Shown: positions 1-64,000 of the stretch, piece after piece
Layout: each line of letters begins with the position of its first letter
Position numbering within the stretch: position 1 is the first letter of the stretch
Assembly (NCBI RefSeq): GCF_003946405.1
Contig: NZ_RHOG01000010.1
Location: 1-64,000 of the forward strand
Reading direction: 5' to 3'
DNA: 64,000 nucleotides
DNA from: Lacticaseibacillus yichunensis
Lineage (GTDB): Bacteria; Bacillota; Bacilli; Lactobacillales; Lactobacillaceae
Made by a program: the position numbers and the translations under genes
Notes under the pieces: model-generated
What the model was told of the DNA's origin: nothing
Databases searched by the model: none
Seen by the model: only the letters and a program-made list of their open reading frames with translations

Positions 1-144
1 CGATAAACCATGGATAAAACCTCCGAGTGAATTTCGTAAATGCACGGGAAATGTCTGAAAACCGGAATTTCGTATGCATTTATTATATGACAGTAATGAC
101 CTAAAATCACTAGTATCAAATGCTACACGTTTTTGAACAGCCAC

Positions 145-150
145 TATAAT
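145..150 (+). promoter_or_regulatory. Candidate -10 box in the AT-rich 5' end
   Basis: A perfect TATAAT lies in the AT-rich first 200 bases, about 70 bases ahead of a short ORF with a ribosome site. The matching -35 region is weak, so this is only a candidate. The rest of positions 1-399 shows a small hairpin (GGGTTA 293-298 with TAACCC 302-307) and no long gene. Confidence 0.3.
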
Positions 151-220
151 ACACACTAACAAATAATACGTCATCGTTGTCTCTCAAATCTGTGTTCTTA
201 CCTGAAAGGAAGTGAGCGTT

Positions 221-280
221 ATGGGAATCATTTACGGTGATCAGTGGTATCAGCTTCGCGGTGGCAACGGGCGGGTCTAA
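221..280 (+). CDS. Possible 19-residue small ORF
   Basis: ATG to TAA encodes a 19-residue peptide beginning MGIIYGDQWYQL. A purine-rich ribosome site (GAAAGGAAG, 204-212) stands about 8 bases upstream and a TATAAT lies further up. I do not recognise the peptide. It could be a leader peptide, a real microprotein, or the remnant of a longer decayed gene; nothing downstream continues the frame. Confidence 0.25.
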   Translation: MGIIYGDQWYQLRGGNGRV

Positions 281-399
281 ACCATGACGTGCGGGTTAAT
301 GTAACCCAATCCAAATACAGCATCGCCCACTATGTTTTTCATTGAAACCCGACATGATAACTCCTACACTCAAGTTAATAATGCCTGAGGAGGTCACCC

Positions 400-900
400 A
401 TGTCCATCACATTCACCCTTGCGACCCACGCCGATCTTGCGCGCGTCATTGAGATCTATAACGAGATCATCCCCAGTCGCCTCGCGACAGCCGACCTAAC
501 GCCAGTCACTGTGGCGTCCCGTGAGGCTTGGTTTGCCGCCTTTGACCCGGCAACGCGGCCGCTGTGGCTAATGAAGGATGGCGAGACCATCGCCGGCTGG
601 GTGGGGCTTGAATCCTTTTATGGCCGGCCAGCCTATCAACGCACCTGCGAGATCAGCATCTATATCGATGCGGCGTATCGACATCAAGGCCTTGGCCAGC
701 AGGCACTCGATTATGTTGCCGGTCAGCTACCAGCGCTGAATGTCGACACGTTGCTCGCTTATATTTTCAGCCACAACGCGCCGAGCCTGGGCTTATTCAC
801 GAAAAATGGGTTTGCGCGCTGGGCCCATCTGCCGGAGATCGCTGATCTGGATGGCCGCGCCGCCAGTTTGGATATCATGGGTCGCCATTATCGTAACTAA
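400..900 (+). CDS. GNAT acetyltransferase, phosphinothricin acetyltransferase-like
   Basis: A 166-residue single-domain cytoplasmic GNAT enzyme. The acetyl-CoA pyrophosphate loop is visible as RHQGLG near residue 95, followed by the typical FSHNAPSLGLFTKNGF segment of the bar/pat/MnaT branch, which in known members N-acetylates phosphinothricin, methionine sulfoximine or related amino acids. The start is fixed by GAGGAGG-like purines at about 388-394. It is monocistronic: a strong hairpin terminator follows at 902-938. The substrate is inferred only at family level. Confidence 0.85.
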   Translation: MSITFTLATHADLARVIEIYNEIIPSRLATADLTPVTVASREAWFAAFDPATRPLWLMKDGETIAGWVGLESFYGRPAYQRTCEISIYIDAAYRHQGLGQQALDYVAGQLPALNVDTLLAYIFSHNAPSLGLFTKNGFARWAHLPEIADLDGRAASLDIMGRHYRN

Positions 901-901
901 A

Positions 902-940
902 AATATCGCCAGTCCTCGCAAAAGGCTGGCGATATTTTCT
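902..940 (+). terminator. Intrinsic terminator after the GNAT gene
   Basis: AATATCGCCAG (902-912) pairs perfectly with CTGGCGATATT (926-936), followed by TTCTTT. Confidence 0.85.
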
Positions 941-945
941 TTGTC

Positions 946-1065
946 AGGGCGCGGGGGTCCGCGTTTATGGTGGGGCGGCTAGGTCGGCTCATGCGCGTAT
1001 GGCGCATGAGCCATCGAATGCATGAGACGCTTAAATGTCCCCATCATGCGGACCAAAGCCCAACA
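946..1065 (+). repeat. Hairpin repeat copy R1
   Basis: About 120 bp between the convergent GNAT and asnA genes. Arms: GGTCCGC (956-962) with GCGGACC (1048-1054); ATGGTGGGG (967-975) with CCCCATCAT (1039-1047, one G-T pair); apical stem GGCTCATGCGC (986-996) with GCGCATGAGCC (1002-1012). It is a member of the family found at 6748, 11974, 21972-22330 and 33157-33399, with different bases in the paired positions. Confidence 0.8.
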
Positions 1066-1079
1066 AGCTAGACTAGCAC

Positions 1080-2087
1080 CTACAGCAGATGAATTCCGGC
1101 GGCCGCGCATTCGTCGCGCATCGCTTGCGGCCAAACACTGGCTTGGACTTCGCCGACATGGGCCTTGCCCAGCAGCAACATGCACAGCCGCGATTGACCG
1201 ATACCGCCGCCAATGGTGTAGGGCAAGTCGCCGGCCAAAAGTGAGCGGTGATACGGCAATGTGAGGCGGTCTTCCGCGTCGGCTTCCTTCAGCTGCCGGC
1301 GCAGGGCGGCTTCATCCACGCGCACGCCCATGCTGGAGATCTCAAGGCTGCAGTTGAGTGGTTCATACCAAAACAGGATGTCACCATTCAATGTCCAGTC
1401 GTCGTAATCGGGGGCGCGGCCATCGTGGCGTTTGCCGGACTTCATCAAACCGCCGATCTGTTCGAGAAAGACGCATCCGAATTCCTGACAGATCGCATCT
1501 TCGCGCTGCTTCGGTGTTTTTTCCGGCCAACGGTCTTCCAGCTCCTGGGTGGTGACGAAGTGGATGTCGTGCGGCAAATGGTGCACAGCGGTCGGGTACT
1601 TGTACCAGACTTCATCTTCCATGTGCTTGATCACCTTGAAGATCGTGCGCACCGTATTTTCCAGCGTTTCGCGGGTTCGCTCGGCTTTGGCGATCACTTT
1701 TTCCCAGTCCCACTGGTCGACGTAGATCGAATGGAAGTTGTCGAGGTCTTCGTCCTTGCGAATGGCGTTCATGTTCGTGTACAGGCCTTCGTGCAGGCCA
1801 AAGCCGTAGCGACTCAGCGCCACACGTTTCCACTTGGCCAGCGAATGGACGATCTCGATGGTCTGGTCGGGCAGGTCGGCCATCTGAAAAGACACCGGCG
1901 TCTCGACGCCATTCAAGTTGTCGTTGAGGCCAGTTGCCCGTTCGACGAACATCGGCGCGGACAGGCGCGACAGATTCATTTCTTTGCCGAATTCGTCCTG
2001 GAACGTCTCACGGATGTAGCGAATCGCTTCCTGTGTTTCGCGCACCGACAAATGGGGGTCATAGGCAGTGGGTTTGATCAAATGCAT
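1080..2087 (-). CDS. asnA: Aspartate--ammonia ligase
   Basis: Makes asparagine from aspartate, ammonia and ATP in the cytoplasm. The 335-residue product matches the length of bacterial AsnA (about 330) and carries the family N-terminus ([18 protein letters not shown]), the SRLSAPMF segment and the C-terminal GGGIGQSR motif of this class II aminoacyl-tRNA-synthetase-like enzyme. An upstream in-frame extension into the leader is rejected because AAGGAG sits just before the ATG at 2087 and because the leader is a T-box. Transcription is therefore probably controlled by uncharged tRNA-Asn. Confidence 0.95.
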
Positions 2088-2099
2088 GGTTTTTCTCCT

Positions 2100-2395
2100 T
2101 GATGAGACAAAAAAAGTCTTTCGCCCCAAATTATTACGGGACGAAAGACTTTTTTCGCGGTACCACCCATCTTGCCTGCATCTGCAGACCACCTCAACAC
2201 ACGTGTTCATGTGCTTGCAGCGTAACGGGCCGCATGCGGCTGCGCCTACTTTGACCGAGTCATTTGGGGCAGCGCCTGGCAAAAGGGTTATTCACCAAGG
2301 CTGCGTCTCGCGTTTCCACTGATCGCGAGTCACTTTGTCGCAGGGGACTTGGTTACTGGTCTTTCTTCTGGCTTTGTTTTTTTAACTTGCCGCTA
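2100..2395 (-). promoter_or_regulatory. T-box riboswitch upstream of asnA
   Basis: Read on the minus strand the leader has the hallmark T-box sequence GGGTGGTACCGCG (2156-2168), followed by a terminator hairpin (AAGTCTTTCG/CGAAAGACTT, 2114-2151) with a U-run, just before the asnA ribosome site. Upstream is a long Stem I-like region with AGTA and GAA loop-E-type elements. The bases after the GAA element read TAAC, so the AAC at 2287-2289 is the likely asparagine specifier codon. The T-box assignment is firm; the specifier is an inference from position. Confidence 0.93.
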
Positions 2396-2432
2396 GTCTA
2401 GCACGCCTGGCAAAAAATGAAAAGCGAAAGAT

Positions 2433-2771
2433 TCAGTCATGCGTTTCTTGCAGACTGGCAGGATGCGGCGCCCCTGTGATCTCGTGTTCAACGTGGCCCA
2501 GCATCGCGTCCATGATCTCGATGATATGGGGGTCGGACAGGGTGTAGTAGACATGCAGCCCGACTTTGCGCCGCGCGACCAGCTGATAATCAAACAGCAG
2601 GGCCAGCTGGTGGGAGACGACCGGTTGATCCAGGTGCAAGGTGGTCACCAATGTGGAGACATCACACGCTGTTTTTTCCAAGGCATACAGCAGGCGGATG
2701 CGGCCGGGATTGCTCAGCACGTGAAAAATGCGCGCCGCTTCGCCGATCAGGGCTTCGTTCACTTCAGACAT
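2433..2771 (-). CDS. ArsR/SmtB-family metal sensor (zinc-sensor type)
   Basis: A 112-residue winged-helix repressor. The C-terminal helix has D-x-H-(x10)-H-x2-H (DPH...HVEH), the alpha-5 metal site described for SmtB/CzrA zinc and cobalt sensors. The alpha-3N cysteine box used by CadC is not complete; only one Cys (ACDVSTLV) is present. It follows the CadD-type transporter gene by 13 bases in the same operon, so it probably represses that operon and releases it on metal binding. The ATG at 2771 is chosen for the AAAGGAGA ribosome site; an upstream extension would lie inside the transporter gene. Confidence 0.9.
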   Translation of the reverse strand: MSEVNEALIGEAARIFHVLSNPGRIRLLYALEKTACDVSTLVTTLHLDQPVVSHQLALLFDYQLVARRKVGLHVYYTLSDPHIIEIMDAMLGHVEHEITGAPHPASLQETHD

Positions 2772-2784
2772 GGTTCGTCTCCTT

Positions 2785-3348
2785 TCACAAAAACAGCGCG
2801 AGTAGGTGCGTGACCAACCCGCTGTCCCAAAACACCCACAGGCCGACTGCGACATAGCAGATGCGCATCAGTCGCTCGCCGTGTGCAGTCATGACGCGCG
2901 TCACCGCGGGAATCCGGCCAATCGCGCGGACCAGCAAGGTGACCAGCAGCGTCAGCCCGCCGAGAAAAATCATTGCGATGAGAAAATGCGACCAGCTTTG
3001 CCCCGCCAACACGGGTAGGAAAATGGCGAGGTTGCAGCCGGCACAGACGGACAGATAGGTGGTCATCACGTTCCATAGCCCGCCAGCGGTTGCGGTAGGG
3101 GCGGCATCATCGTCTTTTCGAAAGGCCAGCCAAAGTGGCAGCACGCCGAGCACGCCAAGCGCCCATTCCGGTAGAAACGCGGCCAGTGCCTTGCCGATGC
3201 CAAAACTCAGCGTCAAGAGTAGCCACACGCCAAGCAAGTAGCCGAGTAGCACCTGCCTGAGGGAATAGCGCTTCAGCAAAAACAGCAAGATGAAAAAGAA
3301 ATCCAAGTTGACCGATAGAAACGTCAACCCAAGCAACCCAAAGTTCAT
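2785..3348 (-). CDS. CadD-type metal (cadmium) resistance transporter
   Basis: A 187-residue integral membrane protein with five or six predicted hydrophobic segments, matching the CadD/LysE-like cadmium resistance family (about 190-210 residues). It starts with a membrane-embedded NLDFFFILL stretch. A Cys-x2-Cys pair (SVCAGCN) sits in a mid-protein segment. GAAAGAGGGG precedes the ATG at 3348. It is the first gene of a two-gene operon with a zinc-sensor-type ArsR repressor, so the substrate is probably Cd2+ or Zn2+; direction and ion are inferred from the family. Confidence 0.85.
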   Translation of the reverse strand: MNFGLLGLTFLSVNLDFFFILLFLLKRYSLRQVLLGYLLGVWLLLTLSFGIGKALAAFLPEWALGVLGVLPLWLAFRKDDDAAPTATAGGLWNVMTTYLSVCAGCNLAIFLPVLAGQSWSHFLIAMIFLGGLTLLVTLLVRAIGRIPAVTRVMTAHGERLMRICYVAVGLWVFWDSGLVTHLLALFL

Positions 3349-3378
3349 CGAAAGCCCCTCTTTCTCTGTCGGGGCTAG

Positions 3379-3400
3379 TATATGCGTTTCATGACATATA
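3379..3400. promoter_or_regulatory. Candidate ArsR operator
   Basis: TATATG (3379-3384) and CATATA (3395-3400) form a dyad with a 10-base centre, 31 bases before the transporter start. ArsR/SmtB proteins typically bind such AT-rich inverted repeats at the promoter. Confidence 0.5.
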
Positions 3401-3463
3401 GACAAGAACGGGCTACGACGCAACTCTGTGGGATGCGTCGTGGCCCGCTTTCGACGATGCATG

Positions 3464-4483
3464 TTAAAGTTTGCCGGCCTTTTGCAGTGAGTCGACCGCG
3501 GCCAAAATGGCTTCCTGGTTGCTACGTGGCCGCCAACTCAGCACAGTTTTCGCATGCTGGTTGGCGATCTCGGGCTGGATGCGCAGGAACAGCGCACCTT
3601 GCTTGGCCTGTTGGTTGAAGTGGCCGGCCGCGCGAATCAGCCAGCCGGGCAGGGTCCGTTTCGAGAGACGCTTGGCCAGTGTCGGCCGGTTCTCGCGAAT
3701 GACGGCCGCCATTTGTGGCATCGTGATCGCCGCGTCGGTTACAGCGATGAACCGCGCGCCGATCGCGGCGTCATTTTGCAGCGCTTTGACATGCAGGTCG
3801 GCGACGTCGCGGACGTCCACCAGGTGCATCGGCACATTTGGAATCAGCGGCGTGTCGAAGAGGTTGGCGACGATGCCGAAGCTGCCCGACACGTGATCAT
3901 CGAGGCTCGGGCCGAGCATCGCGCCGGGATTGATGGTGGTTAGTTGCAGGCGGCCGCCACTTGTTTTGGCAAAATCCCACGCGGCTTGCTCGGCGATCAG
4001 CTTCGACCGTTCATAGGCGGATAGGCTAACCTGTTCCGGGTCGGTCCAATCCACCTCCGTGGTCGGGCGGCTGCGGTCGAATTGCGAAAAGGCGACGGCG
4101 CCGAGATTGGCCGTCATGATCATTCGGCGAATGTCTGCGCGATCCGCCGCCTTCAAAAGCCGCAGCGTGCCGTCCGTTGCGGCTGTGGTCATGGTGCTAG
4201 TCGCCGTTTCGCCATTCACGAAGACGGGCGCCGCCACACTCATCACTGCATCGATGCCGCGCATGGCGTCGTCCCAGCCGGCGTCCTGGGTCAGGTCGAG
4301 GGCGACGAAGCTCAGGCGGTCCAAATGGGGGATGTGGTTGGCGGCCAGCGTCGCCTGAACCGCTGCGGCCTTGCTGAGGTCGCGCAAGGTGCCGCGAACC
4401 GCATACTCATTTTTCAAAAGGGCCTCGATCACGTGCTTGGCCAAAAAGCCGGTCGCGCCGGTCACTAATATCGTCTCTGTCAT
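3464..4483 (-). CDS. NAD(P)-dependent epimerase/dehydratase family oxidoreductase
   Basis: A 339-residue extended short-chain dehydrogenase. The Rossmann motif VTGATGFLA begins at residue 5, and the catalytic YERSK (YxxxK) lies near residue 160. It resembles dihydroflavonol reductase or methylglyoxal/aldehyde reductase-like proteins of lactic acid bacteria, so reduction of an aldehyde or ketone is likely; the substrate is unknown. It is divergent from a MerR regulator, with a MerR-type promoter in the shared gap. AAGGAGCAC precedes the ATG at 4483. Confidence 0.85.
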   Translation of the reverse strand: MTETILVTGATGFLAKHVIEALLKNEYAVRGTLRDLSKAAAVQATLAANHIPHLDRLSFVALDLTQDAGWDDAMRGIDAVMSVAAPVFVNGETATSTMTTAATDGTLRLLKAADRADIRRMIMTANLGAVAFSQFDRSRPTTEVDWTDPEQVSLSAYERSKLIAEQAAWDFAKTSGGRLQLTTINPGAMLGPSLDDHVSGSFGIVANLFDTPLIPNVPMHLVDVRDVADLHVKALQNDAAIGARFIAVTDAAITMPQMAAVIRENRPTLAKRLSKRTLPGWLIRAAGHFNQQAKQGALFLRIQPEIANQHAKTVLSWRPRSNQEAILAAVDSLQKAGKL

Positions 4484-4514
4484 TGAATTGTGCTCCTTGT
4501 CTGTTATGATGGTC

Positions 4515-4545
4515 AGCATAGACCTTAGAGTGTGCTCTAAGGCAA
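4515..4545 (-). promoter_or_regulatory. MerR-type promoter with 19-bp spacer and perfect operator
   Basis: On the minus strand TTGCCT (-35, 4545-4540) and TATGCT (-10, 4520-4515) are separated by 19 bp, the over-long spacing typical of MerR-activated promoters. Between them lies the perfect dyad CCTTAGAG-TGTG-CTCTAAGG (4523-4542). It drives the dehydrogenase gene; the MerR gene starts on the other side. Confidence 0.85.
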
Positions 4546-4564
4546 CCCCAAGGAGGAAAAAAGT

Positions 4565-5008
4565 TTGCCTTATTCGATCAAAGCGGCCGCCGCGCGCTGT
4601 GGTCTCAGTGAATATACGCTTCGCTATTATGATAAGGCGGGGCTGTTGCCGTTTGTCGCGCGCGACGCCAGTGGGTACCGCGCCTTCACGGACGGGGACA
4701 TGGCCTTGCTGCACACAATCATCTGTCTGAAAAACACTGGGATGCGCATCGACGATATCCGCACCTATATTCAGTATGTGATGGCGGGCACCAGTACAGT
4801 TGCCAAGCGCCGGGCCTTGCTACAAAAGCATCGGGAGGCGGTGGCCGCCAAGCAGCGCGCCATTGCCGAAAACCTCAAAGAGATCGACTACAAGCTCGCC
4901 ATGTACGAAGATCCGCAGGCCGCGCAGCTGGTGGCCCGGGAGCTTGCGGCTGCCTCACAGGATAAACAAGCGGCAAATTTACCGGATGCGTTTGCCGGGA
5001 TTCACTGA
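4565..5008 (+). CDS. MerR-family transcriptional regulator
   Basis: A 147-residue regulator with the N-terminal winged-helix of MerR proteins (SIKAAAARCGLSEYTLRYYDKAGLL), then a long coiled-coil dimer helix (residues about 85-125) and a short C-terminus without metal-binding cysteines. This places it in the AdhR-like branch that responds to aldehydes or other electrophiles. The start is TTG at 4565, chosen because AAGGAGG ends 7 bases upstream. It probably activates the divergent dehydrogenase from the 19-bp-spaced promoter. Confidence 0.88.
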   Translation: MPYSIKAAAARCGLSEYTLRYYDKAGLLPFVARDASGYRAFTDGDMALLHTIICLKNTGMRIDDIRTYIQYVMAGTSTVAKRRALLQKHREAVAAKQRAIAENLKEIDYKLAMYEDPQAAQLVARELAAASQDKQAANLPDAFAGIH

Positions 5009-5181
5009 GTGTTGTAGCCAGATTCGTGCGCTGGGATTCGTTGGGCTTTACAACTAGATGTGGTGGTCGATATCTACATACCACAATATCAAGTGGATAC
5101 AAGTCTTTATTTTCAATTTTGCTTGTTGCATACTAGCTTCTAGTCGCTGCCTCGGCAGCAAATTAGTTAGGAGCGGTTTGC

Positions 5182-5916
5182 ATGCAATCTTCACAAAATT
5201 ATTTTTCCTGGTTAGCCAATCAATTGAAGGGCTGGCCGCAACAGAACTACTATCTCTTTTGGTTTGCGTTTGGCTGTCAGCTGATGACGCTGGTGGCCGC
5301 GCCGCTCACGCCGGTTTCGGTGATCACGTTTATCGGCACCACGCTCGGCGTTTTATGTGTGCTGGCAATCAATGCCACCAAGGCCGTGAATGGCTGGCTG
5401 GGGCTGGTGTCGGCCGCGTGCTTTGTTTTCGTCGGTTTCACTGCCCGCAATTATCTGTCGATCTTTGAGCAGCTCGCGTACGTCATCACACTGGATCTGC
5501 CTGTTTTGATCTCGGTTCGCAGCTGGAACGATGACACGCACAATCATCTGCGCACCTTTGCGGCCAAGCAGTGGGTGCTTTCGATCAGCTTCACGTTGAT
5601 CGTCTGGGCGCTGTCCGCCTTTTTGATCGGTACCTTGACCAGCGACCCTCGTCCGGTTTACGATGGGATGGCTTTTGCGATCTCGCTGACTGGCGGCATC
5701 GTTTGCTTCTTGCGCTACAACAACCAATATTTCTGGTGGCTCGCGTCCGGCATCGCCCAGCTGATTCTTTGGGGCATCACGTATGCACAAGGCGACGCAA
5801 GCCTTGGCATGGCGATCAATTCCAGTATTTATGTCATCAATGACATTCTGGCATTCACCGTCAGCCCGTGGTTCAATGCTGGCCGCAAGCGCATGGGGCT
5901 GAAATCTATTCACTGA
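5182..5916 (+). CDS. pnuC: PnuC-type nicotinamide riboside transporter
   Basis: A 244-residue protein with seven or so membrane segments, matching the PnuC family (220-260 residues), which takes up nicotinamide riboside for NAD synthesis. Family features include the WxG-type NGWLG turn and the NQYFWWLASG stretch near the C-terminus. TTAGGAG is the ribosome site. It is followed after 16 bases by a deoxynucleoside-kinase-like gene, suggesting uptake plus phosphorylation of a nucleoside. Confidence 0.88.
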   Translation: MQSSQNYFSWLANQLKGWPQQNYYLFWFAFGCQLMTLVAAPLTPVSVITFIGTTLGVLCVLAINATKAVNGWLGLVSAACFVFVGFTARNYLSIFEQLAYVITLDLPVLISVRSWNDDTHNHLRTFAAKQWVLSISFTLIVWALSAFLIGTLTSDPRPVYDGMAFAISLTGGIVCFLRYNNQYFWWLASGIAQLILWGITYAQGDASLGMAINSSIYVINDILAFTVSPWFNAGRKRMGLKSIH

Positions 5917-5932
5917 GCGAAGAGGGAAAACA

Positions 5933-6646
5933 ATGATCTATATTTTAGGCAGTATCGGCGCCGGCAAAACGTCGCTGACTAAAGTCCTGTCAGAAGACCT
6001 GCAGGCACCGGCGTATTATGAAGACGTTGAAGGCAACGGCATGATCGCCAACATGCTCCAAAAGTTTTATGCCGCGGGTCAGGATAGTCGCAAGACGACC
6101 GGTACGATTTTGCAGATCGCGTTTTTGACCTTCCGCTACCAGCAGCTGAAAAAGGCGTTGGTGCAGGAAAATGCGGTCATGGATTCCTCCCTGGAATCAG
6201 ATTACGTGATGGCGTCGCAGCTTCACCAAAATGGCGAGATCGATGACATCGACTTCAATATTTACATCACGTTGTCGCAGGAAATGCAGTCCAACGTCAA
6301 CGGCAGTCCCTGGAATGGCCTGCCTGACCTGGCCATTTATCTGAAGATCGACCCAGAGCACGAAATCGACGAGATCCAAAGCCGCGGCCGCGAAATGGAA
6401 GACGTTCGCGAAAAGCCAGAGCTGGTCGATTATTACCATCGCGTGAATAAGGCGTACCGCGACTGGGCGAAGGGGTACACGCGCTCCAGTATCATCACCA
6501 TCGATCGTGACCGCTTCGACTTCATGAACAACACCGCTGACCGCAATGCGGTGTTGGACCAGATCGAAAAGAAGCTGGTTGACTTGGGCAAGCTGTCCCC
6601 GCAGCGGTTTGCGGGCTTGCAGGCAAGTCGTGCGAAGCTGAAGTAG
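5933..6646 (+). CDS. Deoxynucleoside kinase family protein
   Basis: A 237-residue P-loop nucleoside kinase (GSIGAGKTS at residues 5-13) with the dNK signatures EDVEGN near residue 33 and MDSSLESD near 82, and a lid-type RGREMED segment near 150. Lactobacilli encode paired dAK/dGK enzymes of this family; here a single kinase follows pnuC closely. It may phosphorylate deoxynucleosides or, by context, the imported pyridine riboside; the latter is inference only. Confidence 0.85.
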   Translation: MIYILGSIGAGKTSLTKVLSEDLQAPAYYEDVEGNGMIANMLQKFYAAGQDSRKTTGTILQIAFLTFRYQQLKKALVQENAVMDSSLESDYVMASQLHQNGEIDDIDFNIYITLSQEMQSNVNGSPWNGLPDLAIYLKIDPEHEIDEIQSRGREMEDVREKPELVDYYHRVNKAYRDWAKGYTRSSIITIDRDRFDFMNNTADRNAVLDQIEKKLVDLGKLSPQRFAGLQASRAKLK

Positions 6647-6674
6647 GGTCTGACAAGAACATATTGGATTCAAA

Positions 6675-6712
6675 AACGACGTGCCGAGTTTTTGCTGGCA
6701 CGTCGTTTTTTT
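6675..6712 (+). terminator. Intrinsic terminator of the pnuC-kinase operon
   Basis: AACGACGTGCC (6675-6685) pairs with GGCACGTCGTT (6697-6707), followed by a run of T. Confidence 0.9.
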
Positions 6713-6747
6713 GTTGGGCGGGAACGCTCGGCGCCACACCCTTCTCC

Positions 6748-6868
6748 AGTTGGGTTCCGGTGCGCATGGTGGGGACATCTAACTGTCTCGTGCGCTCGGT
6801 GGCTAAGTGCGCCACCAAGCACCCGAGCCAAGCTAGCTGCCCCACCATCCCGCGCACCTCCACACCCT
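6748..6868 (-). repeat. Hairpin repeat copy R2
   Basis: A full-length element in reverse orientation between convergent genes. Arms: GTGCGC next to ATGGTGGGG (6766-6774), pairing with CCCCACCAT (6840-6848) and GCGCAC. The outer base pairs differ from R3 (GCTCGC/GCGAGC) by compensating changes. Confidence 0.8.
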
Positions 6869-8087
6869 ATTTTCGTAGTTGTGGTGCGGCGAACCAGATG
6901 AAGATAAAGTTGAGCAGGAGGAGCATCGCAGTCGAGATGAATACAACGTTGTAGTCGAAGAGGCCGGCTAAGGTGCCGCCGAGCAGGGAGCCGAACATGT
7001 TGCCGAGGGCCTGGAAGCTCTGATTCCATGAAAAAATCGCACTGGTGGCGCTTGCCGGCGAGTTTTTCGTCAGCAGGGTCTGAATGGTTGGAAACAGCGC
7101 GCCATCGGAGATCCCGACGAACAAGCGCAGCACGCCAAGCGCAACGACGCTGGTGACAAAGCCCTGTGGGAGATAGACAAGGACGGCAAAGAGATAGCCG
7201 GCGACGCGAATTTTGCCTGAACCATGTTTATCGCCATACGCCCCGAGCCGCGGCGCCGTGAGAATGTTGGAGATTCCGGGTAAGGCCGCGATGATGCCGG
7301 CAATCAGGGCAACCGGCCCGGCATTATGCATCAACTCTTTGACATACAGACTGATGATCGGTGAGATCGACGTGTTCCCGAGCTGCACGATCATGGTCGA
7401 GATCAACAAGATGATAATCAACTTCGGATTGGCGAATTGGCCGAGCAGCCGCTGTAGCGCGTTGCCACCTGCGTCTTTTGGCCGCGGTGGGACAGGGACG
7501 AATTGCTCTTTGACCAGCGTGGCTGACAGGATGCCGGCGATGAAAAGTAAGGCGGCGGTGATGAAAAAGGTGTCGCGAATCGAGAAAAATTGTGCGAGGA
7601 TGCCGCCTAAGATCGGCCCCATCAACATGCCTGACGTCGAGCCGGTGACCAGGGTGCCAAGGGCTTTGCCAGCGTGTTCGCGCGGTGTTTGCGACGCGAT
7701 CAGCGCCTGGGCATTTGAGATGAACCCGGAAAAGACGCCTTGCAGGGCACGCAAGGCGATCAACTCCCAGATGTTGGTGACCAGGCCCATCAAAAACATG
7801 GCGGCGGCCATCCCCATCGACGCGCGGATCAGCATGATCTTGCGGCCTTTGCGATCGGCCAGCGCGCCCCACATCGGTGAGACGATCGCGGTGACGAAGA
7901 AAGTCGCCGCATAGACGATGCCCGAGTAAAAGCTGACTTCGGCCTTGGTGAAATCGCCGAGTTGCCCAACATATAGGGACATGAACGGGGTGATCTCTGA
8001 AAACGCGATGCCTGCCACGAAGGTGCACCCCCATAATATCGTTAAGTTGCGCCGCCACGGGCTGTTTTGTCGTTGTTCCTCGTCCAT
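6867..8087 (-). CDS. Major facilitator superfamily drug-efflux-type transporter
   Basis: A 406-residue, 12-segment DHA1-type MFS protein. Between segments 2 and 3 is the motif-A loop GALADRKGRK, and GPILGGILAQ in segment 5 fits the antiporter motif C of multidrug exporters. Related proteins (MdtG/NorA-like) export drugs by proton exchange; the substrate is unknown. The ATG at 8087 is preferred over one 9 bases upstream because GGAAGG then has normal spacing. No partner gene. Confidence 0.85.
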   Translation of the reverse strand: MDEEQRQNSPWRRNLTILWGCTFVAGIAFSEITPFMSLYVGQLGDFTKAEVSFYSGIVYAATFFVTAIVSPMWGALADRKGRKIMLIRASMGMAAAMFLMGLVTNIWELIALRALQGVFSGFISNAQALIASQTPREHAGKALGTLVTGSTSGMLMGPILGGILAQFFSIRDTFFITAALLFIAGILSATLVKEQFVPVPPRPKDAGGNALQRLLGQFANPKLIIILLISTMIVQLGNTSISPIISLYVKELMHNAGPVALIAGIIAALPGISNILTAPRLGAYGDKHGSGKIRVAGYLFAVLVYLPQGFVTSVVALGVLRLFVGISDGALFPTIQTLLTKNSPASATSAIFSWNQSFQALGNMFGSLLGGTLAGLFDYNVVFISTAMLLLLNFIFIWFAAPQLRK

Positions 8088-8225
8088 CCTCGTCATCCTT
8101 CCATGTTGTAAATAACCAATAATCTAGAATGCGCTCTAATTGTGAACTTTCTGTGAACTTTTCAGAAAGCGGCCACTGGCGGAGTTGCGGCGTCTAGGCT
8201 ACAATGGAATCAGCATTCTATAGAA

Positions 8226-9029
8226 ATGATGGTGATCTTTTTGACAGTCAACCTTTTGAATATTCATCATGGCTACAATTTCCGTGACCTCGGCGGCTAT
8301 CACACGCAAGACGGCAAGACCCTGCGCGCGCATAAGTTGGTGCGGGCGGGCAAGTTGTCGGATCTGTCCGACCGCGACCTGAGTTATTTGGCGGAATATG
8401 GCGTGCGTGATGACGTCGATTTCCGTTCGCCAGATGAAAAAAAGATGGCGCCGGATCGTGTGCCAGAGGGAACCGTCTATCATTTTGACCCCGTTTTTCC
8501 ACATGATGAGACCAAGGTCAGCAAGTCCTGGGCGGAAGAGCAACAGGCGTTTTCGCTGGATGCGCTGGGCGGTCACAACAATATGATTCGCACGTACGGT
8601 GATATGATCGTCAATCCAACGTCGCAAAAAGCCTACCGCGCATTTTTCGACGTGCTGTTGGCCAATGAAAATAGTGGCCAGTCGGTGCTGTTTCATTGCT
8701 CAGCCGGCAAGGATCGAACGGGGATGGCGGCGGTATTTTTGCTGTCGGCTTTGGGTGTGGATGAGGCGACCATTCGCGCGGATTATCTGACGACCAATGA
8801 TTATGTGGGCGGCGCGCTACAGGCGGTGCTCGATAAGGCCAAAGCGGGCGGGGCGAACGCCAATATGTTGCAAGGGCTGACGGATCTGTGGGTGGCCAAG
8901 CCCGAGTATCTGGATACCGCGCTGGCAACGATCGACTCGCATTACGGCTCGATGGCGCAATACCTGCATCAGGCGTTGCAGCTGACCGGCGGCGAGTTGA
9001 AAGATTTGCGACAATTTTATCTGATCTAG
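8226..9029 (+). CDS. Tyrosine-protein phosphatase (Y_phosphatase3 family)
   Basis: A 267-residue cytoplasmic phosphatase of the family found in Lactobacillus and Listeria (LipA-like). The P-loop HCSAGKDRTG contains the nucleophile Cys158 and Arg164. The N-terminal NFRDLGGY motif is typical, as is FRSPDE near residue 66. Family members dephosphorylate phosphotyrosine and sometimes phosphoinositides. The start is uncertain: no ribosome site precedes the ATG at 8226, whereas a TTG at 8241 follows GGTGATC and would give the usual MTVNLLNIHHGYNFRDLGGY N-terminus. Confidence 0.9.
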   Translation: MMVIFLTVNLLNIHHGYNFRDLGGYHTQDGKTLRAHKLVRAGKLSDLSDRDLSYLAEYGVRDDVDFRSPDEKKMAPDRVPEGTVYHFDPVFPHDETKVSKSWAEEQQAFSLDALGGHNNMIRTYGDMIVNPTSQKAYRAFFDVLLANENSGQSVLFHCSAGKDRTGMAAVFLLSALGVDEATIRADYLTTNDYVGGALQAVLDKAKAGGANANMLQGLTDLWVAKPEYLDTALATIDSHYGSMAQYLHQALQLTGGELKDLRQFYLI

Positions 9030-9050
9030 TTTTGGTCGGTGCACAAAAAC

Positions 9051-9097
9051 AGGTCCTGGACGATTCTCACAATGAGGGCGGTTCAGGACCTATTTTC
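9051..9097 (+). terminator. Probable terminator after the phosphatase gene
   Basis: AGGTCCTG (9051-9058) pairs with CAGGACCT (9084-9091), with a long loop and a short ATTTT tail. Confidence 0.6.
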
Positions 9098-9119
9098 GTT
9101 GGCAAATCGATGGGAGTGA

Positions 9120-9851
9120 TCAGCGAACGCGCAAGCGCCGGTAAATGAGGCCCGCGCCAGCCGCGAACAGCGCGTCCAAAATCAGCAGTGCCAGGACGGC
9201 AAGCCATGGCGTGCTTGCTGTGCCGCCATTCGTCAAGCGGCGGACGAATAGGGCCAGCGCGTTGTCATTATTTGCCCAAAAGGCGGTGGTGCGGTTGATG
9301 AGCACCGCGATGGCAAGGACCAAGGCAACAACCACCCCGACGCTGGCGGCCAGATTGGCGCGGGTGCCAAGCGCGATCAGCTGGCCGAGCTGGAAAAAGA
9401 CGCCCAGCAAGAGCATTTCGAAGATAATGGTGGCTAAAACGGCAGGCGCGTTCAAGGTCCCTTTGTAGCCGAGCTCGATCAGCATCATCGACTGCCACCA
9501 GCCATGTGCAAAACCCGAGCCAGCTTGTAAGCTCATCACGAGGTTCCATATAGATTGGCCGGCCACGAGCAGAATGGTCTGCGGCAACCAGGTCAGCAGG
9601 GTGGCGCGCCACATGTTGCGGCGACTGATGCCATTTTGAAAGCCAAAATCAGCCCAGCCATTCACATGGCGGCAGATGATCAGCAAATACACAACGTTAA
9701 GACTGATCAGAGTACCGCCGGAAACGGCACCACCCATCTTGGTCAGGAGGAGGTTGAGCCCGGCTGTGAGGACCAGGATGGCGCCCCAGTAGATCAGCGC
9801 GCCAGGCAGGAGCGTTTGGAGCTGCACACGGATCAGCGTTTTTAGCTTCAT
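9120..9851 (-). CDS. ABC transporter membrane protein (second subunit)
   Basis: A 243-residue protein with about six hydrophobic segments and no other motif. It overlaps the preceding membrane gene by ATGA (9848-9851) and is the last gene of the GntR-ATPase-membrane-membrane operon. It resembles its neighbour in length, N-terminus (KVLVKYNLHTLLP compared with KTLIRVQLQTLLPG) and topology, suggesting duplication and a heterodimeric membrane domain. The substrate is unknown. Confidence 0.75.
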   Translation of the reverse strand: MKLKTLIRVQLQTLLPGALIYWGAILVLTAGLNLLLTKMGGAVSGGTLISLNVVYLLIICRHVNGWADFGFQNGISRRNMWRATLLTWLPQTILLVAGQSIWNLVMSLQAGSGFAHGWWQSMMLIELGYKGTLNAPAVLATIIFEMLLLGVFFQLGQLIALGTRANLAASVGVVVALVLAIAVLINRTTAFWANNDNALALFVRRLTNGGTASTPWLAVLALLILDALFAAGAGLIYRRLRVR

Positions 9852-10579
9852 GCGAGGCCCTTCTTTCCATTAACTGGCGCCGTTTGCACGCGGCGCACAA
9901 TGGCTGCCAACCAGGCAATCATCACGAGGCAGCTCAGCGCGGCCAGAATCAATTTGCCCAGATTCATCGCGGCAAAATTGCCGATCGCAGCGACCAATGG
10001 GGAAAACTGCGGCAACTGGCGAAGCAGGATGGCCAAAAGTACGAGCAGCGCCGCGCCGCCAGTCCAGACGAGGAAGATCAGGAGGGCCGTCCGCCGTTTA
10101 TTTTGGCCCAGCGACAGCAGGCCGCAGATGTAGCCAAAGGTCCCAAGCGCCAGATCGAGAAGCCAGTTCATGAGCACCTGGCTCGTCAGTGGCATGCTTG
10201 CTGTGAGGCGAAAGACTGAGGCGCCTTGAGTGGCAACGGGGTTTGTTGCCGTTCCCGTGAGAAGCCAATTTTGAAGCGGCGCAATAAATAGTTGTGTCAG
10301 TGCCCCGCATGCCGCAATCACCAGCAAAGTGATGAGCGCGGCCTTGCGCAGCTGTGGCCTGATCATGCTATTTTGAAACGCGAAGTCGGGATTGGCCATG
10401 CCCAGCACAAAGGGATAGGCGAAGACCAGCCCCCAGACAAAATAGGTAAGCGTCTCGGTACTATTGAAATGCATGACGTGGGCGGTGAGCCAACTGAACA
10501 CTAGGACGACCAGCAGGAGGGCCAGAGTGGTCGGCAACAGGGTATGTAAGTTGTATTTGACCAGCACCTTAACTCTCAT
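9848..10579 (-). CDS. ABC transporter membrane protein (first subunit)
   Basis: A 243-residue protein with about six membrane segments. It overlaps the upstream ATPase gene by 11 bases and the following paralogue by 4, so the three genes are translationally coupled. Operons of this form (YtrA-type GntR, ATPase, membrane proteins) export or sense cell-envelope antibiotics in Bacillota; that role is inferred from context. Confidence 0.78.
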   Translation of the reverse strand: MRVKVLVKYNLHTLLPTTLALLLVVLVFSWLTAHVMHFNSTETLTYFVWGLVFAYPFVLGMANPDFAFQNSMIRPQLRKAALITLLVIAACGALTQLFIAPLQNWLLTGTATNPVATQGASVFRLTASMPLTSQVLMNWLLDLALGTFGYICGLLSLGQNKRRTALLIFLVWTGGAALLVLLAILLRQLPQFSPLVAAIGNFAAMNLGKLILAALSCLVMIAWLAAIVRRVQTAPVNGKKGLA

Positions 10580-11441
10580 GAGAACCTTCCTCCTCTCTGG
10601 TCAGTTCGATGAACAGTTGCTGGAGATTCATTGCCTCCATGGTGACGCCAGCCGGCAGCGGTTTTTCAAGTGGGGCGTCCAAGGTGTAGGCCGCCAGCAT
10701 GCCGCCCAACGCGGTAGTGCGCAACACTTTCACATCTGCGAGCCAGTCGCGGACCGTGGCGGCGGGGCCGGTGATCATTTTCCCGCGCTGGCGCAATTCG
10801 TCGGCGTCCTGGTCAAGCGTCACGACCCCGCGCTCGATCACCACGACCTGGTTGACCAGTTGGCTGATTTCTTCTATTAAGTGGGTGGCAATGACGAAAG
10901 TACGCGGCCGGTCAGTGAAGGTGGCCATCAATTCCTGGTAAAAAAGGTGGCGGTTGGGGGCGTCGAGGCCGAGCACTGGTTCATCCAACAAGACGAAATC
11001 GCATGGTACGCAAAGCGCCACAATCAGTTTCACCAGCGTTTTGTACCCGGTCGAGAGGCGCGACAGCCGGCTGGTCGTGTCGACATGGAAAACAGAGACG
11101 AGATGCGCGGCCAGGGCATCGTCAAAGCCGCCATACAATTGCTTGGTAATCTTGAAGACCCAGCTGACTTTTTGCTCGGCTGGATAAAGCATCTCGGCGC
11201 TCATGAGAAAAATGCGATTCTGCGCCGCTTCATTATCAACGACGGAGGCGCCGTCCAGGGTGATCTGGCCGCGGTCAGCCAGCAGCCGGTTATTGATCAG
11301 GCGAAGCAGGGTGCTTTTCCCGACGCCGTTGCGGCCGAGCAATCCATAGATTTGGCCATCCGTGAAGGTCACATTGATGCCGTTCAACACATTTTTGCGG
11401 CCAAAATGCTTGGCCACGTTTGTCACTTTCAACTCAGTCAT
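10569..11441 (-). CDS. ABC transporter ATP-binding protein
   Basis: A 290-residue nucleotide-binding subunit. Walker A GRNGVGKST is near residue 36 and Walker B FVLLDEP near 156; the signature is the non-standard LSTGYKT, as in YtrB/CcmA-like drug and lantibiotic ABC proteins. The H-loop is ATHLIEE. The C-terminal 80 residues form an accessory domain. It lies in a 4-gene operon, overlapping its repressor gene by 4 bases. Confidence 0.9.
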   Translation of the reverse strand: MTELKVTNVAKHFGRKNVLNGINVTFTDGQIYGLLGRNGVGKSTLLRLINNRLLADRGQITLDGASVVDNEAAQNRIFLMSAEMLYPAEQKVSWVFKITKQLYGGFDDALAAHLVSVFHVDTTSRLSRLSTGYKTLVKLIVALCVPCDFVLLDEPVLGLDAPNRHLFYQELMATFTDRPRTFVIATHLIEEISQLVNQVVVIERGVVTLDQDADELRQRGKMITGPAATVRDWLADVKVLRTTALGGMLAAYTLDAPLEKPLPAGVTMEAMNLQQLFIELTREEEGSHES

Positions 11442-11818
11442 TTTGCATACCCCTTTTCGATCGCCGTTAATAATTCCGTTTTGCTGATGTGTAGCGCGCG
11501 GGCCTGGGTCACCAGCGCTGTCACTTGCTCGCTGTAAAAAAGATCTTTGCTTTGCCGCACCAGTTGCGCCTGGGCGCCAGGGGTGACGAACATCCCGAGG
11601 CCGCGCCGTTTTTCAATCAACCCATTATCGACCAAGATATTCATCCCCTTTAACACCGTTGCGGGATTCAGTTGATATTCCCGCGCAACCTGGGTCGTGG
11701 AGGGAATCTGTGTCTCTTCCGCAAACGCGCCGCTCAAGATTCCGTCCGCAAACGCATCGGCGATCTGTTGATAAAGCGGCGTGAGACTCTCTGCATCAAA
11801 GTGCACGCGTGCCACCAT
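11438..11818 (-). CDS. GntR-family (YtrA subfamily) transcriptional regulator
   Basis: A 126-residue regulator: an N-terminal GntR winged helix (LYQQIADAFADGILSGAF, then STTQVAREYQLNPATVLKGMN) and a short C-terminal dimer helix instead of a ligand domain, which defines the YtrA branch. First gene of the ABC operon. It probably represses the operon from the GGTTAGTT/AACTAACC dyad upstream. Confidence 0.9.
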   Translation of the reverse strand: MVARVHFDAESLTPLYQQIADAFADGILSGAFAEETQIPSTTQVAREYQLNPATVLKGMNILVDNGLIEKRRGLGMFVTPGAQAQLVRQSKDLFYSEQVTALVTQARALHISKTELLTAIEKGYAK

Positions 11819-11853
11819 CCTTTCGTGTGAGTTGGTTATTCGGTTAGTTGTTT

Positions 11854-11877
11854 GGTTAGTTGCATGAGTAACTAACC
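11854..11877. promoter_or_regulatory. Candidate YtrA-type operator
   Basis: GGTTAGTT (11854-11861) and AACTAACC (11870-11877) form a perfect dyad with an 8-base centre, 36 bases upstream of the GntR gene. Two further GGTTA half sites lie between it and the gene (near 11834 and 11842). Confidence 0.6.
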
Positions 11878-11973
11878 GACAACGAAACTATACGGCCTTG
11901 GGGCGGGGGTGTCAACAAGAATATTTGAAAAGCGGGCCTGCCACCCCTCAGTGCTCGGCTTTGCATCCTTTGC

Positions 11974-12094
11974 AGTTGGGCTCCGGCTCGCATGGTGGAA
12001 ACATCTAGGCGTCTTAGGCACTCGGTGGCAAGGAGCGCCACCAAGCACCTGAGCCGACCTAGCTGTTCCACCATCCCGCGAGCCTCCGCACCCT
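11974..12094 (-). repeat. Hairpin repeat copy R3
   Basis: A complete reverse-oriented copy in the gap between divergent operons. ATGGTGGAA (11992-12000) pairs with TTCCACCAT (12066-12074), where R2 has GGGG/CCCC; the outer stem is GCTCGC/GCGAGC. Both arms changed together. The rest of the 350-base gap holds the GntR operator and the ribosome site of the exporter. Confidence 0.8.
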
Positions 12095-12168
12095 TTTCCA
12101 AAACACTTGCTCATATTAATTGTTTCATATAACATGGAAGGACTGAATCGATTTGAAGGAGGCACGTG

Positions 12169-13890
12169 ATGAAGGTCTTGGTCCCGTATCTAAAGCGCTA
12201 CCGCAAGGACGGTGTGTTTGCGACACTCAGCGTATTGGTGCTGGTGTTTGCGACACTTTGGCAGCCGCGCTTGCTGCAGGTGGTCATGGAAGCAATCTTG
12301 AAGAATGACAAGCATGCGGTGCTGGTCAACGGCATTTGGCTATTGGTCCTTGCCGCGGTGGGCATTGTGGCCGGTATTTTGAATACCGTTTATTCGGCGC
12401 GGGTCGCATTGGGTGTGGCCACAGATCTGCGCGCCGATCTTTATGCCAAGGTCCAGACGCTGGCGTATGCGGACATTGAAAAATTCTCTGCCTCCAACCT
12501 TGTCGTTCGGATGACCAATGACATCAACCAGGTCCAGCAGATCGTCATGGCCTTTTTCCAGCAGGTGACGCGCATTCCGCTGCTTTTTCTCGGCGCCTTT
12601 GCACTGGCGTTGACGACGATGCCGGAGCAGTGGTGGGTGATCATTGCGATGATGGTGATCATCATCGGGGTGTCCCTGGTCGCGTTTCGGCGAATGGGGA
12701 AGTATTTTGCCCAGACCCAGATGGACATCGAGAAGGTCAACACACTGGCTCGCGAAAACTTGATGGGTATTCGCGTGGTGAAATCGTTTGTCCAGGAGCC
12801 AACCGAGATCAAGAAGTTCTCGGCGGCCTCTGACCGGTTGACCGACGTGACCGCGCGCATCGGCTATCTGTTTGCCGTGTTGATGCCGGCCTTTTTCATG
12901 ACGGCAAATCTCGCGATCGGCGTTTCGGTCTTCTTGGTCGGCCAAAGTATCACCGTCCATCCGACTTATTTGGCGGCAATCACCAGTTTTATCTCCTATC
13001 TCAATCAGATCTTGTTTGCCGTGATCAACGGGGGCTTCATGCTGACATTTGCGTCCCGCGCGCTGGTCTCTTTGGGGCGGTTGCGTGAGGTGTTTGACAC
13101 CCAGCCGAGCATGGCTTATCCGACGACGGGCGAGGTGGCCGATCTGCCGGGTGACATCACTTTCGACCATGTCACCTTCACGTATCCAGGCGACGCCGCC
13201 CCAACGCTCAAGGATGTCAGTTTCTCCGTGAAGGCTGGGCAAATGGTCGGCATCGTTGGCGCAACGGGTTCGGGCAAGACGACGCTGGCCCAGCTGATTG
13301 CCCGGCTGTATGATCCGGATACGGGGACGGTCCGCATCGGTGGGGTGGATGTGCGCGACCTACCGGAAAAAACGATCCGCAATACCGTCGCCTATGTGCT
13401 TCAACGCTCGACCCTGTTTTCCGGCACCATTGCTGGGAATCTGAAACAGGTCCAGCCGAGTGCGACCTTACCGCGGATGCAGTGGGCGGCCGGCATTGCG
13501 CAGGCGGCGGAGTTCATCGATCTTCTGCCAGACGCTTATGACGCGCCAGTCGAAGAGCGCTCTGCGAATTTTTCCGGCGGGCAAAAGCAGCGCCTGTCGA
13601 TCACGCGCGGGGTCATTGCTGATCCTGAGATTCTGATTCTGGACGATGCCACCTCGGCGCTGGATGCGCGCTCTGAAAAATTGGTGCAGGAAGCGCTGGA
13701 CCGTGAGCTCACCTCGACCACGGTGGTGTGTATCGCCGAAAAAATCAGCTCGATTCTGCGCGCCGATGAGATCTTAGTGCTGGACGATGGCGCGCTGGTC
13801 GGCGTGGGGACACATCATGAGCTGGTCCGCAACAATCCTGTCTATCAAGAGATCTATGCCACCCAAAAGGCACGAGAGGAGGGCATCTGA
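12169..13890 (+). CDS. Heterodimeric ABC multidrug exporter, subunit 1 (degenerate-site half)
   Basis: A 573-residue half transporter: six membrane segments (1-300) fused to an ATPase domain. Walker A is GATGSGKTT and the signature NFSGGQKQR is canonical, but Walker B ends in LDDATSALD (Asp in place of the catalytic Glu) and the H-loop reads IAEKIS (His replaced by Glu). That pattern marks the non-catalytic member of LmrCD/BmrCD-type pairs. The ATG at 12169 is preferred over a GTG 3 bases earlier because AAGGAGG is then 6 bases away. Its stop overlaps the next start. Confidence 0.92.
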   Translation: MKVLVPYLKRYRKDGVFATLSVLVLVFATLWQPRLLQVVMEAILKNDKHAVLVNGIWLLVLAAVGIVAGILNTVYSARVALGVATDLRADLYAKVQTLAYADIEKFSASNLVVRMTNDINQVQQIVMAFFQQVTRIPLLFLGAFALALTTMPEQWWVIIAMMVIIIGVSLVAFRRMGKYFAQTQMDIEKVNTLARENLMGIRVVKSFVQEPTEIKKFSAASDRLTDVTARIGYLFAVLMPAFFMTANLAIGVSVFLVGQSITVHPTYLAAITSFISYLNQILFAVINGGFMLTFASRALVSLGRLREVFDTQPSMAYPTTGEVADLPGDITFDHVTFTYPGDAAPTLKDVSFSVKAGQMVGIVGATGSGKTTLAQLIARLYDPDTGTVRIGGVDVRDLPEKTIRNTVAYVLQRSTLFSGTIAGNLKQVQPSATLPRMQWAAGIAQAAEFIDLLPDAYDAPVEERSANFSGGQKQRLSITRGVIADPEILILDDATSALDARSEKLVQEALDRELTSTTVVCIAEKISSILRADEILVLDDGALVGVGTHHELVRNNPVYQEIYATQKAREEGI

Positions 13891-15671
13891 TGAAGGACTT
13901 GAAAAATGCCGGGCGCTATTATGCCCATTACTTCAAGAAATATCGGCTGGGCTTTCTCGTGGCCTCCTTGATGATCGCCTTTTCCACTTGGTGCATTGTC
14001 GTCGCCCCGACCTATCTTGGTGAGGCGGTCAAGGAATTGACCAGTTACTTGCAGCTGTGGGGAAATCCAGCGACGCGGGCCACGGCTAACTTTGACGCGT
14101 TTCACCGGACCTTGATCATTTATATTTTGCTGTACGTTGGGGACGCGAGCACGATCTTCATCGCCAGCCTGATCTTCGCCCGAATCTCCGCGTTTGCGAC
14201 GGGCACGATGCGCATTGGCCTTTTCCGCAAGATGCAGCGGATGCGCGTGCAGTATTTTGACCGCCACTCAGATGGGGATATTTTGGCGCGGTATACGTCT
14301 GACCTGGACAATATTTTCAACGCGATGAATCAAGCGCTGCTGGAAGTCTTTTTGGCCGTGGCCCAATTCGTCGGCATCTTGATCATGATGTTTCGTGAAA
14401 ATACGACCCTGGCCTGGGTCACGATGGCGTCGACGCCGATCGCGCTGATCGTGGCGGCCTTCGTGATGAAAAAAGCCGGCACCACCGTCGATCGCCAGCA
14501 GGATGATATCGGGCGGTTGAACGGGTACATCAACGAGCAGATCACGGGCCAAAAGGTGATTATCACAAACGGTCTGCAACAGGATTCCGTCCGCGGATTC
14601 CAGGGGTACAACGAAACGGTGCGTAAGTCCGCCTTGAGTGGGCAGATCTGGTCCGGTATCTTGAACCCGTTGATGCAGGGGATGTCGCTGCTCAATTTGG
14701 CGATCGTCATTTTCGTCGGCTCGTGGCTCGCGCTGAGCGGCACAATGTCGCAAGGCGCGGCGCTGGCGCTGGTCGTGGTGTTCGTCAATTACGCCTCGCA
14801 GTATTACCAGCCGATCATTTCGCTGACCAGTTTGTATGGCATGATTCAGTTAGCAATCACCGGGGCGCGGCGCATCGATGAGGTGCGAAGCCAACCGGAT
14901 GAGACGCGACCGGTGAACGGAAAAGACCTCACTGGTATCGATCATGATTTAGTGCTCGACGATGTCCACTTCAGTTATTTGCCGGGCAAAGAGATTCTGC
15001 ACGGGGTCTCCTTGCAGGTGGCAAAAGGTGAGATGGTGGCGCTGGTTGGGCCAACGGGGTCGGGAAAAACCACGGTGATGAACCTGCTGAATCGCTTCTA
15101 TGATGTCGATTCGGGCGCGATCTTGTTTGATGGCACGGATGTCCGTGAGTTTGACCTGACGGCGCTGCGGGCGCATGTGGGGATCGTGTTGCAGGATCCG
15201 CAGCTTTTCACCGGCACGATCGCCGATAACATTCGCTATGGCGACCCGGAGGCTTCCATGGCGCGCGTGATCGACGCGGCCAAGCAGGCAAACATCCATG
15301 AGTTCATTGAAAGTCTGCCGGAAGGGTACGAGACCACGGTGTCGGATGAGCAAAGCGTCTTTTCCGCCGGGCAAAAACAGTTGATGTCGATCGCCCGCAC
15401 GATCTTGACGGATCCACAGTTGCTCATTCTCGATGAGGCCACCTCAAATGTCGACACGGTGACCGAAGCTAAGATACAGGCCGCGATGGACAATGTGATC
15501 GCCGGCCGCACGAGTTTTGTCATCGCGCACCGCCTTAAGACGATCTTGAACGCTGACAAGATCATTGTGTTGAAGGACGGTACCATCATCGAAGAGGGCA
15601 GCCACGATGCGCTACTCAAGGAAAACGGCTTTTATGCCGAGCTGTATCACAACCAGATGGTGTTTGAATAG
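13890..15671 (+). CDS. Heterodimeric ABC multidrug exporter, subunit 2 (catalytic half)
   Basis: A 593-residue half transporter. Walker A GPTGSGKTT, intact Walker B LILDEATS and H-loop IAHRLK, but a degenerate signature FSAGQKQ. Combined with subunit 1, one ATP site is consensus and the other degenerate, as established for LmrCD, BmrCD and TM287/288. The start overlaps the upstream stop (TGATGA), so translation is coupled. Likely exports hydrophobic drugs or lipids; substrate not predictable. Confidence 0.93.
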   Translation: MKDLKNAGRYYAHYFKKYRLGFLVASLMIAFSTWCIVVAPTYLGEAVKELTSYLQLWGNPATRATANFDAFHRTLIIYILLYVGDASTIFIASLIFARISAFATGTMRIGLFRKMQRMRVQYFDRHSDGDILARYTSDLDNIFNAMNQALLEVFLAVAQFVGILIMMFRENTTLAWVTMASTPIALIVAAFVMKKAGTTVDRQQDDIGRLNGYINEQITGQKVIITNGLQQDSVRGFQGYNETVRKSALSGQIWSGILNPLMQGMSLLNLAIVIFVGSWLALSGTMSQGAALALVVVFVNYASQYYQPIISLTSLYGMIQLAITGARRIDEVRSQPDETRPVNGKDLTGIDHDLVLDDVHFSYLPGKEILHGVSLQVAKGEMVALVGPTGSGKTTVMNLLNRFYDVDSGAILFDGTDVREFDLTALRAHVGIVLQDPQLFTGTIADNIRYGDPEASMARVIDAAKQANIHEFIESLPEGYETTVSDEQSVFSAGQKQLMSIARTILTDPQLLILDEATSNVDTVTEAKIQAAMDNVIAGRTSFVIAHRLKTILNADKIIVLKDGTIIEEGSHDALLKENGFYAELYHNQMVFE

Positions 15672-15683
15672 GAACTGACTCTG

Positions 15684-15712
15684 AAACCGACCGCGCTTGG
15701 GCCGGTTTTTTT
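15684..15712 (+). terminator. Terminator of the exporter operon
   Basis: AAACCG (15684-15689) pairs with CGGTTT (15703-15708), ending in a run of T. Short stem. Confidence 0.65.
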
Positions 15713-15804
15713 GTGCAGGGGCGAGCTGGCGGGAGCGCCCGCAACACCTGGACCAATTTTGCTGAACGCAAAGATGAAAAGCTGGTGATAAAACGTGTGA
15801 ACGC

Positions 15805-15833
15805 TTGCCAGTCAGCTTACTTTTTATTAGAAT
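15805..15833 (+). promoter_or_regulatory. Promoter of the MetA-like/cysK operon
   Basis: TTGCCA (15805-15810), a 17-base spacer and TAGAAT (15828-15833). The gap before it shows no recognisable S-box, T-box or CymR-like site. Confidence 0.6.
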
Positions 15834-15863
15834 ATAACTATTAACTGGAAAGGAGGATGGTCG

Positions 15864-16676
15864 ATGCGTGCACTAAAGATCGGGATTTTGAACGTGATGC
15901 ATGATAAGCTGGCGACGAACCAGCGGCTCCGCAATGCCCTGACGGCTAGCGGGTTGCCCGTTGAGTTACACTTTTATTACCCAACGCAACATTATCAAGA
16001 CCGGCCCGTACCAGAGGCAGTGAGTGCGATCTTGCAGCCCCTGGATCTGGCGCTTGCCGCCGACATGGATGGCTTCATCATCACCGGTGCGCCCATTGAG
16101 ACCATCGCCTTCGATGATGTGACTTACATCGAGGAGCTCCGGGCGTTGCTGGCGACGTTGGACCAGCACCATGTGACCCAGCTCTACTTGTGTTGGGGCG
16201 CCATGGCAGCCCTTGACTATTTTTATAAAATTCGCAAAGATATTTTGCCTCACAAATTATTCGGCGTGTATCCACAGAAGATTCGCATGCAAACACCGTT
16301 GTTGACAGGTCTGCGAGACGGCTTTACAGCCCCTCATGCCCGCTATGCGGAAATGAACCAAGCACAGATCGCGCGCGACCCGGATCTTACCGTTGCCGCC
16401 ACCACGGTGAACGACGAGTTATTCCTAGTCGAAAACGCGGCGCGGCGTCAGACATTTTTGTTTGCGCATCTGGAATACGGCCGGTTAGGGTTGATGCAGG
16501 AATACGAACGCGAAGTCGCGGCGCATCCCGAGCGGACTTACCGCAAGCCGGAAAATTATTTTGCTGACCCTGCTGCGATGTGCGGCCCAGAGTTTTCATG
16601 GGCGGACACCCAGCGTCTGTTTTTCGCCAATTGGCTGACACGGGTCCAAGAACCAGTCGCCATGACGGAACACTGA
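15864..16676 (+). CDS. MetA/HTS-family O-acyltransferase (homoserine or serine)
   Basis: A 270-residue class-I-glutamine-amidotransferase-like enzyme. The catalytic Cys110 is in [10 protein letters not shown], and His202 with Glu204 is in AHLEYG, equivalent to the Cys-His-Glu triad of MetA. Classical MetA is about 300 residues and acylates homoserine; short MetA-like proteins beside cysK in lactobacilli are suspected to make O-acetylserine. The gene ends 14 bases before cysK, so a joint role in cysteine synthesis is favoured. AAAGGAGG is the ribosome site. Confidence 0.85.
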
Positions 16677-16690
16677 AAGGAGTTTTTATC

Positions 16691-17608
16691 ATGATCGCAA
16701 ATTCAATCACTGAACTGATCGGCAACACCCCATTATTGAAATTGAACCGCGTCGTGCCGGAAGGGGCCGCGGATGTTTTGGTCAAGCTCGAGTTCTTCAA
16801 CCCGGGTGGTTCGGTCAAGGACCGAATCGGCCTGGCGATGATTGAAGCCGCTGAGCAAAGCGGCCAGTTGCAGCCGGGTGGGACGATCATTGAGCCGACG
16901 TCTGGCAACACGGGCATCGGGCTGTCGCTGGTCGCCGCCGCCAAGGGGTATCATTTGATCATCACGATGCCAGAGACCATGAGTGTCGAGCGCCGCGCGA
17001 TCATTCAGGGCTATGGCACCGAGTTGATCTTGACGCCTGGCGCCGAGGGGATGCCTGGCGCGATCAAGAAGGCGGAAACGCTGGCCAAGGAGAATGGTTA
17101 TTTTCTGCCAATGCAGTTTGCCAATCCTGCGAACCCCGATGTGCATGCGCACACGACCGGGCAGGAGATTCTCAAGGCGTTGGGCGGCAAGGCGCCGGAT
17201 GCCTTTGTCGCGGGGGTCGGCACTGGTGGGACTTTGACCGGGGTTGGGCGCGCGCTTCGCAAGGCGGACAAGGACGTTCAGATCTATGCGCTTGAGGCGG
17301 CTGAGTCCCCGATGCTCAAGGAAGGCCACGGCGGTAAGCATAAGATTCAAGGCATTTCCGCGGGCTTCATTCCGGAGGTCCTGGATACGAATCTGTATAA
17401 CGGTATCGTTGAGGTCACCTCTGATCAGGCGATTCAGATGGCGCAACAGGTCAGCCGTGAAGAAGGCTTCCTGCCGGGTATTTCCGCTGGCGCAAACATC
17501 TTCGGCGCCATCGAGCTTGCCAAGAAACTCGGTGCGGGGCACACGGTCGTCACCGTTGCGCCGGATAATGGGGAACGCTACCTGTCCACAGATCTGTTTA
17601 AGTTCTGA
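16691..17608 (+). CDS. cysK: Cysteine synthase (O-acetylserine sulfhydrylase)
   Basis: A 305-residue PLP enzyme. The PLP lysine is Lys43 in [15 protein letters not shown] binds substrate and phosphate, and GTGGTLTG is the PLP phosphate loop. Converts O-acetylserine and sulfide to cysteine. Length and motifs match CysK. The ATG at 16691 follows GAAAGGAG; an upstream frame extension overlaps the acyltransferase gene and is rejected. Second gene of the operon. Confidence 0.93.
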
Positions 17609-17719
17609 TCAGTGATTGCTGGGCCGGTGCCCGAACGTTAGGGTGCTGGCGAAGATCTGCAGAAAGTTGTGACTAAAAATTCGGGCGTTGTCACAATCAA
17701 CATCAAAAATTTTAGACCC

Positions 17720-17772
17720 AAAAAGGGCTTGACCAAAGTTCGCGTGATGCGGTTCTGGTCAAGCCCTTTTGT
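17720..17772. terminator. Bidirectional terminator between cysK and the XRE gene
   Basis: AAAAGGGCTTGACCA (17721-17735) pairs with TGGTCAAGCCCTTTT (17756-17770), flanked by A and T runs on both sides; it serves both convergent operons. Confidence 0.9.
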
Positions 17773-17988
17773 TTACTTCCGTTCTTGGTCTGGGACGTAG
17801 CGCAGGATGTCCCCGGGCTGGCAGTCTAGGGCCTGGCAAAGCGCCGCCAGTGTATTGAAGCGGACGCCTTTTGCCTTTCCCGTCTTTAAGATCGACAGGT
17901 TGGCCGGGGTGATATCGATGGCGGCGGCCAGATCTGTGCCTAGCATGCCGCGTGCCAGCATGAGTTTATCGAGATCGACTTCGATCAT
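17773..17988 (-). CDS. XRE-family HTH regulator (YozG-like)
   Basis: A 71-residue protein consisting of a single Cro/CI-type helix-turn-helix (LAAAIDITPANLSILKTGKAKGVRFNTL). It follows a DUF2975 membrane protein gene after 12 bases. DUF2975-XRE pairs are common in Bacillota and the small XRE protein usually regulates the pair; function otherwise unknown. Confidence 0.85.
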   Translation of the reverse strand: MIEVDLDKLMLARGMLGTDLAAAIDITPANLSILKTGKAKGVRFNTLAALCQALDCQPGDILRYVPDQERK

Positions 17989-18000
17989 TGGCCTACCTCC

Positions 18001-18582
18001 TTAGATCATTGCATCGGCGTCCTGTTGCAAGGCGACACCGTATTTCATCAAAATATAGATCACGAACGTCACCGCGAGTTGCACCAACGGCTCCAGATCA
18101 AGTGAAAGATCGTAGTGTTGCGTGACCCCCGCGGCCAGCAAACTGAAGACCCAGCCACCCACCAGGTCAAACCCTTCGATCCACACGAGCCGCCGCAGCT
18201 GGTGCACATTGTCGGCCACAAAAAAATGCCCGGCTTTGACGTTCTTGATCAGCTTGATGAAGGCTTGTAGGCCAATCAATATCAAGATCAACGCATAGAC
18301 GGCCGCAATCACGACCAAGACTAACAACGCCGACGCCATGTCGCTATCTGCGCCATTCAGCCCATTTCCGGTTTCGATTCCGGCCACGCCGGCATTTTGC
18401 ACGAGTTGGTCGATGTTTTTCCCATACAGGGTCATGTGTTCCCATAACACATGGCCTTGGGTGGCCGTCACGACGATCAAGATGCCAGCGATGACACTTG
18501 CGAGCTGACCGATGCGACACATGACATGCAAAAAACTCAAGGCGAACCGGGTGACACCATGAATCATTGCCTTTGCTTCCAT
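18001..18582 (-). CDS. DUF2975 family membrane protein
   Basis: A 193-residue protein with four membrane segments, the last in front of a short C-terminus, matching DUF2975 proteins (150-200 residues). The conserved FIKLIKNVKAGHFFVADN-like cytoplasmic loop before the third segment is clear. ATG at 18582 follows GGAGGT; an upstream in-frame extension has no ribosome site. It is paired with a small XRE regulator; biochemical role unknown. Confidence 0.82.
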   Translation of the reverse strand: MEAKAMIHGVTRFALSFLHVMCRIGQLASVIAGILIVVTATQGHVLWEHMTLYGKNIDQLVQNAGVAGIETGNGLNGADSDMASALLVLVVIAAVYALILILIGLQAFIKLIKNVKAGHFFVADNVHQLRRLVWIEGFDLVGGWVFSLLAAGVTQHYDLSLDLEPLVQLAVTFVIYILMKYGVALQQDADAMI

Positions 18583-18615
18583 TTTTCCTACCTCCGTGAT
18601 TATCGTAAAACAATA

Positions 18616-18643
18616 CGCGATTATTGTCAAACGATAATTCGCG
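18616..18643. promoter_or_regulatory. Candidate XRE operator
   Basis: CGCGATTAT and ATAATTCGCG form an imperfect dyad, 33 bases upstream of the DUF2975 start; a second, wider dyad ATTATCGT/ACGATAAT overlaps it. Confidence 0.4.
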
Positions 18644-18751
18644 AACCGGCCACTCCTGAAATTGGGCGTTGGTTCGCAGCTGAAAATGGTATTTGCGCGG
18701 GAAAGGCGGTATGATGGACTTACCAAAAGTAGGTAATGAGGAGGCAGACGC

Positions 18752-19372
18752 ATGAAGATCTTTGTGGTTGGGGCAAGCGGCCAAGTGGGACGGTTGCTGG
18801 TGGAAACGCTGCTCGACAATGATTATCAAGTCACTGGCGGCTATCGCGATCCGGCGCACCAGGCCCCTGAGGCTGGAAGTCAGGCATTCGCTGCGGTCCA
18901 TTTTGATTTAACGGCTCCAGTTGCTGAATTGGCTACCGCCTTGGCTGGCCATGATGCGGTGATCTTTGCGGCAGGCTCACAGGGCAAGGCACTGCTTTCC
19001 GTGGATCTCGACGGGGCAGTGAAAACGCAGCTGGCCGCCGAACAAGCTGGCGTGACACGGTTCATCCAACTCAGCACGCTGAATGCCGAGTCGCGCGCGA
19101 ACTGGCCGGCCGGTCTTCATGACTACTACATCGCCAAATTTTACGCGGATGAGTGGCTGAAAACACGGACCCAGCTGGATTACGTGATCGTCCAGCCCGC
19201 CGCGTTGACCAATGACGAGGCGACCGGCATGATCACGATCGAGCCGTCCGGCAGTGCCACCATCACGCGCCAGGATGTCGCCTCGGTGCTGGCGCGAGCG
19301 GTCGAATCCGACTGCCATCGCGAGACGATCAAGCTTGCAAACGGCGCCGTGCCGATTGCTCAGGTCTTGTAG
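18752..19372 (+). CDS. NAD(P)-binding SDR-type protein (YwnB/NmrA-like)
   Basis: A 206-residue atypical short-chain dehydrogenase. The N-terminal GASGQVG dinucleotide motif is clear; Tyr and Lys in DYYIAKFYADEWL may be the active-site pair. Family members bind NADPH and act on quinones or flavins, or as redox sensors. ATGAGGAGG precedes the ATG. Alone in its transcript and divergent from DUF2975. Confidence 0.85.
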   Translation: MKIFVVGASGQVGRLLVETLLDNDYQVTGGYRDPAHQAPEAGSQAFAAVHFDLTAPVAELATALAGHDAVIFAAGSQGKALLSVDLDGAVKTQLAAEQAGVTRFIQLSTLNAESRANWPAGLHDYYIAKFYADEWLKTRTQLDYVIVQPAALTNDEATGMITIEPSGSATITRQDVASVLARAVESDCHRETIKLANGAVPIAQVL

Positions 19373-19406
19373 TCGGGTTCCAGCCCGCGCCCTTGTCGTC
19401 TAGGTC

Positions 19407-19435
19407 TTGTCGTTGGCGATAAAAGCTGATATAGT
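19407..19435 (+). promoter_or_regulatory. Promoter of the ABC-F gene leader
   Basis: TTGTCG (19407-19412), 17-base spacer, TATAGT (19430-19435). Transcription would start near 19442, giving a leader of about 265 bases. Confidence 0.6.
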
Positions 19436-19460
19436 CAACTCAACATCAACGAAACGGAGT

Positions 19461-19559
19461 GGAAGCCATTGAAGTAAGCCCATTGCAGAAAAGTCACAGA
19501 GTCGCGCAAAGAATTGGCGCAATCTCGACTTTTTTCCAATGGCGACGTCAATGGCTTCC
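19461..19559 (+). promoter_or_regulatory. Long nested hairpin in the ABC-F leader
   Basis: GGAAGCCATTGA (19461-19472) pairs perfectly with TCAATGGCTTCC (19548-19559). Inside it CCATTG (19480-19485) pairs with CAATGG (19537-19542), AAAAGTC (19489-19495) with GACTTTT (19527-19533) and GCGC (19503-19506) with GCGC (19517-19520). A possible short reading frame from GTG at 19459 runs through it but has only a weak ribosome site. Confidence 0.7.
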
Positions 19560-19565
19560 GCAACT

Positions 19566-19590
19566 GGTGCGGGCAGCCGCGCCTTTTTTT
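19566..19590 (+). terminator. Attenuator-type terminator upstream of the ABC-F gene
   Basis: GGTGCGG (19566-19572), loop GCAG, CCGCGCC (19577-19583), then seven T. It lies between promoter and start codon, so it must be bypassed for expression. Several antibiotic-resistance ABC-F genes are known to be controlled by such premature termination. Confidence 0.8.
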
Positions 19591-19592
19591 GT

Positions 19593-19650
19593 GGGGTGCG
19601 GTGGCCCGCGGGATGGTGGAACGACTAACTTGGCTCGGCGCGTTTGCCGC
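19593..19650 (+). repeat. Hairpin repeat, half copy R4
   Basis: The 5' half of the 120-bp element (GGGGTGCGG, then GCCCGCGGGATGGTGGAA and AACTTGGCTCG) sits directly after the leader terminator; the pairing 3' half is missing or decayed. Confidence 0.65.
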
Positions 19651-19706
19651 ACACTGCCTTTGGGAAAAGATCGCGTGCACCTTCTTTGCAGGAAAGGATG
19701 ATGCAG

Positions 19707-21209
19707 ATGACGACGATCTCACTTTCGCATTTGACCTTTGGCTATGATGGCCAGGGGGACCTGCTGTTTGACGATGCGAATTTTGACCTGGATACCTCTT
19801 GGCGGTTGGGGCTGGTGGGCCGCAATGGGCGGGGGAAGACCACGCTTTTGAAATTGCTGCAAGGTCAGCTGCCTTATCAGGGACGGCTGACGGTGCCGGT
19901 CCCACTGAACTATTTTCCCCAGCCGATCGAGGATGAAAGTCAGCTGACGCTGTATGCGATGCAGGCAATCACTGAGGCTGAGCAGTGGCAACTGGAACGG
20001 GAGCTCAATTTGCTGGCGGTCGACCTCGATGTCTTGTGGCGGCCGTACGCCTCGCTGTCCGGTGGGGAGCAGACCAAGGTACGCCTGGCGCTTCTTTTTA
20101 CCGACACGACGCACTTTGCCTTGATCGATGAGCCGACCAACCACCTGGATGCGGCGAGCCGGGCCAAGGTGGCGGCTTACCTGAAGTTGAAGCAGGGCTT
20201 CATCGTGATCAGCCACGACCGCCATTTTCTCGATGCGGTGTGCGATCACACGCTGGCCATCGACAAGCGCAAGATCTCGCTGACGCAGGGCAATTACAGT
20301 GTTTACGAGGCGGCCAAGAAGCAGCAGGACGCCGCCGAATTAGCTGAAAATGCGAAGCTGAAAAAGGACATCGGGCGCCTCCGCGAAACAGCGGCGAAAA
20401 AAGGGCGCTGGGCGGCGACTCGCGAAAAAGATAAATACGGCGATCCGCATAAACGCGGCAGTGGGGCGATCGGGGACACAGGCTTCATCGGGGCGCGGGC
20501 GGCGCGGGTGATGCAAAAACGCAAGAACCTGGAACAGCGCATGGATAAGGCAATCGATGAGAAGTCGCACCTGTTGCAAAATATCGAAGAAGTCGCGCCG
20601 TTGACGATCGCGACGCAGCCGGATCATCACGAGGTCTATCTGGCCGTGGCTGAGCTTACGCTGGCCTATGATGGGAAGCCCCTTTTTGCGCCCGTGAGTT
20701 TTGAGCTGCATCGGGGGGAGCGCTTGGCAATCATCGGGCCAAATGGGAGCGGCAAGTCCTCGCTCTTGGCGGCGCTTTTGGGGCAGTTTGACGGCGAGGT
20801 GCAGGGGACGGTCGTGATCAAGTCGTCGGTGACCATTAGCCAGGTCCGTCAGCTTTATCCGGATAACCGTGGGCTACTGAAGGATTTTGCCGCCAGCCGC
20901 CAACTCGATCTCGAAGCGTTTTTGAACAATTTGCGGAAACTTGGCCTTGAGCGCAACGCATTTGCCACGCCGATCGAACAGTTGTCGATGGGCCAGCAGA
21001 AAAAAGTGGAGTTGGCCAAGTCACTGGCAACCCCGGCCAATTTGCTGATCTGGGACGAACCGGTGAATTACTTGGATCTCCTCAACCAGGACCAATTGAC
21101 GGCCAGCATTCTTGCGTATCAGCCCACGATGCTGTTTGTCGAGCATGACCAGGATTTCATCGCCAAAACAGCAACGCGGGTCGTGACGCTGAATTCGGAT
21201 AATAGGTAG
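19707..21209 (+). CDS. Lsa-type ABC-F ribosomal protection protein
   Basis: A 500-residue cytoplasmic protein with two ATPase domains and no membrane segment. Domain 1: GRNGRGKTT, LSGGEQ, ALIDEPTNHLD. Linker around residues 200-300 carries the lysine-rich RETAAKKGRWAATREKDKYG and KRGSGAIGDTGFIGARAARV stretches typical of Lsa proteins. Domain 2: GPNGSGKSS, LSMGQQKK, IWDEPVNYLD. Lsa(A)-like members dislodge lincosamides, pleuromutilins and streptogramin A from the ribosome. Of three clustered ATGs, 19707 is favoured because GGAAAGG then has 9-base spacing. The long leader with a terminator suggests drug-inducible attenuation. Confidence 0.9.
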   Translation: MTTISLSHLTFGYDGQGDLLFDDANFDLDTSWRLGLVGRNGRGKTTLLKLLQGQLPYQGRLTVPVPLNYFPQPIEDESQLTLYAMQAITEAEQWQLERELNLLAVDLDVLWRPYASLSGGEQTKVRLALLFTDTTHFALIDEPTNHLDAASRAKVAAYLKLKQGFIVISHDRHFLDAVCDHTLAIDKRKISLTQGNYSVYEAAKKQQDAAELAENAKLKKDIGRLRETAAKKGRWAATREKDKYGDPHKRGSGAIGDTGFIGARAARVMQKRKNLEQRMDKAIDEKSHLLQNIEEVAPLTIATQPDHHEVYLAVAELTLAYDGKPLFAPVSFELHRGERLAIIGPNGSGKSSLLAALLGQFDGEVQGTVVIKSSVTISQVRQLYPDNRGLLKDFAASRQLDLEAFLNNLRKLGLERNAFATPIEQLSMGQQKKVELAKSLATPANLLIWDEPVNYLDLLNQDQLTASILAYQPTMLFVEHDQDFIAKTATRVVTLNSDNR

Positions 21210-21249
21210 AAAATACCCGCAAGCAAAAAATTCTGCTTGCGGGTATTTT
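21210..21249. terminator. Bidirectional terminator
   Basis: AAAATACCCGCAAGCA (21210-21225) pairs perfectly with TGCTTGCGGGTATTTT (21234-21249), serving the ABC-F gene and the convergent ECF gene. Confidence 0.93.
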
Positions 21250-21255
21250 GTGTGC

Positions 21256-21873
21256 TCAGGCGATTTTTGTCGCGGTGCGCCAAGGCTTGATATGTGTGGC
21301 TGCGCTCAGGGCTGCGACGATCAGCGGCGTGATGATGACGGCGCCGATCACTTCAGGAATGCCATTGGTCACCACCAGGCCGCCCAAAACTTTCAAGAGG
21401 CCACTTGACGGGACCTTATAGGCAGAGGCGACTTGGTCGGTATACAGAATGCCCATGAAAAACAGCACGCCGATGGTATTGGTCAAAGTGGCGAAAAAGG
21501 CGGCAACGATGCTGGCCACGGACACGCGGTGCACCAGCTTGTAGACGCCCCAGAAAACCAGCGCCGCCACGAGCCCAACCAGCACCCGTGGGACGACGGA
21601 GACCAACGGATTGGTGAAGACCAATGTATCCAGTGGCGTCGTTGGGGCGGTGTAGGCTCGGACGATCGTCATGACGCCCCAGACGAGGCCGACGAAAATG
21701 CCGTCCCATGGCCCAAGCATGATCGCCGCAACGATCACGGTGATGTGGATGATGGTCAGTGACATGAATCCAAGCGGAATGAAGCCGAACATCGGCACCG
21801 TCGCCTGCAGGGCAATAATGGCAATAAACAAAGCGCGAATCACGATTTTAAACGTATGTTGACGATCGCTCAT
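21256..21873 (-). CDS. ECF transporter S component (PanT/COG4684-like)
   Basis: A 205-residue membrane protein with about six segments, a substrate-capture subunit that docks to the shared EcfAA'T module encoded elsewhere. IHITVIVAAIMLGPWDG followed by GLVWGVMTIVRAYT and TNPLVSVVPR match the group predicted to carry pantothenate; the substrate is an inference. The ATG at 21873 follows TTGGAG at good spacing, giving a typical S-component N-terminus. Confidence 0.82.
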   Translation of the reverse strand: MSDRQHTFKIVIRALFIAIIALQATVPMFGFIPLGFMSLTIIHITVIVAAIMLGPWDGIFVGLVWGVMTIVRAYTAPTTPLDTLVFTNPLVSVVPRVLVGLVAALVFWGVYKLVHRVSVASIVAAFFATLTNTIGVLFFMGILYTDQVASAYKVPSSGLLKVLGGLVVTNGIPEVIGAVIITPLIVAALSAATHIKPWRTATKIA

Positions 21874-21971
21874 AGCTTGCTCCAACGAAAATAAATTTAA
21901 TGACACGTGTGTCACCAGTTTTCATAAGGCCGATTATAGAATATAATGACGGTAATGTCACTAATTATTTT

Positions 21972-22092
21972 AGGGTGCGGAGGCCCGCGGGATGGTGGGG
22001 CAGGTAGTTTGGCCTGGGCGTTTGATGGCGCACTTAGCCATCGGGCGACCGGGTCAACTACATGTCCCCGCCATGCGGGCTGGAGCCCAACT
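21972..22092 (+). repeat. Hairpin repeat copy R5a (tandem array)
   Basis: A 121-bp element. GCCCGC (21983-21988) pairs with GCGGGC (22075-22080); ATGGTGGGG (21992-22000) with CCCCGCCAT (22066-22074); apical GATGGC with GCCATC. Separated from the next copy by GTAT. Confidence 0.88.
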
Positions 22093-22096
22093 GTAT

Positions 22097-22217
22097 AGGG
22101 TGCGGAGGCCCGCGGGATGGTCGTGCAGCGAACTTGGCTCGGGTGCTTGGTGGCGCACCTTGCCACCAAGTGGACGAGCCAGTTAGATGTCTCGACCATG
22201 CGGGCTGAAGCCCAACT
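22097..22217 (+). repeat. Hairpin repeat copy R5b (tandem array)
   Basis: 121 bp. ATGGTCG (22117-22123) pairs with CGACCAT (22193-22199), where R5a has GGTGG/CCGCC: both strands changed. Second stem AACTtGGCTCG with CGAGCCAGTT; apical CTTGGTGG with CCACCAAG. Followed by GTAT. Confidence 0.88.
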
Positions 22218-22221
22218 GTAT

Positions 22222-22330
22222 AGGGTGCGGAAGCCCGCGGGATGACGGGGCAGGTAGTTTGGCCTAGGCGGTTGATGGCGCACTTAGCCATTCAGCTACA
22301 TGGCCCCGTCATTCGGACCGACACACAACT
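22222..22330 (+). repeat. Hairpin repeat copy R5c (tandem array)
   Basis: 109 bp. ATGACGGGG (22242-22250) pairs with CCCCGTCAT (22304-22312). The 3' arm has a small deletion. Copies R5a-c start exactly 125 bases apart. The 474-base gap between the ECF gene and the TetR gene is almost entirely this array. Confidence 0.85.
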
Positions 22331-22347
22331 TGAAAGGAGTCTCACAC

Positions 22348-22953
22348 ATGCCAGTTCGAACCAACGAACAGCGAAAAGCCGAAAAGCGCGCGCAAATTCT
22401 GAGCGCCGCCAAAAAAGTCTTTCAGGAAAAGGGCTTTTCTGATGTGACGATGAAGGATGTGATCGATGAGGCCGGCATCAGCCGCGGTGGTATTTATCTG
22501 TATTTTTCATCGATCGATGCACTGTTTACCGAAGTGCTCAGCGAGCGCAACAGTCACAGTCTGCAGGATATGCAAGATGCAATCGCAGCTGGCACGGCCT
22601 TTGAGCAGCTCTGGCAGATCTATCTGGCCGGACAAAAAGAGCGGCTGCTGCACCGGGTGGACAGCGGTCTACTTCAGGCGGTCTACGAATATTATTTCAC
22701 GCATAAAACGGCGGCGGATCATGCTTTCCAGCGCGCCCAATTTGTGTTGATCAAAGAGACCATCATGGTGATGCTTCAGCAAGGCGTTGCGCAAGGGGTG
22801 CTGACCGAGCAGCCACTGGCCGTGATCGCGGAGCACATCATGATCGTGATCGAAGGTTTGTCGGTGATGGCCTTGACTGGCGGCATCGACGAGGCCCGCA
22901 TCGACGCCCAATTTTCCCAGCTGAATCAACTGCTGCCCCGCACCGCGGGCTGA
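22348..22953 (+). CDS. TetR/AcrR-family transcriptional regulator
   Basis: A 201-residue repressor with an N-terminal TetR helix-turn-helix (VTMKDVIDEAGISRGGIYLYF, residues about 29-49) and a helical ligand domain resembling the YfiR/YcdC-like group. The ATG at 22348 follows AAAGGAG. It lies 53 bases upstream of a ThrE-type exporter gene and probably regulates it. Confidence 0.9.
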   Translation: MPVRTNEQRKAEKRAQILSAAKKVFQEKGFSDVTMKDVIDEAGISRGGIYLYFSSIDALFTEVLSERNSHSLQDMQDAIAAGTAFEQLWQIYLAGQKERLLHRVDSGLLQAVYEYYFTHKTAADHAFQRAQFVLIKETIMVMLQQGVAQGVLTEQPLAVIAEHIMIVIEGLSVMALTGGIDEARIDAQFSQLNQLLPRTAG

Positions 22954-23006
22954 AAAGTGGTATCGTAAGACTATCCACATTTTCAGAAACAACAGGAGGA
23001 AGCGCC

Positions 23007-24350
23007 ATGACTGCCGCGGAAAAACCCGCATCCACACCAAAAATCTCTCCGAATCACCACATGGCGATTCCCTGGCACAGTTTTGAACACGACCAGGACA
23101 CGCCAATCAGGGAGACGAGTCTCACCGCGCGCGCCGCATTGGTCGGTCGCGTCGGCATCGTGATGCTCAGTTGTGGCACCGGGGCTTGGCGCGTGCGCGA
23201 GGCAATGGACACCGTGTCGCGGGCGCTTGGGTTGACGTGCGCCGCAGATGTTGGGCTGATCACCTTGTCTTTTTCCTGTTTTGAAAAAGGGCATCATTAC
23301 TCCCAGACATTGTCGTTGCCAGCAAGCGGGGTGAATACCGCAAAGCTTGCGGCGATGGAGCAATTCGTGGACCACTTCGATGCGTGCCTGGGGCTGACGC
23401 CAAACGAGATTCATAGTCGCCTCGATAAGATCCAGCACCAGCCCGGCCAATTTTCGCCGCTGCAATTAGGGCTTGCCTCCGCGCTGGCTTGTGCGGCGTT
23501 CGTCTTTTTGCTGGGCGGTGGGCCGATCGAGATGCTGTGCTGTTTTGTCGGCGCAGGAGTGGGTAATTATCTGCGTAGTGTCATGGGGCGACACCACATT
23601 ACGGTCATGGCCAGCACCGCGTTGTCGGTTGCGGCGGCCTGTCTGTCGTATACGCTGCTGTTTTTACTGCTTCGCGCCGGGTTTCATATCGCGTCGGGGC
23701 ATGAGGCCGGGTATATCGGGGCGATGCTTTTTGTCATTCCCGGCTTCCCGTTTATCACCAGCGGCCTCGATATTTTCAAGCAGGACATGCGCTCGGGGCT
23801 TGAACGCGGGATGTTTGCAATCATGGTGATCACGGTGGCCACGGTGACTGGGTGGCTGGTTGCCCTGCTGGTTCATCTGTCGCCGGCCAATTTTTTGCCG
23901 CTGGGCTTGTCGGCAGGGGTGCTGCTACTGTGTCGCTTGGTGGCCAGTTTCTGCGGGGTCTTTGGGTTCTCGATCATGTTCAATAGTCCCGTGACCATGT
24001 CCGCGGTCGCAGGGGTTATCGGAGCCTGCGCCAATACGCTACGCTTGGAATTGGTCGATCTGACGATGCCACCGGCCGCAGCCGCTTTTCTCGGCGCGCT
24101 GCTTGCGGGGCTGTTGGCCTCACTTGCCAATCGGAAGGCGGGGTATCCGCGGATCTCACTGACAGTGCCCGCAATCGTGATCATGGTGCCTGGTCTGTAC
24201 ATGTATCGCGGGATGTTCAACTTGGGCGGCGGGAGTTTTGATGTCGGGGCCTCTTGGGTGGTGCGTGCGGTCTTGATCGTGATCGCCTTGCCGCTGGGGC
24301 TCGCGGTGGCCCGCGTGCTGACGGATCCGAAATGGCGCCATATTAGTTGA
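23007..24350 (+). CDS. Fused threonine/serine exporter (ThrE family)
   Basis: A 447-residue membrane protein joining the two usually separate halves of the family: a DUF1212 (YjjP-like) domain at about 45-280 with the cytoplasmic SCGTGAWRVREAMD segment, and a DUF3815 (YjjB-like) domain at about 290-440 containing the VPAIVIMVPGLYMYRGMF region. ThrE-type proteins export threonine and serine with the proton gradient. AGGAGGAAG precedes the ATG. A split version of the same system is encoded at 43929-45183. Confidence 0.88.
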   Translation: MTAAEKPASTPKISPNHHMAIPWHSFEHDQDTPIRETSLTARAALVGRVGIVMLSCGTGAWRVREAMDTVSRALGLTCAADVGLITLSFSCFEKGHHYSQTLSLPASGVNTAKLAAMEQFVDHFDACLGLTPNEIHSRLDKIQHQPGQFSPLQLGLASALACAAFVFLLGGGPIEMLCCFVGAGVGNYLRSVMGRHHITVMASTALSVAAACLSYTLLFLLLRAGFHIASGHEAGYIGAMLFVIPGFPFITSGLDIFKQDMRSGLERGMFAIMVITVATVTGWLVALLVHLSPANFLPLGLSAGVLLLCRLVASFCGVFGFSIMFNSPVTMSAVAGVIGACANTLRLELVDLTMPPAAAAFLGALLAGLLASLANRKAGYPRISLTVPAIVIMVPGLYMYRGMFNLGGGSFDVGASWVVRAVLIVIALPLGLAVARVLTDPKWRHIS

Positions 24351-24356
24351 TGCAAA

Positions 24357-24391
24357 AAAATCGGTTCGCCAGTGATGACGAACCGATTTTG
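24357..24391 (+). terminator. Terminator after the fused exporter
   Basis: AAAATCGGTTCG (24357-24368) pairs with CGAACCGATTTT (24379-24390). Confidence 0.9.
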
Positions 24392-24421
24392 TATTTGAGT
24401 GCTGATCATTTAGCTGAAGAA

Positions 24422-25264
24422 TTAGCCGATCACTTCGACGGTCGCGTACAACACGCCGGCGGAAGGAATTGAGCTGCTTGGCATTGCGACGTCTAACTGC
24501 CGCGGGTTGCTGGCGGCAAAGGTGCCGGTGTCATTGACCGTCCGAATCCAGGTGGTACCATCGCTCAGCGTGATCTTGAGCTTGGTCCCGCGTGGAAAAA
24601 CGGACAGGTTTGCGGCCACACCGCTGTAGCCCAGCGAGGAGCCGAGCACAGCCGGATCGTAGAAGGTCAGCTTATAGGTGCCGGCGCTGCTCGTCGCGGA
24701 TGTGGAAGCGGTCGAATTTTTTGAAGTGGTTGAGGTGCGCGTTGTATTCGTCGTCGTGGTAACGGTGGCCGCAGTTCGGGTCGTTGCGTTTGCGCTCGCT
24801 GATGTCTGAGTGGTTGCCTGCGTCCCCGTGGTTTGGGTCAGCGCTGTCAATTGCAGTTTCTCCCCAACGTAGATCAGATTCGCGTTTGAGATGTGATTGA
24901 GGCTGATCAGTGTGGTCTGCGCGACCCCGGTCGAGGCCGCGATCGCAGACAGCGTATCACCACTTTTAACTGTATAGGTGTTGGGCGTGGCTGTCGTGTT
25001 GGAAGCCGTTGTCGACTTGCTGCTGGTCAACTGCAGTGTCTGGCCGACCACGATCAGGTTTTGATCCTTCAGCGCATTGACGGATGTGAGTTGTTGAACG
25101 GTCGTTTGCTGTGTGGCGGCAATCGCGGATAAGGTGTCGCCCGCTTTAACAACATAACTGCCGGCTTGAGTGCTGGCGCTGACTTGTTGGCGCGTGCCGA
25201 AAAGGGCGGTGGCGCCGAGCGTGACGGCAGTGGCGAACAGGAAGGTCATGGGTTTGTTTTTCAT
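24422..25264 (-). CDS. Secreted LysM and 3D-domain cell-wall protein
   Basis: A 280-residue exported protein. Signal peptide about 1-30 (cleavage near VSAS-TQ); LysM domains at about 37-80 (YVVKAGDTLSAIA) and 96-140 (YTVKSGDTLSAIA) that bind peptidoglycan; a Thr/Ser-rich linker (about 143-192); and a C-terminal 3D/RlpA-like beta-barrel with WIRTVNDTGTF and the conserved RQLDVAMP. Such proteins are wall-associated and may be lytic transglycosylase-like; activity not certain. GGAGTGACC precedes the ATG. Confidence 0.88.
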   Translation of the reverse strand: MKNKPMTFLFATAVTLGATALFGTRQQVSASTQAGSYVVKAGDTLSAIAATQQTTVQQLTSVNALKDQNLIVVGQTLQLTSSKSTTASNTTATPNTYTVKSGDTLSAIAASTGVAQTTLISLNHISNANLIYVGEKLQLTALTQTTGTQATTQTSASANATTRTAATVTTTTNTTRTSTTSKNSTASTSATSSAGTYKLTFYDPAVLGSSLGYSGVAANLSVFPRGTKLKITLSDGTTWIRTVNDTGTFAASNPRQLDVAMPSSSIPSAGVLYATVEVIG

Positions 25265-25470
25265 ATTGGGTCACTCCTATCGTTTTTGACAAGGCTCAGC
25301 ATACAAGATCGAAGTCTCAGTCAAAAAACAACAGGATGACAAATAAACTGTGAAATGCAACATTGTCACAAGGTTGTTGCATTCTCGCAACCATGACAAA
25401 AATGACGATCGTGTGACTTGCCTTTGCGAAAAAATGGCGGTAAAGTCTGCGTATTTAAAGGAGGGGGAAC

Positions 25471-26151
25471 ATGCGAAAACAACCAGATTACACAAGATTA
25501 CTGGTCGCGATGGGGTTGGCGGCGGTCGCGGGCAGTCTCGATGGTTACACGTATCTGACGCAAGGCCAAGTCTTTGCCGGCCTGCAAACGGGAAATTTGA
25601 TCTTGTTGGGGATTCACTTGGGCGCCGGACAGTGGCAGGCAGCCTGGCATTATGTGACGCCACTGGTGATGTTTGGGTTAGGGACGCTGATTGCGCGGCT
25701 GATTCAGCATCGGTACCCAAAAACGGCGCGGTGGACGCGAAGCTCCGTCATGTTGGCCTATGAGCTGGGCCTGATTCTGCTTGCCGGGGCGCTTGCGACC
25801 TTGACGTCCCTGCCTTGGGTAACGGGCTTGCTGTCGATGGTGGCCGGCACGCAACTGCAGGAATTTCGTGAGTTGCGCGGCAAGCCTTTCACTCCGTTAA
25901 TGATGACTGGGAACCTTCGGACGTTTGTCGAGGCGCTATATGATCTTTGGATTCGGCGGGATCGTACAGCCAAATTGCGAGCGACCAACATGGGCGGGGT
26001 CCTCCTCGGATTTTTGGCTGGCGTTGCGTTGGCCGGGGCATTGCAACCATTTTTGCAGCAAGCCACAATCTTTGTGACAGCGGGGCTGGTGGTGCTGGTG
26101 CTTGTTGCCGGTCATTTGCCCCGGATGCGGCAAGCTCATCAGACGGATTGA
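25471..26151 (+). CDS. DUF1275 (YoaK-like) membrane protein
   Basis: A 226-residue protein with six or seven membrane segments and the family opening AVAGSLDGYTYLTQGQVFAGLQTGNLILLG. DUF1275 proteins are widespread but of unknown function; a transport role has been proposed. AAAGGAGGGG precedes the ATG. Monocistronic, with its own terminator. Confidence 0.88.
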   Translation: MRKQPDYTRLLVAMGLAAVAGSLDGYTYLTQGQVFAGLQTGNLILLGIHLGAGQWQAAWHYVTPLVMFGLGTLIARLIQHRYPKTARWTRSSVMLAYELGLILLAGALATLTSLPWVTGLLSMVAGTQLQEFRELRGKPFTPLMMTGNLRTFVEALYDLWIRRDRTAKLRATNMGGVLLGFLAGVALAGALQPFLQQATIFVTAGLVVLVLVAGHLPRMRQAHQTD

Positions 26152-26177
26152 GACATTTAATAGGAACAAACGCGAAT

Positions 26178-26212
26178 GGCGCAGGACGAAAACAGGTCCT
26201 GCGCCTATTTGT
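26178..26212 (+). terminator. Terminator after the DUF1275 gene
   Basis: GGCGCAGGAC (26178-26187) pairs perfectly with GTCCTGCGCC (26196-26205), then TATTTG. Confidence 0.85.
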
Positions 26213-26398
26213 GTCTTGCTGTGCCCGATTTTTCCAAGCACGTGGAACAAACGTTTGTGAAATGAGAGCTTCCACAGAAAACGGTTCGGTGTTGCCGCTT
26301 TCATAGACGGCTGTTCCTCATGAGCAGGGGACCCGGATGACAGCAGGGGAATCGCGGCTTAGTAACACCTGATATTTTTAGGATTTCATCCCAATTAG

Positions 26399-26428
26399 TT
26401 CACACTATTATCACATTTTAACTCTAAT
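26399..26428 (+). promoter_or_regulatory. Candidate promoter of the importer-ligase operon
   Basis: TTCACA (26399-26404), 18-base spacer, TCTAAT (26423-26428). The 190 bases before it contain short self-complementary stretches (GCTGT...ACAGC, CTCATGAG) but no riboswitch I recognise. Confidence 0.35.
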
Positions 26429-26457
26429 GTTGTTCTCATACGTCAGGAGATGAAGAG

Positions 26458-27270
26458 ATGGAAAATGTGACAGGAATGACGAAAACAAAGAAAACTCATA
26501 GACCGCTTTCTTGGCAGCGGGTGTTGCCATGGGTGATTCCCGTGTTGATCATCCTTGCATGGCAAGTGGCCGTGTCGGCAGGCTGGCTGAATAGTAATCT
26601 GTTGCCATCACCGCTGGCTGTTTTGCAAGATGGGGTAAAACTAGCCGCGTCCGGTGAGCTGATGAAAAATGTCAGCATCAGTCTGTTTCGCGCGTTGACC
26701 GGTTTTGCGATCGGCGGGTCGATCGGGTTCATCCTCGGCATGGCAAATGGTCTGTCGAAAGTTAGCCGCGCGCTTTTTGACTCCACGATTCAGATGCTTC
26801 GCAACATCCCGCACTTATCCCTTATTCCATTGGTGATCATTTTGCTGGGCATCGGCGAAGGGGCGAAGATCTCGCTGGTCGCGGTCGGCGTCATGTTCCC
26901 AGTCTATATCAATACTTATCACGGCATCACGCGGGTGGACCCGGAGCTCATCGAAATGGGCAAGGCCTATGGGTTGAGCAAGCGCCAACTGCTCGCCAAG
27001 GTGATCTTTCCCGGGGCGCTGCCGACGATCTTGGTCGGCATCCGCTACGCACTTGGGGTGATGTGGACGACGCTGATCGTGGCTGAAACCATCTCCAGCT
27101 CCAGCGGCATCGGCTACATGGCAACCAACGCGCAGGAGTTCATGAACATGGATACCGTCCTGCTTTGCATTTTGATGTATGCGCTGCTGGGCAAGGCTTC
27201 TGACCTGATTGCTAAGGCGCTTGAAGACATTTGCCTCGGCTGGCAGCAAACAGGAAGGAGCGAAGGCTAA
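26458..27270 (+). CDS. SsuC/TauC/ThiX-type ABC transporter permease
   Basis: A 270-residue inner-membrane permease with six segments and the EAA-type loop EMGKAYGLSKRQLLAKVIFPGALPTI that contacts the ATPase. The family imports sulfonates, nitrate, taurine, aromatic acids or pyrimidine precursors. First gene of a five-gene, overlapping operon; its stop overlaps the next start (TAATG). AGGAG precedes the ATG. Confidence 0.88.
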   Translation: MENVTGMTKTKKTHRPLSWQRVLPWVIPVLIILAWQVAVSAGWLNSNLLPSPLAVLQDGVKLAASGELMKNVSISLFRALTGFAIGGSIGFILGMANGLSKVSRALFDSTIQMLRNIPHLSLIPLVIILLGIGEGAKISLVAVGVMFPVYINTYHGITRVDPELIEMGKAYGLSKRQLLAKVIFPGALPTILVGIRYALGVMWTTLIVAETISSSSGIGYMATNAQEFMNMDTVLLCILMYALLGKASDLIAKALEDICLGWQQTGRSEG

Positions 27271-28004
27271 TGGAAACCACTTTGATCACCCTTGATCGAA
27301 TTGGCAAAACGTACGGCGACAAGACGGCGCTTCATGATGTGAATTTTACGATCTACCCCGGTGAGTTCGTGGCCTTGGTCGGCATGAGCGGCGGCGGGAA
27401 ATCCACCATTTTGCGCCTGATCGCCGAGCTTGAACAACCGACAGCAGGCACAATTACACGCGCACAGGCGGATCTGGTCGTGCGAGTCATGTTTCAAAAC
27501 GATCGGCTCCTGCCATGGATGACGACGCTGGATAATTTGTCTTTTGACAGCCATGACAAGGCCCAGCAAGACAAAGCGAAAAAAACGCTGGCAAGTGTCG
27601 GCCTCAAGGATTTTGCCGATCAGTATCCCAACCAGCTCTCCGGGGGGCAAAAACAGCGAGTCGCCTTAGCGCGTGCGTTGATGGCGGATCCCCAGCTGCT
27701 CCTTCTTGATGAACCACTGGGCGCGCTGGATGCCCTGACCCGGCGGAACATGCAACAATTCATTGGCCAAGTCTGTGACCAGGGACACCTGACGACCCTG
27801 TTGATCACACATGATGTCGATGAGGCGGCGCGCATGGCGGACCGAATCATTGTGATCAAAAACGGGACCAATGTCTATGAGGCTGCGGGGGCAAAAGGCC
27901 AAAACGCGGAAACGGTGGCCAAGGTTGCCGAAGAAGTGCTGCAGGTGATTTTGCGGCCAGACGACGACCCAACCCAAGTAGAGGCGGTGGCCGCTCGTGA
28001 CTGA
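27270..28004 (+). CDS. SsuB/TauB-type ABC transporter ATP-binding protein
   Basis: A 244-residue ATPase: Walker [11 protein letters not shown]-loop [10 protein letters not shown], signature LSGGQKQR, Walker [13 protein letters not shown]-loop LITHDVDEA, the standard SsuB-type pattern. The ATG at 27270 shares its A with the permease stop and is preceded by AAGGAGCGAAGG. It ends inside the acyltransferase gene (8-base overlap), so all three are translationally coupled. Confidence 0.9.
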
Positions 28005-29271
28005 TAGGACCAAGCTGATGGCGAGCGCCGCAACCCAGGCCGGCGATGCGCCGGCAGCGGCCACGCCGAAGAAAAAGAAGCCTTACCTTTACGAAGTCGA
28101 CATGATGCGGATCTTCTTCATCTTTGGGGTCTTGCTGAATCACTCGACCACCGCATTTTCCCAGCAAATGGTTAACGCCACTGGCTGGCAACATATGGCG
28201 CTATTATCGACACACTTATTGATTCATTTTACTCGGATGGGCTTCATGTTCATGACCGGGCTGGTGTTGACGCTGAATTATTATCACCGCGATGACTGGC
28301 CAACATTTTTCAAAAAACGGTTCGCCGGCTCGGGCTGGCCGTACCTGCTGTGGAATTTTGGTCTGCTTGTTTTGGCGGTGGTGCTCTCGCTACCGGGTTA
28401 CACCTGGGCGAATTTTCCAGCGACATTCTGGTCTGCGCTGATTCATGGCGATCAATTCTATCTCTACTACATCTTGGTCACGTTGCAGCTTTATCTGCTT
28501 TTCCCACTGATGGTGGCGTTGTTCAAACATTTCGAACACGCACATGGCCGCATCGTGATCATCAGTTTTCTCATTCAGTTGAGCCTGATGTTCTTCATCA
28601 AATACGCATTGCCGAGTATCGATCGCAGCAATTGGCTCTGGTGGTTCCGTGCATATGGCGTCAACGTCTTCACCTATCAGTTCTATTTCATCTTCGGGAC
28701 CTATGTCTCACTGCATTACCAGGCCGTCAGCGCGTTTATTCGCAAACATATCAAGCCGATCGCCACGGCGACCGGGCTGCTGGCGATTGGGACAGTGCCG
28801 TATTACTTCTGGAACCGCCTTGTGCTCGACCGCACGCATTCGGCCGCTGTGTCGCCGCACCAACCGTACATGCTGATCTATGACACGATGATGATCATCT
28901 TCGTCTTTTGGCTGGGTCAGCGCTATGCGGATTGGCGCAAAAATGGCATTCCGCGTTGGTTTGAAACATTTGTCAAAAACGGGGCGAAGATCTCGTTTGG
29001 CATTTATCTGGATCAAACGATCGGCCTGACGATCTTGCGGGCGCTCCTGGCTCAAGTCACGCTATCGGACACGGCGCTGCTGGTCCTGATTCCGTTTGGC
29101 TATCTGCTGGTGCTCGGCATCTCGTTTGGCATTGCGTGGTTCTGCTTCAAGGTGCCGCCATTTGGCATCCTGATTGGCCGGCCGCAGTGGCATATTCTAA
29201 AACACAATCGAAAAGGAGTCGGTGCGCATGACCGCGTTGACAGAACTGCTGTTGCAGCAGCTAGAAAATAA
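27997..29271 (+). CDS. Membrane acyltransferase 3 family protein
   Basis: A 424-residue protein with about ten membrane segments. The N-terminal EVDMMRIFFIFGVLLNHSTT holds the family motif (R near residue 38 and H near 48) used by OafA/WecH/OatA-type enzymes, which transfer acyl groups to surface sugars or other acceptors across the membrane. No extracellular SGNH domain is present. Start is GTG at 27997 or ATG at 28018. Placement between the ABC ATPase and an acyl-activating enzyme is unusual and suggests the imported or activated acid is used as acyl donor. Confidence 0.85.
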   Translation: MTDRTKLMASAATQAGDAPAAATPKKKKPYLYEVDMMRIFFIFGVLLNHSTTAFSQQMVNATGWQHMALLSTHLLIHFTRMGFMFMTGLVLTLNYYHRDDWPTFFKKRFAGSGWPYLLWNFGLLVLAVVLSLPGYTWANFPATFWSALIHGDQFYLYYILVTLQLYLLFPLMVALFKHFEHAHGRIVIISFLIQLSLMFFIKYALPSIDRSNWLWWFRAYGVNVFTYQFYFIFGTYVSLHYQAVSAFIRKHIKPIATATGLLAIGTVPYYFWNRLVLDRTHSAAVSPHQPYMLIYDTMMIIFVFWLGQRYADWRKNGIPRWFETFVKNGAKISFGIYLDQTIGLTILRALLAQVTLSDTALLVLIPFGYLLVLGISFGIAWFCFKVPPFGILIGRPQWHILKHNRKGVGAHDRVDRTAVAAARK

Positions 29272-30763
29272 TCAAACTCGTCGCATTATCAAGGACGAAG
29301 GCATGGGCCGGTGGTTCACCGGCCAGGAAATGCAGCAAGATGTTGCCGCGTTGAAAAAAATGTTCCGCGCCGCCATTTTGCGCCGCAAAGATGTGGTGTT
29401 GGTGTGCCTGCCAAACTCAGCCGTTTTTCCGCTGATCAACCAGGCCGCTTGGGACCTTGGCATTATCATTCATCCAATCTCACCCTCCACCCCGATCGCA
29501 GAACTTCAGGCGGATTGGCAAGAACATCGCTACCCATTAATGCTGGTCACGCCGGAATTGGCCGATGCTTGGTCGCTGCCGGCCTTTGACCACTTGGCGG
29601 CGCCACTCCTCTCGAATCCGACCCTGCAGGTGCTGACCTCGCGTGCGCTTCTTGGTGCCCGCCAGCCGGCTTTGCCCCAGACGCCGGATGACGATGATCT
29701 GGCGTTGATCTTGAACACATCTGGTACTACCGGCAAGCCAAAAGGGGTCGGCCTCACGCACCGAATGATCTTGAATGCGGCCCAGCACAATGCGAAGTCG
29801 AACCACATGACGGAAAATGATGTCGCCATGATCAACATGCCGATGTTTCATATCAATGCCCAGGTGATGTCCACACTTTCGAGTCGCGTGGTCAACGCGC
29901 GCATCGTGGTCACGCCGAAATTTTCCGCCTCGCGGTTTTGGGACCAGTGTGCCGAGGACCACGTGACCTGGGTCTCGGTGGTGCCGACGATCATTTCGTT
30001 TCTGCTTTTGAACGACAAGGCCAACGCCGCTTATGATCGCCTCAAGGACCAGGTCCACCTGCGCTATGTGCGTTCGAGCTCATTTGCGTTGCCACAAGAG
30101 CGGCTCCGCGATTTTCAGGCTCGGTTCCACACGCAGGTCGTTGAAGGCTATGGCATGACCGAAGCGGCGAGCCAGTGCACGATCAATCCGTTTGACGCGC
30201 CGAAGATCGGCTCGGCCGGCATTCCGTATGCCACTGATGTCGAGATCTTCACTGCGTCGGGTGCGCACACCAAAGCGGCTAATGTCCTTGGCGAGATCGG
30301 GATCCGCGGCGATCACGTGATCACGCATTACATGGATCCTAATCTGGAGTCTTTTAAAAATGGCTGGCTTTTGACGGGTGATCTCGGTTACTTTGACGAA
30401 GATGGCTATCTCTACGTCAAAGGACGCAAAAAGGAGATCATCTCCCGTGGCGGGGAAAAAGTGGCCCCGGCAGCGGTGGAAAATACGCTCAATGAATTGC
30501 CGTTCATTGAGCAGCTGGCAGTCATCGGCATGCCAGATGAACTCTATGGTGAAGAAGTGACCGCAGTGGTGGTCTCCACGACGCCTGGCAAAAACGAGGC
30601 GGAAGAGCGGCAGGCCATTTTCGACTATGCCAAGGACCACCTCGCCAAGTTTGAAAGTCCCACGCGTGTTGAATTTGTCAACGACATGCCGCGCAACCCA
30701 ACAGGCAAGGTCTTGCGGCCACAATTGCGCGACCAACTCATGATGGTAGGAGCAAATAAATAA
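29228..30763 (+). CDS. AMP-forming acyl-CoA synthetase/ligase
   Basis: A 511-residue ANL-superfamily enzyme. P-loop LNTSGTTGKPKG near residue 160, YGMTEAA near 305, TGDLGYFDEDGYLYVKGR near 380 and the catalytic lysine region PRNPTGKVLRP near 495 are all present, so the enzyme looks intact. It should adenylate a carboxylic acid and probably pass it to CoA; closest in pattern to oxalyl/medium acyl-CoA synthetases rather than DltA. ATG at 29228 is chosen over a GTG 6 bases upstream for AAGGAG spacing. Its stop overlaps the next start (TAATG). Confidence 0.88.
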   Translation: MTALTELLLQQLENNQTRRIIKDEGMGRWFTGQEMQQDVAALKKMFRAAILRRKDVVLVCLPNSAVFPLINQAAWDLGIIIHPISPSTPIAELQADWQEHRYPLMLVTPELADAWSLPAFDHLAAPLLSNPTLQVLTSRALLGARQPALPQTPDDDDLALILNTSGTTGKPKGVGLTHRMILNAAQHNAKSNHMTENDVAMINMPMFHINAQVMSTLSSRVVNARIVVTPKFSASRFWDQCAEDHVTWVSVVPTIISFLLLNDKANAAYDRLKDQVHLRYVRSSSFALPQERLRDFQARFHTQVVEGYGMTEAASQCTINPFDAPKIGSAGIPYATDVEIFTASGAHTKAANVLGEIGIRGDHVITHYMDPNLESFKNGWLLTGDLGYFDEDGYLYVKGRKKEIISRGGEKVAPAAVENTLNELPFIEQLAVIGMPDELYGEEVTAVVVSTTPGKNEAEERQAIFDYAKDHLAKFESPTRVEFVNDMPRNPTGKVLRPQLRDQLMMVGANK

Positions 30764-31746
30764 TGAAGCAGAAAAAATCACGTCTCTTGATCTTACTCGT
30801 CGTTGTCCTCGCCTTGATCGGGGTTGCCGGGTATGGCTAATGGACCTCAAATGGCGGCGCCAGCGCCAGCACCACGAAAAAGCTGAAGACCGTCACCATT
30901 GGCTATCAAAAGGCAGATCCGGTCGACATTTCCCGCCAGCGCGGTGAGCTCGCCAAGGAAATGAAGGCCAAGGGGTACAAGGTCGTCTTCAAGGAATTCC
31001 AGGACGGGACGGCGCTGACAACGGCGCTACGGTCGGGCAGCATCGATTATGCCCGCCTTGGCGACACACCGCCAGTCACTGACCAGGCACAGGGCCTCGG
31101 CTTCGTGTATGTCGCAGCCGGCTCCGATAAGGTCAAAGGCTCCGGCATTTTGGTCAAAAAGGATGGCGACATCAAAGAACTTGCCGATTTAAAGGGCAAG
31201 ACGATTGCCTACACCAAGGGCACCTCCGCCCAGTTCATGTTGTTGCAGGCACTGAAGAAGGCGGGCCTGACCACAGATGACGTGAAATTGGTGAACATGG
31301 ATCAAAGCGCGTCGAGTGTTGCATTTGCCAAGGGTACCGTGGACGCTTGGGCGACCTGGGATCCATACACCGCCACGGCTGAAGTTCAGCAAAATGCAAC
31401 GATGCTGGTGGATGATACGGGGCTGGCTAAGAACCGCGACTTCCTGCTGACAACGGAAAGCTACGAGAAGAACAACAAGGACGTGTCCAAGCTGCTGATC
31501 AAGTATTTGGCCGCCGACATGACCTGGGCGAACAACAACAAGTCTGACCTGATCACGATGTTGGCCAAGACGCTCAAGTTGTCCAAGACCATTGTGACGA
31601 AAATGGTCGATCGCCGCGATTACTCAATGGGTAAGGTGACCGATGCCATCGTCGAAGAACAACAGACCATTGCTGACGTCTTTTATGACAACGGCGTGAT
31701 CGACAAAAAGATCGACGTCAAAGACGCGGTCGCAGATCTCAATTGA
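30763..31746 (+). pseudogene. ABC substrate-binding protein (SsuA-like), interrupted by in-frame TAA
   Basis: From the ATG at 30763 the frame encodes a signal peptide (MKQKKSRLLILLVVVLALIG...) and then hits TAA at 30838-30840. The same frame resumes with WTSNGG and continues without break as a full SsuA/TauA-type binding protein to 31746 (LGDTPPVTDQAQG, then WATWDPYTA). Exactly one stop codon separates the signal peptide from the mature domain. An internal ATG at 30961 would make a truncated, non-exported protein. Either a recent nonsense mutation (for example TAT to TAA) or a sequencing error. Confidence 0.88.
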
Positions 31747-31763
31747 TCGATCGATGAGACGCA

Positions 31764-31794
31764 AAAAGCCGGCGTAATTGCCGGCTTTTTTTTG
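31764..31794 (+). terminator. Terminator of the importer-ligase operon
   Basis: AAAAGCCGGC (31764-31773) pairs with GCCGGCTTTT (31780-31789), followed by further T. Confidence 0.92.
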
Positions 31795-31842
31795 GTTCGC
31801 TGATTTGCGCGGCCTGGAAACGGACGCGTTGACTTGGTTTGG

Positions 31843-32718
31843 TTACGCAAGGTTGTGCCAGCTGGCGTACGTGGTGATCAGACTTTGCGTTCCGAGATCG
31901 CCTTGCCCAGCGGCGATGAGCGCTTGATAGAGGCGGTTGGCCTCGCGTGTGGCGGGCAACTCAATACCCAGCGCATCGGCTTCAGTCAGCGCGATACCCA
32001 GATCCTTGACGAAGTGTTTGACGAAAAATCCGGGTGTGTAATCCCCGGCAAGGATGCGCGGCCCATAATTTTCTAGGCTCCAGTTGTCCCCGCTACCGCC
32101 GCCAACGGTTTTCAGCACCGCGGCGAGATCGAGCCCGGCCGCCTGGGCGTATACCAGCATCTCGGTGAGGCCGGTCATGGTGCCGGCGATCATGATCTGG
32201 TTTGCCATTTTGGCGTGTTGCCCTTTGCCGGCTTCGCCAAAATAGGTGATGCTGGTGGCGACTTTTGCCAGAATTGGCTGCAAAGTGGCAAAGGCAGCGC
32301 GGTCGCCGCCGACCATCACCGTCAGCGTGCCATTTTTGGCGCCGATATCGCCGCCAGACACAGGCGCGTCAAGGGCGACGACCTGTTGCTTGGCCGCTTC
32401 ATTAGCGATGCGCGCCGCTAGTGCCGGGGTGCTGGTCGTCATGTCGACCACAACCTGACCTGGGTGGGTGCCGGCCAGAATTCCTTCAGGCGAAAAATAG
32501 ATCGCTTCGACGTCTGCTGGAAAACCCGCCATCGAAAACGTGATGTCGGTGGCTTCCGCAACAGCCTTGGCGGAGGCCGCCCATTTTGCGCCGTTGGCCA
32601 GAACCGCGGCCGCATGCGCCTTGGTGCGGTTGAAGACAGTGACGTCTTCCCCTTTTTTGAGCAGATTGTTGATGATTCCGGTGCCCATAATGCCCGTGCC
32701 GATAAAGCCGATCTTCAT
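31843..32718 (-). CDS. 3-hydroxyisobutyrate dehydrogenase-like NAD(P) oxidoreductase
   Basis: A 291-residue beta-hydroxyacid dehydrogenase. The N-terminal GFIGTGIMG binds the dinucleotide; DAPVSGGDIGAKNGTL is the substrate motif near residue 120, and the catalytic Lys is in GKGQHAKMANQ near 170. Family members include GarR (tartronate semialdehyde reductase) and YihU. GAAAGGAAG precedes the ATG. Substrate not determined; it is followed by nothing co-oriented within its terminator region. Confidence 0.88.
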   Translation of the reverse strand: MKIGFIGTGIMGTGIINNLLKKGEDVTVFNRTKAHAAAVLANGAKWAASAKAVAEATDITFSMAGFPADVEAIYFSPEGILAGTHPGQVVVDMTTSTPALAARIANEAAKQQVVALDAPVSGGDIGAKNGTLTVMVGGDRAAFATLQPILAKVATSITYFGEAGKGQHAKMANQIMIAGTMTGLTEMLVYAQAAGLDLAAVLKTVGGGSGDNWSLENYGPRILAGDYTPGFFVKHFVKDLGIALTEADALGIELPATREANRLYQALIAAGQGDLGTQSLITTYASWHNLA

Positions 32719-32740
32719 GTTGGTCTTCCTTTCAGTCGTG

Positions 32741-33094
32741 TCAGTTGTTGGTGACTTGGTGCGCCGCGATAGTGGGGAGGATGGCGTCGAAGGCCTTCAC
32801 GGTGTCCGCATAGGTGGTCAGCTGATCGCCGAATTTTGCATTGAACCCCTCGAGGCCATCTTCCGCAAATGCGTATTCAAAAGTATAGAGCTGGTCATAG
32901 ATCTTTGTGAATTGGGCGAGCAGGTCGTGCTCACCGGCCAGCTGCAGGGCCAGTTGAATCACGCGAAAATCGGTGTAAGCCAGTTCGAATTGAACGGCCC
33001 AGGCCCGCATGAACGGATGCTGATTTTGAATGTGCAGGAAATGGTGATCCACGGTCCACTGCAGATTGGCGAGACTATTTTGAACATCTAACAT
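32741..33094 (-). CDS. Hypothetical protein, 117 residues
   Basis: A soluble, helical, acidic protein that I do not recognise, with no signal peptide or membrane segment. It contains many aromatic residues (FMRAWAVQFELAY). It ends 22 bases before the dehydrogenase start and is probably co-transcribed with it, preceded by AAAGGGGGCG. The repeat array R6 lies upstream. Confidence 0.7.
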   Translation of the reverse strand: MLDVQNSLANLQWTVDHHFLHIQNQHPFMRAWAVQFELAYTDFRVIQLALQLAGEHDLLAQFTKIYDQLYTFEYAFAEDGLEGFNAKFGDQLTTYADTVKAFDAILPTIAAHQVTNN

Positions 33095-33156
33095 AATAAC
33101 GCCCCCTTTGCCGTAAATGTAACCGCAAAAGAGGCGAAACGCAACTGATTTGACTT

Positions 33157-33278
33157 AGGGTGTGGAGCGGGGCGCTTAGGTCTGAGTAGGTAGTTTGGCC
33201 TGGACGATTGATGGCGGACTATGCCATCGAGCGGCTGGGTCGACTACCTGTCTCAGACCTGCCCCGCGGAACCCAACT
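33157..33278 (+). repeat. Hairpin repeat copy R6a (tandem array)
   Basis: 122 bp. CGGGGC (33168-33173) pairs with GCCCCG (33261-33266); AGGTCTGAG (33178-33186) pairs perfectly with CTCAGACCT (33252-33260); apical GATGGC/GCCATC. Separated from R6b by AG. Confidence 0.88.
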
Positions 33279-33280
33279 AG

Positions 33281-33399
33281 AGGGTGCGGAGCCGAGCGTA
33301 TAGGGGTGGGTAGCTAATTTGGCCCTGGCGCATGGGGCGACCTTGCCCCGAGCGACTGGGCCAATTAGATGTCCCACCCCTGCTCGGCGGAACCCAACT
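33281..33399 (+). repeat. Hairpin repeat copy R6b (tandem array)
   Basis: 119 bp. GCCGAGC (33291-33297) pairs with GCTCGGC (33382-33388); AGGGGTGGG (33302-33310) pairs perfectly with CCCACCCCT (33373-33381); CTAATTtGGCCC pairs with GGGCCAATTAG; apical GGGGC/GCCCC. Compared with R6a, both arms carry matching substitutions. Confidence 0.88.
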
Positions 33400-33401
33400 A
33401 G

Positions 33402-33480
33402 AGGGTGCGGAGCCGAGCGTTTAGGGGTGGGTAGGTAGTTTGGGCCGGGCGTGCGATGGCCCACTTGGGCGGTCGCTTAC
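33402..33480 (+). repeat. Hairpin repeat, truncated copy R6c
   Basis: The 5' arm (GCCGAGC then AGGGGTGGG) and apical stem (GCGA..GCCC/GGGC..TCGC) are present, then the element stops immediately beside the stop codon of the aldo-keto reductase gene. The 386-base gap consists mostly of this array. Confidence 0.75.
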
Positions 33481-34476
33481 TTACCATGCATACGCTTGTG
33501 GCGCCTGGCCGCCGGGTCCTGGGAACAGCTGATCCAAACGCGCCAAGACATCTGGTGTCAGTTCAACGTCGAGCGCGTGGACCGCGGCCTCCAGTTGGTC
33601 GATCGTGCGGGGGCCAATGATCGGGGCGGTGACGGCTGGATTTTGCAATAACCACGCCAGGGCGACGGTGGATTGGCTTTCCCCGAGCTCCTGGCAAAGG
33701 GCTTCGTAGCCTTCAAGCTGCGTGCGTTGTGCTTCGCTGAGAGCTTTCGCGGCCTGGCTTCGGCGGCTGTTCGGGTCGTCATCCGGGTGGAGAATGTTTT
33801 CCGCGAGCAAGCCGCCAGCCAGCGGACTCCAAACGATCAGCCCCATCCCCAGTTCACGAACAGCAGGTAGGACCTCTAATTCTGGCAAGCGGCATAACAG
33901 ACTGTACTTATGCTGTTCGGCGACCAAGCCGAGAAAATGGCGGTTGTTGGCTTCGGCCTTCGCGTAGGCAAGATGACGTGCGCCAAAATTACTGGAGCCC
34001 ACATAATAGGTCTTGCCTTGCGCGATCACATTTTCAAAAGCCCCATAGACTTCGTTCCAGTTGATGGCCTCGTCGATATGATGCATCTGCAGCAGCTCGA
34101 CATGATCGGTCTGCAAGCGGCGCAGCGAGTCATCCAGCGAGCGGTAGATCTTGTACGCAGAAACGCCGGCCGCATCGTTGGGGCCCATTAACGGATCGTG
34201 CATTTCACCATACAACTTGGTGGCCAGCACCGTTTTTTCCCGGCGGCCGCCACCTTGCTGGAACCAGCGACCGATGATCTCCTCGGTCCAGCCTTGGTGG
34301 CCGCCTTTACCGCCGCCGTAAACATTGGCGGTATCAAAGAAGTTGATGCCTAATTCAAGTGCGCGGTCCATGATCGCATCGGCCTCTTCTTCGCTGGTGC
34401 GAGGGCCAAAGTTCATTGTGCCCAGGCACAAGCGCGAAACGCGTAGGCCAGTGTGACCCAAAGTGGTGTATTGCAT
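33481..34476 (-). CDS. Aldo-keto reductase (YghZ/Kvbeta-like)
   Basis: A 331-residue NADPH-dependent TIM-barrel reductase. Catalytic residues are recognisable: Asp and Tyr in FFDTANVYG near residue 50, Lys in LATKLYG near 85, and His in LLQMHHID near 125; SPLAGGLL is the cofactor loop. It probably reduces aldehydes or ketones. ATG at 34476 follows AGGAGGCG. Divergent from a TetR-type regulator with an operator-like dyad in the gap. Confidence 0.9.
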   Translation of the reverse strand: MQYTTLGHTGLRVSRLCLGTMNFGPRTSEEEADAIMDRALELGINFFDTANVYGGGKGGHQGWTEEIIGRWFQQGGGRREKTVLATKLYGEMHDPLMGPNDAAGVSAYKIYRSLDDSLRRLQTDHVELLQMHHIDEAINWNEVYGAFENVIAQGKTYYVGSSNFGARHLAYAKAEANNRHFLGLVAEQHKYSLLCRLPELEVLPAVRELGMGLIVWSPLAGGLLAENILHPDDDPNSRRSQAAKALSEAQRTQLEGYEALCQELGESQSTVALAWLLQNPAVTAPIIGPRTIDQLEAAVHALDVELTPDVLARLDQLFPGPGGQAPQAYAW

Positions 34477-34564
34477 AAAGCGCCTCCTGATTGACAAAAT
34501 GTAATCGCTATCTTGTTGAGCATAGTGCGCTGCGGTGTTCGGTGTCAAGTTGCATCCCTAACTT

Positions 34565-34588
34565 CTTATTTACAAACCTGTAAGTAAG
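34565..34588. promoter_or_regulatory. Candidate TetR operator
   Basis: CTTATTTAC (34565-34573) and GTAAGTAAG (34580-34588) form a near-perfect dyad with a 6-base centre, 30 bases before the TetR gene. Confidence 0.6.
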
Positions 34589-34617
34589 TGGTTGAGTAGA
34601 CCTATTGGAGGCGTCAT

Positions 34618-35196
34618 ATGTCAAAACCACGCAAATTATCGCAACAACTCATCATCGAGGCGGCCGTCAATAGCCTGAATCGCGGTGAAACGGTCACATT
34701 TTCGTCTCTGGCCCGGCAACTCGATTGCCATTCGCAGGCCCTTTATCCCTATTTTAAAACGCAGCGCGACTTGATCCGGCAAGTGGCGCTTTGGTTCATC
34801 GATCAGTTGAATCAGGAATCGGAAAAGGCAATGGCGGGACTCAGCGGTAAAGCGGCCGTCCGCGCGCTGGCTTTGACTGTGCGAACAATCGGGCTGGCGA
34901 ACTATCCTGTTTTTACCATGACCATGCGCCTCAGCAGCGAAGGCACGATCAGCTATGACCGAAATCCGGCCATGGCCACGTTTCGGGAACGCGTGCGGGC
35001 ACTTTTGATCGAGCTGGCCGCCGATGAGCCACAGCGGGTGCTGCTGAACCGGCTGATTCGCGATTATGTCGTTGGCGAGATCGTCAACGTTGCCTCGGGC
35101 TGGTTCCAGAATAAGACATTCAGCCAGCTGGACAGCTTCACGAAAAATCTCAATCTGTTGCTGGAGGAATTGCCAGAGGCCTTGCGCGCTAAATAA
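34618..35196 (+). CDS. TetR-like transcriptional regulator
   Basis: A 192-residue regulator. The N-terminal helix-turn-helix (VTFSSLARQLDCHSQALYPYFKTQRDLIRQV) fits TetR, and the C-terminal region resembles the TetR_C_33/WHG-type ligand domain of Lactobacillaceae. TTGGAGG precedes the ATG. It probably controls the divergent aldo-keto reductase. Confidence 0.85.
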   Translation: MSKPRKLSQQLIIEAAVNSLNRGETVTFSSLARQLDCHSQALYPYFKTQRDLIRQVALWFIDQLNQESEKAMAGLSGKAAVRALALTVRTIGLANYPVFTMTMRLSSEGTISYDRNPAMATFRERVRALLIELAADEPQRVLLNRLIRDYVVGEIVNVASGWFQNKTFSQLDSFTKNLNLLLEELPEALRAK

Positions 35197-35273
35197 TGCG
35201 AGGCGTCATCTTGGTGTCGCGCCAAAATTTGGGGTATCATCAAACTGTAAAATTGCAATGAGGAGGCGTGCAC

Positions 35274-35873
35274 ATGCAATATGGCTATATCCGTGCGTGG
35301 GATGACTCAGAGGCAGCTCATCAGCGCGCACAAGTCGCGGCCAAAAGACCGGACGTGATCTACCAGGATGACGCAACGGATAACAGTGCTTGGCTGGCGC
35401 TTCAGAACCAACTCGCGCCAGGCGACACGCTGATCGTGGCGAGTCTGGATCGGCTTGGCATGTCGTTGGAGGCCATCGTGTTGCTTCTGGAGCAATTGCT
35501 TGCCGCCGGAATCACAGTAGCCACCGGGGCGGCTGGTGACTTCGTGGCGCGCGATGGGGCCATGACCGACTTGACGCAAGAAAAAATGACGCTGCTGGCC
35601 GTGGCGACTCAGGCCGATCGGATTCTCCTGCAGGAGCGCATGCGGCTTGGCAAGGTGCAGATGATGCAGGACCCGAGCTTTCGGGAGGGCCGGCCACCTG
35701 TTTTGACCCCAGTCAAGGAGCGCGCCGTGTTACGCTACTTGGAGACCCACACGCAGATCCAAACGGCCGACCATTATGGCGTTTCCCGTGCCACTGTGAC
35801 ACGGGCAGTGCGACGCGCAAAAGACGCCGCATTGGCGGAACAAGCACAGTCGAAAATTGCTGACAAAAAGTGA
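35274..35873 (+). CDS. Resolvase/invertase-like protein lacking the usual catalytic serine
   Basis: A 199-residue protein with the N-terminal fold of small serine recombinases (YGYIRAW..., then IVASLDRLGMS, the conserved LDRLGR-type motif near residue 65) and a C-terminal helix-turn-helix (TADHYGVSRATVTRAVRRAK). Where resolvases have Y-A-R-V-S, this has Y-I-R-A-W, so the nucleophilic Ser is replaced by Trp. It may be a DNA-binding regulator rather than a recombinase. ATG at 35274 is preferred over a GTG 6 bases upstream because of AGGAGG spacing. Confidence 0.8.
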   Translation: MQYGYIRAWDDSEAAHQRAQVAAKRPDVIYQDDATDNSAWLALQNQLAPGDTLIVASLDRLGMSLEAIVLLLEQLLAAGITVATGAAGDFVARDGAMTDLTQEKMTLLAVATQADRILLQERMRLGKVQMMQDPSFREGRPPVLTPVKERAVLRYLETHTQIQTADHYGVSRATVTRAVRRAKDAALAEQAQSKIADKK

Positions 35874-35883
35874 GCAGTTTTTG

Positions 35884-35912
35884 TTGACGAGAAACCGCTT
35901 ACCATATAAAAT
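35884..35912 (+). promoter_or_regulatory. Strong promoter of the structured RNA locus
   Basis: TTGACG (35884-35889), exactly 17 bases, TAAAAT (35907-35912). It is among the best promoter matches in the window and points into a region with no open gene. Confidence 0.8.
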
Positions 35913-35918
35913 AAAGTA

Positions 35919-36243
35919 GAATTCTCGATTGCAGGTGTAGGCCTTGCTAACCTACTGCTCTCCTGTTCAATTTTTCGGAGATCCACCCGGTGCGCCGGGT
36001 TCCGAGCATCATCAGCTTTTCCCGGGGCCGCTTGGGACTAGGATTGATCTCCTAGTTTCAAGGGGTATGAAGCCACGACGGCCACGAGTCTTACAATTGT
36101 GGCCAGGGCCGCGGACAGTAACATCGTCCGTGGACACGAGGTGAAAAGGGTCCCGCCAGTTGGTCGCATGCTGGCGGTCACATAGGGCACTGCAGTCACG
36201 TAATCGCATCAAGATAAAAATGGGGCCTTTCGGGGCCTCTTTG
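35919..36243 (+). ncRNA. Unassigned multi-hairpin non-coding RNA
   Basis: About 325 bases without a credible gene. Stems: GTAGG/CCTAC (35937-35955); TCTCC/GGAGA (35959-35981), which competes with CGGA/TCCG (35976-36004); ACCCGG-TGCG-CCGGGT (35985-36000); ACTAGGA/TCCTAGT (36037-36056); GGCCAC/GTGGCC (36080-36104); CCGCGGAC/GTCCGTGG (36109-36133); CCGCCAG/CTGGCGG (36153-36177); then a terminator-like GGGGCC/GGCCTC (36222-36239). I saw no tmRNA tag, no RNase P core motif and no SRP loop. It may be a known class (for example raiA or another Lactobacillales RNA) that I cannot name from memory. An extended form could run to the stronger terminator at 36303-36333. Confidence 0.72.
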
Positions 36244-36302
36244 TCGTGCTGTGAGCAGGGATACAGCCATTTTCTGCCGATTTGTCAGCGTGTTTGCGGA
36301 AG

Positions 36303-36333
36303 GCGCATCGAAAAAAATTCGGTGCGCTTTTTT
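36303..36333 (+). terminator. Strong terminator downstream of the RNA locus
   Basis: GCGCATCGAA (36303-36312) pairs with TTCGGTGCGC (36318-36327, one G-T), followed by six T. It separates the RNA locus from the next gene. Confidence 0.88.
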
Positions 36334-36408
36334 CCGTCCCTGCTTCATATATCGTGCTGGCGGTTTTGCCTTGGAGCAGGTACGATACAGCTAAAGGAAG
36401 TGGACAGG

Positions 36409-37146
36409 GTGACAACGATCACGAATCAATTTGCGCTAGAGTTTGGCCTTGCGCCAGCGACTTTTCAGGGGGACGCGAATGTCTTTATCACGGGTCAGGC
36501 GAACGCCGGCGCCAGGTATTGGGCACGCGGCGCCGGTGACATGGTGATCTATCAGGACCATCTGTTTGTGCGGTGCACAAATGCCCAGCTGACGGCTCGT
36601 TTGCAACAGGCTTTCGCGCAGACGCCGGGACAATGGTTCTTCGAGTGGTCAACGCTTCGGCAGTTGGACCAGCTCTTACACTCTTTTGGCTGGCAGATCA
36701 CCAACCACGCGCCGTTTTTCCTGCCAAAGGGGCCACTCGCCAAGCCGACCGAGCCACATCTGCGACTGATCGAGCGAGATGAGATCGCAGCTTTCCGCAC
36801 TGATGCCCGCATCCACGAAGCCTTTGCGTTTGATGACGATGATCCGGATCTGTTGGGGATGGGCTACTTTGAAGGAAATCAGCTGAAGATCGTGGCTGGC
36901 GCCAATCAAAATGGCCGCTACACTTGGGAGATCGGAATCGAAGTGCTTGATCCGGCGTTTGCCCGCCGCGGGTTAGCGGGCATGGTGGTGCGTGGCTTGG
37001 CCGCTGAGATGCAACAACGGCGGCCGGACTGGCTGGTGGTTTATGGCACGCAGTTTTCCCACATGCGATCGATGAATCTGGCGATCGATCAGGGTTTTCG
37101 TGTTGGGTGGACCGAGCCGATGTTCAGTCCGATCAGGCGGCATTGA
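36409..37146 (+). CDS. GNAT-family acetyltransferase
   Basis: A 245-residue protein: an N-terminal 120-residue extension of unknown role and a C-terminal GNAT domain with YTWEIGIEVLDPAFARRGLAG (acetyl-CoA loop RRGLAG). This arrangement matches the GNAT_acetyltran/YoaA-like group. A start at GTG 36409 is chosen because AAGGAAG precedes it; longer in-frame starts lie in the RNA terminator region. Substrate unknown. Confidence 0.75.
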   Translation: MTTITNQFALEFGLAPATFQGDANVFITGQANAGARYWARGAGDMVIYQDHLFVRCTNAQLTARLQQAFAQTPGQWFFEWSTLRQLDQLLHSFGWQITNHAPFFLPKGPLAKPTEPHLRLIERDEIAAFRTDARIHEAFAFDDDDPDLLGMGYFEGNQLKIVAGANQNGRYTWEIGIEVLDPAFARRGLAGMVVRGLAAEMQQRRPDWLVVYGTQFSHMRSMNLAIDQGFRVGWTEPMFSPIRRH

Positions 37147-37217
37147 GGCGGCGCCGCTTCCACTGGTTGCGCAGCGCGGCCAGTTAGATTCGCTACGCCA
37201 ATTTTTGGGGGAATCAA

Positions 37218-37252
37218 AAGGGCCGAGACAGGCAATGCGTCTCGGCCCTTAT
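37218..37252. terminator. Bidirectional terminator
   Basis: AAGGGCCGAGAC (37218-37229) pairs perfectly with GTCTCGGCCCTT (37239-37250), between convergent genes. Confidence 0.9.
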
Positions 37253-37257
37253 TTGAT

Positions 37258-38187
37258 TCACGGCAGTAAGAACAGTTGCGTGGTTTGAGTCAATGTGGCG
37301 TGAAGCGGCGTTGATAACTCTTCGCCGTCGACTTGGATATGTTCGTTCGCCTCTGTTGAAAATTCGAACTGTGGGCTGACATAATGGTGGATCGCTGGAT
37401 CATTTGGCTGGTGCCGCAAGATTCCCAGCAAAACCTTGGCGAGCACCTGCCAGCGTTCGCGCTCGACGATCACCAGGTGCAGGTTGGTGCGATCATCGGC
37501 CTCGGGCATGATCAGCCGAATGCCGCCGCCGAGGAACGGATGGTTGGTGAAGACACATAGATAGGAGCGGTCGGAGTGATGGGCGCCTCGGGCATTTGTC
37601 CATGTTGAGGTGAAGGGTTTTTGCTTCGCCAGCGCGGTGGCAAAATGAAGCGGATACGACAAGCTGCCGAGTTTCAACGCATTCAGCAGATTTTTCGAGC
37701 CCGAATGGTTGGTCGCATAGACCACAAGCGCATCGATGCCGATACCGAAGTTGTTGATGAACCACTGCTGGCCATACTCGCGGGAGGTGATCTGGCCGAT
37801 GCGAATCGGCTTGGCCACCGCATGCACGAGGGCGTTGGCCGCTTCCTGGGACTTCAGGGGAATGTGATTGGCGCGGGCAAAATCGTCCCCGGTGCCAGTG
37901 GGAATGTAGCCGATCGCCACTTCCGGATGCCCGGTCTGTTGCAGGCCGTTGACGACATCGTGGAGAGTGCCATCGCCGCCGATCACAATGATGGTCAGTT
38001 CATCCAGGCGGTCGGCATATTGGCCAACCAATTGCGCCGCGATGGTGCGTGCATCACCAGCGGCTTGCGTATGATTTTCGTGCACCGGGGAAAACACGGT
38101 TGCAACGGTTTTGATCAGTGCCGGCAGGGCGTCCTTTTCACGGGCGTTACCGGCGTGTTCATTGATGATCAGTTCTGCAGAAGACAT
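37258..38187 (-). CDS. Diacylglycerol kinase-family lipid kinase
   Basis: A 309-residue cytoplasmic kinase of the DagK/YegS family. The nucleotide motif GGDGTLHDVVNGL is near residue 70 and the substrate motif PTGTGDDFARA near 96. These enzymes recycle diacylglycerol from lipoteichoic acid synthesis to phosphatidic acid. Monocistronic; no evident regulator. Confidence 0.88.
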   Translation of the reverse strand: MSSAELIINEHAGNAREKDALPALIKTVATVFSPVHENHTQAAGDARTIAAQLVGQYADRLDELTIIVIGGDGTLHDVVNGLQQTGHPEVAIGYIPTGTGDDFARANHIPLKSQEAANALVHAVAKPIRIGQITSREYGQQWFINNFGIGIDALVVYATNHSGSKNLLNALKLGSLSYPLHFATALAKQKPFTSTWTNARGAHHSDRSYLCVFTNHPFLGGGIRLIMPEADDRTNLHLVIVERERWQVLAKVLLGILRHQPNDPAIHHYVSPQFEFSTEANEHIQVDGEELSTPLHATLTQTTQLFLLP

Positions 38188-38257
38188 AGCGTGGGCTCCA
38201 ATGATTTGAAATGTGAAGATACAACTATGCTACATTAATTTTTTCACGAATGAAAGA

Positions 38258-38290
38258 AAAAAAGACCGACTGTCATTTGACAGTCGGCGC
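38258..38290 (-). terminator. Terminator of the phn operon
   Basis: CCGACTGTC (38266-38274) pairs with GACAGTCGG (38279-38287); read on the minus strand it ends in a run of T. Confidence 0.9.
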
Positions 38291-38295
38291 GCGAG

Positions 38296-39390
38296 TTATG
38301 CCAAGGCGGCCATCACTTGCGCAATGCTTTCGAGCAGGCGGTCGATATCGGCGGGGTAAACGGCGCCGATATTGCCGATGCGGAAGCTAGGGATTCGTGC
38401 CACTTTGCCGGGATAGATCACAAAGCCGCGTGCTTTGAGTTGATCATAAAATTCAGCGAAGTCGAAATTGGCAGTCGGATATTCAAAACTGGTGATGATG
38501 GGACTTTGATCCTGCGCGGCGATGATCAAGTTAAAACCTAGCTGCTGCATGCCTTCTGTGAGGCGGCGTTGGTTGTCGCGGTAGCGCTGATTGCGCGCCG
38601 CTACGCCGCCTTCATCCTGCAGTTCGCGCATGGCCTCGGCCGCCGCCAAGACGACATGGGTTGGGGAGGTGAAGCGCCATTTGCCATGATGCGCATCCAT
38701 GGTCTGCAACTGATCGAAGAGATCCAGTGATAGGCTCCGTGCATTCCCACTGGTGGCCTCGATCACCCGCCGGCGGGTGATGACGAAGGCAAAACCAGGC
38801 ACGCCTTGGAGGCATTTATTGGCGCTTGAGATCAAGTAGTCGATGTGCAGCGCGTCCGTGTGAATCGGAATCCCTACAAAACTGGACATCGCATCGACGA
38901 TCGTGATCAACCCGCGGCGGTGCATGGCCGGAATGAGCGTCTGAATCGGGTTGAGGATCCCGGTCGTGGTCTCGCAATGGACCACGGCAAAATGGGTAAC
39001 TTCCGGATGGGCCATCAAGGCTTGCTCGCAGGTGGCCAGATTAACGGGAGTCGTCTCATCAAAGGTGATGGCGACGTATTTGATGCCTAAGATGTCGCAC
39101 ATTTCACACATCCGGCGTCCATACGCGCCGTTGACGGCGATCATCAAACACCCATCCGCTGGCAGTGCAGTGCCGATCGTTGCTTCCACGGCATAGGAGC
39201 CACTGCCTTGAAGCAGGACTGCGGCGTAACGGGTGGCATCGACTTGCGCGACTTCGAGCAGGTCTTTGCGGAACTGTTCAACGATTGCATTGTAGTCGAC
39301 ATCCCAGGTGCTGACATCGCGCATCATCGCGTTTTTCACCGCGGCGGTTGTGGTCAGTGGGCCTGGGGTCAAAAGCAGGTAGGGGGTCAT
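38296..39390 (-). CDS. phnW: 2-aminoethylphosphonate--pyruvate transaminase
   Basis: A 364-residue class V PLP aminotransferase that converts 2-aminoethylphosphonate and pyruvate into phosphonoacetaldehyde and alanine. LLLTPGPLTTTAAVK at the N-terminus is typical of PhnW; Lys192 in SSANKCLQGVPG binds PLP; DAMSSFVG is the cofactor Asp region. Overlaps phnX by 4 bases and is the last gene of the operon. Confidence 0.93.
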   Translation of the reverse strand: MTPYLLLTPGPLTTTAAVKNAMMRDVSTWDVDYNAIVEQFRKDLLEVAQVDATRYAAVLLQGSGSYAVEATIGTALPADGCLMIAVNGAYGRRMCEMCDILGIKYVAITFDETTPVNLATCEQALMAHPEVTHFAVVHCETTTGILNPIQTLIPAMHRRGLITIVDAMSSFVGIPIHTDALHIDYLISSANKCLQGVPGFAFVITRRRVIEATSGNARSLSLDLFDQLQTMDAHHGKWRFTSPTHVVLAAAEAMRELQDEGGVAARNQRYRDNQRRLTEGMQQLGFNLIIAAQDQSPIITSFEYPTANFDFAEFYDQLKARGFVIYPGKVARIPSFRIGNIGAVYPADIDRLLESIAQVMAALA

Positions 39391-40181
39391 GCCGTGACCT
39401 CCTCTTTATGTGCCTGTTGCAACAAGCGCAACAGTTCGCTTGCGTCATCGACGATCAGATCCGCCCCGGCCGCTTCGTATTGGATGCGCACGCGTTCCTT
39501 CAATGCGGCGCGCACGTCATCGTCAAGCGCGTGCCAGTCTTTTTTGGAATAGGCGAGTAGATTGGAACCTTCGATGATGCCCACAGCTTGGGCCCCAGCG
39601 GCTAAGGCGGCCTTGATGTCGTTGATCGTATCGCCAACGATCAGCACTTGGCTGGGATGGCTCACGTCGAGCTGGGCCATGGCCAAGCGGTTCATGGCCG
39701 GATCAGGCCGGCCGATACCCGCGGTCATTTCCGAGGTCACATTGACGCGCGGATGGTAACCGGCGACGTTGGCCAGGGGCAAAATGCGGCCGATCATGTC
39801 GGCATCGTAGCCGCTGGTTGTGCCATACGGAATCTTGACCAGGTCCAGGTAGTCGACCAGCGCGCGAACGCCGGGCTTGAGAACCACCGTTTTTGGCAGT
39901 ATCTCGAGCAGGGTGCGCTTGAATCGGGCAAAGATCGTGGCGGCCATTTCCCCTTGGTCATCGGTTGGCAAGATTGTCGCCAACGTGGCCGCAACGTCTG
40001 GCGTTTTCAGTAATTGTCGAATGTGGACCATTTTATCCAAGCCCATATCGCGGCGAATCTCCTCGTCGGACAGGCTGATGCCGTAATGGGCAAAAGTCTG
40101 TTGAAATGCGAGTAAGGGGGCGCGGCTACCATAATCGATCGTGGTGCCTGCCCAGTCAAAAAGCACAGCTTCAAGTGGCAT
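39387..40181 (-). CDS. phnX: Phosphonoacetaldehyde hydrolase (phosphonatase)
   Basis: A 264-residue HAD-superfamily enzyme that splits phosphonoacetaldehyde into acetaldehyde and phosphate. Asp9 in LFDWAGTTIDYGS is the nucleophile; the Schiff-base lysine is Lys50 in MGLDKMVHI, the feature that separates PhnX from other HAD enzymes; GDTINDIKA is motif IV. Coupled to phnW. A 75-base gap separates it from the permease gene upstream. Confidence 0.93.
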   Translation of the reverse strand: MPLEAVLFDWAGTTIDYGSRAPLLAFQQTFAHYGISLSDEEIRRDMGLDKMVHIRQLLKTPDVAATLATILPTDDQGEMAATIFARFKRTLLEILPKTVVLKPGVRALVDYLDLVKIPYGTTSGYDADMIGRILPLANVAGYHPRVNVTSEMTAGIGRPDPAMNRLAMAQLDVSHPSQVLIVGDTINDIKAALAAGAQAVGIIEGSNLLAYSKKDWHALDDDVRAALKERVRIQYEAAGADLIVDDASELLRLLQQAHKEEVTA

Positions 40182-40256
40182 TGTCTCACTCCTCGTCTAG
40201 GTGTCGTTTTTCCAACTTCATAGCCGGTTGAGGCGTTGTTGTGTTGGGTGATCGTG

Positions 40257-41105
40257 TTAGACCATTTTGGCCAGATGTTTCCGCAGGGCAACGGCGATCA
40301 TTTCAAGCAGGATGGCAAAGGCCAACACGAGGTACACGATCAAGCCGACTTCCTGGAAGTCAAAATAAAAGGCGGAACTCATGAACAGGTAGTAGCCGAT
40401 GCCGCCTGTACCAGCGGCGGCGCCGACTGCGACGGCATTGGTAAAATTGATCTCAAAGCGGATAAACGTCCAGCTCAAAAGACTGGGGCGGACGCTGGGC
40501 CAAAGGGCATGACGGATCACCAAGCCAAACCGGGCGCCGGAAACGCGAAGCGCGTCCAATTTTTCCTGCGGGACAGCCTCAAAGGATTCGGCGAAGGCCT
40601 TTACCAGGTAGGCCACACTGTGGAAGGAGAGGCCGACCACGGCGGCTTCTGTGCCTAGGCCGATCACGGTCGCGTACACGAGCACCCATAAAATGGTGGG
40701 GATGGCGCGAATGAGGGCCATCAGACTACGCATGGCCGTGGCCAGTGGGGCGGGGGCGAGGTTGCGCGCCGTGAAAAGCGCAAGGCCAAAGGCAATCACG
40801 GCCCCAATCAAGGTGGTCAACAGCGCCAAAGCAATCGAGCGGGCCAAGGCGTCCACGAGCTGGGCCAGCGTGTCTTGGCCGAGATGTGGATGCAAAAACA
40901 TCAGGTCAAGATTGTGAAGGAAGCTTTTTCCGGCGACACCCAGATCGACGTTATCCGGGGCAATCGTCGCCAGCGCATACAGCGTGATCAGTGCCAGACT
41001 TGCGAGCAGGATGCGCGTGGTTTTGCGTGCCGGATTGGCGATCGCATGTGGCGCAGCCGGTGGGTGAGGGGCGCGCCGCTGACTTGAAATATCGGTTTCG
41101 ATCAT
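40257..41105 (-). CDS. phnE: Phosphonate ABC transporter permease, second subunit
   Basis: A 282-residue membrane permease with six segments. The EAA loop is KLDALRVSGARFGLVIRHALWPSV. It overlaps the first PhnE by 4 bases. Two PhnE-type permeases per operon are usual in Bacillota phosphonate importers; presumably they form a heterodimer. Confidence 0.9.
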   Translation of the reverse strand: MIETDISSQRRAPHPPAAPHAIANPARKTTRILLASLALITLYALATIAPDNVDLGVAGKSFLHNLDLMFLHPHLGQDTLAQLVDALARSIALALLTTLIGAVIAFGLALFTARNLAPAPLATAMRSLMALIRAIPTILWVLVYATVIGLGTEAAVVGLSFHSVAYLVKAFAESFEAVPQEKLDALRVSGARFGLVIRHALWPSVRPSLLSWTFIRFEINFTNAVAVGAAAGTGGIGYYLFMSSAFYFDFQEVGLIVYLVLAFAILLEMIAVALRKHLAKMV

Positions 41106-41896
41106 TGTGCGAGCACCTGCCTTAGTTTTGTTGAGGTCAATTCAATGGCGATCGTCACCGCAATGATCGCGAGCACCACCAAGCCGGCCGAGGGATAGCG
41201 GAAACTTTTGAAGTACAGATCGAAGATAAAGCCGATACCCGTCCCGGTCAGCATGCCGACCAAGGTGGCATCGCGGATATTATTTTCGATCATGTACAGG
41301 AGCCAGCTCATCAGGGGGGCAGACACCGCGGGGAGCACGCCTTGGCCGATGATCTGCCAGTAACGCGCGCCGGTCACCTCGAGCGCTTCGATGACCCCGC
41401 GTGGTACTTCTTCAAGCGTCTCCACAAAGGCGCGCGTGAGATACCCGATCGTCATCAGAAACAGCGCGAGAAAACCCGTGAAGTCATTTTGCTTGAAGGA
41501 AAAAAGGAGCACTAGCGCCCAGGCGACAAATGGAATGTTGCGCATGCACGAGGCAAACAGGCGCACGCCCATTTGCACAAGTGGCAGGCGACTAGTGGTC
41601 TTGGCGCCAGCCAGTGCCAGGAGCAAGGCGACGACCCCTGCGATCGACGTGGCGGCCACGGCGATTACGATCGTACGGCCCAGCTGGTGCAGAATCTCCC
41701 CGAGATCACCGAGTGCCGCCTGGTTCGGCATGAAATTTTTGCCCAGCCATTGCCAACCGGCGCCAATGCCAAACAAGGCATCGGCAAAATCGACATGAAG
41801 CAGCCATTGCGGCAGTACAAGCAGCAGGGCGAGCATCATCAAGGTCGCAGCACGCTGCCACCGCTGTCGGTTGAAAAACTGCGTCAACTCAGCCAT
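41102..41896 (-). CDS. phnE: Phosphonate ABC transporter permease, first subunit
   Basis: A 264-residue permease, six segments, with EAA loop GVIEALEVTGARYWQIIGQGVLPAV. ATG at 41896 is preferred because GGAGGCCGC precedes it and longer forms would lie within phnC. Overlaps phnC by 8 bases. Confidence 0.9.
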   Translation of the reverse strand: MAELTQFFNRQRWQRAATLMMLALLLVLPQWLLHVDFADALFGIGAGWQWLGKNFMPNQAALGDLGEILHQLGRTIVIAVAATSIAGVVALLLALAGAKTTSRLPLVQMGVRLFASCMRNIPFVAWALVLLFSFKQNDFTGFLALFLMTIGYLTRAFVETLEEVPRGVIEALEVTGARYWQIIGQGVLPAVSAPLMSWLLYMIENNIRDATLVGMLTGTGIGFIFDLYFKSFRYPSAGLVVLAIIAVTIAIELTSTKLRQVLAQ

Positions 41897-42644
41897 AAGC
41901 GGCCTCCTCTGGTGCCGCATAGATATGGGCCAACGCCTCATCTGAAAGGGCGGCGGGGCCGTCGTCAAAAACAATGCGGCCGGCATTGACGCCGAGAATG
42001 TGATCGGCAAATTCGCGGGCGAGATCCACTTGATGCAGGTTGATGATCACCATCAAGTCATGCTGAATCGCGAGGTCCTTCAGGAGGGTCATCACGGTGT
42101 GGGTCGAGGCGGGGTCGAGACTGGCAATCGGCTCGTCGCACAAAATCACTTGTGGGGCCTGCATCATGGCGCGTGCGATCCCGACCCGCTGCTTTTGGCC
42201 GCCGGAGAGACTGCCGGCTTTTTGAAGCGCATAGTCGCCAAGGCCGACTTCCTCAAGTAGGGTCAGCGCCTGCTTTTTTTCTTCCTTGGTATAAAGCCCT
42301 AACATCCCCGCGGCCAAGGACTTGCGACCGAGGCAGCCATGCAGCACATTTTCCAGCGCGGACAAGGGCTCAATCAGGTTGTAGTCCTGAAAGATCATAC
42401 CGATCTGGCGGCGCACCAAACGAAGCGCGCGTGGTGGGAGCTGGCGCATCTCCTGGTTGCCGAGCTGAATCTCGCCGGCTTCAGGAGTGAGCAGTCGGTT
42501 TAAGGAGCGCAGCAAGGTGGTCTTGCCGGCGCCTGAGGGTCCGATGATGGCGGTCACACTGCCCGGCGCGATCGAGAACCCGACATCGATCAAGCCGCGC
42601 TTGCCATTCGGATATGTTTTGGTGAGGTGCGAAACGGTCAGCAT
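41889..42644 (-). CDS. phnC: Phosphonate ABC transporter ATP-binding protein
   Basis: A 251-residue ATPase: [10 protein letters not shown]-loop [20 protein letters not shown] (characteristic of PhnC), signature [23 protein letters not shown]-loop NLHQVDLA. The ATG at 42644 shares bases with the phnD stop (TAATG), so synthesis is coupled. Confidence 0.93.
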
Positions 42645-43678
42645 TATTTGCCGATCAACTCGTGCGTCGGCTTGTACCATGCGTCATCCACGGCTACCAG
42701 TCGGGTCTCTGGGGTGGATTTGACGAACAGCATCGGCGTTTTGGCATCCGGCTTGGAGAAGAGTTTCTCATCATCGGCAAATTCCTTGGTCAACAGAAGG
42801 TCCTTGATCTTGGCCTGGGTGGCTTTGTCCAGTTTTTCGGTGTTCAGCACCCATGGCTCGCGTTGAACAGGCAAAACAGAGATTGCGGTGGCTTTTTTAC
42901 CGGCCAAGCCTTGGAATGGTTCCGGGGCATCTTTTTTCACCGTGAACTCACTGCCCGCGGTGTTGTAATCGCCCTTGGTCACTTCGAGGTACGGACGCAG
43001 ATCGACGTCATCAAACGCGGCGACATCGACGTCACCTTTCATCAAGTTGACGGCTGAACCTTGGTGGGAGCCACCGTACAGGACCTTGCTGAAAAAGTCG
43101 CCGCTTTTTTCAAGAGAATGGGTGTCTTTGAGTTTGAAATGTTTGACGATCGCTGCGGCTGGCACGACGAAACCGGATGTCGAGGTGTTGGAGACAAAGG
43201 AGAAGCGGGCGTCTTTGAGCTTGTCGAGGCTGTAGCTGTCGCCGACTTTGTATTGGGCGGCTTTGGCGCTTGGCACCATTAAGTAGCTGTTGTACGCCGC
43301 ACCCTCGAGCGTTCCCTTTGGCCCGGAGATCGCAGCGATCGGCTGGACTTTATCGTTCAGGGCATGCGCGTGGATGTAGCCAGAGGCGCCCATGAAGGCG
43401 ATCTGCGCTTTACCAGAAGCAAGGGACTGAATCGCGACGTTGTAGTCCGTCGTCGTTTGCAATTTGACGGTGCGCCCGGTGGCTTTTTCCAGCAGACGCT
43501 TCAACTCGTCACGCGAGCCAGCGAAACTCTTGGCGGATTCGTTTGGGTAAAAGACCATCGTGAGCGGATCTTGGGCTTTGTCGGCTTCTGCAGTTTTGGT
43601 CGAGCAGGCGGTCAAAGCACCGGCGGAAAAAAGGGTCAGTGCGGCGAGGCCAAAAATCGTTTTCGATGCGTGGGTCAT
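42644..43678 (-). CDS. phnD: Phosphate/phosphonate ABC transporter substrate-binding lipoprotein
   Basis: A 344-residue lipoprotein with lipobox LTACS (Cys25), followed by a periplasmic-binding fold. FYPNESAKSFAGSR and SGYIHAHAL match PhnD, and FSFVSNTSTSGFVVP is the ligand loop. First gene of the six-gene phnDCEEXW operon; AAAGGATGA precedes the ATG. With phnX and phnW downstream the ligand is most likely 2-aminoethylphosphonate. Confidence 0.92.
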   Translation of the reverse strand: MTHASKTIFGLAALTLFSAGALTACSTKTAEADKAQDPLTMVFYPNESAKSFAGSRDELKRLLEKATGRTVKLQTTTDYNVAIQSLASGKAQIAFMGASGYIHAHALNDKVQPIAAISGPKGTLEGAAYNSYLMVPSAKAAQYKVGDSYSLDKLKDARFSFVSNTSTSGFVVPAAAIVKHFKLKDTHSLEKSGDFFSKVLYGGSHQGSAVNLMKGDVDVAAFDDVDLRPYLEVTKGDYNTAGSEFTVKKDAPEPFQGLAGKKATAISVLPVQREPWVLNTEKLDKATQAKIKDLLLTKEFADDEKLFSKPDAKTPMLFVKSTPETRLVAVDDAWYKPTHELIGK

Positions 43679-43861
43679 AGTTGATCATCCTTTACGGTTA
43701 TATTTGGTACGTCTATGACGATACCGACCCAATGTAAAACGATGGCCTGATGTGGTAATAATTGCGTGAAGAAAGTGTGTATGAATGTAAAGAAAATAAG
43801 TGTGCTGATAAATGGACCAAATAACCGACGCCTCAGGATCGACTTCAGGGACGCAACGACC

Positions 43862-43907
43862 AAAAAACACGCCACCCCTTTTTGCGAGACGGGGTGGCGT
43901 GTTTTTT
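43862..43907. terminator. Bidirectional terminator
   Basis: AAAAAACACGCCACCCC (43862-43878) pairs perfectly with GGGGTGGCGTGTTTTTT (43891-43907), ending the split exporter operon on the minus strand. Confidence 0.93.
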
Positions 43908-43928
43908 CGGATGCCAGATCTTAGCAGT

Positions 43929-44423
43929 TCAGCGCTGCTCTTCTTCGCGCAGAGTCCTGGGCAATGGGACGTGTTTGTCGACCCAGCGGCGAAAGCTAGG
44001 GCGAATCTGGGCAAAAATGGCTTCGGCGATCACAAATCCAACGGCTAAGGCGATCGCGATGGTCAGCGTTTTGATGAACCCTTGGGAAGCGGCACTGTCT
44101 TGGCCCAGTGTGAAATCTTTCATTGCCATGTAGATGATCGCGCCAGGTACCAAGGCGACCAAGCAGGGAATGTACAGCACATTCACAGGGGCGCGAACCA
44201 GCACCGCCGCTGCGTTTGCGAGTAAGCCGATGGTGACGGCGGCCAGCAAGTTGGGTAGCAGGACGTTGGTAGTGACGGTGCCCATGGCGAGGTAAACGAC
44301 CCAGGAGGCGCCGCCGGTCACCCCTGCAGGCAAAAGGGTGCGGCGCGGGACATTGGTGATGATGCCAAAGCCGACCGAAGACGCAAAGGCGACGATAAAA
44401 CCGATCAACAACCGAACTGCCAT
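43929..44423 (-). CDS. Threonine/serine exporter family, YjjB-like (DUF3815) subunit
   Basis: A 164-residue membrane protein with four or five segments; VPCLVALVPGAIIYMAMKD-type region matches the C-terminal half of ThrE (residues about 290-440 of the fused protein at 23007). Four bases downstream of the YjjP-like gene. Together they should form one exporter. Confidence 0.88.
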   Translation of the reverse strand: MAVRLLIGFIVAFASSVGFGIITNVPRRTLLPAGVTGGASWVVYLAMGTVTTNVLLPNLLAAVTIGLLANAAAVLVRAPVNVLYIPCLVALVPGAIIYMAMKDFTLGQDSAASQGFIKTLTIAIALAVGFVIAEAIFAQIRPSFRRWVDKHVPLPRTLREEEQR

Positions 44424-44427
44424 GGGC

Positions 44428-45183
44428 TCACCTCACGATCCAGTGGATCAAAAAACTGCCAACAACAACGCCGCCACCGATCGCGCCTGCGACCAGCACG
44501 GCATCCACCGCGCGCACCATGCCCGAGATCGTGTGCTTGCCGATCAGCTCGCGCAACGAATTCGTCAGGGCAACGCCTGGCACCAGCGGCATCAAGGCGG
44601 AGATGACAATGTTGTCGGCCGAATTGCCCAGCCCCAGCGCCTGAATCAGCGCCGCAAGCAGACCGATCACCAAGCCGCCAACACCACTGGCGATATACGG
44701 TGTCTTGGTGTGCCAGCCGGTCCATTGCGCGGCCAGATAGCCGGCAATGCCGACCCCAAACGCCCAGGCCAGATCGACCCATGTTGCCTGAAAAAGCAGC
44801 ATTGGCGCGACAGAGACCAGGCCGGCCCCGAGAATTTTCACCGGCCAGGAAAAATCGATCACCTGCCGATCGATGCGGGCGACCCCTTTTTCCAGGGTCG
44901 CGTAATCGATCAGGCCAGCGGAGAAGCGGCGTGAGAGACTGTTGATCTCGTCGACTTTTTGCAAGTTGAAGTCCCCGGTGCGCACCTTGACCAAATGGGT
45001 GGTGGCGTCATCGTTAACGTCGACGAAAATCGCCGTCATGGTTGCGTGACACGTCAGGGCCAGGCCGGCTGCTTGCCCGATGTATTCCACCGTGCCCTCA
45101 ACGCGGCTGGTCTCCGCCCCATTTTCCAGTAAGATCTTGCCGACGCGGCCGGCCAGGTCCAGAATCTCTTTTTGTGCCGCCAT
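44428..45183 (-). CDS. Threonine/serine exporter family, YjjP-like (DUF1212) subunit
   Basis: A 251-residue protein: a cytoplasmic N-terminal part with the family motif LLENGAETSRVEGTVEYI, then five membrane segments. It corresponds to the first half of ThrE. The ATG at 45183 is preferred over a GTG one codon upstream because GGAGGT is then 7 bases away. Operon with the YjjB-like gene. Confidence 0.88.
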   Translation of the reverse strand: MAAQKEILDLAGRVGKILLENGAETSRVEGTVEYIGQAAGLALTCHATMTAIFVDVNDDATTHLVKVRTGDFNLQKVDEINSLSRRFSAGLIDYATLEKGVARIDRQVIDFSWPVKILGAGLVSVAPMLLFQATWVDLAWAFGVGIAGYLAAQWTGWHTKTPYIASGVGGLVIGLLAALIQALGLGNSADNIVISALMPLVPGVALTNSLRELIGKHTISGMVRAVDAVLVAGAIGGGVVVGSFLIHWIVR

Positions 45184-45263
45184 CACGCCACCTCCGTTCG
45201 ATTTATTATAGCAATTTCCGGCGGCGTTGCCCTTTTAATAGAAGAAACAGGCCCGCAAGCATG

Positions 45264-45300
45264 AAAAAAGCGCTGGGTCGCGATGACTCAGCGCTTTTCC
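45264..45300. terminator. Terminator of the gal operon
   Basis: AAAAGCGCTG (45266-45275) pairs with CAGCGCTTTT (45289-45298) and has A and T runs on both sides. Confidence 0.88.
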
Positions 45301-45309
45301 TTTATCTCT

Positions 45310-46770
45310 TCACTGCAGGGTCGCACAGAATCGGGCAAATGCCGCTTGGCCTGCGACATCACGCTTGAACACGCCAGCGTCTTCAAGCACTCGGCTGAAG
45401 ACTTGACCGACCGCTTGCAGCACGCGTTCGTGGCAATTGGCGGCGGTCCAGTCGCCTGCCAGTTTGAGCTGCTCGGCCCAAGGTTTGTGCGCCTCGCGCA
45501 TTTCGTTTGGTCGGCCGAGCAGGTATTTCTCAACTTCAGCTAATTCCGTTTGCAGGCGGGCTGGCAGAACGGCCAGGCCCATCACTTCGATCAAGCCGAT
45601 ATTTTCCTTTTTGATGTGCTGGACATCCGCATGCGGGTGGAAAATACCGTCTGGAAACGTGGAACTGGTTTGGTTATCGCGCAACACCAAGTCGAGCTGA
45701 TAGGCCGTTCCGCTGCGCCGGGCGATCGGAGTCACGGTGTGATGCGGGACGCCATTGGTTGTGGCGCGCACGTCAACGGTCTCATCGCTGTAGCTTGCCC
45801 AAGCCTTGCGAATCTGTTCCGCAGCAGCGGTCAACGCCATTTTATCATCGCTGGTCAGGCGCAAAACACTCATCGGCCATTTGACGATGCCGCATGAAAC
45901 ATTGTCGATGCCGAGTGCGACCGGTTTTTCGACCGGCGCCTTGGCCATGGCAAAGGTGTGGCGCCCGCCTTGGTAATGCTCATGGGCCAGCATCGAGCCG
46001 CCCACGATCGGCAGATCCGCGTTTGACCCGACAAAATAATCGGGCAAAAGCGTCACCAGGTCGAGCAGGTTGGCAAAGGTCTGTTGACTGATGCGCATCG
46101 GTTCGTGCAAGCTGTCGAGGAAGATCGCGTGTTCATTGAAGTAAGCATACGGCGAATACTGAAAGCCCCAGGTCCGGCCACCGACCGCCAGCCGCACGAC
46201 CCGGTGATTGCCGCGCGCCGCCGCGTCAAGTCGGCCGAGATAGCCTTCGTTTTCCAAGCACAGCGCGCAGGCAGGATAACCGCTTGCCTTGACCTTGGCC
46301 GCTGCCGCAATATCTTTTGGATCTTTTTCCGGCTTGGACAGGTTGATGGTGATCTCCAGGTCCCCATAATCCGTGTGGGCAGGGAAGGCGATGTTTTTGG
46401 CAATCGCTCGGGTCTGAATATAGTTGTCCGCCTGACTGAGTTGGAAGAACCAATCTGTTGCGCGGCGGGGGGACTCGGCGTATTTTTCCCAAAAGAGCCG
46501 GTTGACCGTGCTCGGCTTTGGTGCTGCCCAGCTCATCAGCTCGGCCTCAAGAATCTGGCGGCCGACCAGCGAATCAGGGGTCTTGCCTGCCTGCACGCCA
46601 GCTTCGACCAGTTGATCGAGGTTGGCCAAGGCATCATCCTTTGCCGGCAGGGCCAGGGCCTCATCGCCGCAATCCGCCAGCAGCCGGTTGGTCAGAAAAA
46701 TGGTGTCGAGCGGCGAAAAGTCCGAGTTTTGGTCAAGAATCCAAGCGACTTGGCGTTCGACAGCGTTCAT
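45310..46770 (-). CDS. galT: UDP-glucose--hexose-1-phosphate uridylyltransferase (class II)
   Basis: A 486-residue enzyme, the long lactic-acid-bacterium form. It exchanges UMP between UDP-glucose and galactose-1-phosphate in the Leloir pathway. Landmarks are [35 protein letters not shown] and the His-rich [13 protein letters not shown], which carries the family's uridylylated-histidine region. Overlaps galE by 4 bases; last gene of the operon. Confidence 0.94.
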
Positions 46771-47762
46771 GCGCGATCACCATAGCCTTGGGGATGGGTC
46801 TGGTGCCAATTCCAGGCGGTCTCAAGAATCTGATCGATGTTGTCGAATTTTGGCTGCCAGCCGAGGACGGACTTGGCTTTGTCAGAGGCGGCAATCAGTG
46901 TGCTTGGGTCTCCTGCACGGCGCGGGCCGATGGTGGCGGGAATCGCTTGGCCAGTCACCCGGCGCGCCGCTTCAAGAATCTCAAGATTGGAAAAACCGGT
47001 GGCGGAGCCCAGGTTGAAGGCGTCGCTGGCATGGCCGTCGCGCAGGTAGTTCAGCGCAAGCACATGGGCATCGGCAAGGTCGACGACATGCACATAATCG
47101 CGAACGTTGGTGCCGTCTTTGGTTGGGTAATCATCGCCGAAGATCTGCAGGCCGTCGCGTGTGCCGGCCGCCACCTGCAAAATGATCGGAATCAGATGCG
47201 TTTCTGGATGGTGATCTTCGCCAATCGTGTGGTCCGGCATGGCGCCGGCCACGTTGAAGTAGCGCAGGGCGATAAACTTGATGCCATACGCGACATCGGC
47301 CCAGTGCATGATTTTTTCCATCGCCAGCTTGCTTTCGCCATAGGGGTTTGTCGGGATCTGCGGGTCGGTCTCTTTGATCGGAATCTGGGTCGGCTCGCCG
47401 TAAGTTGCCGCTGTTGAAGAAAAGACGATCTTCGCGATGCCGAATTGGTGCATCGCTTCCAGCAAGGTGATCATGCCACCGGTGTTGTTGTCAAAATACT
47501 TCAGCGGGTCCTTCATCGATTCCGGGACGATGGAAAACGCGGCGAAGTGAATGATGCCCTCGACGTCTTCCTGGCTGAAGACCTGGCTCAAAAAATGGTA
47601 GTCGCGAATGTCGCCTTGGTAAAAACGCGCGCGCGAATCGATCGCCTGCTGGTGGCCGGTGATCAGGTTGTCGAGCACAATGACGTCTTCGCCTGCGTTC
47701 AATAATTGTTTCACAGTGTGGGAGCCGATATAGCCGGCGCCACCTAAAACTGCAATTGCCAT
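46767..47762 (-). CDS. galE: UDP-glucose 4-epimerase
   Basis: A 331-residue SDR enzyme: [10 protein letters not shown] binds [11 protein letters not shown] and YGESK (catalytic Tyr and Lys near residues 147-151) form the active site. Interconverts UDP-galactose and UDP-glucose. The ATG at 47762 follows AAAGAAGGAC; longer in-frame starts extend into the galK end. Confidence 0.95.
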
Positions 47763-47790
47763 GTGATGTCCTTCTTTCTTCGTCAATGAG

Positions 47791-48957
47791 TTAGTCGAGG
47801 CGGCGTGGGCCGTCTGCAATCTCTGCCACATAGAAGCTGGCCGGATAGCCGATCGTGTCCTGATAGACTTGCCCAACCGCTGCGGTGAAGGCCGGCACCG
47901 CTGTTTTTGCGACTAAGGCGATCGCACAACCGCCAAACCCGGCACCAGTCATGCGTGCGCCTAACACGCCGGGTTGCGCCAAGGCTGTTTGCACAAGGGT
48001 GTCGAGCTCTTTGCCGGTCACTTCATAATCGTAGGCCAGAGACACCCCCGAGGCACTGACCAGATGGCCAAAGCCTGTGAGGTCGCCTTGCTTGAGTGCC
48101 GCAGCCGCCTTTAAGGTGCGCTGATTTTCAAAAACAGCGTGGCGCGCGCGCTTGATCAAGGTGTCGTCATAGATCAGGTAGCTGGCTTGATCAAATGCGT
48201 CTTCGCTCAGGTCGCCGAGACTTTGAATCGACAGCTGGGTCTGAAGGCGACGCAGGGCTTCTTCGCATTCGCTGCGGCGCTCGTTGTATTTGGAGTCCGC
48301 GAGTTCGCGGCGTTTGTTGGTGTTCATGATGACGATGACGTTGTCGCCGAGCACCAGCGGCAGGCTTTCGTAATCAAGCGTATTGGTGTCCAGCAGGGTC
48401 GCGTGGTCCTTGGTGCCCATGCCGATCGCGAACTGGTCCATGATGCCAGAGTTGACCCCGATAAAGTCGTTTTCCGTTGCCCGGCCATCTTTGATCAGAT
48501 CGAGCATGGTGACGGTCAGGTCAAAATTGTCCTTGAGAATGATGCCGGTCAGCAGCTCGATCGAGGCGGAACTGGAAAGCCCGGCGCCATTTGGCAAGTC
48601 GCCATCGATGTAAATGTTCAGCCCGCGGTCGAAGGTGGCGCCGCGTTTGAGCAATTGCTGGGCCATGCCCTTGAAATAGTCGCTCCACTGGCCGTCCTTG
48701 CCCCCTGTCAGCGCGTCGATCGGCAACGTGATGACCGGGCTGTTGGGAATGCTGGCCGAGAACAGATGAAAGGCCTGATCGCCGCTTTCGCCGACCGCGG
48801 CATAGGTGCCCAAGCTGATCGCGCAAGGGAAGACATGGCCGCCATTATAATCTGTGTGTTCACCGATCAGGTTGATGCGGCCTGGGGAAAAATACTGTTG
48901 AGCAGGCTGGCGACCGAACCGTGCGGCAAATCCTGCCTTTAAATCTGAAACTGTCAT
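47791..48957 (-). CDS. galK: Galactokinase
   Basis: A 388-residue GHMP kinase. The galactokinase signature [15 protein letters not shown] is near residue 27, the ATP loop [12 protein letters not shown] near 120, and [16 protein letters not shown] near 330. Phosphorylates galactose at C1. It lies 11 bases after galR, and AAGGAGGAG precedes the ATG. Confidence 0.96.
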
Positions 48958-48968
48958 GATGCTCCTCC

Positions 48969-49958
48969 TTATAGAGCGGCACTGTCGCGCACCAGCAATT
49001 GACTGGCAAGGGTGATGCGTATTTGGCTGCCCGGTGTTTTGATCATTTTTTCAAGTAACTCAACGCCTGTGATGCCCATTTCCTGCGTGGCGATATGGAC
49101 CGTCGCCAAACTCGGGTTGATGAAGCGGCCGACTGCCATGTCGTTGAACCCGATCACGGCCACGTCTTCTGGCACGTTGAGGTGGTGTTCCTGAAGTGCC
49201 TTGATCGCGCCGATCGCCATGTTATCGCTCGCAGCAAAAAGCGCGTCGAAGTGGGCAGCAGCCGGCTGGCTCAGAATTTTTTTCATCACCTGGTAGCCGC
49301 CTTCGATGGTGAAGGGACCGCTGTACAGCACAGGCTTTTGGCCGCGCCGCGTCATGGCGGTGGTGAAGGCTTCCGGCCGCGGGTCATGAAGCGGCTGGCC
49401 ATCCGTGGTTTGCTCGACGCCGGCAATCATGATGGGGTGCGTGCGCCCATGGGTGAAAAAGTGATCCACGATTGCCTGCACCGGTGCGCCAAAGCTGGTG
49501 GTCACACAGCTGATGTCGTCATCGAGGGTATCTTGATCGATCACCACCAGCGGTTTTCCCAGCCCGGCAAAAGCGGCAAGCTGCTCGTGGCTGTATTTTC
49601 CGATCGCAATCACGCCAGCCAGGCCACTTGCAGCCGGCAAGCCATCCGGGGCAAAATTGCGGGCCACTTGATAGCCATCAGCCTGTAATTGATTTTCCAC
49701 GCCCCAGCGAATGGCTCGGTAATAAAGATCGCCTTGTTCGCCGGCCTCGGTGGTCCATTGCACCAAGGCAACGGTGCCGGCCGAGGTCGTAGGGTGGGTT
49801 TGATGTTTGGTGTAGTTCAAGCTTTCCGCTGCGGCAAAGATCCGCTGGCGCGTGGCCGCGGACACCTGCAGCGAGGTGTCCGCATTGAGCACACGCGAGA
49901 CGGTGGCGCTAGAAACATGTGCCGCAGCTGCAATATCTTTTAGGGTGGTGATAGGCAA
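48969..49958 (-). CDS. galR: LacI-family regulator of the gal operon
   Basis: A 329-residue LacI/GalR protein: N-terminal helix-turn-helix TLKDIAAAAHVSSATVSRVLN, then a periplasmic-binding-type ligand domain with VIGFNDMAVG. First gene of galRKET, so it is likely to be autoregulated through the dyads upstream. Ligand presumably galactose or a phosphorylated derivative. Confidence 0.9.
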   Translation of the reverse strand: MPITTLKDIAAAAHVSSATVSRVLNADTSLQVSAATRQRIFAAAESLNYTKHQTHPTTSAGTVALVQWTTEAGEQGDLYYRAIRWGVENQLQADGYQVARNFAPDGLPAASGLAGVIAIGKYSHEQLAAFAGLGKPLVVIDQDTLDDDISCVTTSFGAPVQAIVDHFFTHGRTHPIMIAGVEQTTDGQPLHDPRPEAFTTAMTRRGQKPVLYSGPFTIEGGYQVMKKILSQPAAAHFDALFAASDNMAIGAIKALQEHHLNVPEDVAVIGFNDMAVGRFINPSLATVHIATQEMGITGVELLEKMIKTPGSQIRITLASQLLVRDSAAL

Positions 49959-49984
49959 CAGCTCCCTTCTTGATCGGTCACGGA

Positions 49985-50044
49985 TAGTTTACTAAAACTA
50001 GACCAAAAATGAAAGGCTTACTTTCGATGACACGCTGGCTGTCA
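49985..50044 (-). promoter_or_regulatory. gal operon control region
   Basis: TAGTTTACTAAAACTA (49985-50000) is a dyad with core TTTAGTAAA, resembling GalR-type operators of lactic acid bacteria. A second dyad TGACACGCTGGCTGTCA (50028-50044) overlaps a minus-strand TTGACA (-35 candidate at 50045-50040). The matching -10 is poor. No perfect cre site was seen. Confidence 0.5.
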
Positions 50045-50123
50045 ACACTAAAAATCGCTTCACATCAGGAAATTCGGAGACGGACAATTATTTACTAAAT
50101 TTTCTGTTGGCAGTCGTTTTGCG

Positions 50124-50151
50124 TAAAAAAAGACCAGCACGCGGCTGGCCT
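50124..50151 (-). terminator. Terminator after the small membrane protein gene
   Basis: On the minus strand GCCAGCC...GCTGGTC forms a short GC-rich stem (CCAGC 50134-50138 with GCTGG 50144-50148) followed by seven T. Confidence 0.75.
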
Positions 50152-50161
50152 GCAGAACTGG

Positions 50162-50458
50162 TTATTGGAAGATCAATGAGTTGGTGCCGGTCGCGTTCAG
50201 TATGTAGAGCGCGAGGACTGCGGCGTTGATGATAAACGACAACACGATGATCGCGTAACGGAACGTGAAGTTGTGGGCCCAGGTCGCGAAGTTGAACCAC
50301 CCAAAGCGTTTGCCTGAGTAGGTGAACAGCATGATCAACAGCAAAACAGTGATCACGACTTGCAGGGCGAGCCCCGGCGTGTAATAAGCGCGTTGCGTAT
50401 TTTGCACATAATAGCCAGCAAAGGCCAGCCCGTCGAGTAAAAGGGCGATAAGTGACAT
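50162..50458 (-). CDS. Small membrane protein of unknown function
   Basis: A 98-residue protein with three hydrophobic segments and no recognised domain (MSLIALLLDGLAFAGYY...). The ATG at 50458 is chosen because AAGGAGG lies 6-8 bases upstream. It stands alone between gal and a secreted protein gene. Confidence 0.75.
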   Translation of the reverse strand: MSLIALLLDGLAFAGYYVQNTQRAYYTPGLALQVVITVLLLIMLFTYSGKRFGWFNFATWAHNFTFRYAIIVLSFIINAAVLALYILNATGTNSLIFQ

Positions 50459-50694
50459 GGTGCACCTCCTTGTCATGGTGATGTCAGAATTGTAGCACAC
50501 TGGCTGCCGGTCTTGGCCGTGCTTGGGGAAAACTTAGCAACTCTGGGGCGGACAGCTTTGTAATAGTTGCCATGTGACAGCCTCGTCACATCAGGCGCGT
50601 TCTTAAGCCATTCTTAAATCGTTTTGTAACAAACAGATTACAAAAACATTTCAGACCGTGTTATACTTGAGCCATCAAATAAGGGTGAGCCCAG

Positions 50695-51381
50695 ATGAGC
50701 GAGGCGTTGATGATGAAAAAAATGGTTGTGATCGGATTAGTTGTTTTGGGTGTCGGCGCAGCGTCTGGCCTTGGTGTTCAAGCGCATATCGATCAGGCAA
50801 GCGCAGCCCGGACAACGGTGGTCCCGCGCAATGCGAAGGCTGTTTCTCTCAGCAAGCCCGCCGCGACTGCAAAGCCGAAGACGAGTTCTGCGATTCGCCA
50901 AGCGTCGACGACAAAGAAAACAGCGGGCGTCTCAGGCGAACAGACCGTTGCCAAAAAGACGCAGGCAGCGAAAGCATCTGAGCAACTGACCAAATCAACG
51001 CCGGCCGCTCAGAAGGCACAAGCGAAGCCGGCCGCACCAGTCGTTTCTTCGCCGGAAAAAGCGACTACCACGAAGAAAGTAGCCACCTCGCCCGCGACAC
51101 AGACGAGGACGACAAGCCCCGTCGTTGCTCAGCAGCCAGCGCTTAGCAACTTTTACGGCACATGGCACAATGCGGCTGTCACCGTTACGTTGACGGCGAC
51201 CACGATGACCGTGACACAAAACGGCCAGGCGCTCACGAGCCGCTACCAAGCGCAGGCAGCAGGGGATGGCTTCATCTTCACGCCGCTGGATCACGAAGCC
51301 GATGCGCTGTATCTGGTACTGGCAAATGGCCATCTTGAATGGACCACAGGCGCCAGCACCCCACTTGTTTTGACCAAGTAA
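50695..51381 (+). CDS. Secreted or anchored Ala/Lys/Thr-rich protein with C-terminal lipocalin-like domain
   Basis: A 228-residue protein: N-terminal hydrophobic signal/anchor (about 9-30), a low-complexity, Lys/Ala/Thr-rich, disordered stretch (about 35-148, reminiscent of wall-spanning linkers), and a compact 70-residue beta-rich C-terminus starting NFYGTWHNAAVTVTLT. That last part looks like small lipocalin-like surface domains of lactobacilli; function unknown. ATG 50695 has AAGGGTGAG; ATG 50710 is an alternative. Confidence 0.75.
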   Translation: MSEALMMKKMVVIGLVVLGVGAASGLGVQAHIDQASAARTTVVPRNAKAVSLSKPAATAKPKTSSAIRQASTTKKTAGVSGEQTVAKKTQAAKASEQLTKSTPAAQKAQAKPAAPVVSSPEKATTTKKVATSPATQTRTTSPVVAQQPALSNFYGTWHNAAVTVTLTATTMTVTQNGQALTSRYQAQAAGDGFIFTPLDHEADALYLVLANGHLEWTTGASTPLVLTK

Positions 51382-51394
51382 CGACATTGAACTG

Positions 51395-51438
51395 AAGACG
51401 GCCAGTCCTGAGAAAAACTCGGGACTGGCCGTCTTGTT
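51395..51438. terminator. Bidirectional terminator
   Basis: AAGACGGCCAGTCC (51395-51408) pairs perfectly with GGACTGGCCGTCTT (51422-51435). Confidence 0.93.
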
Positions 51439-51478
51439 TACGTGCATACGCGCACGTCGCTTTTGAGCGCTGAGCGAT

Positions 51479-52246
51479 TTATTTTGCCAGATGGTCCGCG
51501 AAAAAGCGTAATGTGCTCGGTAGCGCAAACTCAGTATAATCGCGTGCATGCCCGGCGCCTGGCACCACATGTAACATGATATCGCGATCGATTGCGGCGG
51601 CGCGGGCGACGAATTGGAGCGCCCCCGAAAGAGGCTGCAGCTCATCCGCCCCATTGAAGAGCAGCGTGGGGCCGAGCGTGTTGGTCAGATGGGCCAGTGG
51701 ATCGACCGCGTTCAATTTTTCCTGACTCAGGTCGCCGAGATAGGTCTGAACGAAATATTTATAAAAAGCGTCGTGAATCGCGTGACGGTCGGTCAGCCCC
51801 AATTCTTGGTCGCCGGCCAGCGCAGGGATGACGGCTTGATGTTCGTTGATCCAGTTGGCGAAATCAAGAATCGCCGACCATGTCACGACTGGATAGCCTG
51901 ATGCGAGACTGGCTGTCAGAGCCATGGTCCCGCCGACACTGGCACCCAGCAGGCCAATCCGCTGGCGGTCGAACTCGTAGTCGCTGGCTTTGAACCAAGT
52001 GAGGAAATTTGTCAGATCGTTTTGCGCGGCTGGAAAAAGCGCGGCCGGGGCGAGGCGGTAATTGATTGCGGCCACGAGGTATCCAGCTTCTGCCAATGCG
52101 GTCGCGAGTTCACTGTCCCGGCGCTTATCGCCGCGAAACCAACCGCCGCCGTGAATAAACACCAGCGCGGCCCCATTTGCGTGCCCCGGAACATACAGAT
52201 CCGCCCGCTGCAAGGCGTCAGTGCCATACGCAATTTCTGCTGTCAT
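51479..52246 (-). CDS. Alpha/beta hydrolase (HSL-type esterase)
   Basis: A 255-residue cytoplasmic esterase. Oxyanion motif FIHGGGW near residue 30, nucleophile Ser in GASVGG near 102, acid NGADE near 198 and His in GAGHARD near 230 make a complete triad. Family members cleave short-chain esters or aryl esters. AAGGAGGAC precedes the ATG. It is 33 bases downstream of the GH31 gene and likely co-transcribed. Confidence 0.87.
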   Translation of the reverse strand: MTAEIAYGTDALQRADLYVPGHANGAALVFIHGGGWFRGDKRRDSELATALAEAGYLVAAINYRLAPAALFPAAQNDLTNFLTWFKASDYEFDRQRIGLLGASVGGTMALTASLASGYPVVTWSAILDFANWINEHQAVIPALAGDQELGLTDRHAIHDAFYKYFVQTYLGDLSQEKLNAVDPLAHLTNTLGPTLLFNGADELQPLSGALQFVARAAAIDRDIMLHVVPGAGHARDYTEFALPSTLRFFADHLAK

Positions 52247-52279
52247 TTTGTCCTCCTTTTTCGCGCATGATAACGCGAA

Positions 52280-54799
52280 TTATGCCCGCGTCTCTGTGGC
52301 GTTGATGCGCAAGCCGGCTACGTTGATGGTGAGGCGTTTGGCCGGGTCACACACGCCGCAATCAATGGTCAACCCAGATAGCGGCCGCCAGCGGCCCAAT
52401 GGATCGACCGGCGCTGGGCCGAACGTGGTGTGCACGGCAAGCGGCGCATCGCCAAGCGTGGCTGAGAGCTCGGCGGCACCACTGACGGTTGGGATGAAAA
52501 TCGTCACCGGCCGCGGGGCGACGGTCTTTTTGCCCTGGCTCCGCGCGATCGTCACGGAAAAATCGGATCCGGTGGCTTTTGTCATCAGCGTGATCAGCGC
52601 TTGGTCGCCAGTCTGATAGGCAAGCGTTGCGCCATCATCTTCGACCAGCGTCGTTGTGCGGCTGGCGCCAGGCACGGCCAACACGATCAGATCCGGTTGG
52701 GCGGCGGCCGGATTTTGGTGCGGCAAGGTCAAAGGAATCACCGCGCCTGTCCGCAGATACGCGGGAAGCCCAGCAAGTGGGACGGACACATCGGCCAGCG
52801 TCTGGCCGCCTTGTTGCCACAGGCCGGTCTGAAGATCGAGCCAACTGCCGGCTGGTAAATAGACATGTGCGCGTTTTGCCGCCCCCGTTGTCGCCAACCC
52901 ATAGGCATCGATCAGCGGCGCGACGAGCAGGTCGTCGCCGACCAAAAACTGATCCGTGAGATCTTGCGTCAGTGCGTCCTGATCGCCGGTCCACCAAGTT
53001 GGCCGCAGCACTGGCGCCCCATTTTCAGCTAAAGCGGCCAGGCTATACAGATATGGCACCAGCATCGTGTGCAGGGCGAGGTACGCCTGGGCGAGGGTTT
53101 TGTACGGGGCAGGGGCGTTTTGGCCCAGTAACTTGGGGACATCGCCCCAGCCGTCCATGGCAAAAAAGTGTGGCGTCAGCGCCTTCCACTGTAGGTCGCG
53201 CAAGGCGATGAGCGGGTCGCGACCAGCATAAATACCATCCACATCGCTGGCCACATTCACGAGGCCGGATAAGCTGGCTGATAAATAGCTGCCGATATGC
53301 GTTTTCAGATTGGCCCAATTGCTGCCGGCTTGATCGCCGCTCCACACCAAGGCGCCGCGCTGGCTCCCCGCCCAACCATCGACGGTGACGATGGCAGGCC
53401 GCCGATCGCAGGCACGCATGGCGGCGCCGGCCTCAGCCGTGGCGTTCAGGCCGAATGTATAGCCTTCCCCGACCCATGCAACATCTGTCTTAAGCGCCGT
53501 GATGCCGGCTTCTTTGAGTTCGCGTACCAGATCACGCTCGCCTTTTTGCGGATGGGCCGGGTCGGCAGGCGTCAACTTTTTTTGCGTCCACAGGCCCGTT
53601 GCGATGCCGCGGCTGGCCGCATAGTCGCGAAAGGCGCGCAAGTTGGTGAGGTCACCGGCGAAGCTCGCCGTTTGACCGTACCCCGCGCCGTAGCCGTCAT
53701 TTGGCAGCAGCCAGCCCAGCGCGAACCCGTTTTTCCGATAGCGTTCGATCACCGCGCGCGCGGAAAATTGGAAGTCGTGCTCGCCATTCAGTGTTTCGCG
53801 AATCGATCGGCGAGGCATGCCATTCTCGTCTGGGTCCAGAAATGTCACCTGGCCGTTGCCATAAACATTGGGGACCAAGGACTGGCCGGCCACGGTGATC
53901 GTCCCGCGGCGAAACCCGGTGTTGAACGTCTCGTCGCTGATCGGCTGATATTCTTTATACCAATTGCCATCCTCAAATTGAATGGCACCGGCCGACGCTG
54001 CCGTGACCGCGACCCAGTGATCGCGGTTATACGCGTTGAAATGGCCCGGATAAAAGGAAAAACGCGGCAAGCGGACCGGCTTGCCTGTCAACTCAAAATA
54101 ACCACGAATCATGTCGGCGGGTGTTTGCCCGATGACAAAATAGACATCGCAGACCGGGTCGTCATGACTGAATTCGGCGCCGCGGAAAAGATCGGAGAAG
54201 TCATAGGCGCCTTTGGTAAACGTGTTGGCTAGCAGCCCAAATCCTTCTGTGGTCCAGGCAAACGGGACGGGACTGGTTACACCGCCGAGGGTCCAGCGAT
54301 TCTCTGTCGCGATCGCGATCAGCCGGTCGTTAAGCGACACCATTCCATTTTGCATGCCGCCGCCAAAATAATGTGGCAGGGTCGCGGTGCGTAATCGCAG
54401 GGACCAGGCGCCGTCGGAAAATGTCGGCAAGTAGATTGTGACAAGCGGTGCGTCATTTCGACTGAGCCGCAGTTGGCCGTGGGTGAGGGTGAGTTTGACC
54501 GCGCCAACGCTGACTTGATCGGCTTTGCTGGCTGTCAGGGGCGTCGTCTCTGCCGCCGTGATGATCGGCGTGCGATAGACCTGGTCAGTGCCGCCAGTTG
54601 CCACCGTTTCGTCGCCATTTTTCTCGACTGGCAGCGCGGCCGGAATCGTCGGGTGCGTTGGCCACGCGCCGCCTTGCTTCACGGTCAGACGTAAGAGATG
54701 GTCGTTGACGGCAGATAGTCTGCCTTGCCATTGCGTTGTCGTAAAATAAAATGCCCCTTCAGTGAGGTGCTGGTCGATGATTTGAGTTGGGTCTTCCAT
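52280..54799 (-). CDS. Glycoside hydrolase family 31 protein
   Basis: An 839-residue alpha-glycosidase. The N-terminal beta-domain ends with the RLPRFSFYPGHFNAY barrel start; the nucleophile Asp is in ITALKTDVAWVGEGY and the acid/base Asp in WSGDQAGSNW; NVASDVDGIYAG matches the next conserved strand; a DUF5110-like beta-domain closes the protein. No signal peptide, so it acts in the cytoplasm. GH31 enzymes hydrolyse or transfer alpha-glucosyl or xylosyl units; the exact substrate is not readable. GGAGGCC precedes the ATG. Confidence 0.9.
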   Translation of the reverse strand: MEDPTQIIDQHLTEGAFYFTTTQWQGRLSAVNDHLLRLTVKQGGAWPTHPTIPAALPVEKNGDETVATGGTDQVYRTPIITAAETTPLTASKADQVSVGAVKLTLTHGQLRLSRNDAPLVTIYLPTFSDGAWSLRLRTATLPHYFGGGMQNGMVSLNDRLIAIATENRWTLGGVTSPVPFAWTTEGFGLLANTFTKGAYDFSDLFRGAEFSHDDPVCDVYFVIGQTPADMIRGYFELTGKPVRLPRFSFYPGHFNAYNRDHWVAVTAASAGAIQFEDGNWYKEYQPISDETFNTGFRRGTITVAGQSLVPNVYGNGQVTFLDPDENGMPRRSIRETLNGEHDFQFSARAVIERYRKNGFALGWLLPNDGYGAGYGQTASFAGDLTNLRAFRDYAASRGIATGLWTQKKLTPADPAHPQKGERDLVRELKEAGITALKTDVAWVGEGYTFGLNATAEAGAAMRACDRRPAIVTVDGWAGSQRGALVWSGDQAGSNWANLKTHIGSYLSASLSGLVNVASDVDGIYAGRDPLIALRDLQWKALTPHFFAMDGWGDVPKLLGQNAPAPYKTLAQAYLALHTMLVPYLYSLAALAENGAPVLRPTWWTGDQDALTQDLTDQFLVGDDLLVAPLIDAYGLATTGAAKRAHVYLPAGSWLDLQTGLWQQGGQTLADVSVPLAGLPAYLRTGAVIPLTLPHQNPAAAQPDLIVLAVPGASRTTTLVEDDGATLAYQTGDQALITLMTKATGSDFSVTIARSQGKKTVAPRPVTIFIPTVSGAAELSATLGDAPLAVHTTFGPAPVDPLGRWRPLSGLTIDCGVCDPAKRLTINVAGLRINATETRA

Positions 54800-54854
54800 G
54801 TCGGCCTCCTTATACGTTTCCTTCAGTTTACCCCATTCGCCCAGTGAGATTCGG

Positions 54855-54860
54855 TATAAT
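54855..54860 (+). promoter_or_regulatory. -10 box of the pseudouridine synthase gene
   Basis: A perfect TATAAT, with a weak -35. Its position argues against start codons before about 54868 and supports the GTG at 54886. Confidence 0.5.
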
Positions 54861-54885
54861 GAGAGGAATGAAAGGGGCGAGGCAG

Positions 54886-55743
54886 GTGTATTTTGAATTC
54901 ACGTATCCAGTCGACCGCGCCACGACCGTCAAACGGCAGCTGGCCGCGGAAGGCGTCAGTCATCGGCTGCTCGCAAAACTATTTGCCGCAGGGGCCGTGC
55001 GAAAAAATGGCCAGGTGACTGGCAATCAGCCGGTGCTCCCCGGCGATGAGGTTGGCTTCACGCTGCTCACACAACCGCTGATCGTGCAAAGCCACCAGCC
55101 TCTGGTTGTGATCAAGGAGACGCGGGACTGGTTGATCGTCGACAAACCGGTCGGCATGGCCAGCGTGCCTGGTCCCAGCGACCCCACCCACAGCCTGTTG
55201 AATGCAGCGACGGGGTATCTGGCCGAACAGGGCATCACGGCACCGCAGCCGGCTGTGATCACCCGCCTCGACCGGGACACTTGTGGTTTGGTGCTGTTGG
55301 CCAAACATCCCTTTGCCCAAGGAAAATTGGACCAGCTCGGCGTGGATGCGACGGTGACAAAACTCTATCGCGCCGTGGTCGAGGGGCAGCTTGAGCCCTC
55401 GGTTGGACGTATCGATCGACCGCTTGCCAAAGCGCCCGATAGCATTCATCGCCGCGTTGATCCAGCAGGGGTGCGCGCCGTGACGGATTACCGGACATTG
55501 ACGCTTGGGGCGACGACGAGTCTTGTTGAGGCGCGTCTTGAAACGGGGCGGACGCATCAGATTCGGGTGCACTTTGCCTCGTTGGGACACCCGCTAGTCG
55601 GCGATCCGCTGTATGGTCATGGCCAGGCCGACGATCATCAGTTGCTTCAGGCAAGCAAGCTGACCTTCACTGATCCGTTTTCGAATGACGTGATCAAGGC
55701 CGAGTTGGCGCTTCCCACTGAGTTCTCGGCTGCATTGCAGTGA
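54886..55743 (+). CDS. RluA/RluD-family pseudouridine synthase
   Basis: A 285-residue enzyme that isomerises uridine in rRNA or tRNA. N-terminal S4-like region (RLLAKLFAAGAVRKNGQ), then the catalytic Asp in ITRLDRDTCGLVLLAK (HRLDRxTSG-type motif, with T-R-L-D here), and LETGRTHQIRVHFASLGHPLVGDPLYG. The start is set at GTG 54886 since AAAGGGG lies 8 bases upstream and the -10 box precludes longer forms. Confidence 0.9.
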   Translation: MYFEFTYPVDRATTVKRQLAAEGVSHRLLAKLFAAGAVRKNGQVTGNQPVLPGDEVGFTLLTQPLIVQSHQPLVVIKETRDWLIVDKPVGMASVPGPSDPTHSLLNAATGYLAEQGITAPQPAVITRLDRDTCGLVLLAKHPFAQGKLDQLGVDATVTKLYRAVVEGQLEPSVGRIDRPLAKAPDSIHRRVDPAGVRAVTDYRTLTLGATTSLVEARLETGRTHQIRVHFASLGHPLVGDPLYGHGQADDHQLLQASKLTFTDPFSNDVIKAELALPTEFSAALQ

Positions 55744-55789
55744 ATGTCTTTACTATGGAAGAAACGGTGCTGAAAGATGACGTCAAGGA

Positions 55790-55849
55790 TGCCATCAATC
55801 GTCCAGATCGAGCTACCTGCTCAGGGCTAAACGCCCCGCTACGCACCCT
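55790..55849 (-). repeat. Hairpin repeat, half copy R7
   Basis: Reads on the minus strand as the 5' half of the family (AGGGTGCG, AGCGGGGCG, CCTGAGCAGGTAG, TGGACGATTGATGGC), closest to R6a, then stops at the apical loop. The 3' half is absent. Confidence 0.7.
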
Positions 55850-55864
55850 GTCAATTGATTTTCC

Positions 55865-55892
55865 TTGACATTTCCCGCTAATTCAGTATGCT
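55865..55892 (+). promoter_or_regulatory. Promoter of rpmG
   Basis: TTGACA (55865-55870), 16-base spacer, TATGCT (55887-55892). Confidence 0.7.
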
Positions 55893-55932
55893 TATATAGT
55901 TAGTCTAGACTTGATGAGAGAGGTGACAGAAG

Positions 55933-56085
55933 ATGCGTGATCATATTCTTCTTGCCTGTGCCGAAACCGGCGAACGGATCTATCTGACTTCTAAGAACAA
56001 GCGTAACACGCCTGATCGTCTGACTTTGAAGAAGTATTCTCCAAAGTTGCGTCGGCGCGTTGAGTTCGTCGAAGTTAAGAAGTAA
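55933..56085 (+). CDS. rpmG: 50S ribosomal protein L33
   Basis: A 50-residue basic protein ([36 protein letters not shown]) with the invariant NKRN and KKYSP motifs of L33. Only one cysteine is present, so this is the zinc-independent (C-minus) form. GAGAGGTG precedes the ATG. Codon choice (CGT, CTG, GAA) fits high expression; it has its own promoter and terminator. Confidence 0.96.
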
Positions 56086-56106
56086 TTCATTCAAACAGGC
56101 CTGTTT

Positions 56107-56142
56107 GAGCCCTACTGCAATTGTGCGGTGGGGGCTTTTTTT
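56107..56142 (+). terminator. Terminator of rpmG
   Basis: AGCCC...(56108-56112) pairs with GGGGCT (about 56131-56136) through an imperfect stem, followed by seven T. The ribosome site of the next gene (CGGAGG) starts just after it. Confidence 0.85.
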
Positions 56143-56158
56143 GTGTCGGAGGTGCGTA

Positions 56159-56689
56159 ATGCTCAGTGATGGGAAAATTCAGATCCGCCCGTTTCAGGTG
56201 GCCGATGCGGCAGCGTTTTTTGCCTACGCAAGTGATCCGGCTGTCACAACCCCTGCCGGAATGGCGCCACTCACGACGATGGATGAGGCGGTGGCCACGG
56301 TGACGCGGTACCGCCAGGAACACACGGATCACGCAATCGTTTTTCGAGGCCAGGTGGTGGGGCACATCGGCGTCTACCCGCGGGCAAATGATCCGGCTGA
56401 CCCGGCATTCATGACACGTGAGATCGGCTATGCACTGGGTCAGCCGTTTTGGGGACAGGGTCTGATGACCGCTGCGGTGCGGTTGGTCTGCGCAGATTTG
56501 TTTGCCCGCCAGATCACCGAGATCTGGGCCGGGGTCTTTCCCGACAATGCGCGTTCTGTGCGGCTACTTCGCCACACCGGCTTCCACTATCAGTTCACCG
56601 TGCCGCTTCCTGCCAGCCTTTATGGCAAGACGGCAAGCGAAGAGGCCTATTATTGTCTATTACCTGAAAACTGGGCGTCAAAAAAGTGA
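56159..56689 (+). CDS. RimJ/RimL-type GNAT acetyltransferase
   Basis: A 176-residue GNAT enzyme (Acetyltransf_3): IQIRPFQVADAAAFFAY at the N-terminus, REIGYALGQPFWGQGLMT with the acetyl-CoA loop QPFWGQG, and VFPDNARSVRLLRHTGF near the C-terminus. Related enzymes acetylate protein N-termini or small amines. The ATG at 56159 follows GGAGG; it lies just behind the rpmG terminator. Confidence 0.88.
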   Translation: MLSDGKIQIRPFQVADAAAFFAYASDPAVTTPAGMAPLTTMDEAVATVTRYRQEHTDHAIVFRGQVVGHIGVYPRANDPADPAFMTREIGYALGQPFWGQGLMTAAVRLVCADLFARQITEIWAGVFPDNARSVRLLRHTGFHYQFTVPLPASLYGKTASEEAYYCLLPENWASKK

Positions 56690-56757
56690 CCGCAATGGAA
56701 ATTGTTTTTTTTCATTGCTTTTGTTCATTATTACTCGTGGATTTGTTTTGAAAATGA

Positions 56758-56763
56758 TATAAT
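56758..56763 (+). promoter_or_regulatory. Extended -10 promoter of the 56794 gene
   Basis: TGA-TATAAT forms an extended -10 box in an AT-rich stretch, 31 bases before the start codon; -35 poor. Confidence 0.55.
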
Positions 56764-56793
56764 GAAACCAACATTCAAACTGGAGGTTTCAGA

Positions 56794-57345
56794 ATGAGCG
56801 TCCAAACAGATTATGATCAGGCCTACACCAAACGTTTGGCGATGATCGAAAAAGATCCGGCGTACACGATCTTGTCGAGTATGAACAAGCCGATGGCCGA
56901 GGCCGGTGGACAAGTGAGTCAGTACATCGTCTACACGGATTATCAAAGTAAGCGCCAGCCGCGCAACAGTTTTTCGATATTCGTGTATACGCCATTTGAA
57001 AACGTCGATAAATACGGCCACTCCAAGGCAGACTTTCTCGCCCAGCTGCTTTTCGACATCGATCACTGGAAAAACACGATGCACATCACGGTTCTTGAGA
57101 CGCTTGGCTCTGAAAGTCGCCTAGCCTTTTATGATTTTCAAAATATGGGGCTCGCGCAGCTTGCCCTCAAAGCGTTCATCAATTTGGCGCGGAAGGCTGA
57201 CGTCAAGGCTCTTGATGGCAATATTAGCTCATTTGACCGCGACAACTTTGCGAAGCTCCAACATATTTTCACCAAGTTTGGCTTTCATTGCCAGACGGAA
57301 GATGCAGAGCAGGGAATCGGCCGCATCACACTTAAACTGAATTGA
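56794..57345 (+). CDS. Hypothetical protein with GNAT-like C-terminal pattern
   Basis: A 183-residue soluble protein that I do not recognise overall. The C-terminal ISSFDRDNFAKLQHIFTKFGF resembles the last helix-strand of GNAT acetyltransferases, but no clear acetyl-CoA loop (RxxGxG) is seen, so it may be a divergent or inactive acetyltransferase. AACTGGAGG precedes the ATG. Its upstream region is much more AT-rich than its neighbours. Confidence 0.7.
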   Translation: MSVQTDYDQAYTKRLAMIEKDPAYTILSSMNKPMAEAGGQVSQYIVYTDYQSKRQPRNSFSIFVYTPFENVDKYGHSKADFLAQLLFDIDHWKNTMHITVLETLGSESRLAFYDFQNMGLAQLALKAFINLARKADVKALDGNISSFDRDNFAKLQHIFTKFGFHCQTEDAEQGIGRITLKLN

Positions 57346-57369
57346 TTCATGGCCCACATACACAGGGTC

Positions 57370-57407
57370 AAAAGAAGCCGGCAGATGGTTGTCAGCTTCT
57401 TTTTTTC
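57370..57407 (+). terminator. Terminator after the 56794 gene
   Basis: AAAAGAAGC (57370-57378) pairs with GCTTCTTTT (57395-57403), then T. Confidence 0.85.
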
Positions 57408-57485
57408 ACGAGTTTTCAAGTACAGTTTCAGGATGAAAGTGAAACAGCTAAGGCGCGTTTAGTTGGGGACTGACAAAATAATATT

Positions 57486-57513
57486 TTGAAATCAACAACA
57501 GAACGCGTATGAT
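57486..57513 (+). promoter_or_regulatory. Promoter of alsS-alsD
   Basis: TTGAAA (57486-57491), 16-base spacer, TATGAT (57508-57513). Confidence 0.6.
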
Positions 57514-57545
57514 ATGAAACAGACAACGGAAAGCGAGGCATTGTG

Positions 57546-59219
57546 ATGTCAAACCCTCAGCGCCATGGCGCAAACTTAGTGATCGATAGCCTGATCGCCC
57601 ATCAAGTCCCCTATGTATTCGGGATTCCGGGCGCAAAGATCGACCGTGTATTCGAACTGCTCGAACATCCCACAACCACTGAGACCCCACAACTGATCAT
57701 CACCCGGCATGAACAAGATGCGGCATTCATGGCCGCTGCGGTCGGGCGAATGACCGGCCAGCCTGGGGTCGTGCTCACCACATCTGGGCCTGGGGCGGCG
57801 AATCTTGCCACAGGCTTGGTGACCGCCACGGCGGAAGGCGACCCAGTTCTAGCACTTGCCGGTCAGGTCCAGCGCAAGGACCTTCTGCGGGCGGCTCACC
57901 AGAGTATGAAAAATGCGGAGATGTTTGCCCCCATCACCAAATATGCCGCTGAGGTCCAAGATCCCGACAATGTTTCTGAACTGATTGCCAACGCGTGGCG
58001 CGCCGCTGCTTCTGGCAAGCAAGGGGCCAGCTTTGTGTCGATTCCCCAGGACGTGACCGATGCGCCGACAGACGCAGCCGCCATTCGCCCGAGTGTTGCG
58101 CCAAAACTCGGCCCGGCCAGCCCCGCGGACATGACCAATTTGGCAACACAGATCAAGGAGGCGGCGCTACCAGTCTTGCTGCTTGGGATGCGCGCCTCAT
58201 CCGAAGAGGTGACACAGGCGTTGCGGGATCTCCTTGCCACGGCTGATCTGCCAGTCGTTGAGACTTTTCAAGGGGCAGGCATTGTCTCGCATGAACAGGA
58301 GCATGATTTCTTCGGTCGCGTCGGGTTGTTCCGCAACCAGCCAGGAGATCAGCTTTTGCAGCAAAGCGACCTAGTGATCGCGATCGGCTATGACCCGGTG
58401 GAATACGAACCGCGCAACTGGAATCGCGAAGGTCGCGCGCGCATCATCGTCATCGACGCGCAGCCCAGTGAGATCGACCAACATTTTCAGCCGGAAAGCG
58501 AATTGATCGGTGACATCTCCCAGACGCTGTCCATCTTGACGCCGCTGGTGCGCGGCTACCGGGTCGCGCCGAGTGCAAAGCCGATTTTGGAAGGACTGCA
58601 GGCGCAGCTCCAGGCCCGCGATGTTCCGCCGGCTTTGACTGAGCAAACGCGCGTGCATCCGCTGAGCATTATCGCGGCACTTCAGGAACGCGTGGATGAT
58701 CACATGACGGTAGTGGTCGATGTTGGCAGCCATTACATCTGGATGGCGCGCCATTTTCGCAGTTACCAGCCCCGGCGCCTGCTTTTTTCAAATGGCATGC
58801 AGACCTTGGGCGTCGCGTTGCCTTGGGCGATCGCCGCGACGCTGGTTCGACCTGGGGAAAAAGCCGTTTCTGTGTCTGGCGACGGCGGGTTCCTATTTTC
58901 GGCGATGGAGCTTGAGACGGCCGTGCGCTTGCATAGCGATCTGGTCCACATTATTTGGAATGATGGGCACTACGACATGGTCAAGTTCCAAGAGGAAATG
59001 AAATATGGACAGGCGGCCGGTGTTGATTTTGGTCCGGTCGATTTTGTGAAATATGCAGAGGCATTTGGGGCAAAGGGGCTGCGTGTCGACAAGCCGGCCG
59101 ACCTCTGGCGCGTGCTCGATGAGGCCTTTGCCACCAAGGGACCGGTGATCGTCGATATTCCGGTCGATTATTCGGATAACCGCAAGCTCGGTGACGCGAT
59201 GTTGCCGGATCAGTTCTAG
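57546..59219 (+). CDS. alsS: Acetolactate synthase, catabolic
   Basis: A 557-residue TPP enzyme that condenses two pyruvates into acetolactate. Catalytic Glu is in [10 protein letters not shown] near residue 55; the TPP motif runs from GDGGFLF to IIWND near 445-475. Lack of a regulatory subunit gene and the following decarboxylase gene mark the catabolic form used for acetoin production and acid relief. ATG at 57546 (one codon after a GTG) has GAGG at proper distance. Confidence 0.94.
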
Positions 59220-59228
59220 GAGGCCAAG

Positions 59229-59951
59229 ATGACGAAAAACGATGACCAGTTACTTTACCAACATGGGACGCTGGGCGCCTTGGTGCCCGGATTATTCGCC
59301 GGCACCCAGACGCTGACCGAGCTTTTGCGACACGGCGACACCGGCATTGGCACACTGGACGGGCTCGATGGGGAACTGATCATTTTGGCCGGCCAGGTGT
59401 ATCAAGTGGTTGCCAATGGTCAAGTCCGCGCAATCGCCGACACAGATGCGGCCAAGGTGCCATTTGCCAATGTCCATCACGCGGCGTTTGAGCCGATTGG
59501 CCAAGTCGTCGCCGACACCCAGGATGCCTTCGCATACGTTGCGTTGAAACTACTTGGCACCCGCAACCTCTTTGCGGCGGTGCAACTGCACGGGACGTTT
59601 GGCCAAGTCACGACGCGAGCGGTGGCCAAGCAGGTGCCGCCGTATCCGACCTTGACTGAAACGGCGGCGGACCAGGCCGTTTTCACGCGGAAAAATGTGA
59701 CCGGAACGCTGCTTGGCTATTATTCGCCTCAGCTTTATGCGGGCATGGCAACGCCTGGCTTTCATTTGCATTTTCTCAGTGACGCGCATGATTTTGGCGG
59801 GCATGTGTTGGCGCTCGGCCAGGTCGCAGGCATGCTGGAGACCCAACTGTTCAGTGACCTTCAACTGCATTTGCCGACGAAAGACACCGCATTTTTGCAG
59901 GAAGACCTCGATGGTGATCTGCTCGGCGATATCGCGCAGGCGGAGCATTGA
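59229..59951 (+). CDS. alsD: Acetolactate decarboxylase
   Basis: A 240-residue zinc enzyme converting acetolactate to acetoin. The metal-binding histidines are in GFHLHFLSDAHDFGGHV near residues 177-193, and the conserved Glu near residue 55-60 region precedes. Ten bases downstream of alsS with AGGAGGCC between them: a two-gene operon. Confidence 0.93.
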   Translation: MTKNDDQLLYQHGTLGALVPGLFAGTQTLTELLRHGDTGIGTLDGLDGELIILAGQVYQVVANGQVRAIADTDAAKVPFANVHHAAFEPIGQVVADTQDAFAYVALKLLGTRNLFAAVQLHGTFGQVTTRAVAKQVPPYPTLTETAADQAVFTRKNVTGTLLGYYSPQLYAGMATPGFHLHFLSDAHDFGGHVLALGQVAGMLETQLFSDLQLHLPTKDTAFLQEDLDGDLLGDIAQAEH

Positions 59952-60039
59952 TTTTTCAGGCAAGCTCGAATATTTGACAGCGTTTTCACTTGCGAGTAAA
60001 ATATTGACGTTGGACAAACCGAAGAATGGGGGCCATCGG

Positions 60040-60828
60040 ATGCGGCTTACACCGAGCACCAAGGTCTTTATGTACATGGCAACGATGAGTGGGGACACCG
60101 ATGTCATGCACGACACCCTTTGGCGCGACCGTTACCGCTTGGATCCGGTACGCACGATGCATGCATTGTTGCGCAACGGGTATATTCAAGCGGGCGGGGC
60201 GCCAGGGGATGTTGTGCTGACAGCCAAGGGCCAGTCCGCGCTCAGTGATATTGCCGATCAATTGTGGATCCACGAATATTATCTGCCGGACGTGATCGAT
60301 TTTGCCCATGCGCGGCGACGCTTCTGGGAACGGCCGATGCAGGGCTATGCGCTAGTGGAACACCTGCTTGATGAGGCGTTGGTCCACTATGGCGATGATC
60401 CGGGGTATGCGGCGGTCCTGCTCAGGCACCGGTTGAAGCTCGAACTCGATACCCAGCATGATCAGGCGGCTGCGGCGGCGCTGATGGCCCTGATCGTGCA
60501 GGACCTAGAGCCGGGGGATGAATTCGACGCGGCGGCCTTCACGTACACGACCACGTGGGTGAAGATCACGAGCTTTGACAAGCAGACGCTGAAAACACTG
60601 CTTGGCCGGCTGAACTGGAGCCTCTCGGATTTTGAGATGCATTTTTCCGATTGGCTGGTGGCCCAACCGCGCAAGGCAACGCTGTTTACCCATTTTGAGA
60701 TCATGACGATCGTGATGTATGAGATTGCAGACAACGCAGGCCAGCTGACGGCGCTTTATGCCGCCGCAGCCCACCGGATGTTACGAAACAAAATGCTGCC
60801 AGCGGTCGACGAGAAAGTTTTGTTATAG
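60040..60828 (+). CDS. Hypothetical protein, possible winged-helix N-terminus
   Basis: A 262-residue soluble protein that I do not recognise. Residues 1-75 (RTMHALLRNGYIQAG...VVLTAKGQSALSDI) look like a winged helix with a beta-wing; the remainder is helical. The ribosome site of the ATG at 60040 is weak. It is 88 bases downstream of alsD without a clear terminator, so read-through is possible. Confidence 0.7.
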   Translation: MRLTPSTKVFMYMATMSGDTDVMHDTLWRDRYRLDPVRTMHALLRNGYIQAGGAPGDVVLTAKGQSALSDIADQLWIHEYYLPDVIDFAHARRRFWERPMQGYALVEHLLDEALVHYGDDPGYAAVLLRHRLKLELDTQHDQAAAAALMALIVQDLEPGDEFDAAAFTYTTTWVKITSFDKQTLKTLLGRLNWSLSDFEMHFSDWLVAQPRKATLFTHFEIMTIVMYEIADNAGQLTALYAAAAHRMLRNKMLPAVDEKVLL

Positions 60829-60832
60829 CACT

Positions 60833-60867
60833 AAAAAAGCGTGATGCGGGGAGGCATCACGCTTTTT
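60833..60867. terminator. Bidirectional terminator
   Basis: AAAAAAGCGTGATGC (60833-60847) pairs with GCATCACGCTTTTT (60854-60867). Confidence 0.93.
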
Positions 60868-60907
60868 GTATGGCAGCTAAGCGCTTAGCTGAAACTGGTG
60901 CTCTCGC

Positions 60908-62467
60908 TTAGTCGGCTGCGGCACGGTCCTGTGCGTGCCCACTTGTATTCCTGAGTGCCAGCTTGTTCACAGCGGCTTGTTTTTGCTGATACAGCGCATA
61001 AATTCGTTCGTACAATTGATGCCGGTCGGTCACGGTGGCATCGAGGTACCAATCGATCACCTTGGCAGCGTGGCCGTTCAGCCAGCGCTGGATGTCCGAC
61101 GCCATGTAATCGTCGCGAACTGCAACGACCAGGTCGGCTTCGTCGAGGTCGGCACAAACCGGAAGCCGCGTGGCGATGCCAAGGTCATCGACAAAGTCAA
61201 ACACGGCGCGGTTCAAAATATCGGTCGGCTCGACCAGCAATTTGAGCTTGACCTTTTCCTCCTCGGTGAACTGGGCGAGGACCGGCACAAACAGGTAAAA
61301 CAGCAACTCGGCGAAGGCCTCTGGATCGCGTTTGAACGCGCTATAGGCGGGTCGATCGGGCAACGACTCGACAAATTCGATAAATACCTGGCGCTGGCGC
61401 TGCTCATGATACGACGATTTATTTGCGCCAAAGAAATCCGCCTGCTTAAAGTAATTGCCGTCCATCAGGTAAAACGAAAACGAAACACGCAGGACGTTGA
61501 GCGCCAAGTGGGTCGAACTGTGGAGCTGATCCGCAGACAGCCCCGGGAACCGCGCCGTCAGAAATGGCCCTAGTGCTTCGACCACATCGTTCGCCGGGGT
61601 CTTTTGCCTCAGCAGGAATTCCTGCAAGGTCTGCTCGGTGTCAGTCAGAGGGGTGAAATTGATTGTTTTATTTTGATAAAAGTAAAAGAAGCAGCTCTCG
61701 GCACGACGGGCTTCAGGGTCGCGCTTGGCGAACAGCTCCTGCTTGTAGATCGTTTCGTCGAAGCTGGCCATCTCGCCAAAGACGTCCTCGAACCGCGCGC
61801 AGTAGCCGACATAATGGCCATGTGCCATCCGAATTCGGCAGACGGCCCAAAACAGCTCCTCTTGCAGGGCCGCGATCGGGTCGACCTTGTGTGTTTTAAG
61901 CTCATTGTACTGACGGTCCAGCTGGGCAGACGAGATCGATGAAAAGGGCCAGCCTGATCCGTGTGTTGCCAGCCAGTAGAAAACGGTCAAAAAAAGCCGA
62001 ATCTGTTTTTCATCACCGACAAAACCTGGCAATGTCAGTGACATCTTGATCTGGTACCGGGCCAACAGTTGGCGAAGCGGGGCTGTCTTTCGCAGCAGGG
62101 TCGAGCGGCTGATGTAGCGCTCGTTGCAGAACCGGTCGACGCTTGGCCGGCTGCCTTGGACCAGATAATCGACAAATTGATACGCGATCGCGTCTTCCAT
62201 TAATAAGAAGCGATACTGATCGATCGTCACCCTCAGCGGCAGTGGGCCCATCAAGGACTTTTTCACTGTGGCGCGACTGTCTCCGGTGATTGCGGCCACA
62301 TCTTCGATCAGCTCTTGGAAAATGTTGTAGGTCTGCTGATAGGAGATGCCGATCTTCGCCGAAAGCTCGGTGATCGTCAGACTATCGGCGTCAAACGCGG
62401 TGAGCACACTGAACATCATGAATTTTTGCAGATCCGCTTTTTCAAGAAAGATCTCTTCGAATTGCAT
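60908..62467 (-). CDS. Mga-like transcriptional regulator
   Basis: A 519-residue regulator. N-terminal Mga-type winged helix (LTITELSAKIGISYQQTYNIFQEL, residues about 32-56), a second helix-turn-helix (RYISRSTLLRKTAPLRQLL near 117), and PRD/EIIB-like regions in the C-terminal half (VCADLDEADLVVAVRDDY). Family members are virulence or sugar regulators controlled by PTS phosphorylation. ATG at 62467 is chosen for AAGGAGG spacing. It is divergent from a paralogue. Confidence 0.88.
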   Translation of the reverse strand: MQFEEIFLEKADLQKFMMFSVLTAFDADSLTITELSAKIGISYQQTYNIFQELIEDVAAITGDSRATVKKSLMGPLPLRVTIDQYRFLLMEDAIAYQFVDYLVQGSRPSVDRFCNERYISRSTLLRKTAPLRQLLARYQIKMSLTLPGFVGDEKQIRLFLTVFYWLATHGSGWPFSSISSAQLDRQYNELKTHKVDPIAALQEELFWAVCRIRMAHGHYVGYCARFEDVFGEMASFDETIYKQELFAKRDPEARRAESCFFYFYQNKTINFTPLTDTEQTLQEFLLRQKTPANDVVEALGPFLTARFPGLSADQLHSSTHLALNVLRVSFSFYLMDGNYFKQADFFGANKSSYHEQRQRQVFIEFVESLPDRPAYSAFKRDPEAFAELLFYLFVPVLAQFTEEEKVKLKLLVEPTDILNRAVFDFVDDLGIATRLPVCADLDEADLVVAVRDDYMASDIQRWLNGHAAKVIDWYLDATVTDRHQLYERIYALYQQKQAAVNKLALRNTSGHAQDRAAAD

Positions 62468-62618
62468 GCTCACCCCTCCTTGTGTATTACTTCCCTTTTA
62501 TCATTCAGTATAGCAAATTTTACAAAAACTGACACTTTTTGGCAATCGGCCCCGGCAAAGTGGGGATTCGATTTGCTTACAAACGTCGGTGAATTTGGTC
62601 AAAATCTTGTAAGCATAA

Positions 62619-62647
62619 TTGAAAAGATGGACATTTGCCCTTATAAT
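62619..62647 (+). promoter_or_regulatory. Promoter of the right-hand Mga-like gene
   Basis: TTGAAA (62619-62624), 17-base spacer, TATAAT (62642-62647). On the other strand TGTCAG and TATACT with a 16-base spacer (about 62534-62507) face the left-hand gene. Confidence 0.75.
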
Positions 62648-62694
62648 TTGGAGGCATTGCAGTCCATAATGACGATTTTTGGGGGAGTTTAATA

Positions 62695-64000
62695 ATGCGC
62701 GGTCGTGAAGATATTTTCCTGTCAATGTCAGAATCAGAAAAAATGAGCCTATTTCGGCGCATTGTGAACGCGCGGGTGGCGTCCACGCCGGTCGTGGATC
62801 GCTTGGCCGGTGAACGGGCGGGGGAGCCATTGATCGAAGAGGTCAACTTGAAGCAGATCGCCTCGCTGACGGGCCGCAATTATGGCAGTGTTTACAACAC
62901 ATACAACGGCCTTGTTGCCGCGCTTGAAACAATGACGCACACGAAAAATGCGTCCATCAAGCGCCTTTTCAACATTCCATCGAGTGATGTCCGGCTGTAT
63001 TTTGTTCAAAATGGGCATCCGTATCAATTTCTTGAGGCGTTGCTGACGCATGGGTATCCCAACTTTGACGCCTTTTTGCAGGCCATGGACACCTCAAAGG
63101 CCACGATGCTACGCCACTTGAAGCCGTTGCGCGAGTTTTCGCGGAAGTTCGGGGTCCGTTTTTCCTATGAGACCTTGCGCATTCAAGGAGACGAAAAGCG
63201 CGTTCGGCTGTTTTTGACGATGATCTTCTGGATGGCTACGGATGGGGCGGGCTGGCCCTTTGAACGCGCCTCCCGCGACGAAATGGGTGCCTTGGTCGAT
63301 CAGGCGGTCGCGCTGTATGATGTGGGGACGCCGAATTTGGTGACGCGCGAGATCGCGATGTATTATGCGGCTGTGTCCAAGCAGCGCGTGGCAGACGGAA
63401 ACGCCATTGTCTACCAGCCGGAACATTTGACACTGAAGTATCCGGTCGCGAACCTGTTTGAGGCAGAAGCTGGGCCGATGGGGGAGCTCCAACCGCAAAT
63501 GACCTTGTCCGAGCAACTCGGTGAATCCGCCGCCATGTATTTTCTGTTCAACTTCCTGCCGTTTTATGTCACCACGAGCTCGACCTTGATCGAACAGACC
63601 ATCCAGCGGTTCAAGCGATACAATCCGGTTATCTATACACTTGTGACCGAATTTTTGGCGAAGCTGCCCGTGGCATTTCTGGAAGATGATCTGTTGCCGA
63701 AAGAAACGCTGAATATGCTGAAGGCCAACTTGTTTGCCAACACCGTGTCGTCGCTGGAATTCGGCGAGGATATCTCTGAAATGATCGCCTATGAAGCCAA
63801 CAATAAGTTGAGCCAGATGCCAGAGAACCCGGCCCTTGCGAAAAAGGTGCGGCAGACGCTGGAGCATGTGATCTTCACCAATCAATTCACCGGGTTGGCG
63901 GATATGATCGAGCCACTCAGCCAGTCATACTATCGCAACCTGTTGCAACTAGTCATTCATTTCATTCCGCCGGTCAAAGTCCGCGTTGCGCCTGTCGTTG
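62695..64000 (+). CDS. Mga-like transcriptional regulator, partial (runs off the window)
   Basis: The frame is open from ATG 62695 to the end of the window (435 codons, no stop). GGGGGAG precedes the start. It has the same order of helix-turn-helix motifs (LKQIASLTGRNYGSVYNTYNGL near residue 60; DTSKATMLRHLKPLREF near 130) and the GAGWPFERAS segment that matches GSGWPFSSIS in the divergent gene, so the two are paralogues. N-terminus differs (MRGREDIFLSMSESEKM). Confidence 0.88.
   Translation, partial: MRGREDIFLSMSESEKMSLFRRIVNARVASTPVVDRLAGERAGEPLIEEVNLKQIASLTGRNYGSVYNTYNGLVAALETMTHTKNASIKRLFNIPSSDVRLYFVQNGHPYQFLEALLTHGYPNFDAFLQAMDTSKATMLRHLKPLREFSRKFGVRFSYETLRIQGDEKRVRLFLTMIFWMATDGAGWPFERASRDEMGALVDQAVALYDVGTPNLVTREIAMYYAAVSKQRVADGNAIVYQPEHLTLKYPVANLFEAEAGPMGELQPQMTLSEQLGESAAMYFLFNFLPFYVTTSSTLIEQTIQRFKRYNPVIYTLVTEFLAKLPVAFLEDDLLPKETLNMLKANLFANTVSSLEFGEDISEMIAYEANNKLSQMPENPALAKKVRQTLEHVIFTNQFTGLADMIEPLSQSYYRNLLQLVIHFIPPVKVRVAPVV

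Follow-up and report, generated by a model that had tools for sequence, protein, structure and literature searches.

Intergenic hairpin arrays of Lacticaseibacillus and other Bacilli that keep their shape while their sequences turn over

Several families of intergenic repeats that form stem-loops have been described from bacterial genomes. One survey characterizes bcr1 as an intergenic repeat of the B. cereus group, 147-167 nt long with a conserved predicted structure, cites a title that ascribes to it the characteristics of a mobile element, and describes Efa-1 as a 163-nt pair of stem-loops; both are similar in kind to the hairpins reported here (PMC2267715). The same survey lists bcr1, ERIC, BOX, RUP, Efa-1, and Sta-1 for other genomes and names no Lacticaseibacillus in its table of 92 stem-loop families (PMC2267715). 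REPs, according to another source, are mostly 20-40 nt long, carry a GTAG-like foot, alternate in orientation within arrays, and are accompanied by an encoded RAYT, and their composite arrays vary in length among strains (PMC2817692).

The family described here shares features with each of these groups. Like bcr1, it is an intergenic repeat of Bacilli with a conserved predicted structure, and like ERIC (RU-1), BOX, and RUP, which come from other hosts, it falls among the repeats of roughly 100-130 bp with stem-loops; these likenesses are of description rather than of compared sequences. To our knowledge, no description of bcr1 includes head-to-tail arrays, array-specific spacers, or a truncated last copy, and we know of no description of ERIC, BOX, or RUP with one-way tandem arrays or in-place replacement of whole stems. 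With REPs and REPINs the family has in common its many short intergenic palindromes in strain-variable arrays, but its units, about 120 nt long (111-125 nt among those examined across species), point in one orientation, lack a GTAG- or GTGG-type foot, and do not correlate with Y1_Tnp. Nearest in kind are bcr1, ERIC, and REP/REPIN, although the units did not prove to belong to any of them, bcr1 and ERIC having been compared by description. Integron attC sites are recognized by structure rather than sequence, have extrahelical bases, and form arrays of unlike units. We rejected an attC reading: the 3' GCCCAAC fits RYYYAAC in the species studied here, but the ends of other species, such as GCGCAACT, GCTCGACG, and GCTAGACA, break it, so that an RYYYAAC-like end occurs in only some species; in addition, the GTTRRRY partner is missing and no coding cassettes lie between units.

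Our analysis began with a window of 64,000 nt, meaning the whole stretch of DNA that was analyzed, from a draft genome whose 73 contigs total 2.56 Mb (the host genome below). The organism is a Lacticaseibacillus sister to L. mingshuiensis. Specifically, the window is 90% identical to the L. mingshuiensis record across 6.3 kb, and the TetR-family protein adjoining the array at 21972-22330 is 98% identical to one from L. mingshuiensis. The L. mingshuiensis genome used for comparison was G021, of which 5752 bases aligned at 100% to the species record. Gene calls around arrays came from a simple hexamer script.

The window holds eight full or nearly full copies and three half copies of an intergenic hairpin of about 121 nt. 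A first-pass annotation of this DNA had placed three tandem units 125 nt apart with the same 4-base spacer, and further copies at 946, 6748, 11974, 33157, and 33281; the array is as described, its units starting at 21972, 22097, and 22222 with the spacer GTAT both times, and all five other copies are present. Also present are a copy truncated at its 3' side, at 33402, and two half copies, one at 19594 and one at 55784. Folded as RNA, the eight units have z scores of -3.9 to -8.9 against dinucleotide shuffles. The features are as follows, with bit scores from R1, a covariance model built from 88 copies of the host genome.

946..1065, + strand: full hairpin unit, single (R1 100.4 bits; RNA fold -64.3 kcal/mol, z -5.0)
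6722..6742, - strand: 3'-truncated last copy, about 21 nt, after spacer GGAGA (by eye)
6748..6868, - strand: full hairpin unit (R1 136.4 bits)
11936..11969, - strand: 3'-truncated last copy, about 34 nt, after spacer GCAA (by eye)
11974..12094, - strand: full hairpin unit between divergent genes (R1 129.1 bits; gene calls)
19594..19662, + strand: 5' half of a unit, after a T-tract (nhmmer 2-72)
21972..22092, + strand: unit 1 of the 21972-22330 array (R1 133.8 bits; fold z -6.4)
22093..22096, + strand: array-specific spacer GTAT (sequence)
22097..22217, + strand: unit 2 of the 21972-22330 array (R1 122.4 bits; fold z -5.8)
22218..22221, + strand: array-specific spacer GTAT (sequence)
22222..22330, + strand: unit 3 of the same array, internally shortened to 109 nt (R1 58.3 bits)
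33157..33278, + strand: unit 1 of a second array (R1 119.1 bits)
33281..33399, + strand: unit 2 of the second array, spacer AG on both sides (R1 109.1 bits)
33402..33467, + strand: 3'-truncated last copy of the second array (nhmmer 1-65)
55784..55849, - strand: 5' half of a unit, alone (nhmmer 1-65)

The array at 21972-22330 stands between a gene for an ECF transporter substrate-specific component (21256-21873; Pfam PF12822) and a divergent TetR-family gene called at 22348 (Pfam TetR_N), 17 nt short of which unit 3 stops. The first two bases of the unit at 6748..6868 finish the stop codon of the gene at 6867-8018 (distance -2), an MFS_1 gene by Pfam. Where the window has the half copy at 19594..19662, L. 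mingshuiensis has a copy of 117 nt.

Each unit folds into a single rod. A basal helix of 4 bp with a bulged T5 is followed by a 3x3 internal loop, in which GNA faces NGA, and then by a helix of 7 bp and an asymmetric bulge in which GCG-NTTAG or GGGA stands opposite CTGC or GTTGC; in the upper rod, long helices interrupted by conserved bulges lead to a short loop. Bulges and internal loops are fixed and stem letters are free, with units starting, for example, in AGGGTG, AGGCTG, CAGAGC, or AAAAGC. The ends, which had been taken as conserved and unpaired, in fact pair together (G3-C, G4-C, bulged T5, G6-C, C7-G), and 11 copies carry a double change of the basal C7-G pair to U-A.

Covariation of the arms, also proposed at the outset, was borne out beyond both shuffle and slid-partner controls. 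Among the 88 host-genome copies, standard pairs make up 95.9% of 3311 pair cells (80.2% in shuffles), changes on both sides are found at 26 of the 38 pairs, and double-change cells number 561, compared with 186 after shuffling and no more than 96 when partners are slid. A wider alignment, fitted to the model and with 65 of its 81 rows from other genomes, is paired in 91.1% of 2909 cells and has both-side changes at 37 of the 38 pairs; alignments A2-A4 were all fitted to the covariance model. A large share of the covariation appears to have been inherited in stem blocks common to several copies, and the cell counts therefore overstate the number of independent compensatory events. The mismatches that do occur are asymmetric. 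G-T pairs outnumber A-C mismatches by 361 to 43, about 8:1 on one strand, in the 88 host copies, and by 221 to 45 and 169 to 63 in two wider alignments, the last and most distant of which has 336 other mismatches as well among 2661 cells. Because strand-blind processes would equalize the two, this excess indicates that selection acts on the fold of the strand that starts with AGGGTG, as RNA or single-stranded DNA. When two units were folded as DNA, z was -5.3 and -5.5 for that strand and -1.7 and -4.8 for the opposite one. Taken together, the covariation, the fold kept in other species, and the strand asymmetry support the first-pass suggestion of a structure under selection.

Units of this species and of L. 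mingshuiensis lie head to tail with spacers of 0-7 nt. Adjacent spacers, in strings that carry one extra T, are identical in 31 of 67 cases (2.5 expected), and spacers are mostly array-specific; the last two bases of the spacer equal those preceding the array in 26 of 64 cases (8.7 at random). None of eight aligned cases offered a clean empty site flanked by a target duplication. In 66 of 77 arrays the last full unit is followed by another AGGGTGCG-like start (at most two mismatches), as opposed to 379 of 5600 random places. Of the 14 profile copies below near-full length, 12 are missing their 3' portion and one its 5' portion, and the remaining one is almost complete. The 5' edge of arrays is fixed, and the last copy is usually 3'-truncated.

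Gene context was assessed for 84 of 85 arrays. The array start falls -3 to +6 nt from a co-oriented stop codon in 22 of the 84, representing 15 distinct places since seven were seen in both species and counted separately, compared with 1.0% of 4000 randomly placed intergenic points; for nine of the 22, the stop codon is completed by the opening bases of the unit itself. No co-oriented stop codon lies within 1 kb upstream of 41 of the 84 arrays. On the 3' side, with distances measured from the last profile-detected unit, none of the 84 comes within -3 to +6 nt of an opposite-strand stop. Several other arrays begin right after a T-tract, and a terminator was scored at the start of 7 of 84 arrays versus 1.8% of random points by a crude test that missed T-tracts visible by eye. 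All four gene arrangements flank arrays, with one small gene overlap among 42. Array strand showed no bias relative to replication in 37, 47, 16, and 14 arrays, among the matches listed, of four genomes of 1-3 contigs, with base 1 assumed to be the origin and one genome length rounded.

Neighboring units are, for the most part, not each other's closest relatives. The comparison covered the 199 full copies, 130 of them from the host genome, with truncated copies dropped and copies outside joined contigs binned by 3 kb, which split one array. The median best identity of host units was 73.6% within the same array (104 units) versus 89.1% with other arrays (130 units). Near-twins of at least 95% within the same array exist for 16 of the 104 units, and only two host-genome pairs, which have a partner in common, reach at least 96% across different arrays. 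Because neighbors mostly resemble each other less than they resemble units of other arrays, we rejected tandem duplication as the sole source of arrays. By position, likeness within arrays is higher than that between arrays by over 0.1 at positions 7, 9, 83, and 112 alone, with 114 at the limit, and at core positions it is at or below the between-array level; this comparison rests on 82 of 99 within-array pairs, the near-identical ones being left out, an omission that in itself depresses the within-array values. Position 83 aside, edges and spacers thus go with the array, while cores are shared among arrays.

The comparison with L. mingshuiensis, sampled over 406 kb in regions picked partly for containing arrays (which biases copy density), separates place from sequence. 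About 170 bases upstream of the array at 21972-22330 are identical in both sister species, but its three hairpins match the best unit of the orthologous array at only 76, 79, and 69% identity. Among 49 host units in syntenic arrays, identity peaks at 65-69% and again at 90-94%, with 19 units at 87% or more and 23 at 79% or less; for 31 of the 49, the best match in the 406 kb sampled lies outside the orthologous array. The place itself is mostly kept: 28 of 33 host arrays with both flanks matched have at least 97 bases there in L. mingshuiensis. Three sister-species cases (6, 21, and 71) differ by whole units with the truncated copy retained, and another (18) has a collapsed hairpin. Such gains and losses could be homologous exchange of units.

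Plasmids provide similar comparisons. In two L. paracasei plasmids, the flanks match at 565 of 572 and 558 of 560 bases and the hairpins at 93 of 119 columns, and a Pediococcus inopinatus plasmid carries the hairpin of the first exactly (117/117). Both L. plantarum plasmids examined, out of four found, share this locus, but their hairpin has collapsed so that just its 3' end is left. At a second locus, four L. paracasei plasmids examined, out of six listed, have only a remnant, one has a single unit, and one has two units plus that remnant. In L. paracasei pWX3, the arms of the extra unit are almost perfectly complementary, as if freshly made or corrected. In another instance, on host contig C73 (L038:1501-1740), two adjacent units have their 3' halves reciprocally swapped, so that the arms of each are mismatched, which looks like the footprint of recombination at the apex.

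The family is abundant in the host genome and uneven beyond it. One unit as a BLAST query gave 83 matches in the host genome, an iterated profile run over the window and selected host loci gave 107 non-overlapping copies in 49 arrays, 93 of them near full length, and R1 gave at least 119 matches; 90 copies fall in 409 kb of host sequence chosen partly for arrays. The covariance-model search of related genomes that had been suggested found R1 matches in 27 of 30 Lacticaseibacillus genomes, including the host, with counts ranging from no match in three to at least 119 (R1) or at least 150 (R2). Within the order, model R2 matched 63 of 395 genomes, belonging to 24 of 80 genera, and within the class Bacilli 21 of 398 genomes, belonging to 11 of 146 genera; in a phylum-wide sample it matched 3 of 398, the host genome and two more Bacilli, with none outside Bacilli. 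Searches over more than 40 genomes ran with stricter filters, and R1 and R2 matches may contain a few antisense hits to the same palindromes. Ten chosen genomes, seven of them single-contig, have from 9 to at least 150 R2 matches each, and 18 of 38 distant loci have two or more units. Copies occur on plasmids of Lacticaseibacillus and Pediococcus: a plasmid search with a unit of genome G042 returned 15 records, of which R2 did not confirm the one from Latilactobacillus, and plasmid searches with the window array and two distant arrays returned none. Two queries of phage records and two patterns against viral contigs gave no match.

Some units sit inside other features. In a related genome (G025, L183:1328-1765), a helix loop of a T-box leader, before the antiterminator, contains a full unit followed by a mini unit (23.7 bits) and a truncated copy recognized by eye, in sense orientation, and the leader with its insert still matches RF00230 (93.5 bits; threshold 93). 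Downstream of it (L183:1830-1960), an imperfect tandem repeat of about 62 nt is visible by eye, with a motif like CAACTCGTTCACAGA..TTCTGTGATCAAGTTCAGAGC. In genome G041, units directly follow the same 40 bases in three contigs (L242, L243, and L244); in L242, Rfam identifies these bases as the 3' end of 23S rRNA, and the units precede 5S rRNA. In genome G663, some units are 93-97% alike in different neighborhoods, with the likeness ending at the unit edges. The T-box, 23S rRNA, and G663 cases fit insertion of a unit that is tolerated because it folds on itself. Near-identical units in L253 and L254 of G663 also share a flank and belong to a larger duplicated stretch, and in G120 (L246-L249) units lie within a larger repeat, about 40 nt on either side being similar between loci as well.

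We searched for a described family and a candidate enzyme. The possibility of a match to a described family, raised in the first-pass annotation, found no counterpart in Rfam 15, which had no match in the window; over 18 loci it gave five matches, to LSU rRNA, 5S, tRNA, TPP, and the T-box spanning the inserted array. Terminal inverted repeats of the MITE type were not found; pairing between the ends is limited to a bulged helix of 4 bp. The arrays are also not CRISPR arrays, since their units of about 121 nt differ from one another and it is the short spacers that repeat; a CRISPR-like model in which outer ends plus spacer form the repeat was set aside, since in the arrays examined the leftmost such repeat is not complete. 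The host genome has two Y1_Tnp (PF01797) matches, and Y1_Tnp and RVT_1 occur in 13 and 11, respectively, of the 30 Lacticaseibacillus genomes. PF01797 had no match in G005, G006, G011, G014, or G042, which have 43-115 R1 matches each, and the copy-rich G006, G011, and G042 have neither Y1_Tnp nor RVT_1. Mobilization by a Y1 transposase or reverse transcriptase was rejected on this ground: across the 30 genomes, neither profile follows copy number, and the search with these two profiles pointed to no enzyme.

Starting from the fold, the folding strand, the array anatomy, and the turnover documented above, we favor, with a probability of about 0.55, a selfish family of self-folding hairpins whose arrays grow by gain of units and diversify by exchange of contiguous cores. 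The units are non-coding, behave like selfish, non-autonomous elements, and belong to a family known so far only from Bacilli. Growth would occur by duplication or insertion of whole units and diversification by ectopic exchange of hairpin cores; because arms and loop are contiguous, a single exchange tract swaps both arms at once. The fold may be kept because only self-folding units are tolerated in leaders, 3' ends, and rRNA spacers, because a putative enzyme recognizes the single-stranded hairpin, or both. Several observations run against this reading: the two enzyme profiles pointed to no candidate, the eight aligned cases gave no clean empty site, just two host-genome pairs reach 96% across arrays, other near-identical copies have their flanks in common too, two phage queries found nothing, arrays mostly stay in place between sister species, and plain tandem duplication also occurs, as seen in the near-twins. 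A bolder version, tentative and in our judgment somewhat doubtful, is that the family is a new class of mobile element of Bacilli, a gene-free hairpin cassette of about 120 nt that a putative enzyme would recognize by shape, as single-stranded DNA or RNA, and insert beside residents to give ordered arrays, with evolution rapid enough that shape alone is inherited.

The fixed G-U-folding strand, the conserved bulges and loops, and the excess of array starts at co-oriented stop codons (22/84 versus 1.0%) would also suit functional RNA modules, serving in 3' end protection, as a terminator or processing signal, or as a sponge for an RNA-binding protein, with selection for that function keeping the fold. 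We consider this unlikely, given that 41 of the 84 arrays have no such stop within 1 kb upstream, that all four gene arrangements occur, and that more than 100 copies, often differing at the same place in sister species, are unlike site-specific regulators. It is similarly improbable that recombination alone accounts for the palindromes, through replication stalls, SbcCD-like cuts, repair from other copies that would spread and homogenize pairs of arms, and arm-to-arm templated correction that would restore complementarity, with no enzyme and no functional selection. Collapse does fit deletion across short direct repeats, copy number changes by whole units, the adjacent pair on C73 has swapped 3' halves and mismatched arms, and of 18 long runs that copies from different arrays have in common, 10 enclose the apex (the four symmetric ones involve one copy against four near-identical tandem copies). 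Nevertheless, strand-blind repair should neither yield G-T pairs at eight times the number of A-C mismatches nor preserve, across genera, the bulged T5, the 3x3 loop, and the GCG-NTTAG asymmetry, and it leaves first arrival at 49 or more separate sites unexplained. Arm-to-arm conversion alone, which the first-pass annotation had named as a competing explanation, would yield neither that excess nor the conserved bulges. Finally, the family might be a MITE- or REP-like repeat already published under another name, as the related kinds listed for other genomes in PMC2267715 (bcr1, ERIC, BOX, RUP, Efa-1, and Sta-1) could suggest; with no Rfam 15 family and no description found in literature searches (open full text, read as titles and abstract starts), we regard this as quite improbable.

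These loci change in sequence much faster than their flanks, which are 95-99% identical, and their shape stays fixed. This combination makes them a natural experiment on the origin of compensatory change, whether by selection, exchange, or templated repair, and the question of what machinery moves or exchanges the units is directly testable in the laboratory. Lacticaseibacillus, which includes well-studied food and probiotic species, carries the hairpins in abundance, and so they bear on strain typing, assembly, and annotation. More generally, since they are spread over Bacilli and no Rfam model represents them, a large family may have gone unnoticed.
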